Positions 1 to 64,000 of a stretch of DNA of 64,000 nt are shown here, piece by piece (the stretch's first letter is position 1; every line of letters starts with the position of its first letter). Position numbers and translations under genes: made by a program. Origin of the DNA: a virus; IMG/VR virus record IMGVR_UViG_3300042295_000443, positions 1 through 64,000 of that record; one strand, 5' to 3'. The notes beneath the pieces were generated by a model. It saw only the letters and a list, made by a program, of their open reading frames with translations, did no database searches and was not told where the DNA came from.

Positions 1-3000
1 TTTGATCATTTGCATTATACCATTTACTACTATTAGGATCATAAAATATTCTTTTTTCTGGAGCAGATTCATCTTTTACATTACTTAAAGATTGAGGACG
101 ACTAAAATATTCTTGATCCTGAGCCCAAAAATTAAATAAATCTTCTGTCATAGGTAATGAATCTTTATAAGTTTTATTACCTATGTCAGGTTGATACATC
201 ATTTCTTTAGTATCTCTATTATAAATAATTTTACCTTTATAAGGTTCTTCAAATGGATACAAGCCCTTGTTTAAAGATTCATCCCAATTATAACCAATCT
301 CTCTAGAATTACCATATTTTTCATCATCTCTAAAAGGGAGCCAAGGTATATAATTATTTAAATCTTCTAATGTAACAGGAGTAGCTTTTGGATATTTATC
401 ATAAACATCAAAGTTTCCAGTAGTAAGTTCAGGTTCACATCTTTTAGTTATTATATTCCAATAAAAATCTTCAGGACAAGGTTCTCCTCCTTCTGCAAAC
501 TTACTTTTATATCCTTTTTGCCAAGAATTTACTAATCCTGATTTAATAGATTTTCCTACTCCAGGAGATCCTAGCATTTCAAATCCAGAAAATCCTAGAT
601 CAAGTCCTGTATCTAAATTAGGATTTGCTATAAACTTAGATAAATTTTCTGGTGCCGTGTATGCACCTTCTAAACCAAAACCAAGATTTACTAAATTAGC
701 AGGAGTTAATGTACCAGCTGTAGCTGAAGTTATTGTCTTACCTAAAGGAATAGCTGTATTATATGCTTGTTTAGTAGCTTGTACTACTGGTGAAGTACCA
801 ACTTTACTTGCTAAAGTTTGGACACCTTTAATTAATCCTGAAGGACCAATACCTGTAGGCATTAAATAAGAATTAAGACCAGAAGATGATCCCTCAAGAA
901 GTTTATCTCTTTCTTCAAATTTTGGATTATCATTCCACATTTTACTAAGAAAATTAGAATTATCATATTCTTTTTGTCTTTTAGTTTTATCTGCTTTAAT
1001 TTCTTTTCTTTGTGTATCTGTTAAATATTTACCATCAAGACCTAATGTTTTAGGATTATACTTTGCATTTTTATTAAGTTCAGCTGATCTTGCTTCTACA
1101 TTTTTACTTAAAGGTACATATTTACCATTATACTCAACAAGCCAAGTACCATCATTTTTTTTAATATATTTTTTATCACCATAGGAATAATAAGAACTTC
1201 CACCTTCTTGAAGTTTATGTAGTCCTCCTTTTTGTGCATGTACTAATCCTTTACCACCACACTTATGACATGTGGTCATATCATTACCACCATCTGCAGC
1301 ATCCCATTCCCAACCACATTTTTTACAGGTTACTTTCTTAGTAAGTAAGGCACCACCTTTTTTCTTTTTATTTAATTTATATTGCATCAAATTCATAATT
1401 TGATTTTGGTAATTTTTTAAATTTTCATAATCATCATATTCTTGACTATATGCTTCTTGAGCTTTTTTATCAGCTACAGAAGAGTTTCCTTTAAAAACAA
1501 GTTGTCTACCTTCTCTTTTAGCATTTTCTATTTCTCCAGGAATATAGTTTCCTTCCTCATCTTCATAGCCTTCCATGTAGTTTTTTATATCTTCTACTTT
1601 TTTGCTAGCTTTTTTATAAAAACCTCCTGTATTTGGTTGACGTTTATTAAGTCCTGATTTTGTAGTATACCTATTATATTTATCATATCCAATCCTATTT
1701 TCAGGATAACTAGGAGAATATTCAGGAGCTAGAAGTTGTTCTGATTGCCCTATTATATCACCAGTATTTGTATCAATAAGATCAGGAACCTTGACTGGCA
1801 TAGGAATAAATTCTTCTTCTTTTATTGGCTCTTCATAAACATTATGTATTACTGGTTTTTTAAATATAGGAAAAGCATACCCATCATCATTTCTTTCTAA
1901 ACCAACTGGTTTTATTTTTAAATTAGATTTTGGACCTTTATATTTATAACTTATAGTAGTACCTGGTTCAGAATTATCTGTATGCCATTTTTTTTCTTGT
2001 CTATCTCTTTCTTTAAAATAGGCATCCCGTGCTTTATCTTGTGCTGTTGGACTTAAGCCAGGAGTAACAATTCTGGACTGAAATGCATTTACTTTATTAA
2101 AATCACTTTTAGCATTATTATAAAAATTTGAACTATCTGACTCAGCTGCAAATGCTTTATCATATATATCTTTATCAGTATGATATACTATTCTTGTATT
2201 TTTAGGAATTTTTACACACTTAGTTCCATTCCAGTATTCTCCACTTTCACATTTATTAAATTTTTCACCACCTTTTTGCTTTTCATTTAAAAAACCTGGA
2301 GATACATCTTTATAATTCTCTGCAAAATAATTAGCATCTTCATCAGAATCAAATCTTATGGCTTCATTAGATTCTGGACCATAGTCTCCAAGTTGTAATA
2401 CACCATTCTCATCTTGTATTTGTGGTACAGCATAGTTATCCATGCTTGCCATATAATGTGTACCAGTATCACCATTATCAAATTGATAAGGAGTATCTGG
2501 AAGGTTGATCATTCTTTTAGCAGCAGGATTACCAAACTCATTAGCATAAGCTAATCTGGCTTTCATCATTCCATTCATTGCATCAGTATCATCACCATCT
2601 TGATATTCATTATCATCTACAGTGTATCCTTCTGCTCTATAAGCTTCTATCTCTTCAGGAGTTAATTCAGCTTCTTCATATGTTCCACCTTCTGCATAAT
2701 ATTTAGCATGTGGATCAAATACTTTATTTTTTCTAGACTTAGGTTTTTTAAATAAATTATTTTCTGTATATAATCTATTGGTTGCATCTAAACTTCTAGA
2801 AAACTTTTTAGATTTTTCTGGTTTATCTTTAGGAAGAGATACTATGCCACCTTTCTTTTTTTCAAAGTCTTCAGGTTGTTCTAACTCAGGTTGTAATCTA
2901 TAGTTAGTAGTAATTTCTTCTCCCGGTTTTAAATCTCTTGATGCAAATATATATCTTTTATTATTTATTTTTTTACTAAAAGCTGTTGGATTTTCTTCAT

Positions 3001-3148
3001 TATGATTATGGTTATGACCAATTTCTGAATAAGGCTGATCATCAACATGTGCTAATCCAATTACCTCACCTTTTTTAAAAGGCGCTTTAGTAAATAAACC
3101 TTTACCAGCTCCTTTTATGTCAGATTGTTTTGTTATGTACTTCTTCAT
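1..3148 (-). CDS. Large virion-associated protein with N-terminal SET domain (C-terminus off the left edge)
   Basis: An open frame of 1049 codons runs from ATG at 3148 to the window edge, so the C-terminus is missing. Residues 1-90 look like a SET-domain lysine methyltransferase: IKGAGKGLF at 11-19 is the SAM-binding GxG strand, GHNHNHNEENP at 44-54 matches the position of the NHxxxPN motif, and RDLKPGEEITTNY at 71-83 is the terminal motif with its tyrosine. Further in are a four-cysteine zinc ribbon (CKKCGW...CHKCGG), two C-x5-8-YWN-type cysteine patches and repeated QKGG/QEGG/AEGG motifs shared with other late proteins. Its start overlaps the muzzle stop (TAATG), so it is co-translated with neck genes. 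I infer a virion or ejected cargo protein; the methyltransferase activity is a prediction. Confidence 0.75.
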   Translation of the reverse strand, partial: MKKYITKQSDIKGAGKGLFTKAPFKKGEVIGLAHVDDQPYSEIGHNHNHNEENPTAFSKKINNKRYIFASRDLKPGEEITTNYRLQPELEQPEDFEKKKGGIVSLPKDKPEKSKKFSRSLDATNRLYTENNLFKKPKSRKNKVFDPHAKYYAEGGTYEEAELTPEEIEAYRAEGYTVDDNEYQDGDDTDAMNGMMKARLAYANEFGNPAAKRMINLPDTPYQFDNGDTGTHYMASMDNYAVPQIQDENGVLQLGDYGPESNEAIRFDSDEDANYFAENYKDVSPGFLNEKQKGGEKFNKCESGEYWNGTKCVKIPKNTRIVYHTDKDIYDKAFAAESDSSNFYNNAKSDFNKVNAFQSRIVTPGLSPTAQDKARDAYFKERDRQEKKWHTDNSEPGTTISYKYKGPKSNLKIKPVGLERNDDGYAFPIFKKPVIHNVYEEPIKEEEFIPMPVKVPDLIDTNTGDIIGQSEQLLAPEYSPSYPENRIGYDKYNRYTTKSGLNKRQPNTGGFYKKASKKVEDIKNYMEGYEDEEGNYIPGEIENAKREGRQLVFKGNSSVADKKAQEAYSQEYDDYENLKNYQNQIMNLMQYKLNKKKKGGALLTKKVTCKKCGWEWDAADGGNDMTTCHKCGGKGLVHAQKGGLHKLQEGGSSYYSYGDKKYIKKNDGTWLVEYNGKYVPLSKNVEARSAELNKNAKYNPKTLGLDGKYLTDTQRKEIKADKTKRQKEYDNSNFLSKMWNDNPKFEERDKLLEGSSSGLNSYLMPTGIGPSGLIKGVQTLASKVGTSPVVQATKQAYNTAIPLGKTITSATAGTLTPANLVNLGFGLEGAYTAPENLSKFIANPNLDTGLDLGFSGFEMLGSPGVGKSIKSGLVNSWQKGYKSKFAEGGEPCPEDFYWNIITKRCEPELTTGNFDVYDKYPKATPVTLEDLNNYIPWLPFRDDEKYGNSREIGYNWDESLNKGLYPFEEPYKGKIIYNRDTKEMMYQPDIGNKTYKDSLPMTEDLFNFWAQDQEYFSRPQSLSNVKDESAPEKRIFYDPNSSKWYNANDQ

Positions 3149-6100
3149 TATCTTTGAGATGTTTGATTCTTACTATTAACAATTTTTACTACCATATTTA
3201 TATCTCCAGAAATATCTTTTTTAAGATTTAAGAAATTTAAATAATGTCTAAACTTTTTTCTTTGTGTCTGTGATTTATTATAATCAAGATTAAGTGGATT
3301 TAAAATTTTAGTATAGCCATTAGATGAAGTTTCCCATATGTTTTGAGAATCATAGTTTCCATTTAATATAGTTGAACCAGGAATAACTGGACCTGTTGGA
3401 GGATAATCTGATCCTATTGGAAACTCTCCTCTATCTTTAGTAATGTCCCAGAACTGATTAAACCTGTATTTATTTTCTTCTTTAGAGAATAATATGTCAA
3501 AAGAATTCTGATTAGCATTTAATTTAGGATAGTCTAAACTTAAAGTAACATTATTTTTTGGAAATAAATTAAGATTTAAATATCCAGATGCTTGTTCTGA
3601 ATTAAATATAATAGCATTATCAAAATTAAAATCTAAAACATGATGTTGATCTACACAATTAATTTTAGATATTCTATAACACTCTAATATATATTCAATA
3701 CTTTTTATTGTAGTAACTGTTTGTCCAGTTATTATTGGGAACTCTATTTCAAATGGGTAGTTTTGATCATAAAAATTACAAAAACTATTACATGTATCAT
3801 TATGTTTCCATATTGCATTATTTTTAGTTGTTATAAATTTTCCTTTATTTGGAATAATTAAATCTGGATGCCAGTCATGAAAAGAAATCCAGAAATCATT
3901 TTTAGGGTCAAAACTTATTGTCCATGATGCATCTTCAAATAATAAAGAATTTCCTAATAAATATGTACCAGGTAAAATAGCTCCAGGAGAACCATTAGGT
4001 TGTGTTGGATTTTGTATTTGAAAATAGTCACCAGTACCTTTTCTATTTAAAGGTACATATATAACACTCTGTCCTCCAGGTACTTTCCATTTATCTAATA
4101 ATTTATAATCTTTTTTAGAAAAGAATATAATTGAGTTTTCATTATCATATAATGTTTGACATCCAATACCTGCTACAGGATTATCTAAATAAGGATATGT
4201 AGGAAAATCTATTGTAAGGTTATATGGTAAAAATAAATTAAACCACCACTTTAAACCAGATTGAGAAATTTCTTTTAATCCTCCAGAATAAGAAAATATT
4301 TTTCCTTGATTTTGTGAAATATAAAATAAACCACCAGGTGTAGACAATACAGATAATCTATTTTGAGATGATCCATATTCATATGGTACATCTGCATTAG
4401 TTACTGATTGTCCTGGTTGAGAAAATAAACCACCATCTCCAATAGTAATTTTTGTAGCAAGATCTGTTTGAAGAACATCTACACCTTGATACATTAATGG
4501 ACTTGCATTTTTAAATGTAATAAACAAACCACTTTTATTAATAGACTTTACTCCACTAATTTGTGATTTAAATTCATTATAATTATTAGGTAAGTACACA
4601 AACCAAGAATCTTTAAAAGATTCATTTTGTTGAGGTAATGAATAATATAATCTATCTGGATAATATGTATAACATAATTGTGCAACAAAAGGATCATAGT
4701 TTCTGCTTTGTAAATTACCTGCAGAAAAATATTGACTAAAAGCTTTTGATATACTTAATGAATAATCATATCTATAATCATTACCTCTTGCAATTATTTG
4801 AGGATCCATATTAAACATTGCATTTAAGTCAGTATAAGAATATGGATCATAAAACTTTTCTGCTTCTGTTATTCCTGCTATTCTAAAATCTACAAGAACA
4901 TCTGACTCTACAAAGAAATCTCTTACAGAAGATACTGCAAGATAAAAGAATGATTCTTTAACTCTGAATACTCCTGGATATCCTAATGCTGATAAACTAT
5001 CATCAGCATACTGATATCTTTTATTATCTAAATTATAAAAATCTGTAGGAACATTTCCTGTGCCTGGAGTAAAAGTACTAAAGTTTGGAGCAAAATCAGT
5101 TGAGTCATATGCTTTTGAATTTACCCAAAATCTTGGCTCAGGAACCATCTGATGTAAAAGATAATTATATTCAAATCCATCTGGTTGACCAAATAGCCAA
5201 TCATAGAAAAAGAACATAGAATTTTTTTCTGTATATCTATTTACAAAAGTATCACCACCAAAAAAAGTTGGTGTGAATTGAATAAGATTTACAAAATATT
5301 GTACACCAGGATCTGTAGCACAATTATAAGGACCTACAGGAGCTACAGTATAATTTGATAATTTTTGTTCACAAGGAGTTATAGCAATTTGTTTTATAGA
5401 TTGTAATTGACCATATTGATTTCTTAATCTAATTTTTAAAGCAGCATAGTAACTTGCAATTGATAAGCCAAAAGGAACACTAGGATTATCAAAATTAGGA
5501 GAACCAACTGTTGACCAATTCCATCCATTATTGACAGCTTGATTATTTTCAAAATATCCTAATGTAACTAATGACTGATCAACATATTGACCAGCAGCAT
5601 TTGTTATATAAGCAGGACCAATATTAATTCCATTAGGAAAAAGAGGATTAACATAATCTCCTGTTTTAGTTCTTACAACAACTGTATCAGATCTTTTAAG
5701 ATTATTTATACTATAGGCTGTAGACTGTGTTGTAGGAAAACCTAATGGATCTGGAATAATTGCATTATATTGTTGAACTTCTTGAATATTATCTCTAATA
5801 TAAAAACTATCTTCTATCTTATATCTTTGTACAGAACCAAATACATTTGGTTTTATCATATCATCATAGAAACCATGACCAATTTGTTGTAATGCATATT
5901 GATCATATCTTATAGAAGCATATAGAACTCTTAAAGCAAGATCAAAACCTTCTGAAAAATAATATAAAAATTTTGAAATACCACCTAATATATCAAATGC
6001 TGTTCCTATAGATCCTGGAATATAATCATTCCAAGTAAGTTCTTTATCTAATGTAGGTGATGTATAAGTTCCTATATTTGCTGATGCATTATTAAATGTT

Positions 6101-8682
6101 TGTAATGATGTAGTTAAAAGATCTGTTCCTAAAAAAGCATCTGATAAAGCTCCTCCTAAATTAAAATAACTATTATAAGCTGCATTATATGCAGATTTAA
6201 TTCCTACTACTGGCAAATTAAATGCAGTTGAACTACTACTATTAGTGGGTAGTCCACCAGTACTCTGACCAGCAGCAGGTGTCCAACCCCAAGCAACACC
6301 TGATTGATTAGTAAAGGAACCTCCTGGTTGATTGTATACTCTTTTTCCAATTAAACTTATTATAGCTTCTCCAATACCAACTAATACTGATATTAATACA
6401 GCTGCATTAGAAAGTAATTTAAATTTAGGATGAAGAGCTGGTTCAATAAATTGTTGTGAAGAAACTCCTTGTAAATAACCATATAACTTTATTTCTGTCA
6501 TTGACAAAAATGGAGATGTAAACATTGTATCAGGAGAATGAAATGTTATCATATCTGTTGGTACATTCTGAGGAATTACAACAGTATAATCATCAGGTTT
6601 TTTAGGTATTCTAATGTATGGATCATTAAACTGATAGTTATTATCTAATGTATTAAGATTATTCATTGGAGATTGAATACAGTTAAAGGGATAGTTAGGA
6701 TATAATCCTATTCTGCCTCTAGCTACTGTTCCTTTAATTTTATAAGTTCTAAGATTATTAACCATTCCTTTGGCAATAATACTTTTATTTCCTTCCCTTG
6801 ATCCTCTTAAAATTTCAAATCCAACTATACCAGGTATATCTATACCATCATTATCTTTTGGAAGAATAATATTTTCAAATCTAACTCCTAACAATCTAAT
6901 CTTTAATCCTGTATTTGCATTTGAAACTGGATTAAAATGTACAGTGTCAATGTTTAAATAATTATCAGGAAATTTATGATGTCTAATTGGGAGTCCACAT
7001 AAATCATAAATATTAGATATTTGTGGTAAAGGACCTGTCCAACAATGAGCACTTGCATTCCAAATTTCTGGTTGGTTATCTGGATACTTTTCTGATGATT
7101 CCCAGTACCCCATATTTCCTGAAGCAATTATAACTCCTCCATCATCTGTAGTTGTTGGTATAAGTGCTGGTACTGGATAAGCATTAGCAGTATTATACAT
7201 TTCAAAAAACTGATCTGTAACATCTAAAGTGTTTAAATCATGAATAGTAGGAGTATTTGTTCTTTCAGGAACTATAGTATTGTTATAAAGATAGCTTCCT
7301 GAAGGTCTTCCCGGAATATGATATGAAGCAGATTTGTCTCCTGTATCATATACCCATCTTATAAAAAAACAATATACTTCATCTCTTAAATAACTTCCTT
7401 TATTTCCACCTTTAACATAATAGTCAGATGGATATTCTGTTGATACCCACTTAGTTCCAATTTGATTTGCCAAAGGTTGATAATTAAAATCAAACTTAGA
7501 TGTAGGACCTACCCTTAGTAAATAATTATTTACTTCAGTAATTTGATCAGACTTTTCAAAGATAGGAGTTTGCAATGGTAATAATCTAGTTGGTACTGTT
7601 ATAAGAGTATCAGGTATTTGATCTAACTCAACTACATTTGTATTTGTAGAGTATAAACCTATTTCTTTTGCAACAGTTCCCTGGTTAACATTTTGTACTA
7701 CTACTAATACAAATTCAGAAAAATTTGCTGAGTCAGCTGAAATATTAATTTGTAAAGATCCTTGTAAATCATTTGGATGCCATATTGGTTGTGTATTACT
7801 AGGAGAGAAATAATCTGTTACTCTTTGTCCTTTAATTGTATAAGCTATTAATGCAAAGTATGTTCCATTTCTTAATGTTCCTCCGGATGCTCCTAAATTA
7901 ACACTAACACAAGGTGTTTCCATTAATCTTGCTAATCTACTTTTAGGACAATCTAATGAATTTATATCAGTACATGTAATACAGGCATTTAAAGTTGGAC
8001 AGTTAGGTGGCCATACTCCAGGAGATGTTTGTACACATCCTGCATTATCATCACATATTTGTTCCCATTGTACTCCAGGCCAAAGTATTTGATTAGTACC
8101 ATCTGTATAATAATTAACAGTTGCTGGATTTGCAAGGGGAGTTCCTAACCAACTAAAAGTTGTAGGATTTGGCCAAGTTTGTGGATCTCCTACATTAAGA
8201 AATCTATCAGGATTTAAACCATCAGCCCAGTATATTTGATATGAGCAATCTTCTTTTTCTCTTGATGATCCAGAAATTAAAAATCTTTTATCAAAACCTA
8301 AACAAGCATCTTGAACAATAGGTCTATATCTACAGATGTCTTCTTCTAATAAACCTATCTCAGACATAACAGGAACTCCTAATGAATTATGTCCAGCAGT
8401 AAATATTATCCAATTGCTTGAAAATAAATGTATTACTCCTATAATATATTTATTTTGAGCTCCATTAAGTCCTGCATTAGGCATTGTTAAACCAGCAGTA
8501 GCACATAAATAATTTGAACTTTCATTTGATAATGTTCCTAACTGACCTTCTTCATTATTATTTACAGCATTGCGGGCATGTGTCCACATTCCTTCTCCAA
8601 CAAAAGATGCATCACTATCTTTATTAAGTCCTTTATTAAAACTTCTTGAAACATTTTCAGTTGTACTCTGTATTTTTGCCAT
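3148..8682 (-). CDS. crAss-type muzzle / P22 gp10-like tail stabilisation protein
   Basis: At 1844 residues this is the largest complete gene here. The N-terminus carries the family signature of an N-terminal FNKGLNKDSD strand followed by GMWTHARNAV and NNEEGQLGTLSNE, typical of the crAss muzzle family, whose structural relatives are the P22 gp10 and T7 gp12 nozzle proteins. The rest is beta-rich with many Asn, Tyr and Pro and no signal peptide, as expected for a beta-propeller nozzle at the tail tip. It lies directly downstream of two neck-ring candidates and upstream of the SET-domain protein. It should form the distal end of the short tail. The family call is firm; structural details come from known relatives. 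Confidence 0.85.
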   Translation of the reverse strand: MAKIQSTTENVSRSFNKGLNKDSDASFVGEGMWTHARNAVNNNEEGQLGTLSNESSNYLCATAGLTMPNAGLNGAQNKYIIGVIHLFSSNWIIFTAGHNSLGVPVMSEIGLLEEDICRYRPIVQDACLGFDKRFLISGSSREKEDCSYQIYWADGLNPDRFLNVGDPQTWPNPTTFSWLGTPLANPATVNYYTDGTNQILWPGVQWEQICDDNAGCVQTSPGVWPPNCPTLNACITCTDINSLDCPKSRLARLMETPCVSVNLGASGGTLRNGTYFALIAYTIKGQRVTDYFSPSNTQPIWHPNDLQGSLQINISADSANFSEFVLVVVQNVNQGTVAKEIGLYSTNTNVVELDQIPDTLITVPTRLLPLQTPIFEKSDQITEVNNYLLRVGPTSKFDFNYQPLANQIGTKWVSTEYPSDYYVKGGNKGSYLRDEVYCFFIRWVYDTGDKSASYHIPGRPSGSYLYNNTIVPERTNTPTIHDLNTLDVTDQFFEMYNTANAYPVPALIPTTTDDGGVIIASGNMGYWESSEKYPDNQPEIWNASAHCWTGPLPQISNIYDLCGLPIRHHKFPDNYLNIDTVHFNPVSNANTGLKIRLLGVRFENIILPKDNDGIDIPGIVGFEILRGSREGNKSIIAKGMVNNLRTYKIKGTVARGRIGLYPNYPFNCIQSPMNNLNTLDNNYQFNDPYIRIPKKPDDYTVVIPQNVPTDMITFHSPDTMFTSPFLSMTEIKLYGYLQGVSSQQFIEPALHPKFKLLSNAAVLISVLVGIGEAIISLIGKRVYNQPGGSFTNQSGVAWGWTPAAGQSTGGLPTNSSSSTAFNLPVVGIKSAYNAAYNSYFNLGGALSDAFLGTDLLTTSLQTFNNASANIGTYTSPTLDKELTWNDYIPGSIGTAFDILGGISKFLYYFSEGFDLALRVLYASIRYDQYALQQIGHGFYDDMIKPNVFGSVQRYKIEDSFYIRDNIQEVQQYNAIIPDPLGFPTTQSTAYSINNLKRSDTVVVRTKTGDYVNPLFPNGINIGPAYITNAAGQYVDQSLVTLGYFENNQAVNNGWNWSTVGSPNFDNPSVPFGLSIASYYAALKIRLRNQYGQLQSIKQIAITPCEQKLSNYTVAPVGPYNCATDPGVQYFVNLIQFTPTFFGGDTFVNRYTEKNSMFFFYDWLFGQPDGFEYNYLLHQMVPEPRFWVNSKAYDSTDFAPNFSTFTPGTGNVPTDFYNLDNKRYQYADDSLSALGYPGVFRVKESFFYLAVSSVRDFFVESDVLVDFRIAGITEAEKFYDPYSYTDLNAMFNMDPQIIARGNDYRYDYSLSISKAFSQYFSAGNLQSRNYDPFVAQLCYTYYPDRLYYSLPQQNESFKDSWFVYLPNNYNEFKSQISGVKSINKSGLFITFKNASPLMYQGVDVLQTDLATKITIGDGGLFSQPGQSVTNADVPYEYGSSQNRLSVLSTPGGLFYISQNQGKIFSYSGGLKEISQSGLKWWFNLFLPYNLTIDFPTYPYLDNPVAGIGCQTLYDNENSIIFFSKKDYKLLDKWKVPGGQSVIYVPLNRKGTGDYFQIQNPTQPNGSPGAILPGTYLLGNSLLFEDASWTISFDPKNDFWISFHDWHPDLIIPNKGKFITTKNNAIWKHNDTCNSFCNFYDQNYPFEIEFPIITGQTVTTIKSIEYILECYRISKINCVDQHHVLDFNFDNAIIFNSEQASGYLNLNLFPKNNVTLSLDYPKLNANQNSFDILFSKEENKYRFNQFWDITKDRGEFPIGSDYPPTGPVIPGSTILNGNYDSQNIWETSSNGYTKILNPLNLDYNKSQTQRKKFRHYLNFLNLKKDISGDINMVVKIVNSKNQTSQR

Positions 8683-8684
8683 AA

Positions 8685-9701
8685 CTATACTAATCTATTT
8701 CTGCCAATAGGACCATAACTACTAAACATATCATAATACCTACCATACATTGCTCTTCTATTTGCTGCCCATACATTTTGTAATTCTCTAAAGTTTGGAG
8801 TATTAACTACATTAAGTGCAGCATTTCTTGCTACTCTTAATTGTGATTGTATATATTGCATTTTTTGTGCAACATCTTCTCCATTCATATATAAATTTTC
8901 AAGAATTCTAGCTTTAAATGCATATTCATAATATTCATTTATAAGATCATGATCTGGAACTAATAAATTTCCATTGTCATCTTCCATTGCTCCTTGATAA
9001 TTTAAATAAACTTTTGCTGTATCTAATGTAGTAAATAAAAAACCTCCTTTAATCCATCCTTCATTTGCTGAATTAACATATAAGTTAGGACAGTCACATT
9101 CTATTTCTTGACTTGCTCTCATTCTTAAAGGAACAACAGAATTATATGTTCTAGTTTGTCCACCTGTTACAACTTGTATAAGTTCATATTTGTCTCCCTT
9201 ACAGTTCATAAAAACTCTTGGAGGTATACAAGTATCACCATAAGGGTTTAAAGGATCATAAGCTACTGGAATTGGATCTACTATAGGAAAATTAAGATCA
9301 CAGCCTGCAGTATGATTACAAGGATTAGAATTACATGTTCTACAGTTAACTGTAATTGGAGAACATACATCTACTGTAGAGGGAACTTCTACATAAGGAA
9401 CTTCTTGAATATTTGTTCCTCCCATATCATATCCTGTATTTACAGTATAAGAACCACAAAGCATTGCATAGTTAAATACATAAAAGTCATCTGGTAATTT
9501 TACCTTACCATGACATACTTCTAATATAACTTCTTTAGTTTGATTAATTCTTAAACCAAGATCATAATTTAACTTCTTAGCTAATTTAATTAATTGCTGA
9601 GGCTCTATCATATTTTCAAGAGCAAAAGTGTTAAAATCTACAGATACATCTTCTAAGAGTTGATTAAAAGATCTATACCTAAGTGTGTAGTTAAAATCCA
9701 T
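8685..9701 (-). CDS. crAss-like neck/tail ring structural protein
   Basis: This 338-residue protein starts MDFNYTLRYRSFNQLLEDV and has a VKLPDDFYVFNYAM segment seen in crAss-like structural proteins encoded next to the muzzle gene. A cysteine-rich stretch lies around residues 110-140. It begins within one base of the upstream gene's stop (start ATG at 9701) and ends two bases before the muzzle start. This tight cluster of 193-, 220-, 338- and 1844-residue proteins matches the ring and muzzle block of crAss virions. The precise ring number cannot be assigned from sequence alone. Confidence 0.6.
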   Translation of the reverse strand: MDFNYTLRYRSFNQLLEDVSVDFNTFALENMIEPQQLIKLAKKLNYDLGLRINQTKEVILEVCHGKVKLPDDFYVFNYAMLCGSYTVNTGYDMGGTNIQEVPYVEVPSTVDVCSPITVNCRTCNSNPCNHTAGCDLNFPIVDPIPVAYDPLNPYGDTCIPPRVFMNCKGDKYELIQVVTGGQTRTYNSVVPLRMRASQEIECDCPNLYVNSANEGWIKGGFLFTTLDTAKVYLNYQGAMEDDNGNLLVPDHDLINEYYEYAFKARILENLYMNGEDVAQKMQYIQSQLRVARNAALNVVNTPNFRELQNVWAANRRAMYGRYYDMFSSYGPIGRNRLV

Positions 9702-10363
9702 TATCTTAGAGTATTTTGACTATCATCTGGACCATCACCTGGAACAGATAAAGACATAGTTAATTCTTTAATTACAAATTGTTCTGCTTCTGAAAATAAA
9801 TAATCAGGTAAAGCAAATTGTTGATCTTGTTTTATACCACATTCTTCAGTAGTACATGTATCTAATTTTCCTTCAAAAATGGCTTCTACTCTTACGGCAT
9901 CCCAATCTATATTAGGAGCAAAAAGATAACCATCTAAATACCAAAAATAAAAGCTTCTATTATATTTCCAAGTTGTAGTCTTAGTCATAGATACCCAAGT
10001 ACCTGGGTCTGTTCTATACATTTCTATAGTACCATCTATAGAAGATACTGTACGGAAGATAGGACCAAATACTCCATCTAGAATAGTAGGAAGTTTTTCT
10101 TTTGACCTTTTAAAATAACATCCTGAAAAAACACCAATACATCCTGCATCTACTTTATCTACATCTATCATTTCAATATAAGGTAATACAGAAAAGATAG
10201 AACTTATCTTCATTAACTTAAATTGATTATCTTCTCTTTTAATTAATGCTTGTGCATATTTTAATAAAGAGTAATAAATAGTTCTATCAGTTAAAAATGG
10301 ATCTTCTTTAACTGCTTTTAATGTATTTCTTACTCTTGAAATTGCTTCTCCAATTGTTGTCAT
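9701..10363 (-). CDS. crAss-like neck ring / head-tail connector protein
   Basis: This 220-residue protein has the pattern of a conserved crAss-like structural family: an N-terminal helical part (ISRVRNTLKAVKEDPFLTDR, then LLKYAQALIKRED) followed by a beta-rich part with SVLPYIEMIDVDKV. The N-terminus resembles adaptor proteins that stack under a portal. It overlaps its upstream neighbour by four bases (ATGA type), so the two are translationally coupled. I infer that it forms one of the neck rings between portal and muzzle. Confidence 0.6.
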   Translation of the reverse strand: MTTIGEAISRVRNTLKAVKEDPFLTDRTIYYSLLKYAQALIKREDNQFKLMKISSIFSVLPYIEMIDVDKVDAGCIGVFSGCYFKRSKEKLPTILDGVFGPIFRTVSSIDGTIEMYRTDPGTWVSMTKTTTWKYNRSFYFWYLDGYLFAPNIDWDAVRVEAIFEGKLDTCTTEECGIKQDQQFALPDYLFSEAEQFVIKELTMSLSVPGDGPDDSQNTLR

Positions 10364-10941
10364 AAGTCAAATTCATTATAATTTTTTAAATCTTCACTTT
10401 CTTTTGCTTTATACATATTTTTTAAAACAGTTTTTTGATAAGCAAGTTTAGCTCTTTTAGCTGGATCAACTGCTACATACATATTCCAGTTTTCTGGATA
10501 TGTTTTAGCAACTAATCTTTTAAAATCTCTACAAGCTACAAATTCCCAAAATTCTCTATTTTTCATTTTATGTTTTAAAGCATAACTAGTAAAAAATATT
10601 TTAGCTAACTTACCATCTGTTTCCCAATTTCTATTAGTAACTATAACTCCATATTTAGTAGATTTGGCAAAGTCAATATTTTCTTTTTTACTTTGCTCAC
10701 ATGTTCCAATAAATAACCATCCAATAGATTCTGGTAATTGTACACCATCTCTTACATCTATTACAGTTTGATAAACATGTGTATTAAATGTTTTTCCTAT
10801 CTTCTTTAATACAGTGTCATCAATATGTTTATACTTAGAAAATTTCTTTTTAAAACTTCCTAAGAAATCAGAGTTTAAAACACTATAAACCTGTGGTCTA
10901 AACCTTGGAGCTTTAACATCTGGCTTTTTAAATTCTCTCAT
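10360..10941 (-). CDS. Conserved crAss-like late protein, role unknown
   Basis: 193 residues, basic, no signal peptide or membrane segment. It includes a TVIDVRDGVQLPESIGWLFIGTC strand-rich segment and a conserved WEFVACRDFKRLVAKTYPENW-like helix near residue 130-152 (quoted only to locate it; not a known catalytic motif). It opens a short operon with the neck-ring and muzzle genes and sits directly behind a promoter-like site. The context suggests a neck or tail assembly role. I do not recognise a biochemical function. Confidence 0.7.
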   Translation of the reverse strand: MREFKKPDVKAPRFRPQVYSVLNSDFLGSFKKKFSKYKHIDDTVLKKIGKTFNTHVYQTVIDVRDGVQLPESIGWLFIGTCEQSKKENIDFAKSTKYGVIVTNRNWETDGKLAKIFFTSYALKHKMKNREFWEFVACRDFKRLVAKTYPENWNMYVAVDPAKRAKLAYQKTVLKNMYKAKESEDLKNYNEFDL

Positions 10942-10953
10942 ACTATACTAATT

Positions 10954-10966
10954 AATATACTAAAAA
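10954..10966 (-). promoter_or_regulatory. Putative late promoter (TTTTTAGTATATT)
   Basis: On the minus strand the sequence reads TTTTTAGTATATT, 12 bases before the ATG of the 193-residue neck gene. The same core lies upstream of at least nine other transcription units in this window. Part of it (TATATT) resembles the Bacteroidetes -7 box TAnnTTTG. Confidence 0.5.
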
Positions 10967-10993
10967 TAAATGACTTTAGCAAATATAGGTATA

Positions 10994-11019
10994 AAAACAA
11001 AACCCCCACAAGTGTGAGG
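10994..11019 (-). terminator. Intrinsic terminator after the 277-residue fibre gene
   Basis: On the minus strand CCCTCACA-CTTG-TGTGGGGG forms a strong GC-rich hairpin followed by TTTTGTTTTT. It separates the fibre operon from the neck operon. A second hairpin (GTTGTT...AACAAC) lies just before it. Confidence 0.8.
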
Positions 11020-11073
11020 GCTTCGCGTGTTGTTACAGAAACCAACAACTGCAACTTTATTTTTTAAATTTAT

Positions 11074-11907
11074 TTAACCTACTCTTCTAACAGCCCAATC
11101 AATATTATCACCAAGTATACCAGCATAATTTATACCTGTCATATTTTGATGTCTTAGTACTAATTGTGCACCAGCAGTTAGAACTACACCTTGAATTCCA
11201 CCAGTTAAATATATTCTTGAATAAAATACACCAGGTGTTATAGTAAAAATATCAGCACAATAAACAGAAGTACCTGCACCTGGAATAGTAACTCCAATTG
11301 TATATGTTCCAGGAGTAACTGCATCACCCCAACCAAATCCAGTTTGAGAAGGTGCAGTTAAATATACATTATAATTAATATCATATTTACCAGTTTCAGG
11401 ACAAGTCCAAATTCCAGTAGCCGGATCATACTGTACTGTTGTTATATTATTTACTATTTGATAGTTTACATTAATAAGAGGAAACAAAATTACTACACCA
11501 TTTGCTATAATACTATTATTTAAATTTTGTGTAACTGTATTTACATTTATTGTAGGACTTAATGTTGCTCTAAAGGCTGTATCAAATAAACCTTGGTTGT
11601 TTTGAAGATTTAAAATAGATGCATCAATAATATCAATCTCAGTATTAATATCAATAATAACATCACAAAAGAAATTAATAACATCATCTAATGCATCTGC
11701 AAGATTTGTATCTGTTGCAACAACTACTGCACTTAAACATTCAATATCTAGACCTGTGTATACTACACATTGTGCATCAATAATTTCTGAACATGGTTCT
11801 GGAGTAGGACATCCTATAGGAGTTGGACATGCTGGTGGTGTAGTAAGAAAGTCATCTTGACATCCACATTTTTTACATCCACAGTTATTACAATTACTTG
11901 TTGCCAT
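11074..11907 (-). CDS. Virion fibre protein with Cys-rich head and C1q/TNF-like tip
   Basis: 277 residues. The N-terminal 50 residues are cysteine-rich (CNNCGCKKCGCQ, then several CPTP repeats). A CVVYTGLDIEC motif follows; it is also present as CVIWQGPDIPC in the next gene, suggesting a shared docking module. A helical part at about 65-105 probably trimerises. The C-terminal ~140 residues look like a C1q-type jelly roll, with a TGIWTCPETGKYDINYNVYL strand pair. Such tips bind receptors or sugars. It is followed by a strong terminator. Fibre role is inferred from architecture and context. Confidence 0.6.
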   Translation of the reverse strand: MATSNCNNCGCKKCGCQDDFLTTPPACPTPIGCPTPEPCSEIIDAQCVVYTGLDIECLSAVVVATDTNLADALDDVINFFCDVIIDINTEIDIIDASILNLQNNQGLFDTAFRATLSPTINVNTVTQNLNNSIIANGVVILFPLINVNYQIVNNITTVQYDPATGIWTCPETGKYDINYNVYLTAPSQTGFGWGDAVTPGTYTIGVTIPGAGTSVYCADIFTITPGVFYSRIYLTGGIQGVVLTAGAQLVLRHQNMTGINYAGILGDNIDWAVRRVG

Positions 11908-11919
11908 TTTTTTATTTTT

Positions 11920-13551
11920 TTATCTTACAAAAGCTGTTAAGCCATCTAATGAAAATTTAAATCCTCCTACTTCTAAGGGTGCTCCTGCATCACAGGAGAT
12001 AGGCCACACTATATTATGAGTATCTGTATTTAATGGAGAATTGACAGCTGCTGGAAAATTTTGAACATCACTTGTTGCTCCAATATAGTTTGAAAGAAAT
12101 TCACCACTTCTTGCATTTGTAGTTAAAAATCTTGCTGCTGATTCTCCAGTAAAAGAATTAGTATCAGAACTATTTAATTCAAATAATTCTAATGTTGAAA
12201 TTCTAATAGTTTTATTAACTGTAATTACAATATTAGCAACAGCTGACATAAATGCTGTTCCAACACCAACACCATTAACTACTGTTAATTGTCTTGACAT
12301 AAATGCAACAGGTGCAGTATAATCTGCATCTAATATATCTGCTAATGCAACTACTGAAGTTGGTATTACAGATGCTCCATTATTAAATAACAGTCTTCCA
12401 TTAGCATCTTGTGTTACACCTCCAATTCCTGTAAAAGGAAGTACTTGCATTACATTATTATAAGAATCTTCATTTAATAAGTTTACAACAGAACCTGCTC
12501 CATTATCTAATGGTATAAATACATATCCTCTAAAATAAATTGTACTTCCAATTTTTCTACATTGAGGACCTTGAAAACCAGTATAATATGCAAAACCATC
12601 TAAGTCTTGCCATCCTGTATCTGTTAAATCAGCTGTTATAGTAAATACTGGTCCTGAAGTTACTGACACATCTATAGTATCAGTTGTAGTTCCAACTACA
12701 TCAATTAAAGTAGCATATTGATAAATATCACATAATACTATCCATAAATTATTTATAGCTCCAGCAATTGTTGTAGGAGGAGAACTTATCCATGTTCCAG
12801 CATATGCAATTGAAAAGGATGTACCATAAATAAGAGATAGATCTGCATTAGAAACACATTGAGAAAGTACTGCTGCAGTAATATCAGCAGGAGAACCTGT
12901 AGCTGATGTGAGTGCGCAATATCCATATGTACTATCATTTATTAAAGCATCTACTACTACATCAATAGGATATGCTCCTGGAGATACAACTACACCACTT
13001 AAATCACAATTTACTGCAATACTTGGTAATGTAAATGTTGGCGGTAGTGCTGTTTCTAATACAGTAACTCTTGTATCTAAGTTTATAATATCAAAATTAA
13101 TAGTATTTATTTGATTAATAATTCCACAGATAGCTATTCCCATTGATGTTGCATATTCTGTAACAGTCATAACAGTTGTAGTACCTATGATAAAGCAAGG
13201 AGCTACAGTAACTAAAGTATCTGCAGAAGCAGACTTTGTTCCTCCTGCTGCAACAGCAATAATAGTAGCATCAGCCTCTACTTGTAATTCACAAATTTTA
13301 TTTATTAAAAATTGTATTAACTCTTCAAAATTAGAAGGAGGACATGCAACAAGATTAAAACATGCAAGATCATAATTAGATATTTTTAATGTTTCCATTA
13401 TAGTACATAATTCTGTTGCAAGTTTATGAACAACATCAGAAACTGTATCTCCAGCACATAACTTTATACAAGGAATATCTGGTCCTTGCCAAATAACACA
13501 GTTACTTGATATTGGACTACAAGGAGAATTATCTAAATTTAAAGGTTTCAT
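11920..13551 (-). CDS. Fibre / tail-associated structural protein
   Basis: 543 residues, rich in Thr, Val, Ala and Ile, with almost no lysine in the middle, typical of an extracellular beta-structured fibre. The N-terminus has CVIWQGPDIPC and a helix CAGDTVSDVVHKLATELC, matching the N-terminus of the next fibre gene. This part is probably the virion anchor. The C-terminus contains a GWQDLDGFAYYTGFQGPQCR segment of the kind found in phage distal fibre domains. It is separated by 33 bases from the cysteine-repeat protein, with its own promoter-like site upstream. Confidence 0.6.
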   Translation of the reverse strand: MKPLNLDNSPCSPISSNCVIWQGPDIPCIKLCAGDTVSDVVHKLATELCTIMETLKISNYDLACFNLVACPPSNFEELIQFLINKICELQVEADATIIAVAAGGTKSASADTLVTVAPCFIIGTTTVMTVTEYATSMGIAICGIINQINTINFDIINLDTRVTVLETALPPTFTLPSIAVNCDLSGVVVSPGAYPIDVVVDALINDSTYGYCALTSATGSPADITAAVLSQCVSNADLSLIYGTSFSIAYAGTWISSPPTTIAGAINNLWIVLCDIYQYATLIDVVGTTTDTIDVSVTSGPVFTITADLTDTGWQDLDGFAYYTGFQGPQCRKIGSTIYFRGYVFIPLDNGAGSVVNLLNEDSYNNVMQVLPFTGIGGVTQDANGRLLFNNGASVIPTSVVALADILDADYTAPVAFMSRQLTVVNGVGVGTAFMSAVANIVITVNKTIRISTLELFELNSSDTNSFTGESAARFLTTNARSGEFLSNYIGATSDVQNFPAAVNSPLNTDTHNIVWPISCDAGAPLEVGGFKFSLDGLTAFVR

Positions 13552-13568
13552 ATCTTTTCTATTAATAT

Positions 13569-13579
13569 AATATACAAAA
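13569..13579 (-). promoter_or_regulatory. Putative late promoter (TTTTGTATATT)
   Basis: The minus strand reads TTTTGTATATTATATTAA, 18 bases before the ATG of the 543-residue fibre gene. It matches the window-wide TTTWGTATATT element with G in place of A before TATATT. Confidence 0.45.
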
Positions 13580-13584
13580 TTTTA

Positions 13585-15471
13585 TCAAGAATTACAAGTC
13601 TTTAATGGTGTACATCCACAATTAGGTGCTTCATTACAACAAGATTGTACAGTAGTACATATATAATTTGGATCTACTAATCCTGCTAAGTCTATTAATT
13701 CTTTTTTAATTAACCATTTACTATCATCTTCAGGGCAACAATTAGATATACCATATCTTTGCTCTAATACTTTTTTATACATTGCTTCTGCTGCTTTGCA
13801 AGTTATTTTTTCAAACTTTTCAATTGAACATGTGGGTACATAATATCCTGGTCTTATAAATCTTCTAGGATATATTGGTGCAGGACAAGTCCAAGGATCT
13901 TGTACTGTTTCTTGTGTACAATTTCCAAAAGCTTCTATGTAATCTGTATTAGGAAAATATACTGCCCAAGCACGTATACAAAATTTTCCTGATGTTTCTC
14001 CTGGTAGAAGTGTAAAGAACTGTACATCAAGAATACAATCATAGTATCTATACTGTTTAGATGTTGTACTATCATTTCTTACTGTAATACATATACAAGG
14101 TAATGTAAGTAAACATTCATCACAATCTATATATTCTTCATCTATAAATATTACTTCTCCAGCATCTGTTGCATCACGAGATATAGAAACTTCCCAACAT
14201 GTTTCTGGACAATATTCTAATTTAATTACAGATCCTACATATGTACTTAAATCTGTATAAGTAATTGCATCAGGTAAATAACCAGTACAATCTTCAAGTA
14301 AATAATAAGTTCTTGCACACTCTATACAACCTATGTAACTTGTATCTACTGTTATAGCAACATCAGATGGAATTAAATCTACTTCTTCTACAATCCAACA
14401 TCCTGGACAGTCAAGTCTAATTATTACTTCACCTACATAAGCACTTAAATTTGTAGTTGTATAAACAACAGTTAAAGGTTCATCACAATTAGTAAGTTTA
14501 TACTTAGGAGTTCCTTTACACGTTGGACAATCTATATAAGAAGTAGTAATACTAACATTTATTGCACAGTCACATTCTGCTGTATCTATTACTTCCCAAC
14601 AAGTATCTGGATAACCTTCTATTCTTATTACTGATCCAATAATTGCATAAATACCTAATGAAGTGTTATTAGTATAAATAGGATCTTCAATACCATCACA
14701 ATCTTCAAGTAAATAACACTGTACTGGACATTCACCATTAATACAGTCTCCTGCATTATTTATATAAAAAGGTAATGGAAATGCATTATCTATTACAGTA
14801 GGAACTACTGATGAACAAAATTTTTCTTCATTACCTACTAATGTACCTGTTTGTTGAAAATTACCATCACAATCAATGTAATAACAATCTTTAGCATTTG
14901 CAATTACTGAATAACAGATACAGTCACAAATACATGGTAAACCTATTACTAAAGTTTCTCCAGATGAAGCACAAGGTAATAATTCTTGTGGAGCTAAAAC
15001 AACATGAAAACAAGTAGGATCAAAATCTGAACCATCAATAATTACAGATTGTCCAACATAAGCTGACAAATCTTGATTTGTAGTAAAAAATGGAACTGAA
15101 CCATCACAAGACATTAATAAATAACAAGGAGGACACTGAAAACACTCTACATAAAGTTCAAGTTCACCAGTTATAGGATCAGGAACATAACATGTTGTTC
15201 TACCATCTGTAGTACTCATGCAATTACTTGGTAAAAAAGTACATGGTGTATTTGGTGCACAAGTACCTATAACAGGTGTAACTAAATAACAATTACCTGA
15301 TATGAGACCATCAAAACCAAGAGGAAAAGCTCCAGCAGAGTCAAATAATAATACTTCTGGTAAAGTAATACTATAGAAAGGACTTGTTGCCATGATAGGT
15401 CCTTGGAAATATAATATTTCATCAGTGCAACATGACTCAAATCTATAATAAGTATTTATAGGAACTGACAT
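13585..15471 (-). CDS. Cysteine-rich repeat virion protein
   Basis: 628 residues made of at least four degenerate tandem modules of roughly 90 residues. Each has a CYLLxDCDG-type opening, a (T/N)xxLSxYVGxVI middle and a CWEV-type close (around residues 115-165, 255-300, 325-370 and 385-430). Many cysteines suggest disulphide- or metal-stabilised domains on the outside of the virion. The C-terminal ~70 residues (EAMYKKVLEQRYGISNCC) are helical and end in a cysteine cluster. It directly follows a small cysteine-rich gene, with one base between them. I infer a tail-fibre or adhesin component. Confidence 0.6.
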   Translation of the reverse strand: MSVPINTYYRFESCCTDEILYFQGPIMATSPFYSITLPEVLLFDSAGAFPLGFDGLISGNCYLVTPVIGTCAPNTPCTFLPSNCMSTTDGRTTCYVPDPITGELELYVECFQCPPCYLLMSCDGSVPFFTTNQDLSAYVGQSVIIDGSDFDPTCFHVVLAPQELLPCASSGETLVIGLPCICDCICYSVIANAKDCYYIDCDGNFQQTGTLVGNEEKFCSSVVPTVIDNAFPLPFYINNAGDCINGECPVQCYLLEDCDGIEDPIYTNNTSLGIYAIIGSVIRIEGYPDTCWEVIDTAECDCAINVSITTSYIDCPTCKGTPKYKLTNCDEPLTVVYTTTNLSAYVGEVIIRLDCPGCWIVEEVDLIPSDVAITVDTSYIGCIECARTYYLLEDCTGYLPDAITYTDLSTYVGSVIKLEYCPETCWEVSISRDATDAGEVIFIDEEYIDCDECLLTLPCICITVRNDSTTSKQYRYYDCILDVQFFTLLPGETSGKFCIRAWAVYFPNTDYIEAFGNCTQETVQDPWTCPAPIYPRRFIRPGYYVPTCSIEKFEKITCKAAEAMYKKVLEQRYGISNCCPEDDSKWLIKKELIDLAGLVDPNYICTTVQSCCNEAPNCGCTPLKTCNS

Positions 15472-15663
15472 TTATTTTATTTTTGTGTGTAGTTCTGGAC
15501 CCCAGAATTTTTTTAATGTATTATTTTTATTAATTGTAGTTGCAGGTTGTTTAGTGCTTTTTGTATCAGTAATGCAACTAGTGCATCCTACTACTCCTTC
15601 TGGTGAAGTTCTTTTTTGACATCCACAAGACATATTTTTTTTACAGTTTGAACATTGAGCCAT
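15472..15663 (-). CDS. Small cysteine-rich protein
   Basis: 63 residues with CSNCKKNMSCGCQKRTSPEG and a further CTSC pair, giving seven cysteines in the first 30 residues, likely one or two zinc sites. Small proteins with this CxxC...CGCQKRTSPEG pattern accompany structural genes in crAss-like phages. It is sandwiched between virion genes and is probably a minor virion or assembly protein. The start follows an ACCAAACCA leader. Confidence 0.6.
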   Translation of the reverse strand: MAQCSNCKKNMSCGCQKRTSPEGVVGCTSCITDTKSTKQPATTINKNNTLKKFWGPELHTKIK

Positions 15664-15681
15664 TGGTTTGGTTTTAGTTGG

Positions 15682-16242
15682 TTAACAATTTATACAGTCT
15701 AATTTATTTAAAAGTTTTAAAGCATAATTGTATAAGCTCATTCCTTTCTGAGGCTCAAGACAATATTCTACTTTAGATTTTGCAGATTGAAGATACATAA
15801 AAATTAATCTTAATGCTTCAAGTTTTTCCTTTATTATAAAAGGAGGATCACAAGCAGCTACATCTACATCACATAATATTTTATTATATTTTATTAAAGC
15901 TTGAGTAATCCTTAAATGATTATACTCTACATATACACTAGAATTTGGAGACACACTATATTTTATAATATAAATACCATCTGGTATATTTACATATTGT
16001 GTTCCACAATTTGTTGTTTGTAATTGTAAATCACAGGCTGTTAATGTAATATGAGAATCATTTACAAATGCTACCATATCAACTCCTTCTATTTGATTTG
16101 AATATCCAAATCCTGGAACAGTAATATTCAAGGTTGGACAAGTAATTGGAATAAGAGGTGTATACACACTTGTATCAAATATTTTAAGTATACAAGGATT
16201 CATTACTGTAGGGACCTCTAAACTTAATACATGATTTGCCAT
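15682..16242 (-). CDS. Conserved late protein, probable virion component
   Basis: 186 residues. A beta-rich N-terminal half (SLEVPTVMNPCILKIFDTSV onwards, with an immunoglobulin-like strand pattern) is followed by a helical C-terminal half (ALRLIFMYLQSAKSKVEYCL and ALKLLNKLDCINC). There is no signal peptide. It is the first gene after the terminator of the abundant 568-residue virion protein, and leads into the cysteine-rich fibre genes. The position suggests an adaptor between tail and fibres. Function is not recognised. Confidence 0.6.
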   Translation of the reverse strand: MANHVLSLEVPTVMNPCILKIFDTSVYTPLIPITCPTLNITVPGFGYSNQIEGVDMVAFVNDSHITLTACDLQLQTTNCGTQYVNIPDGIYIIKYSVSPNSSVYVEYNHLRITQALIKYNKILCDVDVAACDPPFIIKEKLEALRLIFMYLQSAKSKVEYCLEPQKGMSLYNYALKLLNKLDCINC

Positions 16243-16254
16243 AATGATTATAAT

Positions 16255-16293
16255 GAAAAAAGGGGAAAGGAGTTTAGAACTCTTCTCCCCTTT
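16255..16293 (-). terminator. Strong intrinsic terminator after the 568-residue virion gene
   Basis: The minus strand forms a long hairpin, AAAGGGGAGAAGAGTT paired with AACTCCTTTCCCCTTT around a CTAA loop, ending in a T run. It lies 25 bases after the stop at 16318. Confidence 0.85.
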
Positions 16294-16317
16294 AAAGTTA
16301 GTAATTAATCTATATTC

Positions 16318-18024
16318 TTAGTTACAAGAAACTACATTGTACGGGTTATAAACCGGTACTGCAGGGAATGCAATAGGAACTTCACATACAGTAGAACAAG
16401 AATAACCTGTTGTATCACAAACATCTGCACAAGCTAACCATAAAAGTGTTTGAGTCTTAAATGTAGTAAGTGGTGCTAAAGAGAATATCTCTAACATGTA
16501 TTGATCAGCATCAAATGTACCAGAAGGATTATAATTCCTTGGAACATTGTGTTGTAACATATATCTGTAGTATAATGCAGTGCGGTCAACTGAACTAATG
16601 ATTTGGTTTCCTTGAGTAATCTCACGGATCCTAAAGTCACTTGCTAAGAAGTTTTGTCTGTAAGATTCTGACATAGTCAAATCCCTTACTACAGTTTCTC
16701 CTAAACCTTGAACTTGAAGACCTTGACATTCTGTTACTACACAAAGAGTAGTAAATGCACATGGGTCACCATTATAATCTACTTCAGAAGCATATAATTT
16801 AACTGGCTCTTTCTCATAGAAATCAGAAAGTTGGAAAGTACAATCTCCAAATTTAGTATCTACATAAGCACCATTTATAATTAAACCTGCACAAGCACCA
16901 GCAGTATGTCCTGGAGATACATATAGATCCCAAGTAGTAGCACCATTAGCTGCTAAAAATGTAGCAGATGTTCCTGGAGCATACAAAAGTGATCCATCTT
17001 CAGCTTGTACAACAATCTGTACAAAAGGACCTACAATTGGATTAGTAGTTAAACCATTTGCCCATAAAATCATTACTGTAGTTGAGTCAACTGCAGTAGG
17101 AGCAATTGCACCAGCTGGACAACATCCTGTATAAGCATCTTGTGTTGAATATGCATTGTGATTTAAGAACCTTAATGCAGGAGAACCTTTTACATCTAAA
17201 CGTAAAGAGTAAGTCTCACCACATAAATATTCTTTACAACATTCTGGAGTAATTCCACATCCTTCTTGAGAATGAGAAGCTGTTACACCAAGAAGACTAA
17301 CTGTTAAAATTGCATTTCCAGGAAGACCAGTTGAATAAGGAATAGTAACTGTATCACCTACAGCATATCCTTTTCCAGGATTAAGAATAACAATTGAACC
17401 AGCAGCAACTTTTTGACCAGCTGTAGTATCATAAGAAACTACAAGTCCAGTTCCAGTACCTGTAGTAGTTACAGGAGCTGCAACAATATTAGTTTGAGAA
17501 ACTCCATATAATGTATTTACACCACCAATAGCAGCATCAATAAGTAAGATACCACCACCTGCAGTCCAATATGTAGAACCTACATGGATTACATTATTTT
17601 GTGGAGCACATGGATCTACTGAATAAAAACGAGATACATACTTAGGGTTTACCATTTTAGACTTGTTAGTCTCTTGGTAACCACCAGCTAAAGGTCCAAT
17701 TTTGTCATTAGAATAAATTGCAGAACCTGCAAGATATGCATTACAACAAGCTGATCCACTACCAATAGCAAGTGATAAATTACTTTTTGGATCAAACCAT
17801 CCAATGTATCCATCAGTAGTAGCCGTAGTAGCTGTACCATAAGTACCAACACTAATTGCTGATAATTGATTTAAACCATAAGTAGGCATACCTGCTGTTG
17901 CTACATATCCTAAAGATGTAGTAGCATTAACTGTAGTGTTGTCAGGAAATGTTACAGGAAAATTTGTTTGTGTCGGTCCTGTTGCCAGGAAGCTTTTTTT
18001 GAAAGCATGATTAAAATAAGCCAT
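16318..18024 (-). CDS. Abundant crAss-like virion structural protein
   Basis: 568 residues beginning MAYFNHAFKKSFLATG, a start conserved among crAss-like structural proteins. It has a KSKMVNPKYVSRFYSVDPC block followed by QNNVIHVG. A middle region contains paired cysteines (CCKEYLCGETYSLRLDVKGS, then LRFLNHNAY). Bounded by its own promoter-like site and a strong terminator, and with relatively unbiased codon use compared with neighbours, it is probably made in large amounts. I infer a major virion protein such as a tail or capsid-decoration component. The exact position in the particle is unknown to me. Confidence 0.65.
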   Translation of the reverse strand: MAYFNHAFKKSFLATGPTQTNFPVTFPDNTTVNATTSLGYVATAGMPTYGLNQLSAISVGTYGTATTATTDGYIGWFDPKSNLSLAIGSGSACCNAYLAGSAIYSNDKIGPLAGGYQETNKSKMVNPKYVSRFYSVDPCAPQNNVIHVGSTYWTAGGGILLIDAAIGGVNTLYGVSQTNIVAAPVTTTGTGTGLVVSYDTTAGQKVAAGSIVILNPGKGYAVGDTVTIPYSTGLPGNAILTVSLLGVTASHSQEGCGITPECCKEYLCGETYSLRLDVKGSPALRFLNHNAYSTQDAYTGCCPAGAIAPTAVDSTTVMILWANGLTTNPIVGPFVQIVVQAEDGSLLYAPGTSATFLAANGATTWDLYVSPGHTAGACAGLIINGAYVDTKFGDCTFQLSDFYEKEPVKLYASEVDYNGDPCAFTTLCVVTECQGLQVQGLGETVVRDLTMSESYRQNFLASDFRIREITQGNQIISSVDRTALYYRYMLQHNVPRNYNPSGTFDADQYMLEIFSLAPLTTFKTQTLLWLACADVCDTTGYSCSTVCEVPIAFPAVPVYNPYNVVSCN

Positions 18025-18052
18025 TTTGTTTTTTGTTTTTAGTTAATAATAT

Positions 18053-18064
18053 AATATACTATAA
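18053..18064 (-). promoter_or_regulatory. Putative late promoter (TTATAGTATATT)
   Basis: The minus strand reads TTATAGTATATT about 29 bases before the ATG at 18024, followed by an A-rich leader. It matches the shared late element except for one base. Confidence 0.5.
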
Positions 18065-18092
18065 TATAGTAAAAGTTTTTGATATAACAAAA

Positions 18093-18542
18093 TTATTTTA
18101 AAAACTTTAATTTATATTTTGCTGAGTTTAATGTAGACTTAACTGTGTCAAGTTCATTTACTATTTCTGAATAAGGCATTTTAGATTGTAAACCATCTAT
18201 CATGTCAACTAACATTCTAATATATGCAAGGCCATCTTCAACAGTATTTAATATTTTAGGAGCAACTTCATTATATTTTAAAAGTACTTCTGCTGCTCCT
18301 TGAAATCCTTCTGCTAATGCATCAGCATGTTCTGGTAATGCATCATACAATTCATTAAGAGCTTTGTGTGCTGAATAAGATCCTGCACCTGTTACTTTAA
18401 GATGTAACTTATGAAAACTTGTTCCAGCATTCATTAATTCAGATACACATGCTGCAGTAATTTGATCTATTGATCCACCAACATATCCTTTTTCTAGAGT
18501 ACTTGTAGTTGGATTTCTTTTTAACATTCTAGGTGTTTCCAT
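18093..18542 (-). CDS. Dps/ferritin-like protein in the virion gene cluster
   Basis: 149 residues, predicted all-helical. The segment 43-81 reads FHKLHLKVTGAGSYSAHKAL, then NELYDALPEHADALAEGFQG. Residues H47, H59, N63, D74 and E78 are spaced 12-4-11-4. This equals the spacing of the Dps ferroxidase ligands of E. coli (H51, H63, D67, D78, E82), with N replacing one D. So the fold looks Dps-like and the di-iron site may be partly kept. The gene lies between a ring-protein gene and a major virion gene, suggesting a packaged or capsid-associated protein. Iron binding is a prediction. Confidence 0.7.
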   Translation of the reverse strand: METPRMLKRNPTTSTLEKGYVGGSIDQITAACVSELMNAGTSFHKLHLKVTGAGSYSAHKALNELYDALPEHADALAEGFQGAAEVLLKYNEVAPKILNTVEDGLAYIRMLVDMIDGLQSKMPYSEIVNELDTVKSTLNSAKYKLKFLK

Positions 18543-18547
18543 TTTAT

Positions 18548-19246
18548 TTAGTTATTTCTTTCTGCTGTTTCTGTACCTCTTGAGAATTGGTTTCCAGACT
18601 CTATATCTCCAGCTAGTATACTTACTGCTTCATCTATTATTACTTCTATAATATCATCTTTAAATTCACATGGTACATTTACAGTAGATTGAAGTGATGT
18701 ATAAGGATCTACACAACCTTGAATTTGAATCTTAATTGGTTGTCTGTAATATATAAGATTAGTTTCTGCAACATCAAAATCTTTATTAGTATAAATGTTA
18801 ACAGCTCCTCCTTTTAAAGTAGCAAATGTTTCTGCCCATTCAAAGTTGGGTTGTTTCTGTTTATCTCTTAAAAGTAAATTTACATTTCCTTCTTCAGCAA
18901 AATATACAGTCATTCTTCTATTCTCACAACAACCTTTTTTTGCAAATACATCTACTCTTTTCCATTGTAAATAATCTACAGGAAGAGTTCCTGAATAATA
19001 ATAATCTTGATCTGCTAAAGGAAGCTGACTTGTTTCCATTAAGACTTGTAAATCATCTTTTCTTCTAGTAGATTGTTCATCACCTTCTTTAACTAAGTTA
19101 ATTCCATGTAACTGTCTTCTTGACCATTCTACTTGAGCTTTATTAAAAGCCTCTACTATTTGCCAGCATTCTATATTATCATAGTCATTACTATCAAGCT
19201 TGTTGATTCTTTGTTTAATCTTTATGGTAATAGTACTATTTAACAT
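18548..19246 (-). CDS. crAss-like ring protein 1 / head-tail adaptor
   Basis: 232 residues with a helical N-terminus ITIKIKQRINKLDSNDYDN followed by IECWQIVEAFNKAQVEW, a strongly conserved signature of the crAss ring/adaptor family. Beta strands follow. Adaptor proteins of this type dock beneath the portal dodecamer. It lies five bases upstream of the Dps-like gene and just downstream of the small basic protein cluster. The match to the crAss structural family is good; the ring number is inferred. Confidence 0.7.
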   Translation of the reverse strand: MLNSTITIKIKQRINKLDSNDYDNIECWQIVEAFNKAQVEWSRRQLHGINLVKEGDEQSTRRKDDLQVLMETSQLPLADQDYYYSGTLPVDYLQWKRVDVFAKKGCCENRRMTVYFAEEGNVNLLLRDKQKQPNFEWAETFATLKGGAVNIYTNKDFDVAETNLIYYRQPIKIQIQGCVDPYTSLQSTVNVPCEFKDDIIEVIIDEAVSILAGDIESGNQFSRGTETAERNN

Positions 19247-19249
19247 TTG

Positions 19250-19873
19250 TTATTTCTTTTTATTTTTTTTAGCTCCAACAATTCTATCAGCAAAAGTAGC
19301 TTTATTATATGGAGGAGCTAATGCTGCAAATTTCTTAGCTTTAGTTGCTCCACCTTTTTGCATCGTCGTATTCACAACATTTATGCTTCCTTTAGCAGGT
19401 TCACTGTTAGCCATTCTCTTAGAAAAACCTTTATTGTTATATAAAGTTCCTGCATTTTTTTCTTTATTATAAAACTCATTTGTTTTTTCCTGAGCTTCAC
19501 TAAACCTTGGATCATTCATTACATTTGAATTTGCAGTACCTGTTTGTTTTCCAGTATTTGTATTTCTATAAATTGTATTAGACTTATTATAAGGACCTTC
19601 TTTATACGAATTTATGTATGGATTAGTTACAGGTCCTGCTGACTTTACTCTTTGTCCTTCAAGATAACTCCATTCAGGTTCTGCACCTACCATGGGTGCA
19701 TTTGCATACTCTTTTGCAAGTTCACTACCTTTATATTCAATACCATTTTGAGCTTTTCTCAAAGTTTGTTTTGGTTCAACAGATTTTTTTGCTTTTAAAG
19801 AATTAAAATATCCTAATGGATTTCCAAGAGGAGTTCCTAAAGGACCCATCTTAACTTTATTTGTCTTTTTCAT
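19250..19873 (-). CDS. Basic K-x-Q-x-G motif protein, possible virion cargo
   Basis: 207 residues, basic and low in predicted structure. Its N-terminal module (NPLGYFNSLKAKK..., then LRKAQNGIEYKG at about 38-49) matches the next gene upstream (NPLKFFNDAKAARN..., LIKAQDGI), so the two are related. Near the C-terminus it has MQKGGATKAKKFAAL, the xQKGG motif seen in several late genes. It ends in KKNKKK. I infer an internal virion protein; no enzymatic function is seen. Confidence 0.65.
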   Translation of the reverse strand: MKKTNKVKMGPLGTPLGNPLGYFNSLKAKKSVEPKQTLRKAQNGIEYKGSELAKEYANAPMVGAEPEWSYLEGQRVKSAGPVTNPYINSYKEGPYNKSNTIYRNTNTGKQTGTANSNVMNDPRFSEAQEKTNEFYNKEKNAGTLYNNKGFSKRMANSEPAKGSINVVNTTMQKGGATKAKKFAALAPPYNKATFADRIVGAKKNKKK

Positions 19874-19875
19874 AA

Positions 19876-20229
19876 TTATTTCTTTTTAACTATTTTTTTT
19901 ACAGATCCACCTTTTTTTTGTTGTTTCATACCAACATAGAAACCCCTATTAAACCGGTATTTATCTTCTCTTATATTATTTTCTACTAAATCTCTTAAAC
20001 CTGCACGATCATTTATTTTTTCTGGATTTAAAACCACTGGACCTTCAACCATAGGACTTGGTTTATTTGGATCATATATTCTATCAAGTCTTTCTGAGTC
20101 TCTTCTTTCTAAAGGACCAGCAACAATACCATCTTGAGCTTTAATTAAAGATTTACTAAATGATTTATTTCTAGCTGCCTTAGCATCATTAAAGAATTTA
20201 AGTGGATTTGAAGTAGTTGTCTTTTTCAT
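19876..20229 (-). CDS. Small basic K-x-Q-x-G motif protein
   Basis: 117 residues. The N-terminal NPLKFFNDAKAARNKSFSKS followed by LIKAQDGI is paralogous to the downstream 207-residue protein. The C-terminus has QQKKGGSVKKIVKKK, again the QxxGG plus poly-lysine tail. It starts three bases after the small 49-residue gene. Probably an internal virion protein of the same family. Confidence 0.65.
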   Translation of the reverse strand: MKKTTTSNPLKFFNDAKAARNKSFSKSLIKAQDGIVAGPLERRDSERLDRIYDPNKPSPMVEGPVVLNPEKINDRAGLRDLVENNIREDKYRFNRGFYVGMKQQKKGGSVKKIVKKK

Positions 20230-20231
20230 AG

Positions 20232-20381
20232 TTATTTCTTTTTAGCCATTGCTTTAAATGTCCGAGCTAATGCTGCTCTTTTAGGTGTACAGGTTTTTTT
20301 ACTCATAGGTGTACAAAAACCTTTGTGTTTAGGATTCACAGCTTTTTGGATCCAGTTTTTATCTGTTTTTTTAGTAGCCAC
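20232..20381 (-). CDS. Small conserved basic protein with GTG start
   Basis: A 49-residue frame, starting at GTG (20379-20381), with the sequence pattern KNWIQKAVNPKHKGFCTP, then KKTCTPKRAALARTFKAMAKKK. The WIQKAxxPxxKG and CTPKRAALAxTxKAM motifs are typical of small proteins that recur in large tailed phages of gut Bacteroidetes. The GTG overlaps the TAG stop of the upstream gene (TAGTG), supporting coupled translation. Function unknown; likely DNA- or virion-associated because it is so basic. Confidence 0.7.
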   Translation of the reverse strand: MATKKTDKNWIQKAVNPKHKGFCTPMSKKTCTPKRAALARTFKAMAKKK

Positions 20382-20905
20382 TATTGTTTGTTAGCATTAA
20401 CTTTAACTTTGTTAGCATTAACTTTTACCTTGTTTTTGTTAACTGCAACCTTATTCTTATTAGCTTTGTCTTTATTATTAATAGCAAGTGTAGTAAGACC
20501 TGCAGCAATACCTGTACCAATAAGACCACCCCCTCCAATATTTTTAGCCATAAATTTTGCATTTTCTTTAATACCTGGTACTCTTACTATAGTTCCGTCA
20601 GCTCTTGTAACAGATTTAACAGCTTTAGCTGCAGGTTTGATAACTTTAGAACTTTTACCAGTAGCTCCTATAGCAGGTCCAAAAAATTTAGAAACTCCTT
20701 TTACAATTTTTCCTAATTGAGCTTTTGGAAGATTTTTTGTAGAACCACCTTTTCTACCAAAACCATATTGACTAGAAGTACCCATGTTTTCTTGGGGAAT
20801 ACCATACATGTTTACTGGAGCTTTAGCTAATACTTTTTTAGGAGTTATACCACCATTAGCCATTTTAACTTTACCACCACATTTTGCACACATTAACTTT
20901 GCCAT
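20381..20905 (-). CDS. Basic protein with CxxC pair, glycine patch and C-terminal tandem repeats
   Basis: 174 residues. It opens with MAKLMCAKCGGKVKMANGG, a single CxxC pair plus the xGG motif. A LPKAQLGKIVKG segment lies near residue 59, and a glycine-rich hydrophobic stretch (GGGGLIGTGIAAGLTTLAI) near 123-141. It ends in four near-perfect copies of a KVxVNxNK heptad. The charged repeats and possible membrane-active stretch fit an internal or ejected virion protein. Opposite-strand frames over it are shadows. Confidence 0.65.
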   Translation of the reverse strand: MAKLMCAKCGGKVKMANGGITPKKVLAKAPVNMYGIPQENMGTSSQYGFGRKGGSTKNLPKAQLGKIVKGVSKFFGPAIGATGKSSKVIKPAAKAVKSVTRADGTIVRVPGIKENAKFMAKNIGGGGLIGTGIAAGLTTLAINNKDKANKNKVAVNKNKVKVNANKVKVNANKQ

Positions 20906-20917
20906 AATTTCTATATT

Positions 20918-21154
20918 TTATTTATTTTTAGTAAAATTGTTTAATACATTAACTTGTTCTTGAGCAAGTTTTTTTACATCAGCCATCATCTTAGTATTCT
21001 TTCTAATCTCATCAGCTCTTTTTAAAGTGCTTAATGCAGATTCAACTTCCCACTTTCTCATGTCAGCTTTATTTCCACCCATAATAGAAAGCCCTACTGA
21101 AGAAGATTTCTTAGTAGGTGCTTTCTTAATAGTAGTTGTTTTTTTAATTGCCAT
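20918..21154 (-). CDS. Small basic helical protein
   Basis: 78 residues. A basic N-terminus (MAIKKTTTIKKAPTKKSSS) is followed by a long predicted helix (MRKWEVESALSTLKRADEI, then MMADVKKLAQEQVNVLNNF). Architecturally it resembles a nucleic-acid-associated or scaffold-like peptide. It is packed two bases from the next gene in the same operon. No family recognised. Confidence 0.65.
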   Translation of the reverse strand: MAIKKTTTIKKAPTKKSSSVGLSIMGGNKADMRKWEVESALSTLKRADEIRKNTKMMADVKKLAQEQVNVLNNFTKNK

Positions 21155-21156
21155 GA

Positions 21157-22020
21157 TTATTTCTTTTTAATACCACTTTTTTTCATCATAGAAGTACCAT
21201 TTTTAACAGGACCTCCCATTTGCATTTTTTTAGAAGTAGATTTTCCTGTTCTTCCCGGACGTGACTTTGCTCTAGTATTACCGTTAGTTACAGCAGAATT
21301 AGAAGATGAATTAGCATCTGCTCCAGCAGTTGACCCAGAAGATGTAATGTTAGAAGTATTACCACTATTACGGTTATCAGTATTTGATACAGAAGTACTA
21401 TTTGATGTACTTAATCTTTTTGGAACTTTTACACGGCTTGTTCCTAATACTTTTGCAACATTGTCTGCTCTATTAGATCTTTTTTTACTTACATTGTCAT
21501 AACCTTCTACACTAGCCACCATAGCTCTAGTTTTTGCTTTTTCAATTTTTCTTGATTGTCTTTTACTAAAATTTGATGGTTCAGAAGGAGTAGGAACTAC
21601 ATCAGCTTTTTTAAGTACTGGTTTGAATTTTTCTTTGAATCCTCCACCATTTTGGTATTTTTTAACACCCCCCATAGCCATTTTAGTTTTTTTTGTTCCT
21701 ACAGAACCACCTTTCTTTTGATAACCATTAGGTCCTGTTTGCATAGCTTTTACTTTTGCTTTATAAGCAGCTTGTTTTTTTGCCTCCTCTTTTGCTTTTG
21801 CGGCATTTGACAAATGTAATGCTTTATCTTTATTAAGTGCTGCTTGATCCTCTATAGTTCTAGCCTCTTTAGGCATGGCCATCCAGCTTTCACCAAATTT
21901 AACTAGAGAAGCCTTTGCTCTAGTTCCTATATCATTAAAAACACCTTCATTAAGTTGTTTAACACATTTTTTACCATTCCAATATTGTCCTTTAGGACAA
22001 GTTTTGTTTGTAGTTGCCAT
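21157..22020 (-). CDS. Basic low-complexity protein with YWNGKKC and xGG motifs
   Basis: 287 residues. The N-terminus TCPKGQYWNGKKCVKQ is the same C-x-x-G-x-YWN-x-x-KC patch found twice in the SET-domain protein. KMAMGGVKKYQNGGGFKEKF near residue 120 and KMQMGGPVKNG near the C-terminus carry the shared Q-x-GG motif. The region 195-260 is Ser/Asn/Thr-rich and likely disordered. It follows the capsid-associated gene by 27 bases. Probable internal virion protein. Confidence 0.65.
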   Translation of the reverse strand: MATTNKTCPKGQYWNGKKCVKQLNEGVFNDIGTRAKASLVKFGESWMAMPKEARTIEDQAALNKDKALHLSNAAKAKEEAKKQAAYKAKVKAMQTGPNGYQKKGGSVGTKKTKMAMGGVKKYQNGGGFKEKFKPVLKKADVVPTPSEPSNFSKRQSRKIEKAKTRAMVASVEGYDNVSKKRSNRADNVAKVLGTSRVKVPKRLSTSNSTSVSNTDNRNSGNTSNITSSGSTAGADANSSSNSAVTNGNTRAKSRPGRTGKSTSKKMQMGGPVKNGTSMMKKSGIKKK

Positions 22021-22047
22021 TTTTTTTTAATTTTATATTGTTTATAA

Positions 22048-23079
22048 TTAAGAGTTCCATAATTTTTCAACAGCCATGTTAAGGTCTTTAAGAATATCCT
22101 CATTTAAAGGGTTCTTCATGTACTCAACTACATCTGATACATTCCTACCAAGTAAAGCATTTGACTTTGCATGATAGATATAACCATCTGGCTTATTAAT
22201 AATATACTTAAAAAATACGGAATCTCTAACAATTGATTTAATTTTTAATGTTTCCATGTCCATATTGGTTGCTTCAATGAAAGATTTTGCTGCTCTTTCT
22301 TTATTGCTTTCCCCACCTTCACCATTAATGTACATATCCATATTCTCATATATCACATCATTTGGTGTTGACTTTCTATATTGTGTACTGTTTAAATCTA
22401 CCACTTTTGCTATGTAGAATAACTTAGTACTATTCTTATCAAATAATTTTTGAAGTTCAGCCAAAGCTTTATTCCTCATTTTCTTGTATTCAGTTCTTGC
22501 CATTACAGTCTCTTCCTCTTTGTCTAAGTAAAACTTAGGAGCTACTGCTCTAGATCTTGCATCATCAAAACTTTTTGCTACTATTGAAAAACCTCCTGCT
22601 TCAATAGCCATTAACTTAATTCTATCATATGGATCTTTTGAATCCAAAAATAAAGGATCATTTCCACAAGCAATAGTTATTTTATTCCAGAATGATTTAT
22701 TATCTGGTCTTAATAACTGAACCTTGTTCCAAAACTCTTTATCATCAATATCTATTACATTAGCAGCTAAATCTTTTTCAAGATCTATAATTGCTAATCT
22801 AATTTCTCTTATTCTTGCTTCTCTAACTTCTGTAGGTAATAATTTAATTTCAGGAGCAAATTCATTTAATCCTGTTATATATCTTATTACTCCATTGTTT
22901 TCTAAACAAGCAAGTTGTTCATGGTGTTTTACTCCATCATAGAGTGACATACCATAATTTTCCAGCCCCATATTAGTTGCTGCATTGTCAAAGAACGGTC
23001 TAACAGCAATTGATGTTTTCTTGTTGTTAGCTTTGTTGGTTTCCACCATTGTGAAATTTTCCATTTGTTTGGTTTCCAT
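22048..23079 (-). CDS. Capsid-associated conserved crAss-like protein
   Basis: 343 residues directly downstream of the capsid gene but after its terminator. The middle is helical, with TEVREARIREIRLAIIDLEK, and it contains ITGLNEFAPEIKLLP. No signal or membrane segment. The 15 bases around the start codon are duplicated in tandem (AAACCAAACAAATGG twice), which gives two in-frame ATGs at 23079 and 23064; the second may be the ancestral start. Position suggests an auxiliary capsid protein. Confidence 0.65.
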   Translation of the reverse strand: METKQMENFTMVETNKANNKKTSIAVRPFFDNAATNMGLENYGMSLYDGVKHHEQLACLENNGVIRYITGLNEFAPEIKLLPTEVREARIREIRLAIIDLEKDLAANVIDIDDKEFWNKVQLLRPDNKSFWNKITIACGNDPLFLDSKDPYDRIKLMAIEAGGFSIVAKSFDDARSRAVAPKFYLDKEEETVMARTEYKKMRNKALAELQKLFDKNSTKLFYIAKVVDLNSTQYRKSTPNDVIYENMDMYINGEGGESNKERAAKSFIEATNMDMETLKIKSIVRDSVFFKYIINKPDGYIYHAKSNALLGRNVSDVVEYMKNPLNEDILKDLNMAVEKLWNS

Positions 23080-23124
23080 TTGTTTGGTTTTTTATTGGTT
23101 TATATTGGTTAAGATTTAATTAAA

Positions 23125-23153
23125 AAAAAGGGAGAGTATTAGTCTCCCTTTTT
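23125..23153 (-). terminator. Intrinsic terminator downstream of the capsid gene
   Basis: Symmetric hairpin AAAAAGGGAGA-CTAATAC-TCTCCCTTTTT (minus strand) 17 bases after the capsid stop. The A and T flanks would let it act on either strand. Confidence 0.8.
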
Positions 23154-23169
23154 AGTTTGTTATTATATA

Positions 23170-24786
23170 TTAGAAAGATCCACCAGTGATTGGATTTCTC
23201 ATAACTATTTTCAACACTTTAGTTGGGTCTTTTACCCATATAGCTGGCATAGTTTGAGACATCATTACACGGTAACCATTGAATTGTCCAGAGGATTGGA
23301 AGCCTTGGCTACGTCCCATGTAATCCATTGTACCATTTTGGTACCACCACTTCAGTTGATTATCCCAAGATAACTTCAACATAAAGATGTTGTCATTAGT
23401 ATTATCTGTGATATCAAAGATAATGAATGAGTAAGAACTTAATGGGAAACCATCTATGATAGGATTCTCAATATCATTTGTGTGTACATTGTCAAATGCA
23501 GGATTCAAAACAAACTTAACATTTGCCAAGAAAGGAATTACATAAGATGTGTAAGAGAAACCAAAATTCAAGTCCATACCTTTACCAGTGATAGCACCAA
23601 TATCAGCAGCCTGAATTAATAAACCTGATGCAATTGCTTCAGTTTTAATAGCTTCATTTACCATACGCATTCCACCCATACCTGTCTGAACTACTAGAGA
23701 ACGCTTAGGATCTGGACCTTGGAATTCAACCTTACCATTAAAGAAGTTATAGATTTCTCCACGGAACAAGTCAAGAGTAAAGTTATTTTTGTTGTATACT
23801 CTTTTGAAAGAGTTATCCAACTGCTTCCATAAACCTACTGATAACCTAACATCATCTGGTCCATCTTGACGAACTCTACCACCATGACCCCACATTAAGT
23901 AGGTCTCAATGTCAGTTGCTACCTTAGAAAGGTGAGCAGCTTCCATATTAGTTAAGAAAGTTCTAGAAAGATCTCCATTATCAAATGCTTTTTTTACTTT
24001 GTCTTTACCCATAACCTTAACCATATCATCCAAAGATGAGATAGAAGGATCTATGTTTTTATCAAATGTTCTCCAGATTTCAGTTACAGGAACTGTACCA
24101 TCTGCATTCATTCCACCTTTGATCATTAAGTCTGCTCTTGAAGATACAGAATAGTGAACGTGAGCTTCTGCTCCTCCTACAAAGTTGTAGAATTCACGGA
24201 AACCTGTGTTAGTGATAATGTCAGAGAATCTCTCACCATATTCACCACGGGCAGAACCTTTTCTGAATACCTTAGTACCATTAGCAAGATATTTATTATC
24301 TAAAAACTTGTAGTTGTCATTGTTAACTAACTGAACTGTGTAGACAAAACCATCACCCATTGGAAGAATATCTTCTGCAGTGATGTACATCTCACAACCA
24401 TTGTATTTGTCATACGTGATAATATCACCATGTCCAAATTCTCTTTTGTTAAGCTTGATACGGAAGGTTGTACCATCCACACCTTTAAAGCCATTACTTG
24501 ACTCAATGTCTTCTACAATGTAAGGAAGATCTACAGAGACAGGGGTCTGCCACTTGTACTCTCCACGAGCATTATCAACATTAATTACATTCTTACCACC
24601 AAAAGATGATAATTGGTAAAGAGGCATTTCAACTCTTTGAGCCATTGCCCAAAGGTCTACTGGACCTAAGTCCATTGGTTCTGCATCTTTCAGCATATTC
24701 ACCAGGTGGTATGAATCCACATGGGAACTTGCCGCATAGGCTGTATCCCGGAGGAATATGCCGTTGTTCATTACTGGAGTTGCCAT
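23170..24786 (-). CDS. Major capsid protein, crAss type (HK97 fold)
   Basis: 538 residues. Recognisable crAss capsid features are the LRDTAYAASSHVDSYHLVNM N-terminus, VDLWAMAQRVEMPLYQLSSF, and KGSARGEYGERFSDI at about residues 175-190. These belong to HK97-fold capsid proteins forming the icosahedral shell. Its codons are less AT-biased than those of neighbouring genes, consistent with very high expression. It lies between the scaffold-like gene and a terminator. The genomic order terminase-portal-scaffold-capsid supports the call. Confidence 0.9.
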   Translation of the reverse strand: MATPVMNNGIFLRDTAYAASSHVDSYHLVNMLKDAEPMDLGPVDLWAMAQRVEMPLYQLSSFGGKNVINVDNARGEYKWQTPVSVDLPYIVEDIESSNGFKGVDGTTFRIKLNKREFGHGDIITYDKYNGCEMYITAEDILPMGDGFVYTVQLVNNDNYKFLDNKYLANGTKVFRKGSARGEYGERFSDIITNTGFREFYNFVGGAEAHVHYSVSSRADLMIKGGMNADGTVPVTEIWRTFDKNIDPSISSLDDMVKVMGKDKVKKAFDNGDLSRTFLTNMEAAHLSKVATDIETYLMWGHGGRVRQDGPDDVRLSVGLWKQLDNSFKRVYNKNNFTLDLFRGEIYNFFNGKVEFQGPDPKRSLVVQTGMGGMRMVNEAIKTEAIASGLLIQAADIGAITGKGMDLNFGFSYTSYVIPFLANVKFVLNPAFDNVHTNDIENPIIDGFPLSSYSFIIFDITDNTNDNIFMLKLSWDNQLKWWYQNGTMDYMGRSQGFQSSGQFNGYRVMMSQTMPAIWVKDPTKVLKIVMRNPITGGSF

Positions 24787-24817
24787 TTTTATATTTGTTT
24801 TATTTGTTACTTATTTA

Positions 24818-26068
24818 TTAAAATCTTCTAAACATATTTCCACCATTTCTGGAAATTGTTTTTTGTTGTTTAGTTCCAATTGATCTTTTATCACTTCCTT
24901 CATCATTTATTACTGAAGAAGTAATTTTTCTAGCTTCTTCTGTTTTTAACATTCTTACAGTTTTTTCTGTAGCTATTTTAGATCCTTGATCTCTTACTTT
25001 ACCTTTATATCCTTCTGGATCTGCAAGTAACCAAAGTGCTTCTGCAATTAGATCATGTCTTGGTTCTACAAACTGATACTTTTCTAAAAGGTGGCCTAAC
25101 ATATTTGTAGGTTTCCCAGATATTGAAGGGTAATTTGGTTGAACTAATCCTGAATATAACATACCTTGTGTTTTTTTATCAAGTTTAATTCCTCCTAAGT
25201 CACCTACTGAAAGTGTATTATATACATTATCAGTATATTTTTTTGCAGCATTCTGTTGCTTTTCTTTTTTTGTTTCTTGTTCAGCTAGTTGTCTTGCAAC
25301 AATTTCTTCTTGCATTCTATCTAACTTAGGTTTAAACTGATTAGCTTTTTGCTCCAGTCTTCCCATATCTCCCCATTCTTCTATTTCTGTTTCAATCTCT
25401 TCAGCTGTTCCAAAATTAGTAGCCCAAAGATATTGTCTTGCAATTTCTGCTTGATCATGTTCATCAGCTGGATCCAGTTGAATCATTTCTTCTACTTGAG
25501 CCAGTGTTCTGAAAAGACCTTTTAAATCTTGTCCTCCATCTGCAACATACTTTGCTGCAATTTGAAGTTCTTCTGGTAAAGCATTAAAAAATTCTTTTGG
25601 AGTATTCTCTCTAATTTTATTTTCTCTTTCTTGAAAATTTGCTTCAAATAATTCTCTAAAGTCTTTAGTAGTATATTCTTCTAATGGTTTATCATCATCA
25701 AATCCAACTAAAGAACCTTCTTCAATCATTTTTTGTGCTAGGTCAGCAAGACCTGATTTATCTACTTTAGGTCTTCCTTTACCTCCAGCATCTTCAGCTT
25801 GACTGATTAATCCATCAAGTTCAGCTATTGCTTCTTTTACTTCTGCATCTTCTTCTTTCTTTTCAGAAAAGGAAGATTTGTCAAGGAACGTAGTGTCTAC
25901 ACTCTCCTTAGAGAACATAGTCTTTGGTTTTTCTTCTTCTTTACCATCTGATGGAAGCATTACACTTTCAGCACCTGGTATTCCAAATAATTCATCAATG
26001 TTTACATCTGCTTGTCCTACCGTTGTAGAATCCTGTATTTGAGTTTCCTCAATTTTGTCTTTTTCCAT
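24818..26068 (-). CDS. Probable capsid scaffolding protein
   Basis: 416 residues, highly acidic (EEEKPK, KKEEDAEVKEAIAELDGLI) with long predicted coiled coil at about 250-275 (DRMQEEIVARQLAEQETKKE) and a basic C-terminal tail. Acidic, helical proteins of this size between portal and capsid genes are usually scaffolds that direct shell assembly and then leave. It starts a new transcription unit behind a late promoter-like site. The assignment rests on composition and position. Confidence 0.65.
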   Translation of the reverse strand: MEKDKIEETQIQDSTTVGQADVNIDELFGIPGAESVMLPSDGKEEEKPKTMFSKESVDTTFLDKSSFSEKKEEDAEVKEAIAELDGLISQAEDAGGKGRPKVDKSGLADLAQKMIEEGSLVGFDDDKPLEEYTTKDFRELFEANFQERENKIRENTPKEFFNALPEELQIAAKYVADGGQDLKGLFRTLAQVEEMIQLDPADEHDQAEIARQYLWATNFGTAEEIETEIEEWGDMGRLEQKANQFKPKLDRMQEEIVARQLAEQETKKEKQQNAAKKYTDNVYNTLSVGDLGGIKLDKKTQGMLYSGLVQPNYPSISGKPTNMLGHLLEKYQFVEPRHDLIAEALWLLADPEGYKGKVRDQGSKIATEKTVRMLKTEEARKITSSVINDEGSDKRSIGTKQQKTISRNGGNMFRRF

Positions 26069-26096
26069 TACTTTGGTTTTTGTTGGTTGTTAATGT

Positions 26097-26108
26097 AATA
26101 TACTAATT
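26097..26108 (-). promoter_or_regulatory. Putative late promoter for scaffold-capsid unit
   Basis: The minus strand reads AATTAGTATATT about 29 bases before the ATG at 26068, with leader ACAACCAACAAAAACC. Same core as the other late elements. Confidence 0.55.
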
Positions 26109-26126
26109 AAATTTTAAAAATTTAAA

Positions 26127-26160
26127 ATAAAAAAACTTTTTTTAGCAGTATATGGCTAAA
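26127..26160 (-). terminator. Weak terminator-like hairpin after the portal gene
   Basis: The minus strand has TTTAGC-CATATACT-GCTAAA followed by AAAAG and T7, 4 bases after the portal stop. The stem is short, so it may only partly stop transcription before the scaffold-capsid promoter. Confidence 0.4.
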
Positions 26161-26163
26161 GGT

Positions 26164-28908
26164 CTATTTCTTTTTCTTAGAATCTTTAGAATCAAATTTA
26201 TTTTTGTTTTCTCTAGCAATTTCTAACTGAGTTTGAGCAATATCTCTTTGAACACCTAGCTTCTCTCTTTCAATATCTATTTTCTGATTACTTCTTACAT
26301 TTTCATTAGATTGTTTTTCTCTTGCTAAAGACATTTGTTCTTGATATTGTTCACTTTGTCTTATCTCTTTCATAGATTCTGAAAAGTCTGATTCTTCATT
26401 TTTATTAATATCAGCCATAGCTCCATAACCTGCTGCTTTAATTTCAGCAATAAGAACTTGATTTTGTCTATCTTTTTCAGAATTTGATTCTTCATACTCT
26501 CTTCTCAATCTTTCTTCTTCTGCTTTTGCTTGAATCTGTTGTTCTTGCATTTGCTGTGCAGACTGTTGTTCTTGTTGTTTCTGTTCACTTTGTTTAGCTT
26601 CAGAAGCTTTAAGAACAGTATTAAGTTGAGCAATAGAATCTGCTTGTACTATTTGTCCTAAATCAAATATTGAAGCTCCTGTAGTGTTGTTATTCATAGC
26701 CATTCCTTTTAGTTGATCTAGGATAGCTCTATGATTAGCAGTAGTTGTACAAAATATATTAAGATCTCTCATTAATAAATCAGTTCCTTTTATTTCAAAA
26801 TTTACTTTTTCATCTGCTCCTGTAATATAAGTTAATCTTGCAGATGGCTTAGTAGAGTTATAAAATTGTGCAACATCAGTTCTCATCTGGTGTACTCTTG
26901 GCATTAAGTAATCACAATGCTGTATAAAGAATATTTCTGTTTGTGCATAAGATGCTGAAGCAGCTTGTTCAACTCCAGTAGCAGTTATCTGAGATAGTTG
27001 TTGTCCCATTCTTTGTGGATTAAGACCTATTACTTCAAAGGCTTGTTGCTTAAAGTGATTAGCTAAACTTATTCTAGACATTAATCTTTCTGTCTGAGAT
27101 AGATCTAGTTTCTGGAAATGTTGGAAGTTAAGTGCATTCTCTGTATTAGTAATACTAGTATCAAGAGGAAGCATCTGAAAATTCTTCATTGCCATGTATG
27201 CTTTAGCATAATTACCTTTACCCCAATCTTCTCCTAAAGAGTGCTTAGGAAGAGTGTTCTGATCTAACATGATAATAGTACCTAACTCATCTACTAATAT
27301 GTCAGCAATCTGGTTGTTTACTATGTTGTACCCAATCTGGTATGGCTTCATTAAATCAAGTAAAGCTGTAGACTTAGTATTTCTATCTGAGAATACTGCA
27401 CCTTCTACAGGAAGTTTACATCCATAAAGAGTATTATCACCTTTAAATTGAAACTTAAGAGGACCCATTACATTTTTATCAATACCTATATACATAGGAG
27501 CAAATCCTCCAGGATTACTTGTTCCCCAATAAGATGGCATATTAGGTCCTATCTTTATACCACCCCATACTTCATTAATCCATATCCAATCAATATGATC
27601 TCCAAAGATTACATTATCTTTAGTTTTATTTTTAAATAATCTAGTATCATAAATAGGTTTGTCAATTACTACATAATCTTCAGTTATTATTTCATTTATT
27701 ACTTCACCATTATCTGCAACTTTAGTAAGATGACCTACTTTTCTTTGAGACTTCCAATACATTGTAGAACATCTTAATAAATTAAGAAAACCTTCTCTAG
27801 TAAAATCTTCACCTTCAGAAAGAATTTGTTGTACTATATCTCCTTGTGTACCATTCATTACAGCAGAAGTATACTGCCTCATTCCAAGAGAAGGCATATT
27901 TGTATTCCATTCATGTGATTTAGTTGCATCATAAAATGAACCATCATTTTGCATACCACCAATATTGTAACCAGCTGATCTAATTGGAAAAATAGCTTCT
28001 AATGATAGTAACTGTTCTTCTGTCATTAAGTATCCATACTTATCTATAACATCTGAAGGAGTTAATAAATCTGTTTTACCAACCCAATTAGCTTGAGAAA
28101 TATACCTTGCATCTGGAGATTTATGATAAAAACAAACTACAGGATTCCAAAGTTCTACTTCATAATCATCCTCCATCATTCTCATATGCCAAAATTCTCT
28201 ATCTGTAATTAAGGAATCTCTAAAAGCTCTCTCTTCTAATTCATCCATAGAAAATCTTTCTACATCTACCTTATGTTGGTGAGTTGCCCACTCTTCTATC
28301 ATAGATCTATAATCTTTTTTAAAGAATTGTTCTATTTCAGGAAGTGTTCTTAATTTTTCTGGATTTAATTCTTCTTGAGCTTCAGGTGATTCTGGATCTA
28401 AACCTTGTTCTAATAAAGCAGCAGAAATTTTTACTTGTGCATTAGACATTAAAACTTCTTCAACTGCAGCTCTTTTTTCCTCCATCATTTCATTATAAGA
28501 GTATTCATCTACTGCACGGTATGTAAGTTTAGTAGATCTCTTAGCAAATTCAGCTACTAGAACATTAATAACATTTGGAATAATTGGATAAAACTTTAAT
28601 TCTAAAGCAGCAGAATCATCATTTCTTGTAAGATAATCTACAATGTCACTGTTTTCATTATTTTCTTCAACAATATAATCAGATCTATCTATAATACCTT
28701 TTGCAAGTTTATAGTTCTTCATTAACCTTCTAGCATTTCTACGGATCTGTCTTATACCTTGCCATTCTATCCAGTCAAGATTCCAAGCAGACCATTCTTC
28801 ATTTTTATCTTTTTTAGAAATAAATTGTAATGGTTGAGTTAAACTCCCCATTCTATTTGTTTCTGATTTAGCTCCAGCTTTAAGCTGCATTGCATTATAT
28901 ACTTGCAT
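26164..28908 (-). CDS. Portal protein, crAss type
   Basis: 914 residues, large for a portal but normal for the crAss group. The N-terminus IRQIRRNARRLMKNYKLAKG, wing regions, and an LTQPLQFISKKDKNEEWSAW opening match the crAss portal family. The C-terminal ~130 residues are a charged, Gln-rich coiled coil (about 780-905: EAKQSEQKQQEQQSAQQMQ, then EIARENKNKFD), probably the portal barrel or crown. Portals form the dodecameric DNA gate at one capsid vertex. It follows the terminase by five bases. Confidence 0.85.
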   Translation of the reverse strand: MQVYNAMQLKAGAKSETNRMGSLTQPLQFISKKDKNEEWSAWNLDWIEWQGIRQIRRNARRLMKNYKLAKGIIDRSDYIVEENNENSDIVDYLTRNDDSAALELKFYPIIPNVINVLVAEFAKRSTKLTYRAVDEYSYNEMMEEKRAAVEEVLMSNAQVKISAALLEQGLDPESPEAQEELNPEKLRTLPEIEQFFKKDYRSMIEEWATHQHKVDVERFSMDELEERAFRDSLITDREFWHMRMMEDDYEVELWNPVVCFYHKSPDARYISQANWVGKTDLLTPSDVIDKYGYLMTEEQLLSLEAIFPIRSAGYNIGGMQNDGSFYDATKSHEWNTNMPSLGMRQYTSAVMNGTQGDIVQQILSEGEDFTREGFLNLLRCSTMYWKSQRKVGHLTKVADNGEVINEIITEDYVVIDKPIYDTRLFKNKTKDNVIFGDHIDWIWINEVWGGIKIGPNMPSYWGTSNPGGFAPMYIGIDKNVMGPLKFQFKGDNTLYGCKLPVEGAVFSDRNTKSTALLDLMKPYQIGYNIVNNQIADILVDELGTIIMLDQNTLPKHSLGEDWGKGNYAKAYMAMKNFQMLPLDTSITNTENALNFQHFQKLDLSQTERLMSRISLANHFKQQAFEVIGLNPQRMGQQLSQITATGVEQAASASYAQTEIFFIQHCDYLMPRVHQMRTDVAQFYNSTKPSARLTYITGADEKVNFEIKGTDLLMRDLNIFCTTTANHRAILDQLKGMAMNNNTTGASIFDLGQIVQADSIAQLNTVLKASEAKQSEQKQQEQQSAQQMQEQQIQAKAEEERLRREYEESNSEKDRQNQVLIAEIKAAGYGAMADINKNEESDFSESMKEIRQSEQYQEQMSLAREKQSNENVRSNQKIDIEREKLGVQRDIAQTQLEIARENKNKFDSKDSKKKK

Positions 28909-28913
28909 ATCTA

Positions 28914-31121
28914 TTATTTAAAGTTCTTAAAAGCTGATCTTTTAATATATTGTCCATTAACTTTAGCTCTGTTTCCTCCCATATGACGGAAAGGACTGCT
29001 ATTTAATTTAAACAAATTTTCTGACTTTTGCAAGTTTTTACTTGCATCATCCATAATAACTCTTTTAGTATAACCTATATTTGCTTGTTGTATTCTCATA
29101 AATGCAACCATTGCAGAAAATGCAACTAGTCTATCCACGTTTAAACCATCTGTATAGGCATGCATTTCTTTAAGCAACATTATATCTGGGATCCTTTCTA
29201 TACCATAAGTTGTTCTTACTATAGTTCCATCAGGTTTAGTTACAGTATCTAGTTCTTCTTTACAGTATTCTATGACATAACTTAATAAGTGATGTTTAAA
29301 TAGTACTCCTGTATTTCTCCAACCATACTCCTGGAAGACGTTAGCATTTGCACCTAAGTCTTTTAAGAACATTATTTGGTTTTTAGGAACTAAATATCTT
29401 TGTCTTTTTCTAGATATCATGTATAAGATAAATAAAGAAATATTATTCTCAATTACAGTTTGAGCATTATACCACTCTATGATCATTTCTAATCTTTCAT
29501 GTGTTTGCTTGATATCATCAAATCTTCCACACCATGCTGCTACTATTTTATCTTGTTCTATATATGTTTCTGTTTCATCTACTGTAACTTTAGTTACTTC
29601 TACAGGAGCTTTCATTACATAGATAGAACATAATGAGTCTGAAGTAGTTGTCTTTCCTTCTGCTACAGGGTCAATAGATGCATAGTACTGGCCATAAACG
29701 GGATCTTTAACTGGTCTTTCCCATACTACTAAACATCCAGTTTTATCTTCTGTCTTTTTAGATAGTGGAAATTCAGATATTGGTAACTTATTACTATCTT
29801 TTACTTTAATCTTTCCTGTATCATCTCTAGATATATCTAGATATTCATAAGCATATTCTTTATCTTCTATTCTTCTTATTTGAGCAGTAACAAGATGTGA
29901 TGGAAACTTAGATACTTTTCTATGTTTAAATGCTTCTGCTATATTTCTAGGGTGCTGAGATATTTCTAACTGGTAATCTTCAGGGTCCATAGATTTTTTT
30001 ATCTTCTCAAAATAATCATCTAATGCTTGTAATGCTTCTTCTACAAGTGAATTACCATAATCATCTATGTAAGGAGGCATTGACCATTGTTCAGGAATAA
30101 ATAAACCTGACTTACCTAAAGTACCTTGCTCATCTAACAAATCTGTCTCTACAGAATAGATATCATTAGCTTCTGGATCTAGAATCATTTTCTTTAATGG
30201 CTCACATTGATCTAAATCACCTACTGATCCTGCTGCTATAAATAATCCTGTAGTAATCATACCTGATTTAAGAGCTGGTTTAATGTATCCAAATGTTGTA
30301 TTCATTTTAGGAGCAATACCTGCCTCTTCATGAAAGAAATATTTAACTGGTCCACCTACTCCATTTGTTGGATCTTTATCAAAAGACATTCCTTGTAAAG
30401 TTCCTTTTAATCCTACCTCAGCTTTTCTATCTCCTTTTCTTACTTCAATCTTTTGTTGCCACATCATTACTTTATCTGGAGACATTGGTCTATACCAAGC
30501 AGTGTGTTCATTTAAGAATGCAGCATATTCATTTAGAAATTTCCATGTTCCTTTCTCATTAATGTAATCTTTAAGACTAGCTCCCATCTTAAGTGTAACT
30601 CCAGCCTCAAACCATAACTGATTAATTAGTTTACCTGCATGAAAATAACTAGATGCAATCTGTCTTTTCTTTAATATAGCAGCATGTAAATAGAATAGTT
30701 CTGCAAGTACCTCATATAATGCCATATGATATTGTGCATCCCTTATTTGAGCAAAGTCAAACTTCTGTTGTTCCTTATCAAATATAGGTAAGAAGTTTAA
30801 CCACATATAATAATCTCTGGTAAGATACCATGTTTTATTATCTGATTTAACTAATACTCCTAGTCTACATTTATTTTTCTGATCATCCCAGTAATTAACA
30901 AAGTCTCTAGATTTAAATGGTGCAGTACAGTATACTTTAGTTTCTCTAAACTTTCTAGACTCAGCAATAAATATTTCATTTGTTGCTTCATTAAACTCAT
31001 ATTTTCCAGGTTCTCTAAATATAGAAAATAAAAAGTCTCTCCATTCATCTCTTGATTCAAAAGATGTTGTTGTCCATGTACCATTATCCCATGTAGGAAT
31101 ATCTTTATATATGTCATCCAT
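28914..31121 (-). CDS. terL: Terminase large subunit (DNA packaging ATPase-nuclease)
   Basis: 735 residues. KKRQIASSYF at 151-160 is the degenerate Walker A seen in crAss-type terminases, and KYFFHEEAG at 260-268 is the Walker B with catalytic glutamate. The C-terminal RNase H-like nuclease begins with YYASIDPVAEG (Asp484) and includes TVIENN (Glu558). It pumps genomic DNA through the portal and cuts concatemers. The upstream neighbour is the likely small-subunit position, and the portal gene follows directly. No intron or frameshift is seen. Confidence 0.93.
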   Translation of the reverse strand: MDDIYKDIPTWDNGTWTTTSFESRDEWRDFLFSIFREPGKYEFNEATNEIFIAESRKFRETKVYCTAPFKSRDFVNYWDDQKNKCRLGVLVKSDNKTWYLTRDYYMWLNFLPIFDKEQQKFDFAQIRDAQYHMALYEVLAELFYLHAAILKKRQIASSYFHAGKLINQLWFEAGVTLKMGASLKDYINEKGTWKFLNEYAAFLNEHTAWYRPMSPDKVMMWQQKIEVRKGDRKAEVGLKGTLQGMSFDKDPTNGVGGPVKYFFHEEAGIAPKMNTTFGYIKPALKSGMITTGLFIAAGSVGDLDQCEPLKKMILDPEANDIYSVETDLLDEQGTLGKSGLFIPEQWSMPPYIDDYGNSLVEEALQALDDYFEKIKKSMDPEDYQLEISQHPRNIAEAFKHRKVSKFPSHLVTAQIRRIEDKEYAYEYLDISRDDTGKIKVKDSNKLPISEFPLSKKTEDKTGCLVVWERPVKDPVYGQYYASIDPVAEGKTTTSDSLCSIYVMKAPVEVTKVTVDETETYIEQDKIVAAWCGRFDDIKQTHERLEMIIEWYNAQTVIENNISLFILYMISRKRQRYLVPKNQIMFLKDLGANANVFQEYGWRNTGVLFKHHLLSYVIEYCKEELDTVTKPDGTIVRTTYGIERIPDIMLLKEMHAYTDGLNVDRLVAFSAMVAFMRIQQANIGYTKRVIMDDASKNLQKSENLFKLNSSPFRHMGGNRAKVNGQYIKRSAFKNFK

Positions 31122-31123
31122 AA

Positions 31124-31639
31124 TTAACTGTCATAGGCAAGACCTTGACCTCCTCTAACTTTACTAGATTGTTCTTCTTGTAAATCTTTATATACTCCTT
31201 TAAATGAAGCTCTAATCTGATCAAAGTTTTTTGCTGCAGCAACTATAGAATTTATATTACCATCTCTTCCATCTGTAATAGGTGTATTCTCCATATATCT
31301 ACCTAATCTATCTAACATAGATGCAATACCTTTGTATGCTCTAGATGTTGGTGTTTCATACATTCTCTGGCAAAACTGTAAAGCAGTATGGATATCATCA
31401 TCCTCTAATGAAAAATCTCCATTTATTTCTTTCATAATTAAATACTCTTTGTCTATATCAGGTGCATAGAAAAAAGGATTCATATCTGGATTAGGACATG
31501 TCATGTAAAACAAATACAAGTAAATCTTAAGATGTTCTTCTGGATAGTTATCCATTATATCTTTTAAAGCTTTTAGTGTATAGCAATGTTCTGTTGGTAC
31601 AACAATACCATTTTGTACATCAAATAGTCTTACTAACAT
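31124..31639 (-). CDS. Conserved protein upstream of terminase, candidate small terminase
   Basis: 171 residues, helical, with YTLKALKDIMDNYPEEHLK, YMTCPNPDMNPFFYAPDID and a C-terminal amphipathic region ending QSSKVRGGQGLAYDS. A gene of this type stands directly before terL in crAss-like genomes. It ends two bases before the terL start. Small terminases are often found here, but no helix-turn-helix is obvious, so the role is inferred from position only. Confidence 0.5.
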   Translation of the reverse strand: MLVRLFDVQNGIVVPTEHCYTLKALKDIMDNYPEEHLKIYLYLFYMTCPNPDMNPFFYAPDIDKEYLIMKEINGDFSLEDDDIHTALQFCQRMYETPTSRAYKGIASMLDRLGRYMENTPITDGRDGNINSIVAAAKNFDQIRASFKGVYKDLQEEQSSKVRGGQGLAYDS

Positions 31640-31640
31640 A

Positions 31641-32471
31641 TTATTTCTTTTTAATTGGGTTATCTTTTATATAATTTATAATAGCAAGAACTTCATCATA
31701 AAGATAAGGTACTGCCATTAATGTAATATCATTTACTATAGGATCTCCATTATCTAAATATTTAGTTATTGGATATCCAAACTCATCTTTACCTTCTTCT
31801 TCAAATGATATATGTTGTATAAACATTTTACCTGGAATAAGTTTAGGATTATGCTTTAATATAATGTACATATAAATACTTAATTGTAGAGCATAATGAT
31901 TAAAATTACAGTCATCTAATGAAGATATAGGAAAACTCATTTTATCTGATATACCTTCCCAATTTTTAAATGATTCTTTTTTAATTTCTTTATTAGTTTT
32001 ATAGTCTATAATGTTTACTTTATTATTTACTACTTCTACAAAATCTGATTGTCCACATATACCTGCAGACTTGAGAAATACCATATGTTCAGGATATATA
32101 CCTGAATCTAATTTTTGTGAAGGTGCTAATCTAATACCATTACTTTCTCCAGATGGAGGAAATATAGGAACTACTATTCCTTCTCTTTCCATAGATGCTA
32201 ATCCACATATGTCAGATTCTCTTTGATTATGATAAAAGGTACCTAATGTCATAGCTCTATCTGATTCAGCATTCCATATAGCTTCAATAGCAATAGGTTC
32301 AATTCCAAACCATTTAGATCTTTTACTTTTAGATACTTTAGCAGCTACTGCTTTAGAATCAAAAGGTTTTTTAAAATGAGATACTAGTGTAGTTACACTT
32401 ATCCAATTAATTTTATCAGAATTATCTATACTTTTATAAGTATGATCTGATGCTTGAAATACTATACTCAT
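31641..32471 (-). CDS. PD-(D/E)XK family nuclease (RecB/Cas4-like)
   Basis: 276 residues. Visible motifs: GTFYHN at 77-82 (H81), PEHMVF at 127-132 (E128), GQSDFVEV at 140-147 (D143), NIIDYKTNKE at 153-162 (D156, K158), and the QLSIYMY helix near 195-201. This is the motif order of RecB-like exonucleases. A PD-(D/E)XK nuclease next to packaging genes is a known crAss feature. It could process replication intermediates or DNA ends. Its start overlaps the zinc-ribbon gene by four bases. Confidence 0.8.
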   Translation of the reverse strand: MSIVFQASDHTYKSIDNSDKINWISVTTLVSHFKKPFDSKAVAAKVSKSKRSKWFGIEPIAIEAIWNAESDRAMTLGTFYHNQRESDICGLASMEREGIVVPIFPPSGESNGIRLAPSQKLDSGIYPEHMVFLKSAGICGQSDFVEVVNNKVNIIDYKTNKEIKKESFKNWEGISDKMSFPISSLDDCNFNHYALQLSIYMYIILKHNPKLIPGKMFIQHISFEEEGKDEFGYPITKYLDNGDPIVNDITLMAVPYLYDEVLAIINYIKDNPIKKK

Positions 32472-32770
32472 AATTCATCTAGTTTATCTTCTTCTTCTTC
32501 TGTAAGAATAGCTTTCCATTTGGGACCATTAGGATGAGGACATTCTGATGATAAAGCTCTAGTCTTAAATGCTAATGAACAACCACATTCATTACAACAA
32601 GGAGCAGTACCTCTTACTGCACATTTTTTTCCTTTTAATTCACAACTGTCACATACTTCATGTCTAAGTTTTGCTACATCTTCTACAAATTCATCTCTAA
32701 GTACTGCATTCTTAATACCTTCCATGATTTGAGATTTATTCTTCCAGATTGTCTTTAGTATATTTGTCAT
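32468..32770 (-). CDS. Zinc-ribbon protein conserved in crAss-like phages
   Basis: 100 residues. The N-terminal part is helical (KSQIMEGIKNAVLRDEFVED). Two zinc-binding CxxC pairs follow: CDSCELKGKKC and CCNECGCSLAFKTRALSSEC. The C-terminal TEEEEDKLDEL is acidic. It overlaps both neighbours (35 bases with the HU-like gene and four with the nuclease), so all three are probably made together. It may be a DNA-binding partner of the nuclease. Function is not established. Confidence 0.7.
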   Translation of the reverse strand: MTNILKTIWKNKSQIMEGIKNAVLRDEFVEDVAKLRHEVCDSCELKGKKCAVRGTAPCCNECGCSLAFKTRALSSECPHPNGPKWKAILTEEEEDKLDEL

Positions 32771-33125
32771 ATTTAGTTTGTTTAAATATTTCTTTTTTGT
32801 GTTCTATTTCAGTAAGTTTAATTTCTAAATTTATTAATGCATTTAATTTTGTTTCTGTATTCTTTTTATTAAAGTATTCAGCAAAAGTTTCAGTACTTTG
32901 TACTTCTAAAAATTTTTGATATTTAGGAATAGCTTTTCTAATTATAAAAGTTTTTGCTACAAAATGTCCTAAACCATCTACATTAATTCTAGGATGTAAA
33001 AGATCAGTTAGATTTTTTCTTATTTCTTTATAATAAAACTCAATAAAATCTTGAACTAAATCTTCTGTTAAATTTAATTCTTCTGAAACTTCTTTATATA
33101 ACTTGTTTGATTTTTTGGGATTCAT
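32736..33125 (-). CDS. IHF/HU-like DNA-architectural protein
   Basis: 129 residues. KLYKEVSEELNLTEDLVQDF and the following helix give the helical HU dimerisation body, and RINVDGLGHFVAKTF at 46-60 matches the HU/IHF strand entering the DNA-binding arm (consensus V-x-l-x-GFGxF). The C-terminal arm is long and charged. crAss-like phages encode IHF-like subunits, and this gene is followed by nuclease and terminase genes. It should bend phage DNA for packaging or transcription. Confidence 0.7.
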   Translation of the reverse strand: MNPKKSNKLYKEVSEELNLTEDLVQDFIEFYYKEIRKNLTDLLHPRINVDGLGHFVAKTFIIRKAIPKYQKFLEVQSTETFAEYFNKKNTETKLNALINLEIKLTEIEHKKEIFKQTKYDKYTKDNLEE

Positions 33126-33481
33126 TTTCCTAAAAATTTATAGTCAAGTAATATATCTCCTTTTGTTTGTATTTTCATATCAGGATTAATTAATATGAGT
33201 TTTTTATTATTAGAATCTTTTATAATTAAGTTATGTTTCTCACATTTATTTATAGAATTTCTTACAGTCTGAGAAGACTTAAATATATTATGTTCTTCTG
33301 AAGCATCATAACAAAAGTGTGTTAATTCTATTGGTTCTATTAAACTTAATAAAGTCAAACACTCTATGTCAGAATTACTCACTGTTATTCTATTAAGATA
33401 ACAGTGAGTTAGTATCTGAAATTTAATAATATCTTGAATAGACATTACAACACGTTTTTGTACTTGGTTTACTAAAGCCAT
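33122..33481 (-). CDS. Winged-helix-like DNA-binding protein candidate
   Basis: 119 residues with NQVQKRVVMSIQDIIKFQIL and SSQTVRNSINKCEKHNLIIK, a helix-turn-helix followed by a wing-like LILINPDMKIQTKGDILLDY. This arrangement resembles replication or partition-type winged helices in crAss-like phages. It overlaps the HU-like gene by four bases (ATGA-type). Together they look like a small DNA-binding operon. The exact target is unknown. Confidence 0.6.
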   Translation of the reverse strand: MALVNQVQKRVVMSIQDIIKFQILTHCYLNRITVSNSDIECLTLLSLIEPIELTHFCYDASEEHNIFKSSQTVRNSINKCEKHNLIIKDSNNKKLILINPDMKIQTKGDILLDYKFLGK

Positions 33482-33483
33482 TA

Positions 33484-33759
33484 TTACTCATTTTTAGATT
33501 TATCTTGATCAGACTTAGTTTCCTTGTCTATATCAAAATCAGCACCTGCGGGTTGTTCTTTCTGAGATTGTAACATCATAGCATACTGCATTTGAATACT
33601 ACTTCTTTTAAATCTAGCTTCATCTATTTGTAGTAACAAAGTTTCATATTTAACTTGTGCCTCTAAATAAGGTAATGATTCTACATAAAAAGAAAGCATT
33701 TGTTCTTTTCTTTCAGCTAATTCTTCTTGAGTCAGCTCTTGTTCTTGTTGGTTTTCCAT
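33484..33759 (-). CDS. Small acidic coiled-coil protein
   Basis: 91 residues with a long helix (ELAERKEQMLSFYVESLPYL, then LLLQIDEARFKRSSIQMQYA) and a disordered acidic tail (DFDIDKETKSDQDKSKNE). It is the first gene of the packaging-module transcription unit, behind a promoter-like site. Such coiled coils may be assembly factors. Conserved in crAss-like phages; no function known to me. Confidence 0.6.
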   Translation of the reverse strand: MENQQEQELTQEELAERKEQMLSFYVESLPYLEAQVKYETLLLQIDEARFKRSSIQMQYAMMLQSQKEQPAGADFDIDKETKSDQDKSKNE

Positions 33760-33781
33760 GATTATATATTTAAAGTTTAAA

Positions 33782-33794
33782 CAAATATACTAAA
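33782..33794 (-). promoter_or_regulatory. Putative promoter of the packaging operon
   Basis: The minus strand reads TTTAGTATATTTG, which contains TATATTTG, a full match to the Bacteroidetes -7 box TAnnTTTG. The ATG at 33759 follows after 22 bases of leader. The terminator of the preceding gene lies just upstream. Confidence 0.6.
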
Positions 33795-33820
33795 TATGTT
33801 TAAATAAAAAATATTTAAAT

Positions 33821-33854
33821 AAAAAAATCCAGATAATTTAAGTTACCTGGATTT
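33821..33854 (-). terminator. Intrinsic terminator after the glycine-rich gene
   Basis: The minus strand forms AAATCCAG-N14-CTGGATTT followed by TTTT. It ends the lysis/fibre transcript 28 bases after the stop at 33882. Confidence 0.75.
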
Positions 33855-33881
33855 CTATGCTTAGAGAGATATAATTAAAAA

Positions 33882-34298
33882 TTATCCTTTAGTTCTTGGC
33901 TTTACCATTTTTTTTACATTTCTTATTACTGTTTTTGCATTAGCAATCTTAGCTGCAATCTTAGGATTATTTTTTAAAAATTTACCATTTCCTATTGGTC
34001 CACCCATTTGTTTTTTAACTGAACCTCCAGTTTGTTCTTTTTTTAACATTTTTTTAAGACCAAGTCCTGCACCAATAGCAGCACCAGCACCTAAAATAGC
34101 ACCTAATGCACGGCCACCACCACCACCTCCTCCAGAAGATGTTCTATATCTAGTTACTTTTCCACATCCACTTTTCTTTCTTCTCCTTCTTTTTTTACCA
34201 GAAGCATCCATATATTCTTCCATACAAGAATCATCCGTTGATCCTCCTACTTCATAACTTCTCATAGATCTAATGATCTGATTTTTGTCATCTATCAT
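33882..34298 (-). CDS. Glycine-rich basic protein with Q-x-GG motif
   Basis: 138 residues. SYEVGGSTDDS is near the start; an RRRRKKSGCGK patch is followed by seven glycines and a hydrophobic small-residue stretch (ALGAILGAGAAIGAGLGLKK, about 64-83). It ends with EQTGGSVKKQMGGPIGNGKF and a basic tail. It shares the QxGGP motif with the virion-cargo candidates near 20-22 kb although it sits after the lysis genes. It may be membrane-active. Function unknown. Confidence 0.6.
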   Translation of the reverse strand: MIDDKNQIIRSMRSYEVGGSTDDSCMEEYMDASGKKRRRRKKSGCGKVTRYRTSSGGGGGGGRALGAILGAGAAIGAGLGLKKMLKKEQTGGSVKKQMGGPIGNGKFLKNNPKIAAKIANAKTVIRNVKKMVKPRTKG

Positions 34299-34300
34299 GA

Positions 34301-34459
34301 TTACCTGTTTTTAATTGTTAAATTTAATATTGTTAGCATATAAAAGTCTCTAGAGATATCTACTTCTAATGTAAAGAAGTCTATAATACCTACTCTAAGT
34401 CTTATAGCAAATTTATCCCATTGTTTTCTTGATGTGTTCCAGTTGTTTCTAAATTTCAT
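34301..34459 (-). CDS. Small conserved protein after the amidase gene
   Basis: 52 residues starting MKFRNNWNTSRKQWDKFAIR. I choose the ATG at 34459, two bases after the amidase stop; a longer frame starting at 34498 would read back into the amidase gene. It contains RVGIIDFFTLEVDISRDFYM, a conserved-looking beta segment. It belongs to the lysis cassette by position. No function recognised. Confidence 0.6.
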   Translation of the reverse strand: MKFRNNWNTSRKQWDKFAIRLRVGIIDFFTLEVDISRDFYMLTILNLTIKNR

Positions 34460-34461
34460 AA

Positions 34462-35109
34462 TTATAAGTTTTTTAACATTTGTATTACTCTTGGACAAGG
34501 ATACATATCTGACTTGTCTTTTCTTACAGAGTTGTGTGTAAAGATACCTTTATTTCCTTTTAGTGCATCTATATCTATATCCCATATAGATTCATTATAG
34601 TTTTTAGGTATATCATAAGTTTCACAAAGATATTCTACTAGTTGTCTTAATGATTCTATCTGAGCATCTGTATAGGTAAACCAATGCTTATGTCCTTTAT
34701 AAGGCTTTTCTAAGGTTGTCACATTAGAAGCATTAACTTCTCCTCCTACATAATTGTAGTACTTTCCATTTTTAAAAGACAGTGGTCCCCAGTTACATAC
34801 TTCAATACCTATACTTATAGGATCTAAAGATATATATGGAACCTTACTAGCTTTAAAAATACTTTCTTTTAATCCTAAATGATATGCCCAGTCTTTAGAA
34901 CTAAAACATTGTACTATTGTACCATTTGCTCCTATAATAAAAGCTGTAGCAACTCTCTCAGGTTTAGTATCAAAATATTTAGCTACAGATACTGCATCAG
35001 GTCCACCCGCTGTGTGATGTAAGTATATCTGCTTCTTTTCATGTTTAACTTCCATGAACTGACTAGGCTTTAACCTGTGTTGAACTATTTTAGTTATGTC
35101 CAATTTCAT
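34462..35109 (-). CDS. Endolysin: N-acetylmuramoyl-L-alanine amidase
   Basis: 215 residues, amidase-2 (PGRP-like) family. QIYLHHTAGG at 27-36 holds the first zinc histidine, AYHLGLK (H77) the substrate pocket, and SIGIEVCNWG is the typical core strand. FTHNSVRKDKSDMYPCPR at about 190-207 gives the second zinc histidine (H192) and the K-x-DP-like closing motif. It cuts the amide bond between MurNAc and L-Ala in peptidoglycan. There is no signal peptide, so it needs the adjacent holin, with which it overlaps by four bases. Confidence 0.9.
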   Translation of the reverse strand: MKLDITKIVQHRLKPSQFMEVKHEKKQIYLHHTAGGPDAVSVAKYFDTKPERVATAFIIGANGTIVQCFSSKDWAYHLGLKESIFKASKVPYISLDPISIGIEVCNWGPLSFKNGKYYNYVGGEVNASNVTTLEKPYKGHKHWFTYTDAQIESLRQLVEYLCETYDIPKNYNESIWDIDIDALKGNKGIFTHNSVRKDKSDMYPCPRVIQMLKNL

Positions 35110-35612
35110 AATACATCATCTTTGGTTTCTTTGTATGCACTTGTAACGGTTTTAACAGTCTTTCTTATTTTATTAAAACTATTTGAAACACTTGTAAGTA
35201 TGTTATTTTTTGATATATCAAACCAATTTTCATTTATTGAAGATACTTCCATAAGACAAAGTATTGCTAATAAAACATTAGTACATATTGCAGGTGTTAT
35301 AACTAAAGCCTGTAAATTAAAAACCTTTAACATTGCTGATATAAATGGTGTTAATGCATAATAATCAATTGGAAATATAACAAGTACCATTATAAAATAA
35401 CCAGCAGTTTTATATAAATAACCAAGTCTTAATATTTTAGATTTAAAAACATCTTTATATTTTCTTTTTGTTTCCTCAGCTATCTTTTTAAGTGATATTA
35501 ATTTAACAATAGTATCTATTAAAATTACAAACATTAAAATTAATACAAGCATTTGTATAGGAGCAAAGAAAGAAATCATAGCACTAAAAAAGAAAATTAT
35601 ATTTGTTTTCAT
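35106..35612 (-). CDS. Probable holin
   Basis: 168 residues with three or four predicted membrane helices: residues 5-38, about 68-90, and about 98-121. A basic loop (KKIAEETKRKYKDVFKSK) and a basic C-terminal tail face the cytoplasm. Size and topology match Bacteroidetes phage holins. It lies between the spanin-like gene and the amidase, with four-base overlaps on both sides. It would form the membrane lesions that release the amidase. Confidence 0.7.
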   Translation of the reverse strand: MKTNIIFFFSAMISFFAPIQMLVLILMFVILIDTIVKLISLKKIAEETKRKYKDVFKSKILRLGYLYKTAGYFIMVLVIFPIDYYALTPFISAMLKVFNLQALVITPAICTNVLLAILCLMEVSSINENWFDISKNNILTSVSNSFNKIRKTVKTVTSAYKETKDDVL

Positions 35613-36106
35613 AACACTGGAATTTGTGCTTTTATTATTCTATACACTATATATAGGATTATTAATATTAACCATATACCACCTAACCAAGCTAAAAAAT
35701 TTATCCATCCAGGGATATATTTAATCTTTTGTGGTTTAAGTGTTTTGGTTACTACTTTGGTATGATATATATCATTACCCTTGATTGTTTTATAGATTGT
35801 TTCAACTTTGGCTTTTGTGTAGTACACATTGTTTTGAAGTTTGGTTTGCAAACTTATTAACTTACCATCCTTGTCTCTAAGGTCACCATTTAGTTTAGAT
35901 ATAACATTACCAAGAGAGTCACAATAAAGTGTGTCTAATAGCGTTATTGTTTCTCCAGGGATAGTTATAGTTGTGTCCTTAACTTGTATTACTGTTATAG
36001 TACTATCTTTCTGAACACATAAAGGGCAGTACTTAGCAAGTCTCTTTTCAAGAGAACAAGATGTAATAAATACTAAAAGTAAAGAAATTAAAAATAAGTT
36101 TTTCAT
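35609..36106 (-). CDS. Unimolecular spanin candidate (lipoprotein with C-terminal membrane helix)
   Basis: 165 residues. MKNLFLISLLLVFITSCSLE is a lipoprotein signal with lipidated Cys17. The middle is beta-rich and then helical. Residues about 138-160 (WINFLAWLGGIWLILIILYI) form a C-terminal membrane helix. A lipoprotein anchored in the outer membrane and also in the inner membrane is the topology of u-spanins such as T1 gp11, which fuse the two membranes at lysis. It immediately precedes holin and amidase genes, completing a lysis cassette. Confidence 0.75.
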   Translation of the reverse strand: MKNLFLISLLLVFITSCSLEKRLAKYCPLCVQKDSTITVIQVKDTTITIPGETITLLDTLYCDSLGNVISKLNGDLRDKDGKLISLQTKLQNNVYYTKAKVETIYKTIKGNDIYHTKVVTKTLKPQKIKYIPGWINFLAWLGGIWLILIILYIVYRIIKAQIPVL

Positions 36107-36603
36107 TATCTAAATATTTTTGCTATACATTTAGCCCAAGTACAAACATCTACTGGACTTCCATTTTCAATACTAAATATAAAATATAAATCATTGCTCA
36201 TATCTATAAATGAATTTACTGCCTCTACGGCCGCAAGATCATCTTCATTTCCTACAGGTAATGGATTCATATAAAATAAACTAGTTCCCTTTATTATTAA
36301 TTCTCTATAAAATGATTCTAAATTATTTATACTATTTAAGTCAGAGGCTGTTGCAATTAATGTAGCACCTATTAAAGTTGGAGCATTATTGTGATACATT
36401 CTTAATAAAGAACTAGATGCAGGAATACCAACAGACTTATGAATTTTAGCTCTGATAGATATCATATCATCAGACAATAATGTATTTGCTGGTATTTGTA
36501 TAATAGCACTTTCAGTTTCTGTAATAGTGCCAGTTACAGGTATTCCCGTTGTAACAAAAACTTGTTGATTATTAATTCCACTTAATGTAATTAGTGTTCC
36601 CAT
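36106..36603 (-). CDS. Fibre-cluster beta protein
   Basis: 165 residues, beta-rich, starting MGTLITLSGINNQQVFVTTG. LSDDMISIRAKIHKS is similar to phage receptor-binding jelly rolls. It ends TWAKCIAKIFR. A conserved late promoter-like site sits only four bases before its ATG, so its transcript could have almost no leader. It belongs to the row of five or six fibre-like genes. Probable part of the receptor-binding apparatus. Confidence 0.55.
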   Translation of the reverse strand: MGTLITLSGINNQQVFVTTGIPVTGTITETESAIIQIPANTLLSDDMISIRAKIHKSVGIPASSSLLRMYHNNAPTLIGATLIATASDLNSINNLESFYRELIIKGTSLFYMNPLPVGNEDDLAAVEAVNSFIDMSNDLYFIFSIENGSPVDVCTWAKCIAKIFR

Positions 36604-36606
36604 CTT

Positions 36607-36618
36607 AATATACTAATT
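36607..36618 (-). promoter_or_regulatory. Putative late promoter very close to a start codon
   Basis: The minus strand reads AATTAGTATATTAAGATG, where the last three bases are the start codon at 36603. If the TATATT box is a true -7 element, the transcript would be leaderless or nearly so. Confidence 0.45.
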
Positions 36619-37182
36619 TTAATACGTTTTGAATAATGTAAATAATTCAGAATAAATAGAATTTCCTGCATTATTAGTATTCCATTGAGCAGTAATTACA
36701 AGTGTATTAACTAATGTGGTATCAAAAGTTGTATTATTTATTATGCTAAAATTTACACCTTCAAAGTTAAGTCCTGAATTTTTAGTATATGAAAATAATC
36801 CTCCTGATGCTATAGAAGCTACTGTTGCTGCTCCTAATTGCCTTATAGTAAAATTAACATCTAATTTCCAATGTTTATTAGTAGCAGCACTCATTGCCAT
36901 TGCTCCTGTATCTGCTAGTAATATACCTGATGCAGTTTTAATTCTAACTTGTAAAGTAGCTGTACCTACACAAGATAAGTGACCTATTATTGACCCACTA
37001 AAACTATCTCCTACTTGAAATCCATTTGCAGGAATTGTAAGAGTTCCTAATCCTCCATCTAATAAACTACCCTCAACTGCAGTAGCTGTTACAGGAGTAC
37101 TAGAATTAGTCTGAGTATATAGTCTATTTATAAACCCTGAAGGATTTAAAGAGTACTTATCTATATTTATCTCAGTACTCAT
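36619..37182 (-). CDS. Fibre-cluster protein
   Basis: 187 residues. It is built of beta strands, with TLTIPANGFQVGDSFSGSII and NTTFDTTLVNTLVITAQWNT, a pattern frequent in phage distal tail and fibre tips. N-terminal SLNPSGFINRLYTQTNSSTP resembles repeats of the larger fibre gene at 38.3-39.3 kb. No signal peptide. It lies three bases from the next fibre gene. I infer a receptor-binding component. Confidence 0.6.
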   Translation of the reverse strand: MSTEINIDKYSLNPSGFINRLYTQTNSSTPVTATAVEGSLLDGGLGTLTIPANGFQVGDSFSGSIIGHLSCVGTATLQVRIKTASGILLADTGAMAMSAATNKHWKLDVNFTIRQLGAATVASIASGGLFSYTKNSGLNFEGVNFSIINNTTFDTTLVNTLVITAQWNTNNAGNSIYSELFTLFKTY

Positions 37183-37185
37183 TAC

Positions 37186-37533
37186 TTAAAGTATATAAGT
37201 AATTAAGAATGTAGTTCCTGTTGCATCATAAGATATACCTACTATAGTATTATTTACTCCTGGATCAAAATTAATTGTTACTCCTGCTGGTAATGGAAGT
37301 CCATTTACAGTTCCTGCTGCAGCTCCTACATTTGCTATAGAAAATCCATATGTATCATCAGGTATTGAATTTGGAGTAGTTTCATATCCAACTACAGGTA
37401 TTCTTTGTTTTGGTGGACAACAAACTCCATGATTTAAAACATCAATAATACCTTGTAATCCTTGCAACATTTTTAATTGCCACGGGAAATTATTTCCTTT
37501 TTGACCGTCTGTTTTTAAATTTCCTACTGACAT
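37186..37533 (-). CDS. Small fibre-cluster protein
   Basis: 115 residues. An N-terminal helical part (PWQLKMLQGLQGIIDVLNHG) is followed by CCPPKQRIPVVGYE and a beta domain ending in VGISYDATGTTFLITYIL. The N-terminal helix may dock to a tail protein. It is in tight series with other fibre genes. Function inferred from context only. Confidence 0.55.
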   Translation of the reverse strand: MSVGNLKTDGQKGNNFPWQLKMLQGLQGIIDVLNHGVCCPPKQRIPVVGYETTPNSIPDDTYGFSIANVGAAAGTVNGLPLPAGVTINFDPGVNNTIVGISYDATGTTFLITYIL

Positions 37534-37546
37534 AGTTTCTTATTTA

Positions 37547-38029
37547 TTATTGCGGATTAACAATTAAAAAATTAATGTTTAATGGTTGATCTAATGCTCC
37601 ACTTGCATCTGGGTTGCTAATAGTAATTCTAACTGATCCACCTAATGGATTTAGTTCTGAAAAAACAACTGGTGTACCAGCACCAAATGAAGGATAACCA
37701 ACACTTAAAAATAATATTGAATTAGCTTTTAAATTTGTATTATTAAGTGTAAATGTATCTGGTGTACCAGGTATAGTAGTTGCACCTACTGTAACAATAG
37801 TTCCTACATGTGTATTTAATGTTACAGCAGTATTAATAGAAGTCAATTGAGTTACAGTACCTGTATCATACAAAGATTGTAAAGGTGCTGCATTTACTGC
37901 AAGTGCTAACCAACCATCATCTCTACTTGGATCTTTAGCTCCAATTGCTAATAGATTTTGTGTATCAGTTGGTAAAGTTGTTCTGTAGTTTCCGGCTTTA
38001 ATCCAAGAAATAAAATTTAAAATATCCAT
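37547..38029 (-). CDS. Small fibre-cluster protein
   Basis: 160 residues. MDILNFISWIKAGNYRTTLP and LLAIGAKDPSRDDGWLALAV at the start resemble conserved N-termini of Bacteroidetes phage fibre proteins. The C-terminal part is a beta sandwich-like segment (FTLNNTNLKANSILFLSVGY). It starts a unit behind a promoter-like site. Probable fibre component. Confidence 0.55.
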   Translation of the reverse strand: MDILNFISWIKAGNYRTTLPTDTQNLLAIGAKDPSRDDGWLALAVNAAPLQSLYDTGTVTQLTSINTAVTLNTHVGTIVTVGATTIPGTPDTFTLNNTNLKANSILFLSVGYPSFGAGTPVVFSELNPLGGSVRITISNPDASGALDQPLNINFLIVNPQ

Positions 38030-38058
38030 GATTGTTTTTTTTATAAGTTTATATGTAT

Positions 38059-38071
38059 AATATACTAAAAA
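38059..38071 (-). promoter_or_regulatory. Putative late promoter (TTTTTAGTATATT)
   Basis: Minus strand TTTTTAGTATATTATAC, about 30 bases before the ATG at 38029. Exact copy of the commonest form of the late element. Confidence 0.55.
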
Positions 38072-38275
38072 TTATTTAGATAACAAAACTATTATTAATT
38101 CATTTATAGTTTTATAACTAATATTGTTTACAGTAACAGTAATGTCTATAAAAATAGTTCCATTATTAGTTGATATGTGGGCTTGTGTTTCATGAAGTAT
38201 TTCAAATATACCATCTGTAATATATTCTAAATCACGCATTATAAACCCTCCCGGTATAGTTGTTAAATTAAGCAT
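38072..38275 (-). CDS. Small hypothetical protein
   Basis: 67 residues: MLNLTTIPGGFIMRDLEYIT, then a beta-rich NGTIFIDITVTVNNISYKTI and a helical end. The internal ATG at residue 13 (MRDLEYI) is an alternative start. The gene fills the gap after the long fibre gene and ends at a late promoter-like site. No family recognised. Confidence 0.5.
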   Translation of the reverse strand: MLNLTTIPGGFIMRDLEYITDGIFEILHETQAHISTNNGTIFIDITVTVNNISYKTINELIIVLLSK

Positions 38276-38284
38276 ATCTTCCCA

Positions 38285-39271
38285 TTAGTAAATCATTAAG
38301 TTAAGCCTTGTTATTGTACCATCATCTAATAAAGTTGAGCATTGTATAGCTGCTATAAGGTAGTATGCATTAGCCATTGTATAAGTTATGTTAGTCATAG
38401 GTGCTGAGGATAGATCTGTAGAAATACCATTAGTAGGTACGTAGCATTGAATGCTGTTATTAGTGATATAGATATCTCTAGCCACTCTTTGCATAAGACC
38501 CGAGCCTGTCATATTTGCACCTTGAGCTATTTGAGTAGCACCCACTAAACTATTGGTAGTGTTAATATAAAAACGTACATTGACTGTACCTGAGCCTCCT
38601 ATCTTTCTTACCTGTGCTCTTAGCTGTAGTACTTTAGTAGGTATTAGTGTACTACCAGGGATAAGGATAGATGCACTGATAGTGTTAACTGTTAAGTTAT
38701 TTACTAATATTCCTGTAGCATTGCCTACTGTAGTGTAAGGGCTTGAACCTGCAATAACAATGTCACCACTTCCTAGCAATGATGTAGAGTTAATAGTCTT
38801 TATGTTAGTGCCTGATACTAGTATTGGTTGATAAGTTAAAGCTGCTGTAGATGCAGTAAGATAAGGACCTAATGCAGAAGAAGTAATAAATCCAGAAGGA
38901 TTAGCCGCGTCATATGGAGTAAATCCAAGAGCACTAGTAACCATTGGTCCTGTTATACCTGAGATAAATGCATTAGGATTTGTAAGAGGATAATAAGTTA
39001 ATGCTGCAGTTGCTGCTGTTAAATAACCTGACAAAGCTGCATTTGTAATATATCCTGCTGGATTTAAGCTTAACGGATAATAATTTAGATCATAAGTAGG
39101 TAAACCATTGTTCCATAATACAGAAGGATTAGGATAAGTACCAGATAAGTCTCCACCCGCAGGTCCTGTAGGAGATCCTCCTCCACCTCCTGAAGTTTTA
39201 GGTTTTCCATCAGGTCCATATACTTCTATACGGGAACCATATACAGTACCATCTTTTTCAGTTACTTGCAT
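38285..39271 (-). CDS. Tail-fibre protein with YxLTNPxGYI repeats
   Basis: 328 residues. A flexible GGGGGSPTGPAGGDLSGTYP linker leads to repeats of YYPLxxNPxGYITxxALxGYL type (about residues 55-145), the triple-helical shaft repeats common in Bacteroidetes phage fibres. The C-terminal ~150 residues are a beta-rich tip. Its start overlaps the preceding gene by 14 bases. It is the best candidate for the receptor-binding fibre of this cluster. Confidence 0.75.
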   Translation of the reverse strand: MQVTEKDGTVYGSRIEVYGPDGKPKTSGGGGGSPTGPAGGDLSGTYPNPSVLWNNGLPTYDLNYYPLSLNPAGYITNAALSGYLTAATAALTYYPLTNPNAFISGITGPMVTSALGFTPYDAANPSGFITSSALGPYLTASTAALTYQPILVSGTNIKTINSTSLLGSGDIVIAGSSPYTTVGNATGILVNNLTVNTISASILIPGSTLIPTKVLQLRAQVRKIGGSGTVNVRFYINTTNSLVGATQIAQGANMTGSGLMQRVARDIYITNNSIQCYVPTNGISTDLSSAPMTNITYTMANAYYLIAAIQCSTLLDDGTITRLNLMIY

Positions 39272-39569
39272 AATCTATACCGTATATATAATAAGTTGTA
39301 CCTAAAATATTAGAGTAGGCAGTTAATGTATCTCCTGCATTTAAAACATAAACTAATGTATCATTAATTGTATCACCTGCTGCTAAAGTTACTTCATATA
39401 AAACTATTGTAGAAGTAGTTAATGCATCATATTTTTCTAAAGTTAATATATAGGCTAAAGGATTATTAAAACTTAAAGTAATAACTTTTGTTAAAGGCAA
39501 AGCAGATGAACCTGTAGCTAATACAGTACCTGCTATACTTAAATCCCCTTGTAATGAAAATTCTGTCAT
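39258..39569 (-). CDS. Small beta protein upstream of the fibre
   Basis: 103 residues, beta-rich (ALPLTKVITLSFNNPLAYIL, VLYEVTLAAGDTINDTLVYV). It overlaps the start of the fibre gene, so it is likely co-translated and may attach the fibre or cap it. A late promoter-like site lies six bases before its ATG. No clear family. Confidence 0.55.
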   Translation of the reverse strand: MTEFSLQGDLSIAGTVLATGSSALPLTKVITLSFNNPLAYILTLEKYDALTTSTIVLYEVTLAAGDTINDTLVYVLNAGDTLTAYSNILGTTYYIYGIDYASN

Positions 39570-39574
39570 ACTAT

Positions 39575-39587
39575 AATATACAAAAAA
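39575..39587 (-). promoter_or_regulatory. Putative late promoter of the fibre cluster
   Basis: Minus strand TTTTTTGTATATTATAGTATG, with the last ATG being the start codon at 39569. A terminator ends just upstream. Confidence 0.45.
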
Positions 39588-39595
39588 TTTATCAT

Positions 39596-39625
39596 AAAAA
39601 AAAGCCCTGCTGTTACCTAGGGCTT
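39596..39625 (-). terminator. Intrinsic terminator upstream of the fibre cluster
   Basis: The minus strand forms AAGCCCT-AGGTAACAGC-AGGGCTT followed by TTTTTT. It ends the unit running from 43.1 to 39.7 kb. Confidence 0.8.
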
Positions 39626-39667
39626 CTCATTAACTTAAAAGTATAACTAACCAAAGTGACTTCTAAG

Positions 39668-39859
39668 TCAAATCCATAATCCTATAAGAAAGGATAATAT
39701 TATTATTATAAACATACAATAGTTTGCAATTATATTCCCTGTACTATCATATTCAAAGTTTTTACTCATCTTATTAAAGATTGGTTTTGACATAGCATGT
39801 GCTATTAACCATAGCAATAATATAATTGCACAAAAAATTATAATAACAATTGTTTTCAT
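39668..39859 (-). CDS. Small membrane protein
   Basis: 63 residues with two hydrophobic helices (IVIIIFCAIILLLWLIAHAM and YCMFIIIILSFLIGLWI). It overlaps the DUF3310-like gene by four bases. Could modify the host membrane or help lysis; nothing more can be read from the sequence. Confidence 0.65.
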   Translation of the reverse strand: MKTIVIIIFCAIILLLWLIAHAMSKPIFNKMSKNFEYDSTGNIIANYCMFIIIILSFLIGLWI

Positions 39860-40233
39860 AATGTATCTATTCTTCTCTGTAAATATACTAAAGCTTTTTC
39901 TAAATCTTCTTTTTTGTTAAAACTTTTTTTACCAGCTCTTGCTAAATACTTTAGAACATTACCTAAATAAAAATCTTTATCTAGTTTCCATGCTTCTAAT
40001 ACACTAAATACTTCATAGGTTGAATCTTTTCCACCATAGTATTCCGGACGGGAATTAAAAGGAGGTATATTTTTTCTAAAGTCATGTACATCTTCTGCAA
40101 GAGTATTATACTTTAGATCCTTTACATTATAAGGAGTATAAGTTTTTATTCTCTCTTCAATGTCTTTTGGAGACAGTTCTTTACCTTTCATAGTATTAGA
40201 TGAGAAGTAATCATCATGTGAGATATTTACCAT
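39856..40233 (-). CDS. DUF3310-type protein
   Basis: 125 residues. The C-terminal half has YYGGKDSTYEVFSVLEAWKL, then FYLGNVLKYLARAGKK and LEKALVYLQRRID, the hallmark of DUF3310 proteins, common in phages and sometimes called SaV-like or nucleotide-metabolism associated. The family's biochemical role is not settled. It overlaps both neighbours, within the first late operon after the divergent switch. Confidence 0.75.
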   Translation of the reverse strand: MVNISHDDYFSSNTMKGKELSPKDIEERIKTYTPYNVKDLKYNTLAEDVHDFRKNIPPFNSRPEYYGGKDSTYEVFSVLEAWKLDKDFYLGNVLKYLARAGKKSFNKKEDLEKALVYLQRRIDTL

Positions 40234-40514
40234 ATGATTGCTATATCCATTTCATTCAACATTAACTTGACACTCCCGTCAATGTCAACTTTTTCTGCAT
40301 GTTCTAATTGACTAACTGCAATATATACTACATCTCCTACTACAACATCTTCTACTTTATCTCCTACAGCATAAATAGTAAGTCTATTCCATTGCTTCAT
40401 TGCTTCATACATCAGTGCATCATCATCTTTAGTAGATAACTTAATTACTGATTCTTTCTTTACAGGTACTTCTATTAAGATTCTTCTTCCTCTTAATGTT
40501 TTAAATTGGCTCAT
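40227..40514 (-). CDS. GroES-like co-chaperonin candidate
   Basis: 95 residues, close to the usual co-chaperonin length. An opening strand RILIEVP, TIYAVGDKVEDVVVGDVVYI and a closing MLNEMDIAII match the GroES fold order (first strand, AVG and vkvGD-V segments, then e-x-DI-aI). Residues 25-35 could be the mobile loop. Phages use such proteins, like T4 gp31, to fold their capsid protein in the host chaperonin. The identity is low, so this is a moderate call. Confidence 0.5.
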   Translation of the reverse strand: MSQFKTLRGRRILIEVPVKKESVIKLSTKDDDALMYEAMKQWNRLTIYAVGDKVEDVVVGDVVYIAVSQLEHAEKVDIDGSVKLMLNEMDIAIIW

Positions 40515-40518
40515 ACTT

Positions 40519-40773
40519 TTATTTTAGGGTTATTACTTTGTTTATAGACATTTGAGCATTAACTATTTGTCCTATTGCATGCTCAAATAAAATACTTCTA
40601 ACTGGATTTCCTCCAGCTAATATGTATTCTTCTCTTAATAAATTAGTTACTTCTGCCATAAGCTTCTTAACTTTATAATCTGATGTATCTTCTGATAAAT
40701 CAAAATCTATTTCCATTAAGGTTTCTCCAAAAGATACTATTTTAGTTTCTTTAAATGCTAGTTGTTCTTCCAT
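40519..40773 (-). CDS. Small conserved helical protein
   Basis: 84 residues. A beta hairpin at the N-terminus is followed by helices KVKKLMAEVTNLLREEYILA and SILFEHAIGQIVNAQMSINK. Similar short genes are common in crAss-like genomes near this position. It lies four bases upstream of the GroES-like gene. No function is known to me. Confidence 0.6.
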   Translation of the reverse strand: MEEQLAFKETKIVSFGETLMEIDFDLSEDTSDYKVKKLMAEVTNLLREEYILAGGNPVRSILFEHAIGQIVNAQMSINKVITLK

Positions 40774-40792
40774 GATTATACATTTGGTTTAT

Positions 40793-40804
40793 GCAAATAT
40801 ATAA
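40793..40804 (-). promoter_or_regulatory. Putative promoter with TAnnTTTG box
   Basis: Minus strand TTATATATTTGC, containing TATATTTG, 19 bases before the ATG at 40773. It matches the Bacteroidetes -7 box. Confidence 0.45.
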
Positions 40805-40945
40805 TTATTTTCCTTGACCTCTATATAATTTTTTATATTTTTTTGAAGACTTTAATTGAGAGCTTCCAGACTTAGCATGTATCCCTGGTCTAGAGATATT
40901 CTTTTTTACTTTTGTGGTCATACCACTATCTTTAATTTTTGCCAT
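40805..40945 (-). CDS. Small basic conserved protein
   Basis: 46 residues: KVKKNISRPGIHAKSGSSQL, followed by KSSKKYKKLYRGQGK. The ISRPGxHxKxxxSxLKxSxxYxxxYRGQG pattern is strongly conserved among small proteins of large Bacteroidetes phages. I chose the ATG at 40945, 12 bases after the neighbour's stop. It is very basic and probably binds DNA or sits in the virion. Confidence 0.7.
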   Translation of the reverse strand: MAKIKDSGMTTKVKKNISRPGIHAKSGSSQLKSSKKYKKLYRGQGK

Positions 40946-40957
40946 GATTATTATTTA

Positions 40958-41230
40958 TTAACAGTTCCATTTTCTTAATGCAAGAGTCTTCCTTGTAGGT
41001 TCTCCATTTGGTTTTTTAGCAGGACCTGGCATACCAGACATTCTAGCGCAAAAACTCTTTCTTCTTTTAGCATCTTTACTTCCTGCTTTTAACTTAGATG
41101 GTTTAGTAGTAACAGCTGTCTGAAGTTTACTACCAGGATTAGCTGCTCTATAAGATGCTACTCCTTTTGCATTCAATCCTCCTGCAGGATTCTTACCTTC
41201 TTTTCTAGTCCAAGCTGCTGTCTTTGCCAT
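40958..41230 (-). CDS. Small basic protein (DUF6321-like)
   Basis: 90 residues. TAAWTRKEGKNPAGGLNAKG and RRKSFCARMSGMPGPAKKPN, then GEPTRKTLALRKWNC, match a small protein family of phages and giant viruses with a KEGKNPxGGLNxKG core. It is likely DNA-binding. The next gene (41233-41571) belongs to a family that often accompanies it. The family number is from memory. Confidence 0.7.
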   Translation of the reverse strand: MAKTAAWTRKEGKNPAGGLNAKGVASYRAANPGSKLQTAVTTKPSKLKAGSKDAKRRKSFCARMSGMPGPAKKPNGEPTRKTLALRKWNC

Positions 41231-41232
41231 GA

Positions 41233-41571
41233 TTATATTTTTTTAACTTTTCTACCCATACCTACTCTAGACTTTTCTGCTTTCTTAGCAGTTAGTTTAG
41301 AAGGTGTTATTTCACTTTTTGTTTTAGGTGTTGCTTTAGATATTCTTTTGGTAGGTCTACAGTATTCATTCTTTCCTCCTGCACCACAAGCTTTTCCTGA
41401 TTTAGTATCTTGCCATTTTTCTGCTTGCCATCTTTTAAGATCTGATCCTGCTTTAGTTTTTCTAACAGCACCAGAACCTTTTCTACATTTTGCAATAGCT
41501 TGAGAAGCCCTTGCCGAAGGGAACACAGCGTACTGTGCTTTTACTTTAGAATAACATGCATCTTTTGGCAT
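41233..41571 (-). CDS. Basic protein (DUF5872-like)
   Basis: 112 residues. ACYSKVKAQYAVFPSARASQ, then RKTKAGSDLKRWQAEKWQDT and a CGAGGKNEYCRPTKRISKAT motif. The KTKxGxxLKRWxxExWxDxKxGxxCG...CRPxxRxSxxTP pattern fits a family found in large viruses and phages. Two cysteine pairs could bind zinc. Lies two bases from its partner gene. Probably DNA- or virion-associated. Confidence 0.7.
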   Translation of the reverse strand: MPKDACYSKVKAQYAVFPSARASQAIAKCRKGSGAVRKTKAGSDLKRWQAEKWQDTKSGKACGAGGKNEYCRPTKRISKATPKTKSEITPSKLTAKKAEKSRVGMGRKVKKI

Positions 41572-41577
41572 TGCTTT

Positions 41578-42024
41578 TTATTTTCTAGAGAAGAACCCTT
41601 TCTTAGGTGCTTCTATTTTAGTATTCTTTAGTTTTTCAATAATCTTGTTTGCTTCATATTCAGCATAAGTTATTACCTCTTCTTCTTTATCTTTTATATT
41701 CCAGTTGTTTAGTAAGATACTCATGTGCATAGTTTCATGCATAACAGCTGTGGCTTTTTCTGTAACATTATACTTTTTAAAAGTACCTAAGTTTAAAAAT
41801 AAAAATGGTTTGTATGGATCTTTAGCAGTTAACTTTTTATCTGCCGGATCATAATTAGTTAATCCATATATGTAAACTCCATTACCAACAGTCTTATCTA
41901 CTTCTTCAGCCTGGGCATCTGCTCTATTTAACCCGTGCATCTCATCTACTTTATAGTAGTCAAAGATTTCAGTAGCATCATTACCTATAAGTAAGATATA
42001 CTTACCCATATCAACTTTTTTCAC
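41578..42024 (-). CDS. Putative zinc metallopeptidase (HExxH)
   Basis: 148 residues. TAVMHETMHMSILL at 92-105 holds HETMH (96-100), the HExxH zinc motif, and EEVITYAEYEANKIIE about 20 residues on gives a glutamate that could be the third ligand, as in gluzincins. It ends in GFFSRK. It may process a virion or host protein. The catalytic motif is seen directly; substrate and activity are unknown. Confidence 0.65.
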   Translation of the reverse strand: MKKVDMGKYILLIGNDATEIFDYYKVDEMHGLNRADAQAEEVDKTVGNGVYIYGLTNYDPADKKLTAKDPYKPFLFLNLGTFKKYNVTEKATAVMHETMHMSILLNNWNIKDKEEEVITYAEYEANKIIEKLKNTKIEAPKKGFFSRK

Positions 42025-42025
42025 A

Positions 42026-42382
42026 TTACTTCTTTTTAGATTTTACTATACCACCTACTTTTGATTTCTTAATAGGAAATCCATCTTTATCATAACCTGG
42101 TCTACCTTTATCAAGTTGTCTTAAAGCATCTTTTTGAGCTTTAAGACCTTTATCTAAATAACTATTAAATTGTTTTCTTAGGTGAGGATAAGTACTTCTA
42201 TCAGAAGCTTTTTGAAAATTAACTTTGGCTTTATAATTATAATAATCTGTACTATCTGCTGTAGGTTTTACAACTTTTGAGTTATAGTTAGTATAATCTG
42301 TACTATCTATTTTAGCTTTTGCTTTTTTAACTGCTGCAGTTGCAACTTTTTTAAGTGATCCTTTCTTTGGAGTTGGTGGCAT
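42026..42382 (-). CDS. Basic protein with internal duplication and GG motif
   Basis: 118 residues. DSTDYTNYNSKV and DSTDYYNYKAKV are an internal tandem duplication about 16 residues apart. The C-terminus KSKVGGIVKSKKK carries the GG-plus-lysine tail seen in the cargo candidates. It starts behind a late promoter-like site. No enzymatic motifs. Confidence 0.6.
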   Translation of the reverse strand: MPPTPKKGSLKKVATAAVKKAKAKIDSTDYTNYNSKVVKPTADSTDYYNYKAKVNFQKASDRSTYPHLRKQFNSYLDKGLKAQKDALRQLDKGRPGYDKDGFPIKKSKVGGIVKSKKK

Positions 42383-42409
42383 ACTTTCTTAGTTTTAGGT
42401 TTATATTAT

Positions 42410-42420
42410 AATATACTAAA
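42410..42420 (-). promoter_or_regulatory. Putative late promoter (TTTAGTATATT)
   Basis: Minus strand TTTAGTATATTATAAT, 28 bases before the ATG at 42382. Confidence 0.5.
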
Positions 42421-42440
42421 TATTATTTACTTATACAAAT

Positions 42441-42489
42441 ATCAGGATATAACCTGATGATGGGGGCCCTTGAGTAAGGCTATAACCTT
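42441..42489. other. Twin hairpins with shared TATAACC loops
   Basis: ATCAGG-ATATAA-CCTGAT (42441-42458) is followed by AAGG-CTATAA-CCTT (42476-42489). Both present the same ATAACC strand, and a GGGGGCCC block lies between them. They sit just after the first minus-strand late gene, so they may act as a transcript end or RNA-processing site; there is no T run. Confidence 0.5.
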
Positions 42490-42492
42490 AAG

Positions 42493-43125
42493 TTATTCGT
42501 TATCATAAAACATTCTTTCTGAATCTTCTGTTTGCCACTTTTCAAATCCTTCGCAGTTATACCATTCATTACATACTAAGTAATCTGGTTTCTCTGGGAA
42601 AGCTTTAGTTACAAATGAAGGTTCAGACCATTTAATTCTGTTGTTAGGTTGTAAAGCTATCTGACCATTCTCAAGTAAAATGATATGATGACTTTTATGT
42701 TCTTTAGGATCTTCAGCTAATGTAAGATCTGTGTTAAGATCATTTGATCCCCAGTTAATAGTTCCATGGTAATTACCTTTGTAAAATTTATGGTCTTTCA
42801 TATATACTTCTACAGGAGTATCATAGAGGTAAGACAAACTCATAACAGTAAAGTTATAAGAGAAGCAATTCCATAACTGTAAAAAATGAAATGGTAGATC
42901 TGGATCTGGTGTCTCTGGTTCAGTCAATAAAGCATGACTTGGTAACTTATCTCTAAGAGCTCCATTCTCTAAAAGTACCTGGAATAATGCTGCTTGCCCC
43001 GGCATACATCTTACTGATACTATTATCCCTGGAGTAAACTCTCCTTGACCTTTAGTGTGTTGGTACATGTATTCATTTCTTACAAATACTTTAAGAGGAA
43101 AGAAGTTATGTTCTATGTGTGCCAT
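42493..43125 (-). CDS. Conserved phage protein, first gene of the minus arm
   Basis: 210 residues from the ATG at 43125. A longer frame from 43176 would pass through promoter-like AT-rich DNA, so the shorter start is preferred. It contains FFPLKVFVRNEYMYQHTKGQ, IIVSVRCMPGQAALFQVLLE and LDKLP/LQLWNCFSYNFTVM segments that are widely conserved in large phages. A TAnnTTTG promoter candidate lies just upstream. The position by the divergent switch suggests a middle- or early-late role. Function unknown. Confidence 0.65.
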   Translation of the reverse strand: MAHIEHNFFPLKVFVRNEYMYQHTKGQGEFTPGIIVSVRCMPGQAALFQVLLENGALRDKLPSHALLTEPETPDPDLPFHFLQLWNCFSYNFTVMSLSYLYDTPVEVYMKDHKFYKGNYHGTINWGSNDLNTDLTLAEDPKEHKSHHIILLENGQIALQPNNRIKWSEPSFVTKAFPEKPDYLVCNEWYNCEGFEKWQTEDSERMFYDNE

Positions 43126-43142
43126 AATAAATAAGTTTGTCA

Positions 43143-43172
43143 CAAATGTATAAATATTTATAATACTATAAA
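43143..43172 (-). promoter_or_regulatory. Candidate Bacteroidetes-type promoter for the minus arm
   Basis: On the minus strand TTTA (43172-43169) is followed after 18 bases by TACATTTG (43150-43143), matching the TAnnTTTG -7 box. Transcription would start about 10 bases before the ATG at 43125. Confidence 0.5.
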
Positions 43173-43178
43173 GCATAA

Positions 43179-43220
43179 TATAGTTTACAAAACTATACTA
43201 TTTTGTAACTTATATGTTAC
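43179..43220. promoter_or_regulatory. Palindromes in the divergent switch
   Basis: TATAGTTT-ACA-AAACTATA (43179-43197) is followed by TGTAAC-TTATAT-GTTACA (about 43204-43221). Two dyads beside the divergent start points are good operator or initiator-binding candidates. Confidence 0.5.
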
Positions 43221-43238
43221 ATTATGCATGCATATTCT

Positions 43239-43340
43239 GGAAAAATTCATGCAGGTTATATACTTATAGTGGAAAATTCCCATCACTAAAACGGTTATAA
43301 TCCTGTTATGGTGGAAAATTCTTACACAAAGTTATATGGT
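43239..43340. repeat. Iteron-like direct repeats at the divergent switch
   Basis: GGAAAATTC occurs at 43271-43279 and 43313-43321, with the variant GGAAAAATTC at 43239-43248. The latter two exact copies are preceded by TTATAGT and TTATGGT. GGTTATA lies between copies at 43254-43260 and 43293-43299, and GTTATATGGT follows at 43331. The spacing of about 32-42 bases gives a small tandem array, as in origins or multi-site operators. Confidence 0.65.
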
Positions 43341-43625
43341 TTTTTAGTATGTGAGATGTAGAGGTTGGGTGCTATGATACAACCCCCCGCCAAATCCTGT
43401 GGAGGTGGTACCCCCCACCAACTTGAGGAGTGTGTCATAAATTCTAGGAAATATTTTAGAAAAAAATCCTGCTGGGAAAGAAACCTAGCTGCTACAACAG
43501 GAGAGGAGAGACAAGAGGTGACATGCTATGTCTACTACATGTACTATGCTAGTGATGTGCTAGCAAGAGGAGGGAGGCAGGGTGCTATATAATAGGGGTG
43601 TGTACTATATGTATAATATAGTATA
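43341..43625 (+). other. GC-richer structured non-coding region, possible ncRNA
   Basis: This stretch has clearly more G and C than the genome around it, and helices such as GGTGG-TACCCC-CCACC (43404-43419), CTAGG (43444-43448) with CCTAG (43484-43488), GACA-TGCTA-TGTC and GCTAG-TGATGTG-CTAGC (43548-43564). A 75-codon frame crosses it but has no leader and improbable composition, so I treat it as non-coding. It ends where the first two-hairpin repeat begins. It may be a leader RNA of the plus-strand arm. Confidence 0.45.
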
Positions 43626-43660
43626 GCCTTCGGCAGATTATATAACAGCTTATAACTACT
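43626..43660 (+). repeat. Two-hairpin repeat element, copy 1
   Basis: GCCTTCGGCAG, eight bases, then ACAGCTTATAACTACT. The first part folds as GCC-TTC-GGC. It ends directly at the ATG of the 30-residue gene. Confidence 0.75.
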
Positions 43661-43753
43661 ATGGAACCAACTAAACTTTGTATCATGATTGTATATGCTG
43701 TAATAAACGGAGTAGTTACTGTTAAGGAATGGGTGTTAAATCCTAATGCTTAA
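43661..43753 (+). CDS. Tiny protein following repeat copy 1
   Basis: 30 residues: MEPTKLCIMIVYAVINGVVT, then VKEWVLNPNA. The ATG touches the end of the repeat element, so the element is its whole visible leader. Hydrophobic middle, possibly membrane-associated. The frame is short, and it is supported mainly by its neat placement between repeat and hairpin. Function unknown. Confidence 0.4.
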   Translation: MEPTKLCIMIVYAVINGVVTVKEWVLNPNA

Positions 43754-43758
43754 TGTTT

Positions 43759-43781
43759 GAGGGAGCTGTAATAGCTCTCTT
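43759..43781 (+). terminator. Hairpin after the 30-residue gene, weak terminator candidate
   Basis: GAGGGAGCT-GTAAT-AGCTCTCTT forms an eight- to nine-pair stem with one wobble pair, without a proper T run. It precedes repeat copy 2 by 12 bases. Confidence 0.45.
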
Positions 43782-43793
43782 AACTATGCTTAA

Positions 43794-43828
43794 GCCTTCG
43801 GCAGATGGTACTACAGCTTATAACTGCT
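43794..43828 (+). repeat. Two-hairpin repeat element, copy 2
   Basis: GCCTTCGGCAG-N8-ACAGCTTATAACTGCT, with flanking TTAAGC before and GGATAT after. AGC...GCT closes a second small hairpin. It is the leader of the gene at 43870. Confidence 0.8.
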
Positions 43829-43869
43829 AAGGATATATTATATTTATTAACCATCTAAAACTTAAAAAG

Positions 43870-44136
43870 ATGAGCAATGTTAAAGGATTCTTAATCAGTG
43901 TAAGTGACACTGTAAAAACAAACACTAATGGAACTGAATTCAGATCTTGCATAGTAGCCATTGAGGGTGAAAACTATTTTGCAAAAATCTGGGAGAAATC
44001 TGTTTCCAAAGCTGTTGTTGGCAATGAGTACACTGTTGAAATGATTGTTGATGGTGAAAACTTATGGTTAACATTGTTAACTGGTGTTACTGCAACTATT
44101 GCAACACCTAATATGCTTGCACACCTACTTAAATAA
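43870..44136 (+). CDS. Small protein, paralogue A of an OB-fold-like pair
   Basis: 88 residues: KGFLISVSDTVKTNTNGTEF, RSCIVAIEGENYFAKIWEKS, DGENLWLTLLTGVTATIATP. It is clearly paralogous to the gene at 44967 (shared NGTxxRSCIVxIxGENYFAKxWEKSxxKA and DGxNLWLTxLTGVxATIATP). The short beta-rich pattern is compatible with an OB or SH3-like nucleic-acid-binding fold, but that is inference. Each paralogue has a two-hairpin repeat in its leader and a terminator after it. Confidence 0.75.
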   Translation: MSNVKGFLISVSDTVKTNTNGTEFRSCIVAIEGENYFAKIWEKSVSKAVVGNEYTVEMIVDGENLWLTLLTGVTATIATPNMLAHLLK

Positions 44137-44145
44137 TAGGTAGAA

Positions 44146-44176
44146 GATGACACCCTTAATTGGGTGTTATCTTTAT
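44146..44176 (+). terminator. Intrinsic terminator after paralogue A
   Basis: GATGACACCC-TTAATT-GGGTGTTATC followed by TTTAT; ten pairs with one wobble. Repeat copy 3 starts seven bases later. Confidence 0.75.
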
Positions 44177-44182
44177 AGTTAA

Positions 44183-44217
44183 GCCTTCGGCAGGAAATGC
44201 TACAACTTAAAACTACT
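44183..44217 (+). repeat. Two-hairpin repeat element, copy 3
   Basis: GCCTTCGGCAG-N8-ACAACTTAAAACTACT. The GCC-TTC-GGC hairpin is intact and the second part is slightly diverged. Confidence 0.75.
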
Positions 44218-44250
44218 CATAGTATTAATGTTAAATTTAAACTATATATC

Positions 44251-44454
44251 ATGGACACAACAACTGTATTACAAATTATTGCTATGCTTGAAGGTGATGC
44301 AAAATCATACATTAAACACCTTGATAATACTAATGACCCTTTTGAAACAGGGTACATTAAAGGTTATCATGATGCTTTAACAAAGCATGCCCACATGCTG
44401 CAAGAGTATATTGAACTGCAAGTAAATTATGCAGAGAATGCATTAGGGGAGTAA
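44251..44454 (+). CDS. Small hypothetical protein
   Basis: 67 residues from ATG at 44251, behind the typical AAATTTAAAC leader. An upstream ATG at 44197 lies inside repeat copy 3, so it is rejected as the start. The protein is mostly helical (TVLQIIAMLEGDAKSYIKHL, HAHMLQEYIELQVNYAENAL). Its stop overlaps a terminator. No family recognised. Confidence 0.65.
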   Translation: MDTTTVLQIIAMLEGDAKSYIKHLDNTNDPFETGYIKGYHDALTKHAHMLQEYIELQVNYAENALGE

Positions 44455-44466
44455 TCCCCTTTTTTA
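44446..44466 (+). terminator. Terminator overlapping a stop codon (GGGGAGTAATCCCC)
   Basis: GGGG-AGTAAT-CCCC followed by T6, with the TAA stop in the loop. The same hairpin ends the gene at 45842-46138. Confidence 0.8.
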
Positions 44467-44491
44467 AACTGTAATCCCTAAATTAAAATAT

Positions 44492-44596
44492 ATGTTAATA
44501 GTTATTGGAAATGTAATGTTTGTTGCTATAATAGTGTTTATTGCCCGTTGTGGCTACAAGCTAGAAAAGGCTGATGAAGAAAAGGAAAGGGCTTAG
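44492..44596 (+). CDS. Tiny single-pass membrane protein
   Basis: 34 residues: MLIVIGNVMFVAIIVFIARC and a charged tail GYKLEKADEEKERA. One membrane helix at residues 2-19. It starts behind an AAATTAAAATAT leader and its stop lies inside a terminator. Phage early genes of this kind often act on host membranes; nothing more specific is visible. Confidence 0.6.
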   Translation: MLIVIGNVMFVAIIVFIARCGYKLEKADEEKERA

Positions 44597-44611
44597 GCTC
44601 TTTCTTTTTTT
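44585..44611 (+). terminator. Terminator overlapping the end of the tiny membrane gene
   Basis: GAAAGGGC-TTAG-GCTCTTTC followed by TTTTTTT; eight pairs with one wobble. Confidence 0.8.
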
Positions 44612-44672
44612 GCTCAATCATTCATTCTTATGGAGTGGCTTGCGCCACACCTTTTATGTCTTTCTTTCAATG

Positions 44673-44811
44673 GCCTTCGGCAGGAGTCTCTACAGCTTAG
44701 GACTTCTGTGGAGTGTGCCTTTGCCTATGAGGATAAGATGTTACACACTTATAAAGTTCTCTCTGAAAAAGAACTTGGACAACTACATAGTAATATGTGG
44801 TTGTTTTTTTT
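44673..44811 (+). ncRNA. Candidate small RNA unit: repeat copy 4, hairpin, terminator
   Basis: Repeat copy 4 (GCCTTCGGCAG-N8-ACAGCTTAGGACTTCT, 44673-44707) is followed by AAGTTC-TCTCTGAAAAA-GAACTT (44754-44776) and by a terminator at 44780-44811. Two overlapping frames of 69-80 codons cross the unit, but they run through the terminator and repeat and lack leaders. So this copy seems to drive no gene. A short hairpin GTGGC-TTGC-GCCAC lies just before it. Confidence 0.55.
44780..44811 (+). terminator. Intrinsic terminator of the repeat-4 unit
   Basis: CAACTACATA-GTAA-TATGTGGTTG followed by T8. Nearly identical in sequence to the terminator at 45311-45347. Confidence 0.85.
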
Positions 44812-44877
44812 GGTAGTTCAATGCTTGGCAGCTGCATAGTAAGTACTGTGTAGCAAAACTAATTTATTCTAGATTGG

Positions 44878-44912
44878 GCCTCCGGCAGGTGCCTTTACAG
44901 CTTTCTACTGCT
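44878..44912 (+). repeat. Two-hairpin repeat element, copy 5
   Basis: GCCTCCGGCAG-N8-ACAGCTTTCTACTGCT followed by GTGGATAT. Here both hairpins are perfect: GCC-TCC-GGC and ACAGC-TTTCTACT-GCTGT. Confidence 0.8.
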
Positions 44913-44966
44913 GTGGATATAAGATTGTGAGAAAGCCTCACAACAAAACCAACCCCTATTTGCAAA

Positions 44967-45242
44967 ATGGAGAAAATGTTAAGAGGTACTCTTATCAGTT
45001 TTTCTAATGAGGCAAAAGCCAATGTGAATGGTACTCAGTACCGTTCTTGCATTGTCAATATTGGAGGTGAAAATTACTTTGCAAAGCTTTGGGAGAAATC
45101 CTTGGCTAAGGCAGTAATTGGAACTGAGTACAATATTGAGGCTGTAGTAGATGGTGATAACTTGTGGTTAACGTGCCTTACGGGCGTTAGTGCAACTATT
45201 GCTACTCCTGCTACATTCGCTGCTTTGTTAGCAGAATTGTAG
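44967..45242 (+). CDS. Small protein, paralogue B of an OB-fold-like pair
   Basis: 91 residues: RGTLISFSNEAKANVNGTQY, RSCIVNIGGENYFAKLWEKS, DGDNLWLTCLTGVSATIATP. Paralogue of the gene at 43870 with about half of the residues the same. A CCAACCCCTATTTGCAAA leader separates repeat copy 5 from the ATG; the second ATG (residue 4) is an alternative start. Duplicated small nucleic-acid-binding-like proteins with repeat-bearing leaders suggest possible autoregulation. Confidence 0.75.
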   Translation: MEKMLRGTLISFSNEAKANVNGTQYRSCIVNIGGENYFAKLWEKSLAKAVIGTEYNIEAVVDGDNLWLTCLTGVSATIATPATFAALLAEL

Positions 45243-45310
45243 GAAGTATCCTAGACTGAGTAAGACTCGGAGTGTACCACTACTTGGCAACAGAAGTGGA
45301 AAATATTAAT

Positions 45311-45347
45311 GAACTACATAGAAATATGTGGTTCATTACTTTTTTTA
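45311..45347 (+). terminator. Intrinsic terminator after paralogue B
   Basis: GAACTACATA-GAAA-TATGTGGTTC, then ATTAC and T7. Twin of the terminator at 44780. The 65 bases between stop and terminator hold further small stems (GAGT-AAG-ACTC; CCACTACTTGGCAACAGAAGTGG-type pairing). Confidence 0.85.
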
Positions 45348-45351
45348 AACA

Positions 45352-45376
45352 GCCTTTGGCAGAAAGAGTATACAAA
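45352..45376 (+). repeat. Two-hairpin repeat element, copy 6 (degenerate)
   Basis: GCCTTTGGCAG keeps the GCC-TTT-GGC hairpin, but the second half decays to TACAAAATAAAAG. No gene follows it. Confidence 0.5.
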
Positions 45377-45450
45377 ATAAAAGATAATATTTGCCTTGGC
45401 AAGTACTAATAGGTACTGTGTAGCAAATAGTCTATATATATACTTAACCG

Positions 45451-45486
45451 GCCTCCGGCAGGTGGGGCGTACAGCTTTCAACTTCT
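45451..45486 (+). repeat. Two-hairpin repeat element, copy 7
   Basis: GCCTCCGGCAG-N9-ACAGCTTTCAACTTCT, one base longer in the spacer than the others. It is followed by a strong hairpin at 45493-45528. Confidence 0.75.
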
Positions 45487-45841
45487 TTGAGTGTGGTTAG
45501 GCCACGGTCATCTAGACCTACTAACCACCTATGTAACTATTAAAACTAGATTATTATAACAAAGTCTCCAGCCTGTGCAACAATGTGACTTTGGTACTGA
45601 TAATCAGGTAGTTATAAAATGAGATATGTGAGAAAAAGAGGAAGAATGAGATTAACTATTAACCTATCCAAGAATTTATAGGCAGAAATAGTCAGCAGAA
45701 ATGGTCTTAAAGCCTAATATTATATAGTATATAGCTAAAACAGACTTAGTATATACATTAAGAATAGTATTATCTCTTTCTATAGTTAGAGTAACATAAT
45801 AACTTATTCCGGAATTAAATAAATTTAAAACTATATATACT
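45487..45841 (+). other. Structured non-coding stretch before the 98-residue gene
   Basis: No gene is visible. GTGGTTAG (45493-45500) pairs perfectly with CTAACCAC (45521-45528), with an inner GGTC-ATCTA-GACC helix. CTGAT-A-ATCAG lies near 45600. The rest is purine-rich and then AT-rich, ending with a TTTAAAACTATATATACT leader for the next gene. TTAGTATATACATTAAG at about 45748 resembles the late promoter core on the plus strand. Confidence 0.5.
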
Positions 45842-46138
45842 ATGAAAGATTTCATTCACACAGGTTGGTGGGGACCTACATTAACTACCACTGAAGATCC
45901 TGAATTAAAAGTTATTGAAAGAGATAATGGTCATTCTTGGACTATGAACTTTTATGTTGGTCATCATTTAATTGATTGCATAAATATGGAATGGTGCCGT
46001 GGTACTAAACTAGACAAAGATGTTCTTAGACTTCCTGTGTATAGTGATGAAGGTATCTACTTAGGTAGTCTTGCTAAAAGATTAGAAGATGCAATTAATG
46101 TTATGCATCCAGAACCTATGTTTCATACAGGGGAGTAA
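45842..46138 (+). CDS. Small hypothetical protein
   Basis: 98 residues: IHTGWWGPTLTTTEDPELKV, ERDNGHSWTMNFYVGHHLID, LPVYSDEGIYLGSLAKRLED. Mixed alpha/beta, no membrane segment. Good A/T-rich leader and a terminator that overlaps its stop support it as a real gene. No family recognised. Confidence 0.65.
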   Translation: MKDFIHTGWWGPTLTTTEDPELKVIERDNGHSWTMNFYVGHHLIDCINMEWCRGTKLDKDVLRLPVYSDEGIYLGSLAKRLEDAINVMHPEPMFHTGE

Positions 46139-46150
46139 TCCCCTTTTATT
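46130..46150 (+). terminator. Terminator overlapping a stop codon, second copy
   Basis: GGGG-AGTAAT-CCCC followed by TTTTATTT. Same sequence as at 44446. Confidence 0.8.
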
Positions 46151-46740
46151 TAGTATTGTTGCCTTTTCTTTAACCAGGCAAGTATCCAGTAAGTTGCTGG
46201 CGTGGGACTGTCCAGTATAGTTACAAGACAGTAGGGTTTGGTCTATTTCCCTTAAAGACCATTAAGTACACAATGTTGTTACCCTCAGAGTTTAGATACT
46301 CATGGTGTGTGCGTTAAACCTATTATAACGGTTACTAAAACAACAGGTCAGCTCTCGTGACCAAAGGATAAACCAGTAATGGTATAAAGTGATATGTTGG
46401 TAACATATTGCGCAGGAGTAATCCTGTCTACAGAAGAGTATTGTAACTACCTACATTTTGGTGTGCTTGTGGCCTAACGGTTGATGCATAGAGATGTAGA
46501 CTTTCTAACAGGTAGGAAGTTGAGACAGAAATGTCAATAGAAAGTGCAATAGGTAACAATAGTACATCTCGCCAAGATGGAAGTTGTTATTAGTGAGATG
46601 TTCTTTATGCTACTAGAAATAGTGTGTATTTACATCAAACAGTGAGTAAGCTTGGCCGCTTAAAGCAATGTGAAGTTATAACTAAGGTACTCAAAAGGTA
46701 TTATGTTATATAAAGTTGGAACTACTTCACATTATTTCCT
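46151..46740 (+). ncRNA. Candidate large structured non-coding RNA (~0.6 kb)
   Basis: No convincing frame exists here, yet the sequence is full of perfect helices: CCAG/CTGG (46186-46200), ACTGTC/GACAGT (46207-46232), GGTCT/AGACC (46240-46260), GGTC/GACC (46346-46362), ATATGTT-GGT-AACATAT (46392-46408), CAGGA-GTAA-TCCTG (46413-46426), CTACCT/AGGTAG (46447-46515), ACATCTC/GAGATGT (46564-46601), and AATGTGAAGT/ACTTCACATT (46667-46733). Its composition is also more GC-balanced than the coding DNA nearby. It begins after a terminator. Large ornate RNAs such as GOLLD and ROOL are known in phages; whether this belongs to one of them cannot be said here. Confidence 0.5.
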
Positions 46741-47084
46741 GAACCGCATTTAAACTAAAAACTTAAAAGCAAAGAATGTTCTAGCACTTATTAGTGAAAA
46801 TGCTCTTATCCTACTGCAATATGTAGGTACAGAAGACCCGCAAGGTTTATGTAAAGGGACTGATTAATATCTTAACTAGCAGTAGACATACTGTGTATCC
46901 CGTAAGGAAGTTGGTATGAAAGGAAACTTATTGCACTAATATGTAAAAGTATGATGATACTATAAATCATTGAGCATGTTGTTTACTTATAGAAATATAA
47001 GTGTGTATGAGGAGAAGAAATTTTCCAAAAATAGCAACATGAAAGGTCAATACTCATCCTTTCAATAGTAATGCACCATTTCTA
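46741..47084 (+). other. Region without a convincing gene between two RNA candidates
   Basis: A gene-type leader (TTTAAACTAAAAACTTAAAAG) is followed by ATG at 46779, but the frame meets TAG at the third codon. With that TAG and one more read through it would be about 45 codons, so it may be a dead gene. ACTTATA-GAA-ATATAAGT-like stem pairs lie near 46984-47002. Nothing else is recognised. Confidence 0.35.
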
Positions 47085-47236
47085 CTTCACAAGGGTAGAC
47101 AGTTGTAATGTATGAACGCAACACTACTAGATTTTATCACTAGAAAGATGTTACATAGGGTTTTAATTAAAGAAGACTGATAATCTTTTTTATAACCTGC
47201 CGGAAACTTACATTATAACTGAGTGCAGAGTGATAT
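47085..47236 (+). ncRNA. Paired RNA element, copy A1
   Basis: CAGTTGTAATGT (47100-47111) pairs with ACATTATAACTG (47210-47221) over 12 pairs with one wobble. The helix is flanked by AAGGGTAGA on the left and AGTGCAGAGTGATA on the right. The same flanks and helix recur at 47477-47575. The 50-residue gene follows. Confidence 0.55.
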
Positions 47237-47264
47237 TAAATAGTAACCAACTAAACTATAATAT

Positions 47265-47417
47265 ATGATTTTTCAATTGATTGCTCAAATTATTAAAGAT
47301 GCTGATAAAGTATCAAACAAGAAATTAGATAAAGCTGCTTATGCAGATTATCTCAATACTCTTTCTCTAGATGATCTACTATTCCTTAAGGATAGTTATA
47401 GTTCAGAGTTAGTATAG
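47265..47417 (+). CDS. Small hypothetical protein between two RNA elements
   Basis: 50 residues: MIFQLIAQIIKDADKVSNKK, LDKAAYADYLNTLSLDDLLF, then a short tail. Predicted helical. It starts after an AACTAAACTATAATAT leader typical of genes on this arm. Its place between two copies of the paired RNA element suggests the element is a leader or processing signal. Function unknown. Confidence 0.55.
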   Translation: MIFQLIAQIIKDADKVSNKKLDKAAYADYLNTLSLDDLLFLKDSYSSELV

Positions 47418-47467
47418 TACTTATTCCTGCAAGATTAATTTCTTGTGGGATTAGTAATACACCACTT

Positions 47468-47580
47468 CTCATTCCCAAGGTGAGACAGTTGTAATAGTAA
47501 GAGAGCAGGTTGCTTAGTCACACCTGCGGTAAATAATACTAAATCTTACACATTACAACTGAGTACAGAGGGATAACAAG
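47468..47580 (+). ncRNA. Paired RNA element, copy A2
   Basis: CAGTTGTAAT (47486-47495) pairs perfectly with ATTACAACTG (47552-47561). Inside, GTAAGA pairs with TCTTAC and GCAGGT with ACCTGC, giving a three-helix arm. Flanks CCAAGGTGAGA and AGTACAGAGGGATA match copy A1. A CAAGG-GTCATAA-CCTTG hairpin follows at about 47577-47593. Confidence 0.6.
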
Positions 47581-47598
47581 GGTCATAACCTTGGGGCA

Positions 47599-47676
47599 TA
47601 ACTAAGAGCTAGTAAGAAGACATAGAGTTCATTTTATTATGAAAGATACAACTCTTATTAGAACAACTCTTAGTTA
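47599..47676 (+). promoter_or_regulatory. Hairpin leader of the mini-S10 gene
   Basis: TAACTAAGAG (47599-47608) pairs perfectly with CTCTTAGTTA (47667-47676), with AGAGTT (47624-47629) and AACTCT (47650-47655) pairing inside. The structure ends 17 bases before the ATG, so it could control translation of the S10-like protein. Confidence 0.6.
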
Positions 47677-47693
47677 ATGCTTTATAAATATGT

Positions 47694-47933
47694 ATGAAAT
47701 ATATACAATTTATAATTGAAAGTAATTCTAATAAGAAATTAGATGCTTTCACTAAAGAATGTATTAATGCCATCAGAAGATCTGGTGCTGTTAAAGCTGG
47801 TCCAATACCTTTTAAAGGTAAAAGATTATTTTATTGTTACAGTCCTAATGGAAAGACTATTGATAGACTTATGTCATTAAAATGTCCTAAAGGTGTGTTA
47901 GTAACAATAAATTCTTTGGAAAATCCTCAATAA
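47694..47933 (+). CDS. Shortened ribosomal protein S10 / NusE-like protein
   Basis: 79 residues against about 103 for bacterial S10. IRRSGAVKAGPIPFKGKR (27-44) matches the S10 helix end and GPIP turn, LFYCYSPN (45-52) matches the FTVLISPH strand, and GKTIDRLMSLKCPKGVLVTI (53-72) matches the C-terminal [19 protein letters not shown] region. About 24 residues, the long hairpin that inserts into the 30S subunit, are missing between SPN and GKT. S10 doubles as NusE, which with NusB and boxA RNA supports antitermination and does not need that loop. I therefore infer a phage antitermination factor rather than a ribosomal subunit. It follows the RNA-rich zone directly. Confidence 0.75.
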   Translation: MKYIQFIIESNSNKKLDAFTKECINAIRRSGAVKAGPIPFKGKRLFYCYSPNGKTIDRLMSLKCPKGVLVTINSLENPQ

Positions 47934-48005
47934 AAGGGGTTAGTTAAAGCTGAAATAACTACAAAGCTTTGTTTTTAACTTAAAATTAAACTTAAAAATA
48001 TACTT

Positions 48006-48263
48006 ATGGATACTGTTTACTGGACTATGAAAAATGGTCAAAAGATAGATGTTGATACAATGGATATTCAACATCTAAGAAATACTCTTAAAATGCTTAT
48101 TAGAGCTAAGAGAGCACAATCTGTACCTAAATTTCAGGTACATGGAGAAATTGCTAGTGAATTTGCTGATATGGCTATGCTATATAGTATTTCACCTGAA
48201 TTAACTTGTCAATGTGATGAGGTACATGAATGTCAACAGTGTTATGAAGAATCTAAAAACTAA
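48006..48263 (+). CDS. Small protein with C-terminal cysteine cluster
   Basis: 85 residues. VYWTMKNGQKIDVDTMDIQH followed by LRNTLKMLIRAKRAQ is a recurrent small phage family (W-x-x-K-x-G-x-x-I-x-v-x-x-M). The C-terminal CQCDEVHECQQC has four cysteines for a possible metal site. Strong AACTTAAAAATATACTT leader. Function unknown. Confidence 0.65.
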   Translation: MDTVYWTMKNGQKIDVDTMDIQHLRNTLKMLIRAKRAQSVPKFQVHGEIASEFADMAMLYSISPELTCQCDEVHECQQCYEESKN

Positions 48264-48267
48264 AATT

Positions 48268-48378
48268 ATGGAAAAGATTGAAGTAACAATGCAAGAGATT
48301 TGGAAGGCTACTAAGCCTATTATCTATAAGAATAAGAAGAAATATTCTAGAAAAGATAAGCACAAAACTAGCAGGTGA
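48268..48378 (+). CDS. Tiny basic protein
   Basis: 36 residues: MEKIEVTMQEIWKATKPIIY, then KNKKKYSRKDKHKTSR. It begins four bases after the previous stop, so coupling is likely. Very basic C-terminus. The frame is short but well placed. Function unknown. Confidence 0.5.
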   Translation: MEKIEVTMQEIWKATKPIIYKNKKKYSRKDKHKTSR

Positions 48379-48418
48379 AAGTCCTGCTTTTATGATTACT
48401 AACTTAAAAATTAAACTT

Positions 48419-48733
48419 ATGAATAGAAATTATCCCTTTGGTTATGGTGTGTTAGCCGGTCTACACACTGTTAAAATAAATGTTAACTTATTAGTTGCTG
48501 ATGCAAGTAAATTAGTAGACAAAAATGAACACTTAGCAATTTACTCTACAGGTAGAGGTGACAGAATAAGAGTAGAAGGTTTTATAACAGGAGCAAATTT
48601 TTCAAATTTTATTAAAGATTTGGAAATATATAAACTTGATTATAAAATAAATAAACTAATAGAAAGAAAAGTTCTTATATTAGATACTTCTATATCTACT
48701 GCAATAGCAGATCTTAATGATTTACCTTTTTAA
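48419..48733 (+). CDS. Hypothetical protein
   Basis: 104 residues from ATG at 48419, behind AACTTAAAAATTAAACTT; the upstream ATG at 48392 lies before that leader and is less likely. Content is mixed alpha/beta (LHTVKINVNLLVADASKLVD, IYSTGRGDRIRVEGFITGAN). No membrane segment. No family recognised. Confidence 0.6.
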   Translation: MNRNYPFGYGVLAGLHTVKINVNLLVADASKLVDKNEHLAIYSTGRGDRIRVEGFITGANFSNFIKDLEIYKLDYKINKLIERKVLILDTSISTAIADLNDLPF

Positions 48734-48760
48734 TTTAAACTTAAACTAAAACTTAAAATT

Positions 48761-48973
48761 ATGCAAAACTCAAATGAACTAAAAGTATTAATTTACAACT
48801 TAATGTTAAAAGAAGTCTTTAATGTTATCAGTGAAGACTGTAGAAAAGAAATAGAGAGACTTATTGATGAAAGATTAGAATACTACAAAACTATTGCTAT
48901 GTCTAATTCTATGGACATAGAAGAAATAAGAGCAAAATATAGTATTTACAATGACTTAAAAAACTTATTATGA
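48761..48973 (+). CDS. Small helical protein
   Basis: 70 residues, acidic helices (IYNLMLKEVFNVISEDCRKE, IERLIDERLEYYKTIAM). It opens a run of four coupled genes whose next three encode membrane proteins. Its stop overlaps the next start (TATGA). No known function. Confidence 0.6.
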   Translation: MQNSNELKVLIYNLMLKEVFNVISEDCRKEIERLIDERLEYYKTIAMSNSMDIEEIRAKYSIYNDLKNLL

Positions 48974-49167
48974 TTATGGAAACTATGATTACAAAAATTA
49001 ATAAAGTCTCTATGGCTTTATTAGTAGCAATTGGAATGCAATACTTTATGGTAGGAGCACTTACTATGAGATTTATGGATTTTTCAGGATTTTCAGTAAT
49101 TAATTGGATATTAGAAATAATTTATCTATCTTTTACTATATCTCTTGCATTAAGAACTGATATATGA
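48970..49167 (+). CDS. Small membrane protein
   Basis: 65 residues with two membrane helices (MALLVAIGMQYFMVGALTM and INWILEIIYLSFTISLAL). Coupled to both neighbours by ATGA overlaps; residue 3 gives an alternative ATG. Part of a membrane-gene cluster. Possible superinfection-exclusion role is only inferred. Confidence 0.6.
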   Translation: MIMETMITKINKVSMALLVAIGMQYFMVGALTMRFMDFSGFSVINWILEIIYLSFTISLALRTDI

Positions 49168-49358
49168 GAAATAAAAATGTTAGCTTAATCATTGCTAGTC
49201 TAGGATTAGCAATGATGGTTATCTGTATTTATGGATTATTTACAGCTACAACACAAAATGACCTAATGTTAGCACTGATAGGGTTTAATCTATCTGGAGT
49301 GCTTGCAGGTATAGCAATATGGGATTATGATTATTTAACTAAAAAAACAAAAATATGA
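49164..49358 (+). CDS. Small membrane protein
   Basis: 64 residues with two membrane helices (VSLIIASLGLAMMVICIYGL and LMLALIGFNLSGVLAGIAIW) and a lysine-rich tail. It overlaps both neighbours by four bases. Same cluster as the previous gene. Confidence 0.6.
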   Translation: MRNKNVSLIIASLGLAMMVICIYGLFTATTQNDLMLALIGFNLSGVLAGIAIWDYDYLTKKTKI

Positions 49359-49603
49359 AAACAATTAAAATTAATTTAATAGTAATTACATACTTTGTAA
49401 TTATATCAATTGTAGCTATAATAGCTACATCTTGTGGATCATCACATACAACATGTGATGCTTATAGCAATGTTAAATGGGAAAACTCAATAAACAATTC
49501 TGAAAATGGAGAGTTTGTAACAGAAGTTGCATTTAACCTTGGGATTGAAAACAATCAAGTTACTCAAGCTCAGTTTGATGAGCGGTATTCAGCAGGATAC
49601 TAA
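49355..49603 (+). CDS. Small lipoprotein
   Basis: 82 residues. Residues 1-26 form a lipoprotein signal peptide ending in ATSC (Cys27 lipidated) followed by GSS, the usual Bacteroidetes outer-membrane retention context. The mature part is about 55 residues and ends FDERYSAGY. A phage-encoded early lipoprotein could block receptors against a second phage. It ends its operon before a terminator. Confidence 0.7.
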   Translation: MKTIKINLIVITYFVIISIVAIIATSCGSSHTTCDAYSNVKWENSINNSENGEFVTEVAFNLGIENNQVTQAQFDERYSAGY

Positions 49604-49608
49604 TATAT

Positions 49609-49633
49609 GCCAGTGTAACAGCTGGCTTTTTTA
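49609..49633 (+). terminator. Intrinsic terminator after the lipoprotein gene
   Basis: GCCAG-TGTAACAG-CTGGC followed by TTTTTTATT. Confidence 0.85.
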
Positions 49634-49651
49634 TTAATTAAAAACTGTAAT

Positions 49652-50317
49652 ATGATATTTAGAAAATTAAGTAAATTATATGAACTTAGAACAAGATTAT
49701 ATACACTTCTTGAAAGAGCTAAGAATTCAGGAGCTGATCCTGATGTAATAACAATAAGAGTTAATGATTTAGAATATGATATTGCTAAAGTAAATAGCAA
49801 AATAGAATTTGAAAAAGTATTAAGACCCTTTATTTATATAATATGGATATTCTTAGGTATTGCTTTATTTATGTTATTTAGTTTTATGTATACTCCTAGA
49901 GTAACAAAAATATATTATAAAACAAAAGTTTCATCTACAATAACTAATGATTCATTATTTACTAAAGAAAAATTAATACTTTATGTTAACTCTTTAAACT
50001 TAAAATTTCCTCACATTATACTAGCACAAGCTCAATTAGAATCAGGTAATTTTACTTCACATATATTTAAAAGTAATAATAACTTTTTTGGTATGAAACA
50101 AGCTAGAAGTAGACCAACAACTTGTATTAGATTACAACACGGTCATGCTTACTATAATAATTGGAAAGATTGTGTAATTGATTATGCACTTTATCAAGCT
50201 GCATATTTAAAAAATATAAAAACTGAAGAACAATATTATAACTATATTGGACGTAATTATGCAGAGAATGCAAATTATGCTAAAATAGTAAAGAAAATTG
50301 CACAAAATTATAAATAG
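49652..50317 (+). CDS. Membrane-anchored glucosaminidase-type peptidoglycan hydrolase
   Basis: 221 residues. An N-terminal coiled coil (about 5-55) is followed by a membrane helix at 58-80 and a C-terminal glucosaminidase domain. ILAQAQLESGNFTSHIFK at 123-140 includes the catalytic Glu130, and NNNFFGMK is the usual downstream strand. It cleaves between N-acetylglucosamine and MurNAc. The anchor places the domain in the periplasm. It is on the early arm, far from the lysis cassette, and flanked by terminators on both sides, so a role in entry, exclusion or wall remodelling is as likely as lysis. Confidence 0.8.
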   Translation: MIFRKLSKLYELRTRLYTLLERAKNSGADPDVITIRVNDLEYDIAKVNSKIEFEKVLRPFIYIIWIFLGIALFMLFSFMYTPRVTKIYYKTKVSSTITNDSLFTKEKLILYVNSLNLKFPHIILAQAQLESGNFTSHIFKSNNNFFGMKQARSRPTTCIRLQHGHAYYNNWKDCVIDYALYQAAYLKNIKTEEQYYNYIGRNYAENANYAKIVKKIAQNYK

Positions 50318-50350
50318 TATATTCTGAGAATATGCTTTTCCAAAATAACA

Positions 50351-50380
50351 GGGGAATATAATGTTCCCCTTTTATTGTTT
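50351..50380 (+). terminator. Intrinsic terminator after the glucosaminidase gene
   Basis: GGGGAA-TATAATG-TTCCCC followed by TTTTATTGTTTT. Confidence 0.85.
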
Positions 50381-50461
50381 TAGCTATATACTGCAATATT
50401 TTATTTTCTACAAGCAATCATACATAAAATTATCACGTATTTTTACTACAGATATAAAAAC

Positions 50462-50728
50462 ATGCAATATCAGTTACCTAATGGAAAAGTAATTTATCTC
50501 TCTATAGAGCAATTTCTAGAGATGACTGACCAAGATATACAGTTTTTAATGAGCATAGATCATGGAGTACATATTGTTGATCCATTTACAGGATCAGCAG
50601 TAGAAAATACTACATACAAAGAATTTGATTTCTCATATTTACCTAATGATGAGAATGAAGAGAATAATGCATTTGATGATATTTCATTAGATGACATTAT
50701 TAATTTAGAGGATCCCACAGATATATAG
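50462..50728 (+). CDS. Small acidic protein
   Basis: 88 residues. MQYQLPNGKVIYLSIEQFLE, MTDQDIQFLMS is a conserved opening of small crAss-like proteins. The C-terminus is strongly acidic (PNDENEENNAFDDISLDDII). Such tails are seen in DNA-mimic or SSB-like adaptor proteins, but that is speculation. A hairpin ATTCTTATTGCAATAGGAAT follows the stop. Function unknown. Confidence 0.65.
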   Translation: MQYQLPNGKVIYLSIEQFLEMTDQDIQFLMSIDHGVHIVDPFTGSAVENTTYKEFDFSYLPNDENEENNAFDDISLDDIINLEDPTDI

Positions 50729-50833
50729 TATTCTTATTGCAATAGGAATATTTATTACTTACTATTAGTTTGAGTAACTATAGTATAGTATTCCACTCAC
50801 AAATCAATTTATTTATTATTTAACAACCAAGTT

Positions 50834-51310
50834 ATGAACTCAAATGTAACAGTAGTAGCTGATGCTACAACAAATTCAGTAATTAATCAATCTACAAATA
50901 ATCCAGAATATGGTTTTGTAAGATTACAACAAACAAGGACTCAAATTGATGAGAATGGATTTTTAAGAAGAAGGTCTTTTTCTTCTTTAATACATGGTCC
51001 TATAACTTTATTACAAGCTTCAAATTTTTATGCTGGTCAAATTTTACCAGGTAATATAATTGTTAAAGAAGCAATGACTCCATTTAATAAAAAAACTCCT
51101 GAAAGAGATTTGAAAATTGCAGGTGAAACAGGAATTGTTTGCCGTGTAGGTGGAGAACCTATTTATAGGAAAACTTATTATTCAGCAAGTGCTAGTTCTG
51201 TTGATATTACAATTGAACATGATAATGTTGAGGAGTTAAAAATTGCATATGATTTACAAGCAAGCAAAGGTTTTGCAGTTAAACCTAATTCAGACTTTGA
51301 TATTATTTAA
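50834..51310 (+). CDS. Conserved crAss-like early protein, possible ssDNA-binding
   Basis: 158 residues: NPEYGFVRLQQTRTQIDENG, GQILPGNIIVKEAMTPFNKK, ERDLKIAGETGIVCRVGGEP. This order (NPEYGFxRxxQ, GxIxVKExxTPFNxxxPERDxKIAGxTGxxC) is highly conserved in crAss-like phages, always on the replication arm. It is beta-rich and has its own terminator. A single-stranded DNA-binding role has been suggested for such proteins; I cannot confirm it from sequence. Confidence 0.65.
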   Translation: MNSNVTVVADATTNSVINQSTNNPEYGFVRLQQTRTQIDENGFLRRRSFSSLIHGPITLLQASNFYAGQILPGNIIVKEAMTPFNKKTPERDLKIAGETGIVCRVGGEPIYRKTYYSASASSVDITIEHDNVEELKIAYDLQASKGFAVKPNSDFDII

Positions 51311-51331
51311 TATTAATTAAAGATTGCACAA

Positions 51332-51362
51332 AAATAAGGGTCAGAAATGGCCCTTATTTATT
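51332..51362 (+). terminator. Intrinsic terminator
   Basis: AAATAAGGG-TCAGAAATGG-CCCTTATTT followed by ATTATTT. Confidence 0.8.
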
Positions 51363-51387
51363 ATTTATTATTTTAAAAATGTATATT

Positions 51388-51867
51388 ATGGAAAAGTTAA
51401 AACAAAATATAAAAGAATATCAGCTTAATGCAGATAAAAATCATATAAAATATGAGCAAGATGGATATAACCACTATCAAAACTATCTTTATAAAAGAGC
51501 TTTGTATGGTCTAAATTCATTAACAGAAGAAGAACTAGCTACTATGTGTGGAAAGAAAAAACAAAGAATAATAAATGTATACAAGAGAGCTCAAGTTGTC
51601 TTAAATACTTTTAAGCAAACAGCTACTATTAGTTATACTAATTTTCTATTTAAAACTTTGTTTCCAAATAGTCCAATTACTCAGTTTTTATTATCTGAGA
51701 CTAAAACTGATGATAAATTTAAAAATATTCTAACTTTTAAAGATTTAAATATCTCTAAAGAGCAGATTATTAGTATCTTTATGATAGAAGGTATCCTTCC
51801 TAAAAACTTTTTAAGTTTAGAGATACCTCAAAACCAATTACCAAGACTAAAGAATGATAAAGCTTAA
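51388..51867 (+). CDS. Hypothetical replication-arm protein
   Basis: 159 residues from ATG at 51388 (an in-frame ATG at 51379 is possible). Helical, with a helix-turn-helix-like stretch (SLTEEELATMCGKKKQRIIN, VYKRAQVVLN). It opens the nuclease-ParB-helicase operon and overlaps the next gene by 14 bases. May be DNA-binding. No firm family. Confidence 0.6.
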   Translation: MEKLKQNIKEYQLNADKNHIKYEQDGYNHYQNYLYKRALYGLNSLTEEELATMCGKKKQRIINVYKRAQVVLNTFKQTATISYTNFLFKTLFPNSPITQFLLSETKTDDKFKNILTFKDLNISKEQIISIFMIEGILPKNFLSLEIPQNQLPRLKNDKA

Positions 51868-52261
51868 AGAGTGTGATGGTTGTCAGAAGATGACTGTTAT
51901 ATGGAAGAACCATGAGGGAAATAAATATTGTAAATATTGTTGGAGTTGCCAAAATCCCAAGAATAAAGATAATATACAGAAACCAACTGATTATAAAATC
52001 CCTCTGGTTTCTTCTAAAAGAAAAAAGAAAGATGCTGAGTATCTTAAATTAAGAGAAAGATTTCTTTCTGATCACTCTATGTGTGAGCTTAATTATCCTT
52101 GCTGTAGTAATGGTGCATCAGATGTGCACCACACTTTTGCAGGAGCTAACAGAGATGCATTCTATTTAGTACAAAGTACATGGAAAGCAGCTTGTAGAGC
52201 TTGTCACAAACATTTACATGAACATCCTGCAGAGGCTAGAATACTAGGACACTTAAAATAA
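51854..52261 (+). CDS. HNH-like zinc nuclease (NinG/recombination-type)
   Basis: 135 residues. An N-terminal zinc knuckle (C7, C10, C26, C29, C32) is followed by DVHHTFAGANRD at 90-101 and WKAACRACHKHLHEHPAEAR at 110-129. The VHH and CxxCHxHxH pattern is that of HNH-type endonucleases such as lambda NinG/Rap. It may resolve branched DNA. It is part of a recombination operon with ParB-like and SF2 helicase genes. Confidence 0.7.
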   Translation: MIKLKECDGCQKMTVIWKNHEGNKYCKYCWSCQNPKNKDNIQKPTDYKIPLVSSKRKKKDAEYLKLRERFLSDHSMCELNYPCCSNGASDVHHTFAGANRDAFYLVQSTWKAACRACHKHLHEHPAEARILGHLK

Positions 52262-52275
52262 TATGATTTAAAAAT

Positions 52276-53037
52276 ATGATTATGAAAAATGAATTAAAAG
52301 ATGCTTTAGCATTACTTAGAAAAATTAAATTTAGTAAAGATTATAGAAAGTTTGCTTTCTTAGAAATTAATAGAATAACTGATACTGAACACATCCAGAA
52401 GATGATTGCAAGTATCAGAAATATGGGTGTAATAAGACCTGTAATTTGTGTTAGAGTAACATTTGTTGATGGTAAATCTCAATTATATGTTATTGATGGT
52501 CAACATTTATTTAAAAGTCTTATGTCTGAGGCTTTAGAAATACCTTATGTAGTAATTGATGTAGAAGATAAAATTGATATGGTTCAAAAAATGGCTATGT
52601 TAAACAATTCTTCTAAGTCTTGGACATTGCTTAATTATGTTAATGCATTTAAAATGCACCTTAAAGATTACTATGAATTAGATGATTTAAGAGTTATGTA
52701 TAATATTGAACCATTAATGTTGGCTACAATATGTACTAATGGTGATCAATCTTCAATTTCAGGTTCAAGATTGATAAAGTCTGGTGATTTTAAAATTACT
52801 AATCCAAATGCTCAAGAAATGGCTAAAGCTTTTAATGATTTCTTTTTAAAGATTGGTAGAGCTGACAGATGGGTTAAACATCATTTCTTACAAGTATTTT
52901 TAAGAGCTTGGGGTACATATGATCATGAACAGTCTTTAGAAAATCTTAATAAACATATCAACATTATTAAAGCCATGAGTGATACAGGAGCTGCAGAAGC
53001 TTTTATTAGCAAAAATATATTTAATTTAACAAAATGA
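52276..53037 (+). CDS. ParB/Srx-fold protein
   Basis: 253 residues. ITDTEHIQKMIASIRNMGVI and RPVICVRV, then YVIDGQHLFKSLMSEALEIP, is the ParB N-terminal fold; DGQH (74-77) takes the place of the GExR motif. ParB-fold proteins bind or cut DNA and some hydrolyse CTP. The C-terminal half is helical. ATG at 52282 is an alternative start. It overlaps the helicase gene by four bases. Confidence 0.75.
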   Translation: MIMKNELKDALALLRKIKFSKDYRKFAFLEINRITDTEHIQKMIASIRNMGVIRPVICVRVTFVDGKSQLYVIDGQHLFKSLMSEALEIPYVVIDVEDKIDMVQKMAMLNNSSKSWTLLNYVNAFKMHLKDYYELDDLRVMYNIEPLMLATICTNGDQSSISGSRLIKSGDFKITNPNAQEMAKAFNDFFLKIGRADRWVKHHFLQVFLRAWGTYDHEQSLENLNKHINIIKAMSDTGAAEAFISKNIFNLTK

Positions 53038-54125
53038 ACAGAGAAGAAATACAAGCAGAAGCATTAAAAGCTACTGAAGGTAATCAAAAATGTTCTGTAG
53101 TATTAGGCACAGGGGTCGGTAAGACCCTTGTTGGCCTAAAACATATGGAACTTAATACTACACCTCTTATGAGGACATTAGTAGTTGCACCTAAAAAATC
53201 TATCTTCCAATCTTGGAAAGATGATGCAGAAACTTTTAACATGCAAGAACAATTAAGCAGGATTACATTTACAACTTATTTAAGTTTAAATAAACATAAC
53301 CCTGCTGACTTTGATGCTGTGTATTTAGATGAAGCTCATAGTTTATTAGATAGTCATAGAGGATTTTTGCAACTGTACAAAGGAAAGATACTTGGTCTTA
53401 CTGGTACTCCACCAAAATATAAAGATTCTGAAAAAGGTAAACTAGTACAGGAGTTTTGTCCTGTAGTATATACTTTTAAAGCAGATGATGCTATAGAGAA
53501 TGGAATACTTAATGATTACCAGATCATAGTACATGAATTAGAACTTAATACTGCAAAGAATTATGCTGTAGATATGAAAACTAAAAGTTTTATTACCTCT
53601 GAACAATTAAATTATAATTATTGGAGTAATAGAATTGATATAGGTTCCGGTCCTGCACATATTCTTAGAGTAATGAGAATGAAAGCCATGATGGAATATG
53701 CTAGCAAAGAAAAATATACTAAAATACTAATGAACAGTATTAATACTAAGTGTATTGTATTTGCTAATACTCAAGATCAAGCTGATAGATTGTGTACTCA
53801 CAGTTATCACAGTAATAATCCTAAATCTGAAGAAAATCTGGAAATGTTTAAAGAAGGTACTATTGATAAACTTTCTACTGTTATGCAGTTAAATGAAGGT
53901 GTTAATATATTTAATCTTAAACAAGGTATTATTATGCATGCATATGGTAATGAAAGAAAAGCTAGTCAGAGAATTGGAAGATTACTTAGGTTAAATCCAG
54001 ATGATAAAGCTGTTGTACATATACTATGTTACATGGGGACAGTTGATGAGAAATGGTGTAAAGAAGCATTGGAAGGGTTTGACCAAAGCAAAATACTTTG
54101 GAAAAATTATAATATTAGCTTATAA
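53034..54125 (+). CDS. SF2 DNA helicase (UvsW/RecG-like)
   Basis: 363 residues. GTGVGKT at 25-31 is Walker A, DEAH at 99-102 motif II, LTGTPP at 122-127 motif III and QRIGRLLR near 312-319 motif VI. This set is typical of small SF2 helicases that remodel forks and recombination intermediates. Residues between 150 and 230 form an insertion. It is downstream of and coupled to the ParB-like gene. Confidence 0.85.
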   Translation: MNREEIQAEALKATEGNQKCSVVLGTGVGKTLVGLKHMELNTTPLMRTLVVAPKKSIFQSWKDDAETFNMQEQLSRITFTTYLSLNKHNPADFDAVYLDEAHSLLDSHRGFLQLYKGKILGLTGTPPKYKDSEKGKLVQEFCPVVYTFKADDAIENGILNDYQIIVHELELNTAKNYAVDMKTKSFITSEQLNYNYWSNRIDIGSGPAHILRVMRMKAMMEYASKEKYTKILMNSINTKCIVFANTQDQADRLCTHSYHSNNPKSEENLEMFKEGTIDKLSTVMQLNEGVNIFNLKQGIIMHAYGNERKASQRIGRLLRLNPDDKAVVHILCYMGTVDEKWCKEALEGFDQSKILWKNYNISL

Positions 54126-54141
54126 TTGATTATATTATATT

Positions 54142-54396
54142 ATGGAAATACCAGGACAATATAAAGTAACTATGTATAATGATGATGTGCATGATTTCCC
54201 GTACATCATGGCTTGCTTAATGAGGTTTTGTACTTATGAACCTATACAAGCAGAACAATGTGCATTAATTGCACATACCACTGGTCAATGCAATATTAAA
54301 AGTGGAAATTGGGATGATATGTTTGAATTAACACAAACTTTAATATCTTTGGACATTAAAGCAATGATAGAATCTTATGAAGGCAGTGTGCATTGA
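54142..54396 (+). CDS. clpS: ClpS-like N-degron adaptor
   Basis: 84 residues. YKVTMYNDDVHDFPYIMACL at 7-26 and EPIQAEQCALIAHTTGQC at 33-50 follow the ClpS core: the NDD motif (N13, D14, D15) and H45 are the residues that bind N-terminal amino groups in E. coli ClpS (N34, D35, D36, H66). The usual ClpA-binding extension at the N-terminus is very short. ClpS delivers N-degron substrates to ClpAP or inhibits other ClpA substrates. A phage copy may redirect host proteolysis. It shares 20 bases with the next gene. Confidence 0.8.
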   Translation: MEIPGQYKVTMYNDDVHDFPYIMACLMRFCTYEPIQAEQCALIAHTTGQCNIKSGNWDDMFELTQTLISLDIKAMIESYEGSVH

Positions 54397-54652
54397 TAGT
54401 TCAGATAAACCTTCTAAAATCCCTCAAAATGAGTGGATTACAGAAGGAGAAACATATACCATTACTAGAATAGTTAGAATGGGTCTTGAAAAAAATAAAT
54501 ATGGAGTTCTTCTTAAAGAAGTACAACTCTCATCCCAATCCTTTCCTTATGAATTATATGATGCTGCAAGATTTTTACCTTTAGATCTTTTAGCTAATAT
54601 GAAAGAAGAAGAAGAAGTCACAGTTAGAGAAGCTGACTTAGAATTAATTTAA
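54377..54652 (+). CDS. Small conserved beta protein
   Basis: 91 residues: MKAVCIDSSDKPSKIPQNEW, then EGETYTITRIVRMGLEKNKY and a beta barrel-like remainder. It resembles small SH3-like proteins found in Bacteroidetes phages and mobile elements. Its start lies inside the ClpS-like gene, so the pair is translationally coupled. Function unknown. Confidence 0.65.
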   Translation: MKAVCIDSSDKPSKIPQNEWITEGETYTITRIVRMGLEKNKYGVLLKEVQLSSQSFPYELYDAARFLPLDLLANMKEEEEVTVREADLELI

Positions 54653-54689
54653 AAATTACTTCTTTTTATCATTTATTTAAAAATATACA

Positions 54690-55127
54690 ATGTATACATC
54701 AAAAGATATTGAGGATGAATTAGTAAGTATATTACAACCTCACAGAAAAAGAAATTATTTAGATAAAAGAAATTATCTAATTGGTATATTATCACATAAG
54801 TATAACATGACCGAAGACCATATTGCATCTATTACTAATATAGATAGATGTACAGTACATGCTGCTAAAGATCAAGCATTACATTTAATTAAAATAAATA
54901 ATGAAGGCTTTATAAGTGCAGCAGCAGATTATATAGAAAAGTTTCCATATACATTTACTGAGAAAACTAAAAGTGATAGACACAAAAGACTACATACAGT
55001 TGTAGTAACTTTAAGTGATCAGACATATAAAAAGCTCAGAAAATATACAACTGTAAAAGAAATAGGTACTATTAATGTAGCTGGGAGAAATGTAATTGAA
55101 AAATATTTAAAGTTATGGGAAGAATGA
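54690..55127 (+). CDS. DnaA-type HTH protein with possible ribbon-helix-helix tail
   Basis: 145 residues. YLIGILSHKYNMTEDHIASI and TNIDRCTVHAAKDQA (29-63) match the C-terminal DnaA DNA-binding domain (helix-turn-helix with D-x-x-T-V-x-H-A). No ATPase domain is present. Residues 101-140 (LHTVVVTLSDQTYKKLRKY, NVAGRNVIEKYL) look like a ribbon-helix-helix unit. It could bind origin DnaA boxes for the phage. Overlaps the next gene by ATGA. Confidence 0.65.
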   Translation: MYTSKDIEDELVSILQPHRKRNYLDKRNYLIGILSHKYNMTEDHIASITNIDRCTVHAAKDQALHLIKINNEGFISAAADYIEKFPYTFTEKTKSDRHKRLHTVVVTLSDQTYKKLRKYTTVKEIGTINVAGRNVIEKYLKLWEE

Positions 55128-55270
55128 AAGAGTTATATATAGAAATGTTGGAAAAAGATTTAGAAAATTTAAACCTTTCCCAATATATACAACTTAAAGA
55201 GTTAGAAAAACAATATGCAGAAGAACAGTTCTTAAAAGAACTAAAAGAAAAAGGTGATTCAGAAGAATAG
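55124..55270 (+). CDS. Small acidic coiled-coil protein
   Basis: 48 residues: MKELYIEMLEKDLENLNLSQ, then YIQLKELEKQYAEEQFLKEL and KEKGDSEE. Start overlaps the DnaA-HTH stop (ATGA). Entirely helical and charged; may pair with its upstream neighbour. Function unknown. Confidence 0.55.
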   Translation: MKELYIEMLEKDLENLNLSQYIQLKELEKQYAEEQFLKELKEKGDSEE

Positions 55271-55303
55271 GCCTAAGTATAAACCAAATAAAAATTAAAA
55301 ATT

Positions 55304-55756
55304 ATGAAAACTTTATTAATGACAATAGGATTAGCACTAAGCTATACAGCAAGTGCACAATGGGTAAGCAAAACAATTAATAATGGCTTTGATGCTCCAT
55401 ATAAGATTGCATATACTGATGTTGCTAAAAATCAATGGTTAAAGCTTGAGAATTATAATAATGAAATATCTTTCTATATTGGTGGTGTGTATATATGTGA
55501 TGATAATGTTAGTGTAGATATGTCTTTTTTAATTAACGGGACTTATGAAAAATACAATCTATTAGATTGCTATACTTCTGAAGATAATACAACAGTATTT
55601 TTTATAGATAACTTAGCAGCACATGAAATACTAACTAGCTTTAAAAGTGCTTCATCAATAAAAATAAGAATCAATGATACTACATGTGATTCAGAAATAT
55701 ATGAATTTAAAATGTCTGGAAGTACAGCTGCATATAATTATGTAGTTGCTCCTTGA
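55304..55756 (+). CDS. Secreted protein with Bacteroidetes signal peptide
   Basis: 150 residues. MKTLLMTIGLALSYTASAQW is a signal peptide with cleavage after ASA before Q20. The mature part is a beta-rich domain with one repeated pattern (SVDMSFLINGTYEKYNLLDC and ASSIKIRINDTTCDSEIYEF). Two cysteines could form a disulphide. An early exported protein might modify the cell surface or inhibit other phages. The following gene starts at TTG inside its stop. Confidence 0.7.
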   Translation: MKTLLMTIGLALSYTASAQWVSKTINNGFDAPYKIAYTDVAKNQWLKLENYNNEISFYIGGVYICDDNVSVDMSFLINGTYEKYNLLDCYTSEDNTTVFFIDNLAAHEILTSFKSASSIKIRINDTTCDSEIYEFKMSGSTAAYNYVVAP

Positions 55757-55950
55757 AACACTTTGTAAAATATCTATTGGTATGGGTAAGCCAAAACTTA
55801 TCCATACCTTTTTGGATGGTTGGTCATATACATTTATCAATGAATGTATATGCTGATATCCATGAGATATTAATGTCCTTTGGTATGAACATCATTGTAG
55901 CAATAGGATTTATTATAGATTATAAAGAACAAAGAAAAAATAAAATGTGA
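55753..55950 (+). CDS. Small membrane protein (TTG start)
   Basis: 65 residues starting at TTG overlapping the previous stop (TTGA). Two hydrophobic helices are predicted (FVKYLLVWVSQNLSIPFWMV and MNIIVAIGFIIDY). Basic C-terminus KEQRKNKM. The first in-frame ATG is at residue 22, giving a shorter alternative. Pairs with the secreted protein gene. Confidence 0.5.
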   Translation: MKHFVKYLLVWVSQNLSIPFWMVGHIHLSMNVYADIHEILMSFGMNIIVAIGFIIDYKEQRKNKM

Positions 55951-55953
55951 CTA

Positions 55954-56039
55954 ATATATTAGCTATTTATACCTTTTTGTCACAATTCTAGCTAATATAT
56001 GTGACATTTTGATAAAGGATAAGTGGTAAAAGTTACCAC
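55954..56039 (+). promoter_or_regulatory. Interlocking inverted repeats in an intergenic gap
   Basis: ATATATTAGCT (55954-55964) and AGCTAATATAT (55990-56000) are an inverted pair; TGTCACA (55978-55984) and TGTGACA (56000-56006) are another that overlaps it, so the two folds exclude each other. GTGGTAA-AAG-TTACCAC (56023-56039) follows. This looks like an attenuator or operator. Confidence 0.6.
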
Positions 56040-56059
56040 ATTAATTAAATAGAAATGAT

Positions 56060-56263
56060 ATGAAAATAATAACTAAATCAGTAATTAAACTGTCTGATAT
56101 TCCAGAGCATTTACAACAAAATGAAGTTCTACAAGGACACAAGGAGCATACATATGCAGAATTTCATATTGATGGCTCAGAACAAGATGATTTAACCTTA
56201 TGGCTATTGAGTAAGTACCCTACTTTAAAAAGGAAGATAAGTTTTTTAATTCATATTACTTAA
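56060..56263 (+). CDS. Small hypothetical protein
   Basis: 67 residues: SVIKLSDIPEHLQQNEVLQG, HTYAEFHIDGSEQDDLTLWL. Mixed fold, no membrane segment. The A/T-rich leader and neighbouring inverted repeats support a real start. Function unknown. Confidence 0.55.
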   Translation: MKIITKSVIKLSDIPEHLQQNEVLQGHKEHTYAEFHIDGSEQDDLTLWLLSKYPTLKRKISFLIHIT

Positions 56264-56353
56264 ATAAAAATGATAAAATTGAGTGCAAATTAAGTAAAAT
56301 GAGCGCAAAGTATGGAAATTAAGTATTAATCACCACAATTAACTAAAAATAAC

Positions 56354-56569
56354 ATGAGTATAATAGGAAGTAGTTGGAAAGAAGAATATCCATCAGATGA
56401 TGAGATAATAAAATACAATGAAATTACAGGAGAAAATTTTTATGGCTCTAAAGATGAACTACAAAAAAGAATAGAAAAAATAAGTGATTCTAATTTTACT
56501 TCACAAAAAGAGCGTAAAGACTTATTTAAGTTAAGTGAAGACTTAAATCAAAACAAAAATGAAAAATAA
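56354..56569 (+). CDS. Small charged protein
   Basis: 71 residues, acidic and helical (SWKEEYPSDDEIIKYNEITG, DELQKRIEKISDSNFTSQKE). Opens a run of short genes to 58.2 kb, many with overlapping ends. No family recognised. Confidence 0.55.
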   Translation: MSIIGSSWKEEYPSDDEIIKYNEITGENFYGSKDELQKRIEKISDSNFTSQKERKDLFKLSEDLNQNKNEK

Positions 56570-56584
56570 TTAAATCAGAATAAC

Positions 56585-56809
56585 ATGAAAGAAACAGCAG
56601 TAGAATGGCTTGAAAAAATACGTCAAGGTCAGAAAGGACAACCATTTGATGATTATGAGTGGGAAATAGCATTTAATCATGCCAAAGAAATGGAGAAAGA
56701 GCAAATGGAAGAAATTAGAGAAATGCTTGTACAAGGTGCGTTAACTAATATGAGTTGTGCTTCTGCTGTTGTGGAATTTGATAGATTAACTAAACAACAA
56801 GAACAATGA
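56585..56809 (+). CDS. Small helical protein
   Basis: 74 residues, WLEKIRQGQKGQPFDDYEWE, AFNHAKEMEKEQMEEIREML. Acidic with a mid helix, similar in make-up to short replication-arm genes of other phages. It overlaps the next gene by four bases. Function unknown. Confidence 0.55.
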   Translation: MKETAVEWLEKIRQGQKGQPFDDYEWEIAFNHAKEMEKEQMEEIREMLVQGALTNMSCASAVVEFDRLTKQQEQ

Positions 56810-57198
56810 GACAGATAGTATACAACTCAGTAAAATGCCTTGAGTGTAATAAGGTATTAGTAAGTAGACATAGGCATGACTATGTAACATGTGGTTGCCC
56901 AAATAATGCTATGGCAGATGGTGGTAATGAGTATGAAAGGTATGGTGCAGTAGATATGGATAAGATTGAAACTTACTATGTATATGCAGATGATGACTAT
57001 GAGTTAGTCCGGAAATATGCAGTAAGAGGAGGTAGAGGTAAAGGTGGAAGAGATCCATTAACATGGATACCTATAGCTGATATGGATGATGACTACCTAC
57101 TAGCAGTACTTGACTATGGTGGTGCAGATTGGCACCTTGACATTATTAGAAAAGAAATTAAATATAGACAAGATGGGAAAAATAATACTGGAGTTTAA
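56806..57198 (+). CDS. Zinc-knuckle protein conserved in phages
   Basis: 130 residues. VKCLECNKVLVSRHRHDYVT, then CGCPNNAMADGG gives a four-cysteine metal site (C14, C17, C34, C36), and the rest carries GGRGKGGRDPLTWIPIADMD. Proteins with the CxxC...HRHDxxxCxC...DGG pattern are common in large phages. Function is not known. It overlaps the next gene by 26 bases. Confidence 0.65.
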   Translation: MRQIVYNSVKCLECNKVLVSRHRHDYVTCGCPNNAMADGGNEYERYGAVDMDKIETYYVYADDDYELVRKYAVRGGRGKGGRDPLTWIPIADMDDDYLLAVLDYGGADWHLDIIRKEIKYRQDGKNNTGV

Positions 57199-57412
57199 CT
57201 CTGAAGAAGAAGGTAATGATGCTAGAATAGCATTAGATGGATACAAATGGAAACTAGCTATGTGGGATCTTGACCAAAAGTTAAGGAGTGTTGCAAAGTA
57301 TGGTGTTATTGATAATAAAGAAGCTACACCTGAAGAAAGTGAAATGGCTGATAAGGTTCGGGAATTTATTAGAGAAATTCTAAATGAATACAACTTAAAC
57401 TTAGAAGAATGA
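57173..57412 (+). CDS. Small conserved phage protein
   Basis: 79 residues from ATG at 57173. MGKIILEFNSEEEGNDARIA, then ALDGYKWKLAMWDLDQKLRS matches a small family with an LEFN-x-PEE...A-x-DGxxWxxAMWDxDQxLR pattern. An upstream ATG at 57110 lies within the previous gene and is rejected. Function unknown. Confidence 0.7.
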   Translation: MGKIILEFNSEEEGNDARIALDGYKWKLAMWDLDQKLRSVAKYGVIDNKEATPEESEMADKVREFIREILNEYNLNLEE

Positions 57413-57810
57413 CAAAAGAAATGAAAGTTCTTGTAAAAGAAATTGTAGAAGAGCATTATAATATTACTGAAGGAGCAGATGGTAACTTAAACTATCTCTG
57501 GTATATGTATCATAAAGGTACAAAAGAAGGAGACTGGAAACCATTTATATATATGGCTGAGCTACAGTTAGTTAAAAGATTTGATTATATTAATGATTCT
57601 GAAATTCAAAATTTAGTTAGTATGATGGAATCTGAAGATGAAGACAACATGAATATAGTAACTCTAGCTATCACAAGTCTTAGAAATTTAAGAGTAAAAG
57701 AACATGGTATATATAATAAAGCTAAAAAAGAATATTCAAAACTAGCTGAAATATATCCTACTGAAATATTAAATCATGATGTATTTACACAAACTATGAA
57801 AGCTAGATGA
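57409..57810 (+). CDS. Hypothetical helical protein
   Basis: 133 residues, helical and acidic (KEMKVLVKEIVEEHYNITEG, NLNYLWYMYHKGTKEGDWKP). Overlaps the preceding stop by four bases. No recognised motifs. Confidence 0.6.
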   Translation: MTKEMKVLVKEIVEEHYNITEGADGNLNYLWYMYHKGTKEGDWKPFIYMAELQLVKRFDYINDSEIQNLVSMMESEDEDNMNIVTLAITSLRNLRVKEHGIYNKAKKEYSKLAEIYPTEILNHDVFTQTMKAR

Positions 57811-57811
57811 T

Positions 57812-58003
57812 ATGAGTAAAATTCAAAAAACTTTTATTACTAGTGTAATGGAACTTGAAATGGAAAAATATATTAAACTATTTCCAGAAAGTGACTTTCC
57901 TAGATTACTAGCTCAGTATATTCAAAAAAGATTTAAATGTACAAAGCATATTGCAAAAGAAACAACCAAAACTTTAATTAATGACAGAACAAGACTTAAT
58001 TGA
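57812..58003 (+). CDS. Small helical protein
   Basis: 63 residues: MSKIQKTFITSVMELEMEKY and FPRLLAQYIQKRFKCTKHIA. One base after the previous stop and 23 bases over the next start. Could be a small DNA-binding helix bundle; not recognised. Confidence 0.55.
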   Translation: MSKIQKTFITSVMELEMEKYIKLFPESDFPRLLAQYIQKRFKCTKHIAKETTKTLINDRTRLN

Positions 58004-58241
58004 CCTTGGTTTTAATAAAATCACAGTCACAGATGAAGAAAGCAACAATGGATATGATTATTATTATTATTCTTTAGATTTAATGAAGGGATTAGCATTA
58101 GACTCTAATGACAGTGATCATACCACTACTCATGGTTGGGAAGTTCGTAATTATGAATGGCCAACAGTAAAAAGTATAAATAAAGAAAGTATTATTCTGT
58201 TGAAGCAGATGGCTCAAGATCTTCAGGATCAAAATCCTTAA
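57981..58241 (+). CDS. Small conserved phage protein, last gene before the minus island
   Basis: 86 residues: MTEQDLIDLGFNKITVTDEE, YDYYYYSLDLMKGLALDSND. The MTEQDLIDLGF opening is shared by many small phage genes. Its last 50 bases overlap the end of the minus-strand gene at 58192, a convergent overlap. Function unknown. Confidence 0.65.
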   Translation: MTEQDLIDLGFNKITVTDEESNNGYDYYYYSLDLMKGLALDSNDSDHTTTHGWEVRNYEWPTVKSINKESIILLKQMAQDLQDQNP

Positions 58242-58497
58242 CAGATAAGATTTTAGCTTTTTCTGCTAAAATAGTAAACATAATCATTGATGCAGCTGAT
58301 TTCCAGCATTCATCAATAGCTGTAGATAATATATCATATGGAACAGATGTGGTTAATACCTCACCTGTTCTCATATGAATTTTAGATCCTGCATCAGGAT
58401 TCATTCTATTTATAAATGATGTTCTAGTAATGTGAGTAACATTAAGTTGCTCATAATATGAACCATCTTTATCTTTAAATTCTACTGGTAGAAACAT
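58192..58497 (-). CDS. Hypothetical protein on the minus island
   Basis: 101 residues: MFLPVEFKDKDGSYYEQLNV, MRTGEVLTTSVPYDILSTAI. Beta N-terminus and helical C-terminus with an acidic tail. The start overlaps the phosphoesterase stop by one base, and the end overlaps a plus-strand gene. Likely co-transcribed with the phosphoesterase. Confidence 0.65.
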   Translation of the reverse strand: MFLPVEFKDKDGSYYEQLNVTHITRTSFINRMNPDAGSKIHMRTGEVLTTSVPYDILSTAIDECWKSAASMIMFTILAEKAKILSVKDFDPEDLEPSASTE

Positions 58498-59543
58498 TAT
58501 AGTATGGTATTACCTTCTATTTTGTAATTATGTACTGAAACTTTATCTTTAATTCTTTTCATTATAGCAAATCCATGGTTCCATTCATTGATTTCCATGT
58601 ATTCAGGAGCAAGGTCACACATACATCCTAAACTATATGCTTTGATTGTAGTTGGTTCACCTACTCCATAAACTCTCTGTGAGCTTTCACTAGACTTATG
58701 GAAGTGATTTACTATAGAATTGGACTTAAGTCTCATTAGAAGTGTTCTAGCAGGTACTACACCACCAGCACCAGGTATTTTATCTCCGTGCTCTATAGTG
58801 TAGTCACCAAATACTACTTTACTTCTAAAAGGAATGAACTCTATTTTGTATGCAGCTACTTGAAGAATAACATCTAGTCTGAACTCATCCATGTCTAATA
58901 GCTCTGATGCCTTAATTCTAAGGTATCTTTCAAATCTATTCTCATGGTTTCCTGTAATGTAATAGATGGGAATATCAGGGAACCTATCTCTAATGTAAGC
59001 CAGGAATTCTTTTCCTGCCTCTATCTCATCTTTAAAATGTATTACTCTTGGATCTTTCTCATGGAATGATAGCTGATAGAAGTCTAATAAGTCTCCATTA
59101 ATAAATATAGAGTCTACATTTTCTTCTTCAAACTTAGTAAACATAGTTTCTAAGGCTGTATTATCATGAAATGGTATATGGACATCTCCAAACACACCTA
59201 ATCTCATACATCCTGAAGGAAAAGTAAACTGATTACGTGTTTTTGTATGTGATTCTGGTAAAGTAAGCGTAACATGCATAACTTTGGTTTTTAGTTCTTT
59301 TATGAATTTATTATTTACACCAATCTTTAATTTGTCTCTTAATTTTTTACCTAATTGTCCTCTGTAATATCTTACTCTAGAATATGCCCCATCATAAGAA
59401 TCAAAGAATGCAGTATTTTCTGCATAAATCTTTCTAGCTAAGGTTTTAGATGGAGCATTTGGGAACTTTTCTAAGTACTCAAACACAATTTCTGTGTTCT
59501 TTTTGGGAATACTTCTTTTATTTATGGCTTTTGTCATATACAT
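58497..59543 (-). CDS. Metallophosphoesterase with N-terminal helical domain
   Basis: 348 residues. FGDVH at 118-122, INGDLLD at 148-154 and TGNHENR at 197-203 are the calcineurin-type metal motifs; an EHGDK motif near 260 gives a later ligand. The N-terminal ~100 residues are basic and helical. Such enzymes can be nucleases, cyclic-nucleotide phosphodiesterases or phosphatases; which one is open. It is a minus-strand insertion in the plus arm with a late-type promoter-like site upstream. Confidence 0.8.
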   Translation of the reverse strand: MYMTKAINKRSIPKKNTEIVFEYLEKFPNAPSKTLARKIYAENTAFFDSYDGAYSRVRYYRGQLGKKLRDKLKIGVNNKFIKELKTKVMHVTLTLPESHTKTRNQFTFPSGCMRLGVFGDVHIPFHDNTALETMFTKFEEENVDSIFINGDLLDFYQLSFHEKDPRVIHFKDEIEAGKEFLAYIRDRFPDIPIYYITGNHENRFERYLRIKASELLDMDEFRLDVILQVAAYKIEFIPFRSKVVFGDYTIEHGDKIPGAGGVVPARTLLMRLKSNSIVNHFHKSSESSQRVYGVGEPTTIKAYSLGCMCDLAPEYMEINEWNHGFAIMKRIKDKVSVHNYKIEGNTIL

Positions 59544-59544
59544 T

Positions 59545-59556
59545 AATATACAAAAA
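59545..59556 (-). promoter_or_regulatory. Putative late-type promoter of the minus island
   Basis: Minus strand TTTTTGTATATTAATG, ending almost at the ATG of the phosphoesterase. It shares the late core, suggesting this island is expressed with the structural arm although it lies in the replication arm. Confidence 0.45.
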
Positions 59557-59564
59557 TAATCAAT

Positions 59565-59939
59565 ATGTTTACAGTAAAATTAGTTAAACAGGGTGGAAAG
59601 TTAGTTTATCCTAATGATAAATCAAAATTAAATTATAAATTGTTTCTAGATAAACTTCCAGAAGGTCAGGAAGTAGAGATGTTTATAGGGCTTACTTCTA
59701 GTGATAAAAGTGTAGCACAACTAGCAAAAATACATGCCTGTATTAGAGAATTGGCTCTTGAATCAGGATATACTTTTGATGAAATGAAAGTATTAGTTAA
59801 ACAAAAATCTGGTTTAGCTTATGATGGTGGTGGAGCAATATTTTTTAAATCTTTTGCAGATTGTAGTAAAGATGAACTATTACTAGCTATTCAAGCTTGT
59901 ATAGCAATAGGAGAATTATATAATATTAATCTTGGGTAG
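59565..59939 (+). CDS. NinB-like recombination protein candidate
   Basis: 124 residues. VKLVKQGGKLVYPNDKSKLN, SVAQLAKIHACIRELALESG and YTFDEMKVLVKQKSGLAYDG have the size and pattern of the lambda NinB/Orf recombination mediator group, but the match is loose. It starts 22 bases from the divergent phosphoesterase start. Function is uncertain. Confidence 0.45.
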   Translation: MFTVKLVKQGGKLVYPNDKSKLNYKLFLDKLPEGQEVEMFIGLTSSDKSVAQLAKIHACIRELALESGYTFDEMKVLVKQKSGLAYDGGGAIFFKSFADCSKDELLLAIQACIAIGELYNINLG

Positions 59940-60237
59940 AAGGTGTATAACCTTCATCTCCTTCTTGTAATATTACTTTATCAGTATAAGAATTAGTTTC
60001 TTTTGCTTGTTTTTCAATTTCTGCAAGCAATAATGTTAAAGTATAAAAAGATCTTTGCCATTCATTAAGATCTTCATATTTTTTTTCAGTAACTTCTTTT
60101 AATAAAAGTTCTTTATCACCTTCTGGAATATGATTAAATAAATAAAAAGCAGTTGCTTTAACCATAAAATAGTATGATTTATTTACTTTTATTTCTAAAA
60201 GTGCATCATCCTTCATTTCTGTAACTGTAAGAGCCAT
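59926..60237 (-). CDS. Hypothetical minus-strand protein
   Basis: 103 residues: MALTVTEMKDDALLEIKVNK, SYYFMVKATAFYLFNHIPEG, then a charged helical tail. It overlaps the end of the plus-strand gene by 14 bases. An ATATATTTG sequence (TAnnTTTG-like) lies 17 bases upstream of its start at 60254-60264. No function recognised. Confidence 0.65.
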   Translation of the reverse strand: MALTVTEMKDDALLEIKVNKSYYFMVKATAFYLFNHIPEGDKELLLKEVTEKKYEDLNEWQRSFYTLTLLLAEIEKQAKETNSYTDKVILQEGDEGYTPSTQD

Positions 60238-60260
60238 AACATTTAAATTTTAACAAATAT

Positions 60261-60974
60261 ATGAAAGAAAAATTAAACATAGAAGAAATTAAACAAAAAA
60301 TGTTTGATAAACTTGAACCATCAGGTTGGGGACAAAAACTTAAACCATTTATATTTAGTGGAGACTTTGATAAAGTACTTAATCAATTGTATGAATTATC
60401 TAGTCAAGATAAAAATTTTACTCCACCTTTAAAACAGGTATTTAGAGCATTTGAAGAATGCCCCTTAGATAAATTAAACATAGTAATAATAGGACAAGAT
60501 CCTTATCCTCAATTAGGAGTAGCTGATGGAATATCATTTAGCTGTAGTAATACTAATGCTTTACAACCTAGTTTAAGATATGTTTTAGGAGAAGTAAATA
60601 GAACTGTTTATGGAGATAATCTTGTTTCCACTGATGTAGATCTAAAAAGATGGTCAAACCAAGGTATTTTAATGCTTAATACATCTCTAACAGTTGAAGT
60701 AGGTAAAATTGGTAGTCATTATGATATTTGGAAAGATTTTACAGCATATTTACTTGATTATTTAACACATAATAAAGAAAATATTGTGTATATTTACATG
60801 GGTAAAAAAGCTCAGGAATGGGCAGATCTTACCGGAGATAATAATCACAAACTTTTTGTAAGTCATCCTGCTAGTGCAGCTTATACAAAACAAAAACATT
60901 GGGACTCTAATAATGTATTTTTAAAAACACAATTATTAGTAAAGCAATATCACAATATTGATATAATTTGGTAA
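60261..60974 (+). CDS. ung: Uracil-DNA glycosylase
   Basis: 237 residues, family 1. IVIIGQDPYPQLGVADGISF at 74-93 is the catalytic water-activating loop (Asp80; the usual GQDPYH has P in place of H), GILMLNTSLTVEVGKIGSH at 135-153 the core, and VSHPASAAYT at 200-209 the minor-groove loop with His202. It removes uracil from DNA. Known crAss genomes also carry this gene on the replication arm. It is the first of a run of replication genes. Confidence 0.92.
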   Translation: MKEKLNIEEIKQKMFDKLEPSGWGQKLKPFIFSGDFDKVLNQLYELSSQDKNFTPPLKQVFRAFEECPLDKLNIVIIGQDPYPQLGVADGISFSCSNTNALQPSLRYVLGEVNRTVYGDNLVSTDVDLKRWSNQGILMLNTSLTVEVGKIGSHYDIWKDFTAYLLDYLTHNKENIVYIYMGKKAQEWADLTGDNNHKLFVSHPASAAYTKQKHWDSNNVFLKTQLLVKQYHNIDIIW

Positions 60975-60976
60975 AC

Positions 60977-61564
60977 ATGGAAGAAATATTTAATAAACTT
61001 ATAGAAAAAGAATTAACACCTAATAGTTTCTATGTTTTATATTCTATATATAATAATGTAAAACCAAATAAATATGTTAATAGTAGTTTAGAAGTAACAA
61101 AATTAAAACAAGAAGGTTGGTTGGAAGAAAATTTGCAATTAACAAGTAAAAGTATTATATTTACAGTTGAAATAGATGGTTATTTTAAAAAAGCCAAAAA
61201 GAAAACAACTAAAGATTTACTGGGTGACAACTTTACTAACAACATAAAAACTTATGTTGAGATATTTCCTAATAGAAAATTATCTAGTGGAAAATATGCA
61301 AGAGTAAATCCTAAAAACCTAGAAAATTCTTTTAGATGGTTCTTTGAAAACTATGAATATGATTGGGATATGATTTTTAAAGCAACAAAAAAATATATAT
61401 ATGATTACAGCTTAAAGAACTATGAATACATGAGAACTTCTCAGTATTTCATAAGGAAACAAAATATTGATAAAACATGTGATTCTGAGCTAGCTGATTA
61501 CTGTAATATGATTGATAATGTATTAGATGATGAAGTAGTATTTATTAAAGAGAGAAGGTTATGA
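60977..61564 (+). CDS. Conserved replication-arm protein, possible helicase loader or initiator
   Basis: 195 residues from ATG at 60977, two bases after the glycosylase stop; a TTG three codons earlier is possible but weaker. An N-terminal winged-helix-like part (TPNSFYVLYSIYNNVKPNKY, then LKQEGWLEEN) and a helical C-terminal part (FRWFFENYEYDWDMIFKATK). This two-part make-up is found in phage replication initiators and helicase loaders. It lies two genes before the DnaB-like helicase. Function inferred. Confidence 0.55.
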   Translation: MEEIFNKLIEKELTPNSFYVLYSIYNNVKPNKYVNSSLEVTKLKQEGWLEENLQLTSKSIIFTVEIDGYFKKAKKKTTKDLLGDNFTNNIKTYVEIFPNRKLSSGKYARVNPKNLENSFRWFFENYEYDWDMIFKATKKYIYDYSLKNYEYMRTSQYFIRKQNIDKTCDSELADYCNMIDNVLDDEVVFIKERRL

Positions 61565-61749
61565 ATTGGAAGTCAAGGGGGGTTTTACTACTCATTGCAG
61601 TTTTTAGTAGTTTGTTTGCATATGTGGTTATCCACAAATTTATATTCCCAATATCAGTTTGGGAATACTTAGTAATTGAAGGTATGATCACCATACTTCA
61701 TTTCCTATATAATATTTCAAAAGAAAAAACAATAGACATTTTTAATTAA
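61561..61749 (+). CDS. Small membrane protein
   Basis: 62 residues with two membrane helices (GVLLLIAVFSSLFAYVVIHK and YLVIEGMITILHFLYNI). It is inserted between replication genes with an ATGA overlap upstream. It might tether replication to the membrane, but there is no direct evidence. Confidence 0.6.
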   Translation: MNWKSRGVLLLIAVFSSLFAYVVIHKFIFPISVWEYLVIEGMITILHFLYNISKEKTIDIFN

Positions 61750-61754
61750 TTGTT

Positions 61755-62771
61755 ATGGAAAATCTGTATAATGGAGCTAGGGCATATAAGCCTGTTAGTG
61801 AAAGAGACTCTTTAAGAAAAGCTATTCTAAAAATCAAAGCTAGAAGACAAGGAGATTTAAAATCCTTAAAAACTTCTTGGACTAGATTTAATGATGCTTT
61901 TTGTGATGGTCTTGAATGGAAAACTATTACTGTAGTTGGAGCTAGACCAGGAGTTGGTAAAACTTTATTTATGGAGCAATTGGTTAATGATGTTATAACA
62001 GAAAACACAGACCAAACCTTCAGAGTATTAAAGTTTCAATTTGAAATGGTTGATGAAACCAATGGTATTAGAAAACTATCTATGAATACAGGATCTGATT
62101 ACAATACTTTAATGAGTAAAGGAAAATTAGTTGACAAAACTATTTTTCAAAAATGTGTAGAAGTATATGAAAAAACAGAACATACAGATGTGATTGATGT
62201 AATATATGATCCTTGTACTGTAGATGAAATGTGTGCAACTATACATGCTTATATGGAACAACATAAAGTTCAAAAAGGTATTGACCAAAATGATAATCCA
62301 ACATATGATTACCTAAATACTTTAATTACTATAGATCACTCATCTTTATTTAGAGTTGCAAAACAAGAAAAAGATAAGTTTGAAATGCTTTATGCATTAG
62401 GAGAAGCTCTTACAAAGATGAAAAAGAAATATCCTATAGCTTTTATAGTTCTTAGTCAGCTCAATAGAAATATTGATCATCCTGACAGAGCTAAAGATGG
62501 CCAGTATGGTAATTATGTTTTAGATTCTGATTTATTTGGTGCTGATGCTTTACTTCAACATGCAGATGTTGTAATAGGTATTAACAAACCATTTTCAAGA
62601 AAAATAAGATTTTATGGTCCTGAAAGATATATAGTAAATGATGAAGAGCTTTTAGCTTTTCACTTTCTTAAATCTAGAAATGGCTTAACAGGTTTATTCT
62701 TTTGTAAGCTTGATAGATCTACCATAAGAATAGTGGAGATAGATTTTCCACCACAAAGCATAAACAATTAA
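61755..62771 (+). CDS. DnaB-type replicative helicase (RecA domain only)
   Basis: 338 residues, shorter than the usual ~450 because the N-terminal primase-binding domain is absent. GARPGVGKT at 62-70 is Walker A, LITIDHSSLF near 190 Walker B, FIVLSQLNRNIDHP near 235 the DnaB H3/H4 segment and the glycine-rich LLQHADVVIGI region follows. It should form a hexamer on the lagging strand. crAss-like phages carry such helicases on this arm. Confidence 0.85.
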   Translation: MENLYNGARAYKPVSERDSLRKAILKIKARRQGDLKSLKTSWTRFNDAFCDGLEWKTITVVGARPGVGKTLFMEQLVNDVITENTDQTFRVLKFQFEMVDETNGIRKLSMNTGSDYNTLMSKGKLVDKTIFQKCVEVYEKTEHTDVIDVIYDPCTVDEMCATIHAYMEQHKVQKGIDQNDNPTYDYLNTLITIDHSSLFRVAKQEKDKFEMLYALGEALTKMKKKYPIAFIVLSQLNRNIDHPDRAKDGQYGNYVLDSDLFGADALLQHADVVIGINKPFSRKIRFYGPERYIVNDEELLAFHFLKSRNGLTGLFFCKLDRSTIRIVEIDFPPQSINN

Positions 62772-62780
62772 TATAAATAT

Positions 62781-63374
62781 ATGAACAGAAAAGAAAAAGA
62801 AAATGAATTTTATGCTTTCCATATGGAAAGGTTTAAACAACTAAAACTAGCAGATCCAGCATTTGTTATTAAAACAGCTTTCTTTCAAAAAGGAAAATTT
62901 GGTAAACAAGTACAACTTTTTGAAGGAGAATTAAATAAAGGTGTAGACATCTTTATTGAAATGATTGATATTGTAAGAGATAATGATAATAAGGAAATAG
63001 ATATGGTTCCTGCTAATGCAGATAGACAATTATTTAAATATACTTATAATCCTTATTTTGCAGAAGAATATGAAACTAAAGAAGGATTAGGTAAATCAGG
63101 AACAGGTTATGTTGCTTATATTATTCCAGCATCAGAATTAGTTGCAATTTTAAAAGATGGTTCTCAAATTACTTATAATTTATGGGAAAAGAGAAAACTT
63201 GATGCAGAAATTACTGCAGAATTAGCACCTAAAGAACAAAATACCTTATCTATATTTCCTGATTTTGAAGATGTATTCTTAAAGAAAGAAACTGAATTAA
63301 CTTCAGAAACAGCTTCAGACATTCTTTTAAGAATAGCTGCAGATTTTCAAAAACTAGCACAAATACTTAAATAA
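62781..63374 (+). CDS. Conserved crAss-like protein between helicase and ATPase
   Basis: 197 residues: KENEFYAFHMERFKQLKLAD, AFFQKGKFGKQVQLFEGELN, GYVAYIIPASELVAILKDGS. Mixed alpha/beta, no membrane segment. The neighbours are replication enzymes, so it may be a clamp-loader-like or recombination mediator; no motif decides this. Confidence 0.6.
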   Translation: MNRKEKENEFYAFHMERFKQLKLADPAFVIKTAFFQKGKFGKQVQLFEGELNKGVDIFIEMIDIVRDNDNKEIDMVPANADRQLFKYTYNPYFAEEYETKEGLGKSGTGYVAYIIPASELVAILKDGSQITYNLWEKRKLDAEITAELAPKEQNTLSIFPDFEDVFLKKETELTSETASDILLRIAADFQKLAQILK

Positions 63375-63375
63375 G

Positions 63376-64000
63376 ATGGCTATAGTACTTCCAACAAAAA
63401 AGATCAAGGCTGATAGAGTTAATCCTAAAAGATTAATTATTTATTCAAAACCTAAAACTGGTAAAACTTCAGCATTTGCAGGACTAGAAAATAATCTTAT
63501 TTTAGATTTAGAAAATGGTGCTGATTATGTAGATGCTTTAAAAGTAAAAATTAGTTCTTTACAAGAATTATTAGATGCAGGTAAAGCTATCAAAGAAGCA
63601 GGTAAACCTTATACTTATGTTACTATAGATACAGTAACTGCATTAGAAGATATGGTTATGCCTTTGGCTATTAAGCTATACAAACAAACATCTATGGGTA
63701 AAAACTATGATGGAGATAATGTATTGTCTTTACCAAATGGTGCTGGATATTTATATTTAAGGCAAGCTTTCTTTCAAGTTTTAGATTTTATTGATACTTT
63801 AGCACCCCATATTATTTTATCAGGTCATATTAAGGACAAACAGGTAGATGATAAGGGTGAAATGGTAATGGCTGCTAATATAGATTTAACAGGCAAAATA
63901 AAGTCTTTGATTTGTGCAAATGCTGATGCAATAGGTTATATGTTTAGAAAAGGTAATCAAACTATTCTAAGTTTTAAGACTATTGGAGAAGTGACTTGTG
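63376..64000 (+). CDS. Sak4-like (RecA-fold) ATPase, truncated by the window edge
   Basis: At least 208 residues from ATG at 63376. LIIYSKPKTGKTSAFAGL at 20-37 holds Walker A (SKPKTGKT), LILDLENGADYVDAL follows, TYVTIDTVTALEDMV near 80-94 is Walker B, and IILSGHIKDK follows. This is the pattern of phage Sak4-type single-strand annealing ATPases (AAA_24), which work with SSB in recombination. The C-terminus lies beyond the window. Confidence 0.8.
   Translation, partial: MAIVLPTKKIKADRVNPKRLIIYSKPKTGKTSAFAGLENNLILDLENGADYVDALKVKISSLQELLDAGKAIKEAGKPYTYVTIDTVTALEDMVMPLAIKLYKQTSMGKNYDGDNVLSLPNGAGYLYLRQAFFQVLDFIDTLAPHIILSGHIKDKQVDDKGEMVMAANIDLTGKIKSLICANADAIGYMFRKGNQTILSFKTIGEVTC

Follow-up and report, generated by a model that had tools for sequence, protein, structure and literature searches.

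The window analysed here covers positions 1-64,000 of a virus record of 89,161 bp. At its very beginning, on the minus strand, an open reading frame running from 3148 to 2 encodes at least 1049 residues of a mosaic protein, called below the SET-xGG protein, and stays free of stop codons up to the contig edge, which cuts its 3' end. An end repeat was looked for in the 89,161 bp record and none was found, and the opposite record end opens within a different giant minus-strand gene; the C-terminus of the SET-xGG protein is therefore missing. Completing the gene across the contig ends was considered and rejected, since the record lacks such a repeat and the frame, once wrapped, reaches a stop after 2 residues. 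The gene that faces it across the contig gap (record G000, 82390-89160; L030:6390-13160, minus strand, outside the window) encodes 2256+ residues, including an AlkB-type 2OG-Fe(II) oxygenase (PF13532, E 7.7e-12) and a DUF7831 domain. Its product may be another cargo protein of the polyvalent type, one whose oxygenase domain resembles oxidative demethylases.

The record belongs to the Crassvirales, with muzzle, ring, portal, capsid and terminase genes recognised through Pfam, PHROG and BLASTP. Upstream of the SET-xGG gene lie, all on the minus strand where located, the crassvirus muzzle (tail-tip) protein gene (3148-8682; PF25731, E 7e-26; phrog_37948; BLASTP E 1e-33 to phi17:2 gp43), tail ring protein 1 (8685-9701; PF24228) and tail ring protein 2 (9701-10363; PF25702), together with the capsid, portal and terminase genes. 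The sequence-only reading of this DNA had assigned the gene to the late arm, and this position is right, as the gene follows the muzzle and ring genes within the structural block. Scanning the window for tRNAs and Rfam families gave no match. A calcineurin-like phosphoesterase gene (58497-59543, minus strand) is observed inside the plus-strand replication arm.

The first module of the protein (residues 1-84; 2897-3148, minus strand), called here the mini-SET, was proposed in the sequence-only reading to be a SET domain, a kind of lysine-methylating domain familiar above all in animals and plants. The motifs on which this proposal was based are in place: G15-K-G17 (within GAGKG), N48-H49 followed by P54, and EEITTNY (E77-Y83), the latter including E78, T80 and Y83. 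The Pfam model PF00856 scores 23.4 bits over residues 43-83, above its gathering cut-off of 22.4 (E 8e-5), and its matches to relatives are far stronger (1.4e-10 in L008; 4.7e-11 in L144, over the entire model; down to 3.5e-11). When a profile of the 57-sequence family is compared with PDB sequences, the top match is PBCV-1 vSET (1n3j, E 2.2e-8), followed by MLL1, KMT5A and EZH2, and hhalign pairs the SET region with vSET at 97.6% probability. A predicted fold unlike SET had been named beforehand as the outcome that would speak against the proposal, and it did not occur: the AlphaFold (AF2) model of residues 1-97 (pLDDT 93.3, pTM 0.83) is SET-like, with vSET as its best PDB match (TM 0.71). 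Each of the 50 PDB fold matches listed is a SET/PR-domain protein or a complex that includes one (prob 1.00), and the best viral fold match is A0A218ML49 (TM 0.81, 37% identity). The match of the model to SET structures suggests a C-terminal pseudoknot. The above-threshold Pfam match, the family profile leading to vSET and the predicted fold all agree, and together they lead to rejecting a chance motif match. Residues 1-84 are thus almost certainly a SET domain homologue and, with fewer than 100 residues, the mini-SET is among the smallest versions of the domain known.

All 57 aligned relatives share G17, N48, H49, E78, T80 and Y83, and 50 of them keep G15. dN/dS in the SET region ranges from 0.08 to 0.22, indicating that it is under purifying selection, and NH..Y is also kept in cyanophage and pelagiphage copies at about 30-38% identity. 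The mini-SET has 22 residues from KGE to NH where vSET has 43; with about 21 residues fewer in this stretch, it lacks the SET-I region. SET-I is usually a variable segment that normally helps to bind the substrate; as it is usually variable, its absence weakens the claim of activity more than that of homology. Directly after the SET domain, in place of the post-SET segment, stands the tail LQPELEQPEDF (residues 85-95; 2864-2896, minus strand). R84, Q86, L89, Q91 and P92 are invariant in the 57 relatives, and the tail motif RxQP[ED]LEQP is nearly invariant within the mini-SET group but missing from the copies of cyanophages and of the pelagiphage that were compared. This tail may take the place of the post-SET lid. 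The mini-SET is fairly likely to be catalytically active.

Further modules are found downstream of the SET domain in the same polypeptide. The linker module KFSRSLxATNRLxTENxLFxKPKSRKxKVFDPxAKYY.GG (2684-2806, minus strand) is common to SET-bearing relatives. It is followed by a module called HYMASM (residues 189-286; 2291-2584, minus strand), with a mean column identity of 81% in 22 proteins, no Pfam match, a model pLDDT of 76 and no PDB fold match below E 0.4. The fusion of SET with a zinc-ribbon and xGG protein, put forward in the sequence-only reading, is supported. The zinc-ribbon-like segment is found as CxxC..CxxC at residues 606-635 (1244-1333, minus strand) and is conserved in L003. 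An xGG signal is present, though a modest one: GG occurs 10 times versus 6.5 in shuffles, and [KQEDRN]GG 8 times versus 2.9, with 18 of 2000 shuffles as high. Only the SET domain and the zinc ribbon are recognisable in the truncated copy of the window. Lysine accounts for about 11% of the residues of the protein.

The start codon of the SET-xGG gene overlaps the muzzle stop codon by one base (TAATG). Among the SET loci that carry a muzzle, nearly all show this arrangement, the SET frame opening with the final base of the muzzle stop. This recurrence of the junction in many independent contigs leads to rejecting an assembly chimera. To describe the region behind the muzzle, the 80 best matches to the muzzle group of the window were sampled, which is no census; 51 distinct loci among them extend far enough downstream. 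SET is present in 19 of these loci, 17 of them with the one-base junction, and absent in 32. At locus L026, a stand-alone SET of 109 residues is encoded between ring 1 and the muzzle. We propose that the post-muzzle SET gene is translated in step with the muzzle.

When SET is absent, the post-muzzle gene usually begins with a DPxGQW..ITMxGVxYPV module. Among 42 complete post-muzzle proteins, Pfam recognises SET in 20, phage lysozyme in 7 and SLT in 3, while amidase, LysM and ART-PolyVal are found once each; DUF6782 (metallopeptidase) is seen in L034 only, as a weak match below cut-off, and a defence-library scan of the same 42 proteins gives one marginal match. In several cases these domains are joined to SET in the same polypeptide: SLT (L002), amidase (L003), lysozyme (L012), LysM and SLT (L007), or the ADP-ribosyltransferase ART-PolyVal (L031, E 6.6e-13). 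In L010 and L023, the muzzles are 99.8% and the SET regions 98% identical, but the modules differ after residue 158; as L023 ends at a contig edge, this single pair is to be read with caution. The post-muzzle gene is a fast-changing mosaic, of which SET is one optional module. L006 and L023 are the two ends of one 118 kb contig, each with a different version of the SET gene, which suggests either a strain mixture with fast module replacement or an assembly artefact.

IMG/VR scans revealed 27, then at least 97 related loci, and a crassvirus muzzle is found on 27 of 33 records tested. More distant SET domains, either stand-alone or fused, are encoded by the cyanophages P-SSM7 and P-RSM6, the pelagiphage Kolga and the podoviruses P26218 and MW202744; in the last two, SET shares its polypeptide with a short-tail-fibre-like domain, and a gene for head closure or for an internal virion protein lies close by. 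Fusions of SET with DHH or nucleotidyltransferase domains exist in other phage records without a muzzle match. UniProt already uses the label 'SET domain containing protein' in Caudovirales, and the open-licence papers searched contain a single passing mention of a phage SET domain, in ORF62 of phage Ps15 (PMC9025141). The idea that SET domains are rarely reported in phages is thus contradicted by the IMG/VR loci, the copies in cultured phages and the named UniProt entries. The suggested link to intracellular bacteria does not apply to the mini-SET subfamily either: one scan of GTDB genomes, which reaches fairly close relatives only, found no bacterial member, and a bacterial origin was set aside on the same scan. 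Two loci (L042:8396-10639 and L072:2772-4814) combine a DHH-phosphoesterase-like N-terminus, a mini-SET and a module called GYRTYSPF, which also occurs in crassvirus post-muzzle proteins; this sharing suggests module exchange between unrelated phages.

Virion proteomics of a relative bears on the location of the protein. In the Cellulophaga phage phi4:1, MS/MS data underlie the structural annotation of the muzzle gp42 and of gp41, gp40 and gp39, and phi17:2 gp43, which matches the muzzle of the window (E 1e-33), is annotated by similarity to phi4:1 gp42. The N-terminal module of phi4:1 gp40 is common to the SET-bearing relatives L004 and L092. The sequence of gp40 led to rejecting it as a SET protein, as only this neighbouring module is shared, and the SET-xGG protein of the window has no direct match to it (E 0.54). 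In crAss001, the first gene after the muzzle encodes the cargo protein C1 (gp45), which is located in tail and capsid and is thought to leave first (PMC10172136); homology to gp45 was searched for and not detected (BLASTP E 7.8). PBCV-1 packages vSET in its virion (PMC7019647). From the synteny with virion proteins and from these relatives, the SET-xGG protein is probably carried in the virion.

The gene product could thus be a modular, virion-carried crassvirus protein of the polyvalent type, whose first module would be a miniaturised SET protein-lysine methyltransferase. It might be packaged near the tail, as C1 is in crAss001, and leave the virion early. In the host cell, the SET module would use host SAM and methylate lysines of a host protein, for instance a nucleoid, transcription or defence protein, while in relatives the hydrolase modules could open the wall and the ADP-ribosyltransferase modules could modify other targets. 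The suggestion of the sequence-only reading, that the protein comes in together with the DNA or else acts on proteins of the virion, fits this context, as the coupling to the muzzle, the cargo-like position and the hydrolase and ADP-ribosyltransferase partners agree with it. The partner domains favour an action in the target cell. Points against this explanation are the lack of SET-I, normally substrate-binding, the absence of SET from phi4:1 gp40, and the lack of a direct sequence match of the window protein to gp40 or to crAss001 gp45. Taken as a whole, an ejected mosaic protein whose SET domain methylates lysines of host proteins is the explanation that we favour, with a probability not far short of even; that SET has a host protein as its target after ejection is, all steps taken together, somewhat less likely than not. 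A more detailed version, in which a working methyltransferase is present in the virion, is ejected N-terminus first and methylates a protein of the bacterium as infection begins, some relatives adding effectors such as an ADP-ribosyltransferase, is possible rather than probable.

The same enzyme could alternatively act during virion maturation: in the producing cell, SET would methylate lysines of phage tail or cargo proteins (the muzzle, the rings or its own lysine-rich linkers), and so tune assembly or ejection. Two gene layouts link SET to the muzzle: it comes behind the muzzle in most loci and stands alone between ring 1 and muzzle in L026. SET lies near virion genes, with its tail-fibre-like partner, in both podoviruses, and lysine makes up about 11% of the window protein. 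The muzzle does not need SET, however, as 32 of the 51 muzzle loci of the same group lack it, the ADP-ribosyltransferase and wall-hydrolase partners point to the target cell, and a position in the structural block is equally expected for packaged effectors. We consider maturation somewhat unlikely. A late action on a host protein while still in the producing cell, the membership of the structural block being incidental, would agree with the stand-alone SET genes of P-SSM7 and Kolga, which are not beside annotated tail genes, and with the DHH and nucleotidyltransferase fusions of muzzle-less records. As the place beside the muzzle is nearly constant in crassviruses, it is very improbable.

Finally, SET could have no catalytic role, a tail or cargo protein using its beta-clip fold for binding or for structure. 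The shortened KGE-NH segment, the coming and going of modules in post-muzzle proteins, and the highly conserved tail, which could be an interaction motif, are all in line with this possibility. A pure scaffold would nevertheless not need the SAM-contacting NH and the catalytic tyrosine, which never vary among the 57 relatives and are retained even in the distant cyanophage and pelagiphage copies. Such a non-catalytic module is unlikely.

If the favoured explanation, host-directed methylation by an ejected protein, is true, phages would join an algal virus in delivering lysine methylation with the virion, and the injected crassvirus effectors would gain a new activity. The variable slot behind the muzzle is a place to mine such effectors, and a SET fold of less than 100 residues is of interest for enzymology. 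In the open-licence papers searched, no account was found of SET modules located behind the muzzle of crassviruses; this setting appears to be undescribed, although phage SET domains and a virion-packaged SET are already known.

Among known systems, PBCV-1 vSET (A612L) is the closest solved relative by profile and the best PDB fold match, and is similar in its one-domain size. It is virion-packaged (PMC7019647), as the crassvirus protein probably is too. vSET is a separate algal-virus protein of 119 residues, the chlorovirus H3K27 methyltransferase acting on histone H3, while the mini-SET is a module of a phage protein of 900-1700 residues, is shorter before NH and carries a tail motif not found in the aligned vSET sequence. 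A0A218ML49, from an uncultured virus (971 residues), resembles the window protein as a large SET-containing fusion, compared here as a database entry.

The likeness to polyvalent proteins (Iyer et al., 2017; PMC5512222) lies in large mosaics that combine enzyme modules of unrelated kinds and are encoded among the structural genes of phages. Several unrelated catalytic domains per chain are seen in relatives (SET with ART, or with SLT, amidase or lysozyme), and the ART domain joined to SET in L031 is named after the class. The main text of the polyvalent survey (131 domains; PMC5512222) names neither the SET domain nor lysine methylation. As for the zincin-like metallopeptidase hub of polyvalent proteins, the SET family shows only the sub-cut-off DUF6782 match of L034; this hub domain is common, but not universal, in the class. 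phi4:1 gp40 (PHROG 36695) is similarly an MS/MS-annotated virion protein of the post-muzzle block, and its ITMxxVxxPVM..GG module is common to L004 and L092; it differs by having no SET domain, and the window protein is without the shared module. Finally, crAss001 C1 (gp45) is, like the SET-xGG protein, encoded by the first gene after the muzzle, and is a cargo that is likely ejected (PMC10172136), but the two have no detectable sequence similarity, and in crAss001 there is no overlap between the gp45 gene and the stop codon of the muzzle.
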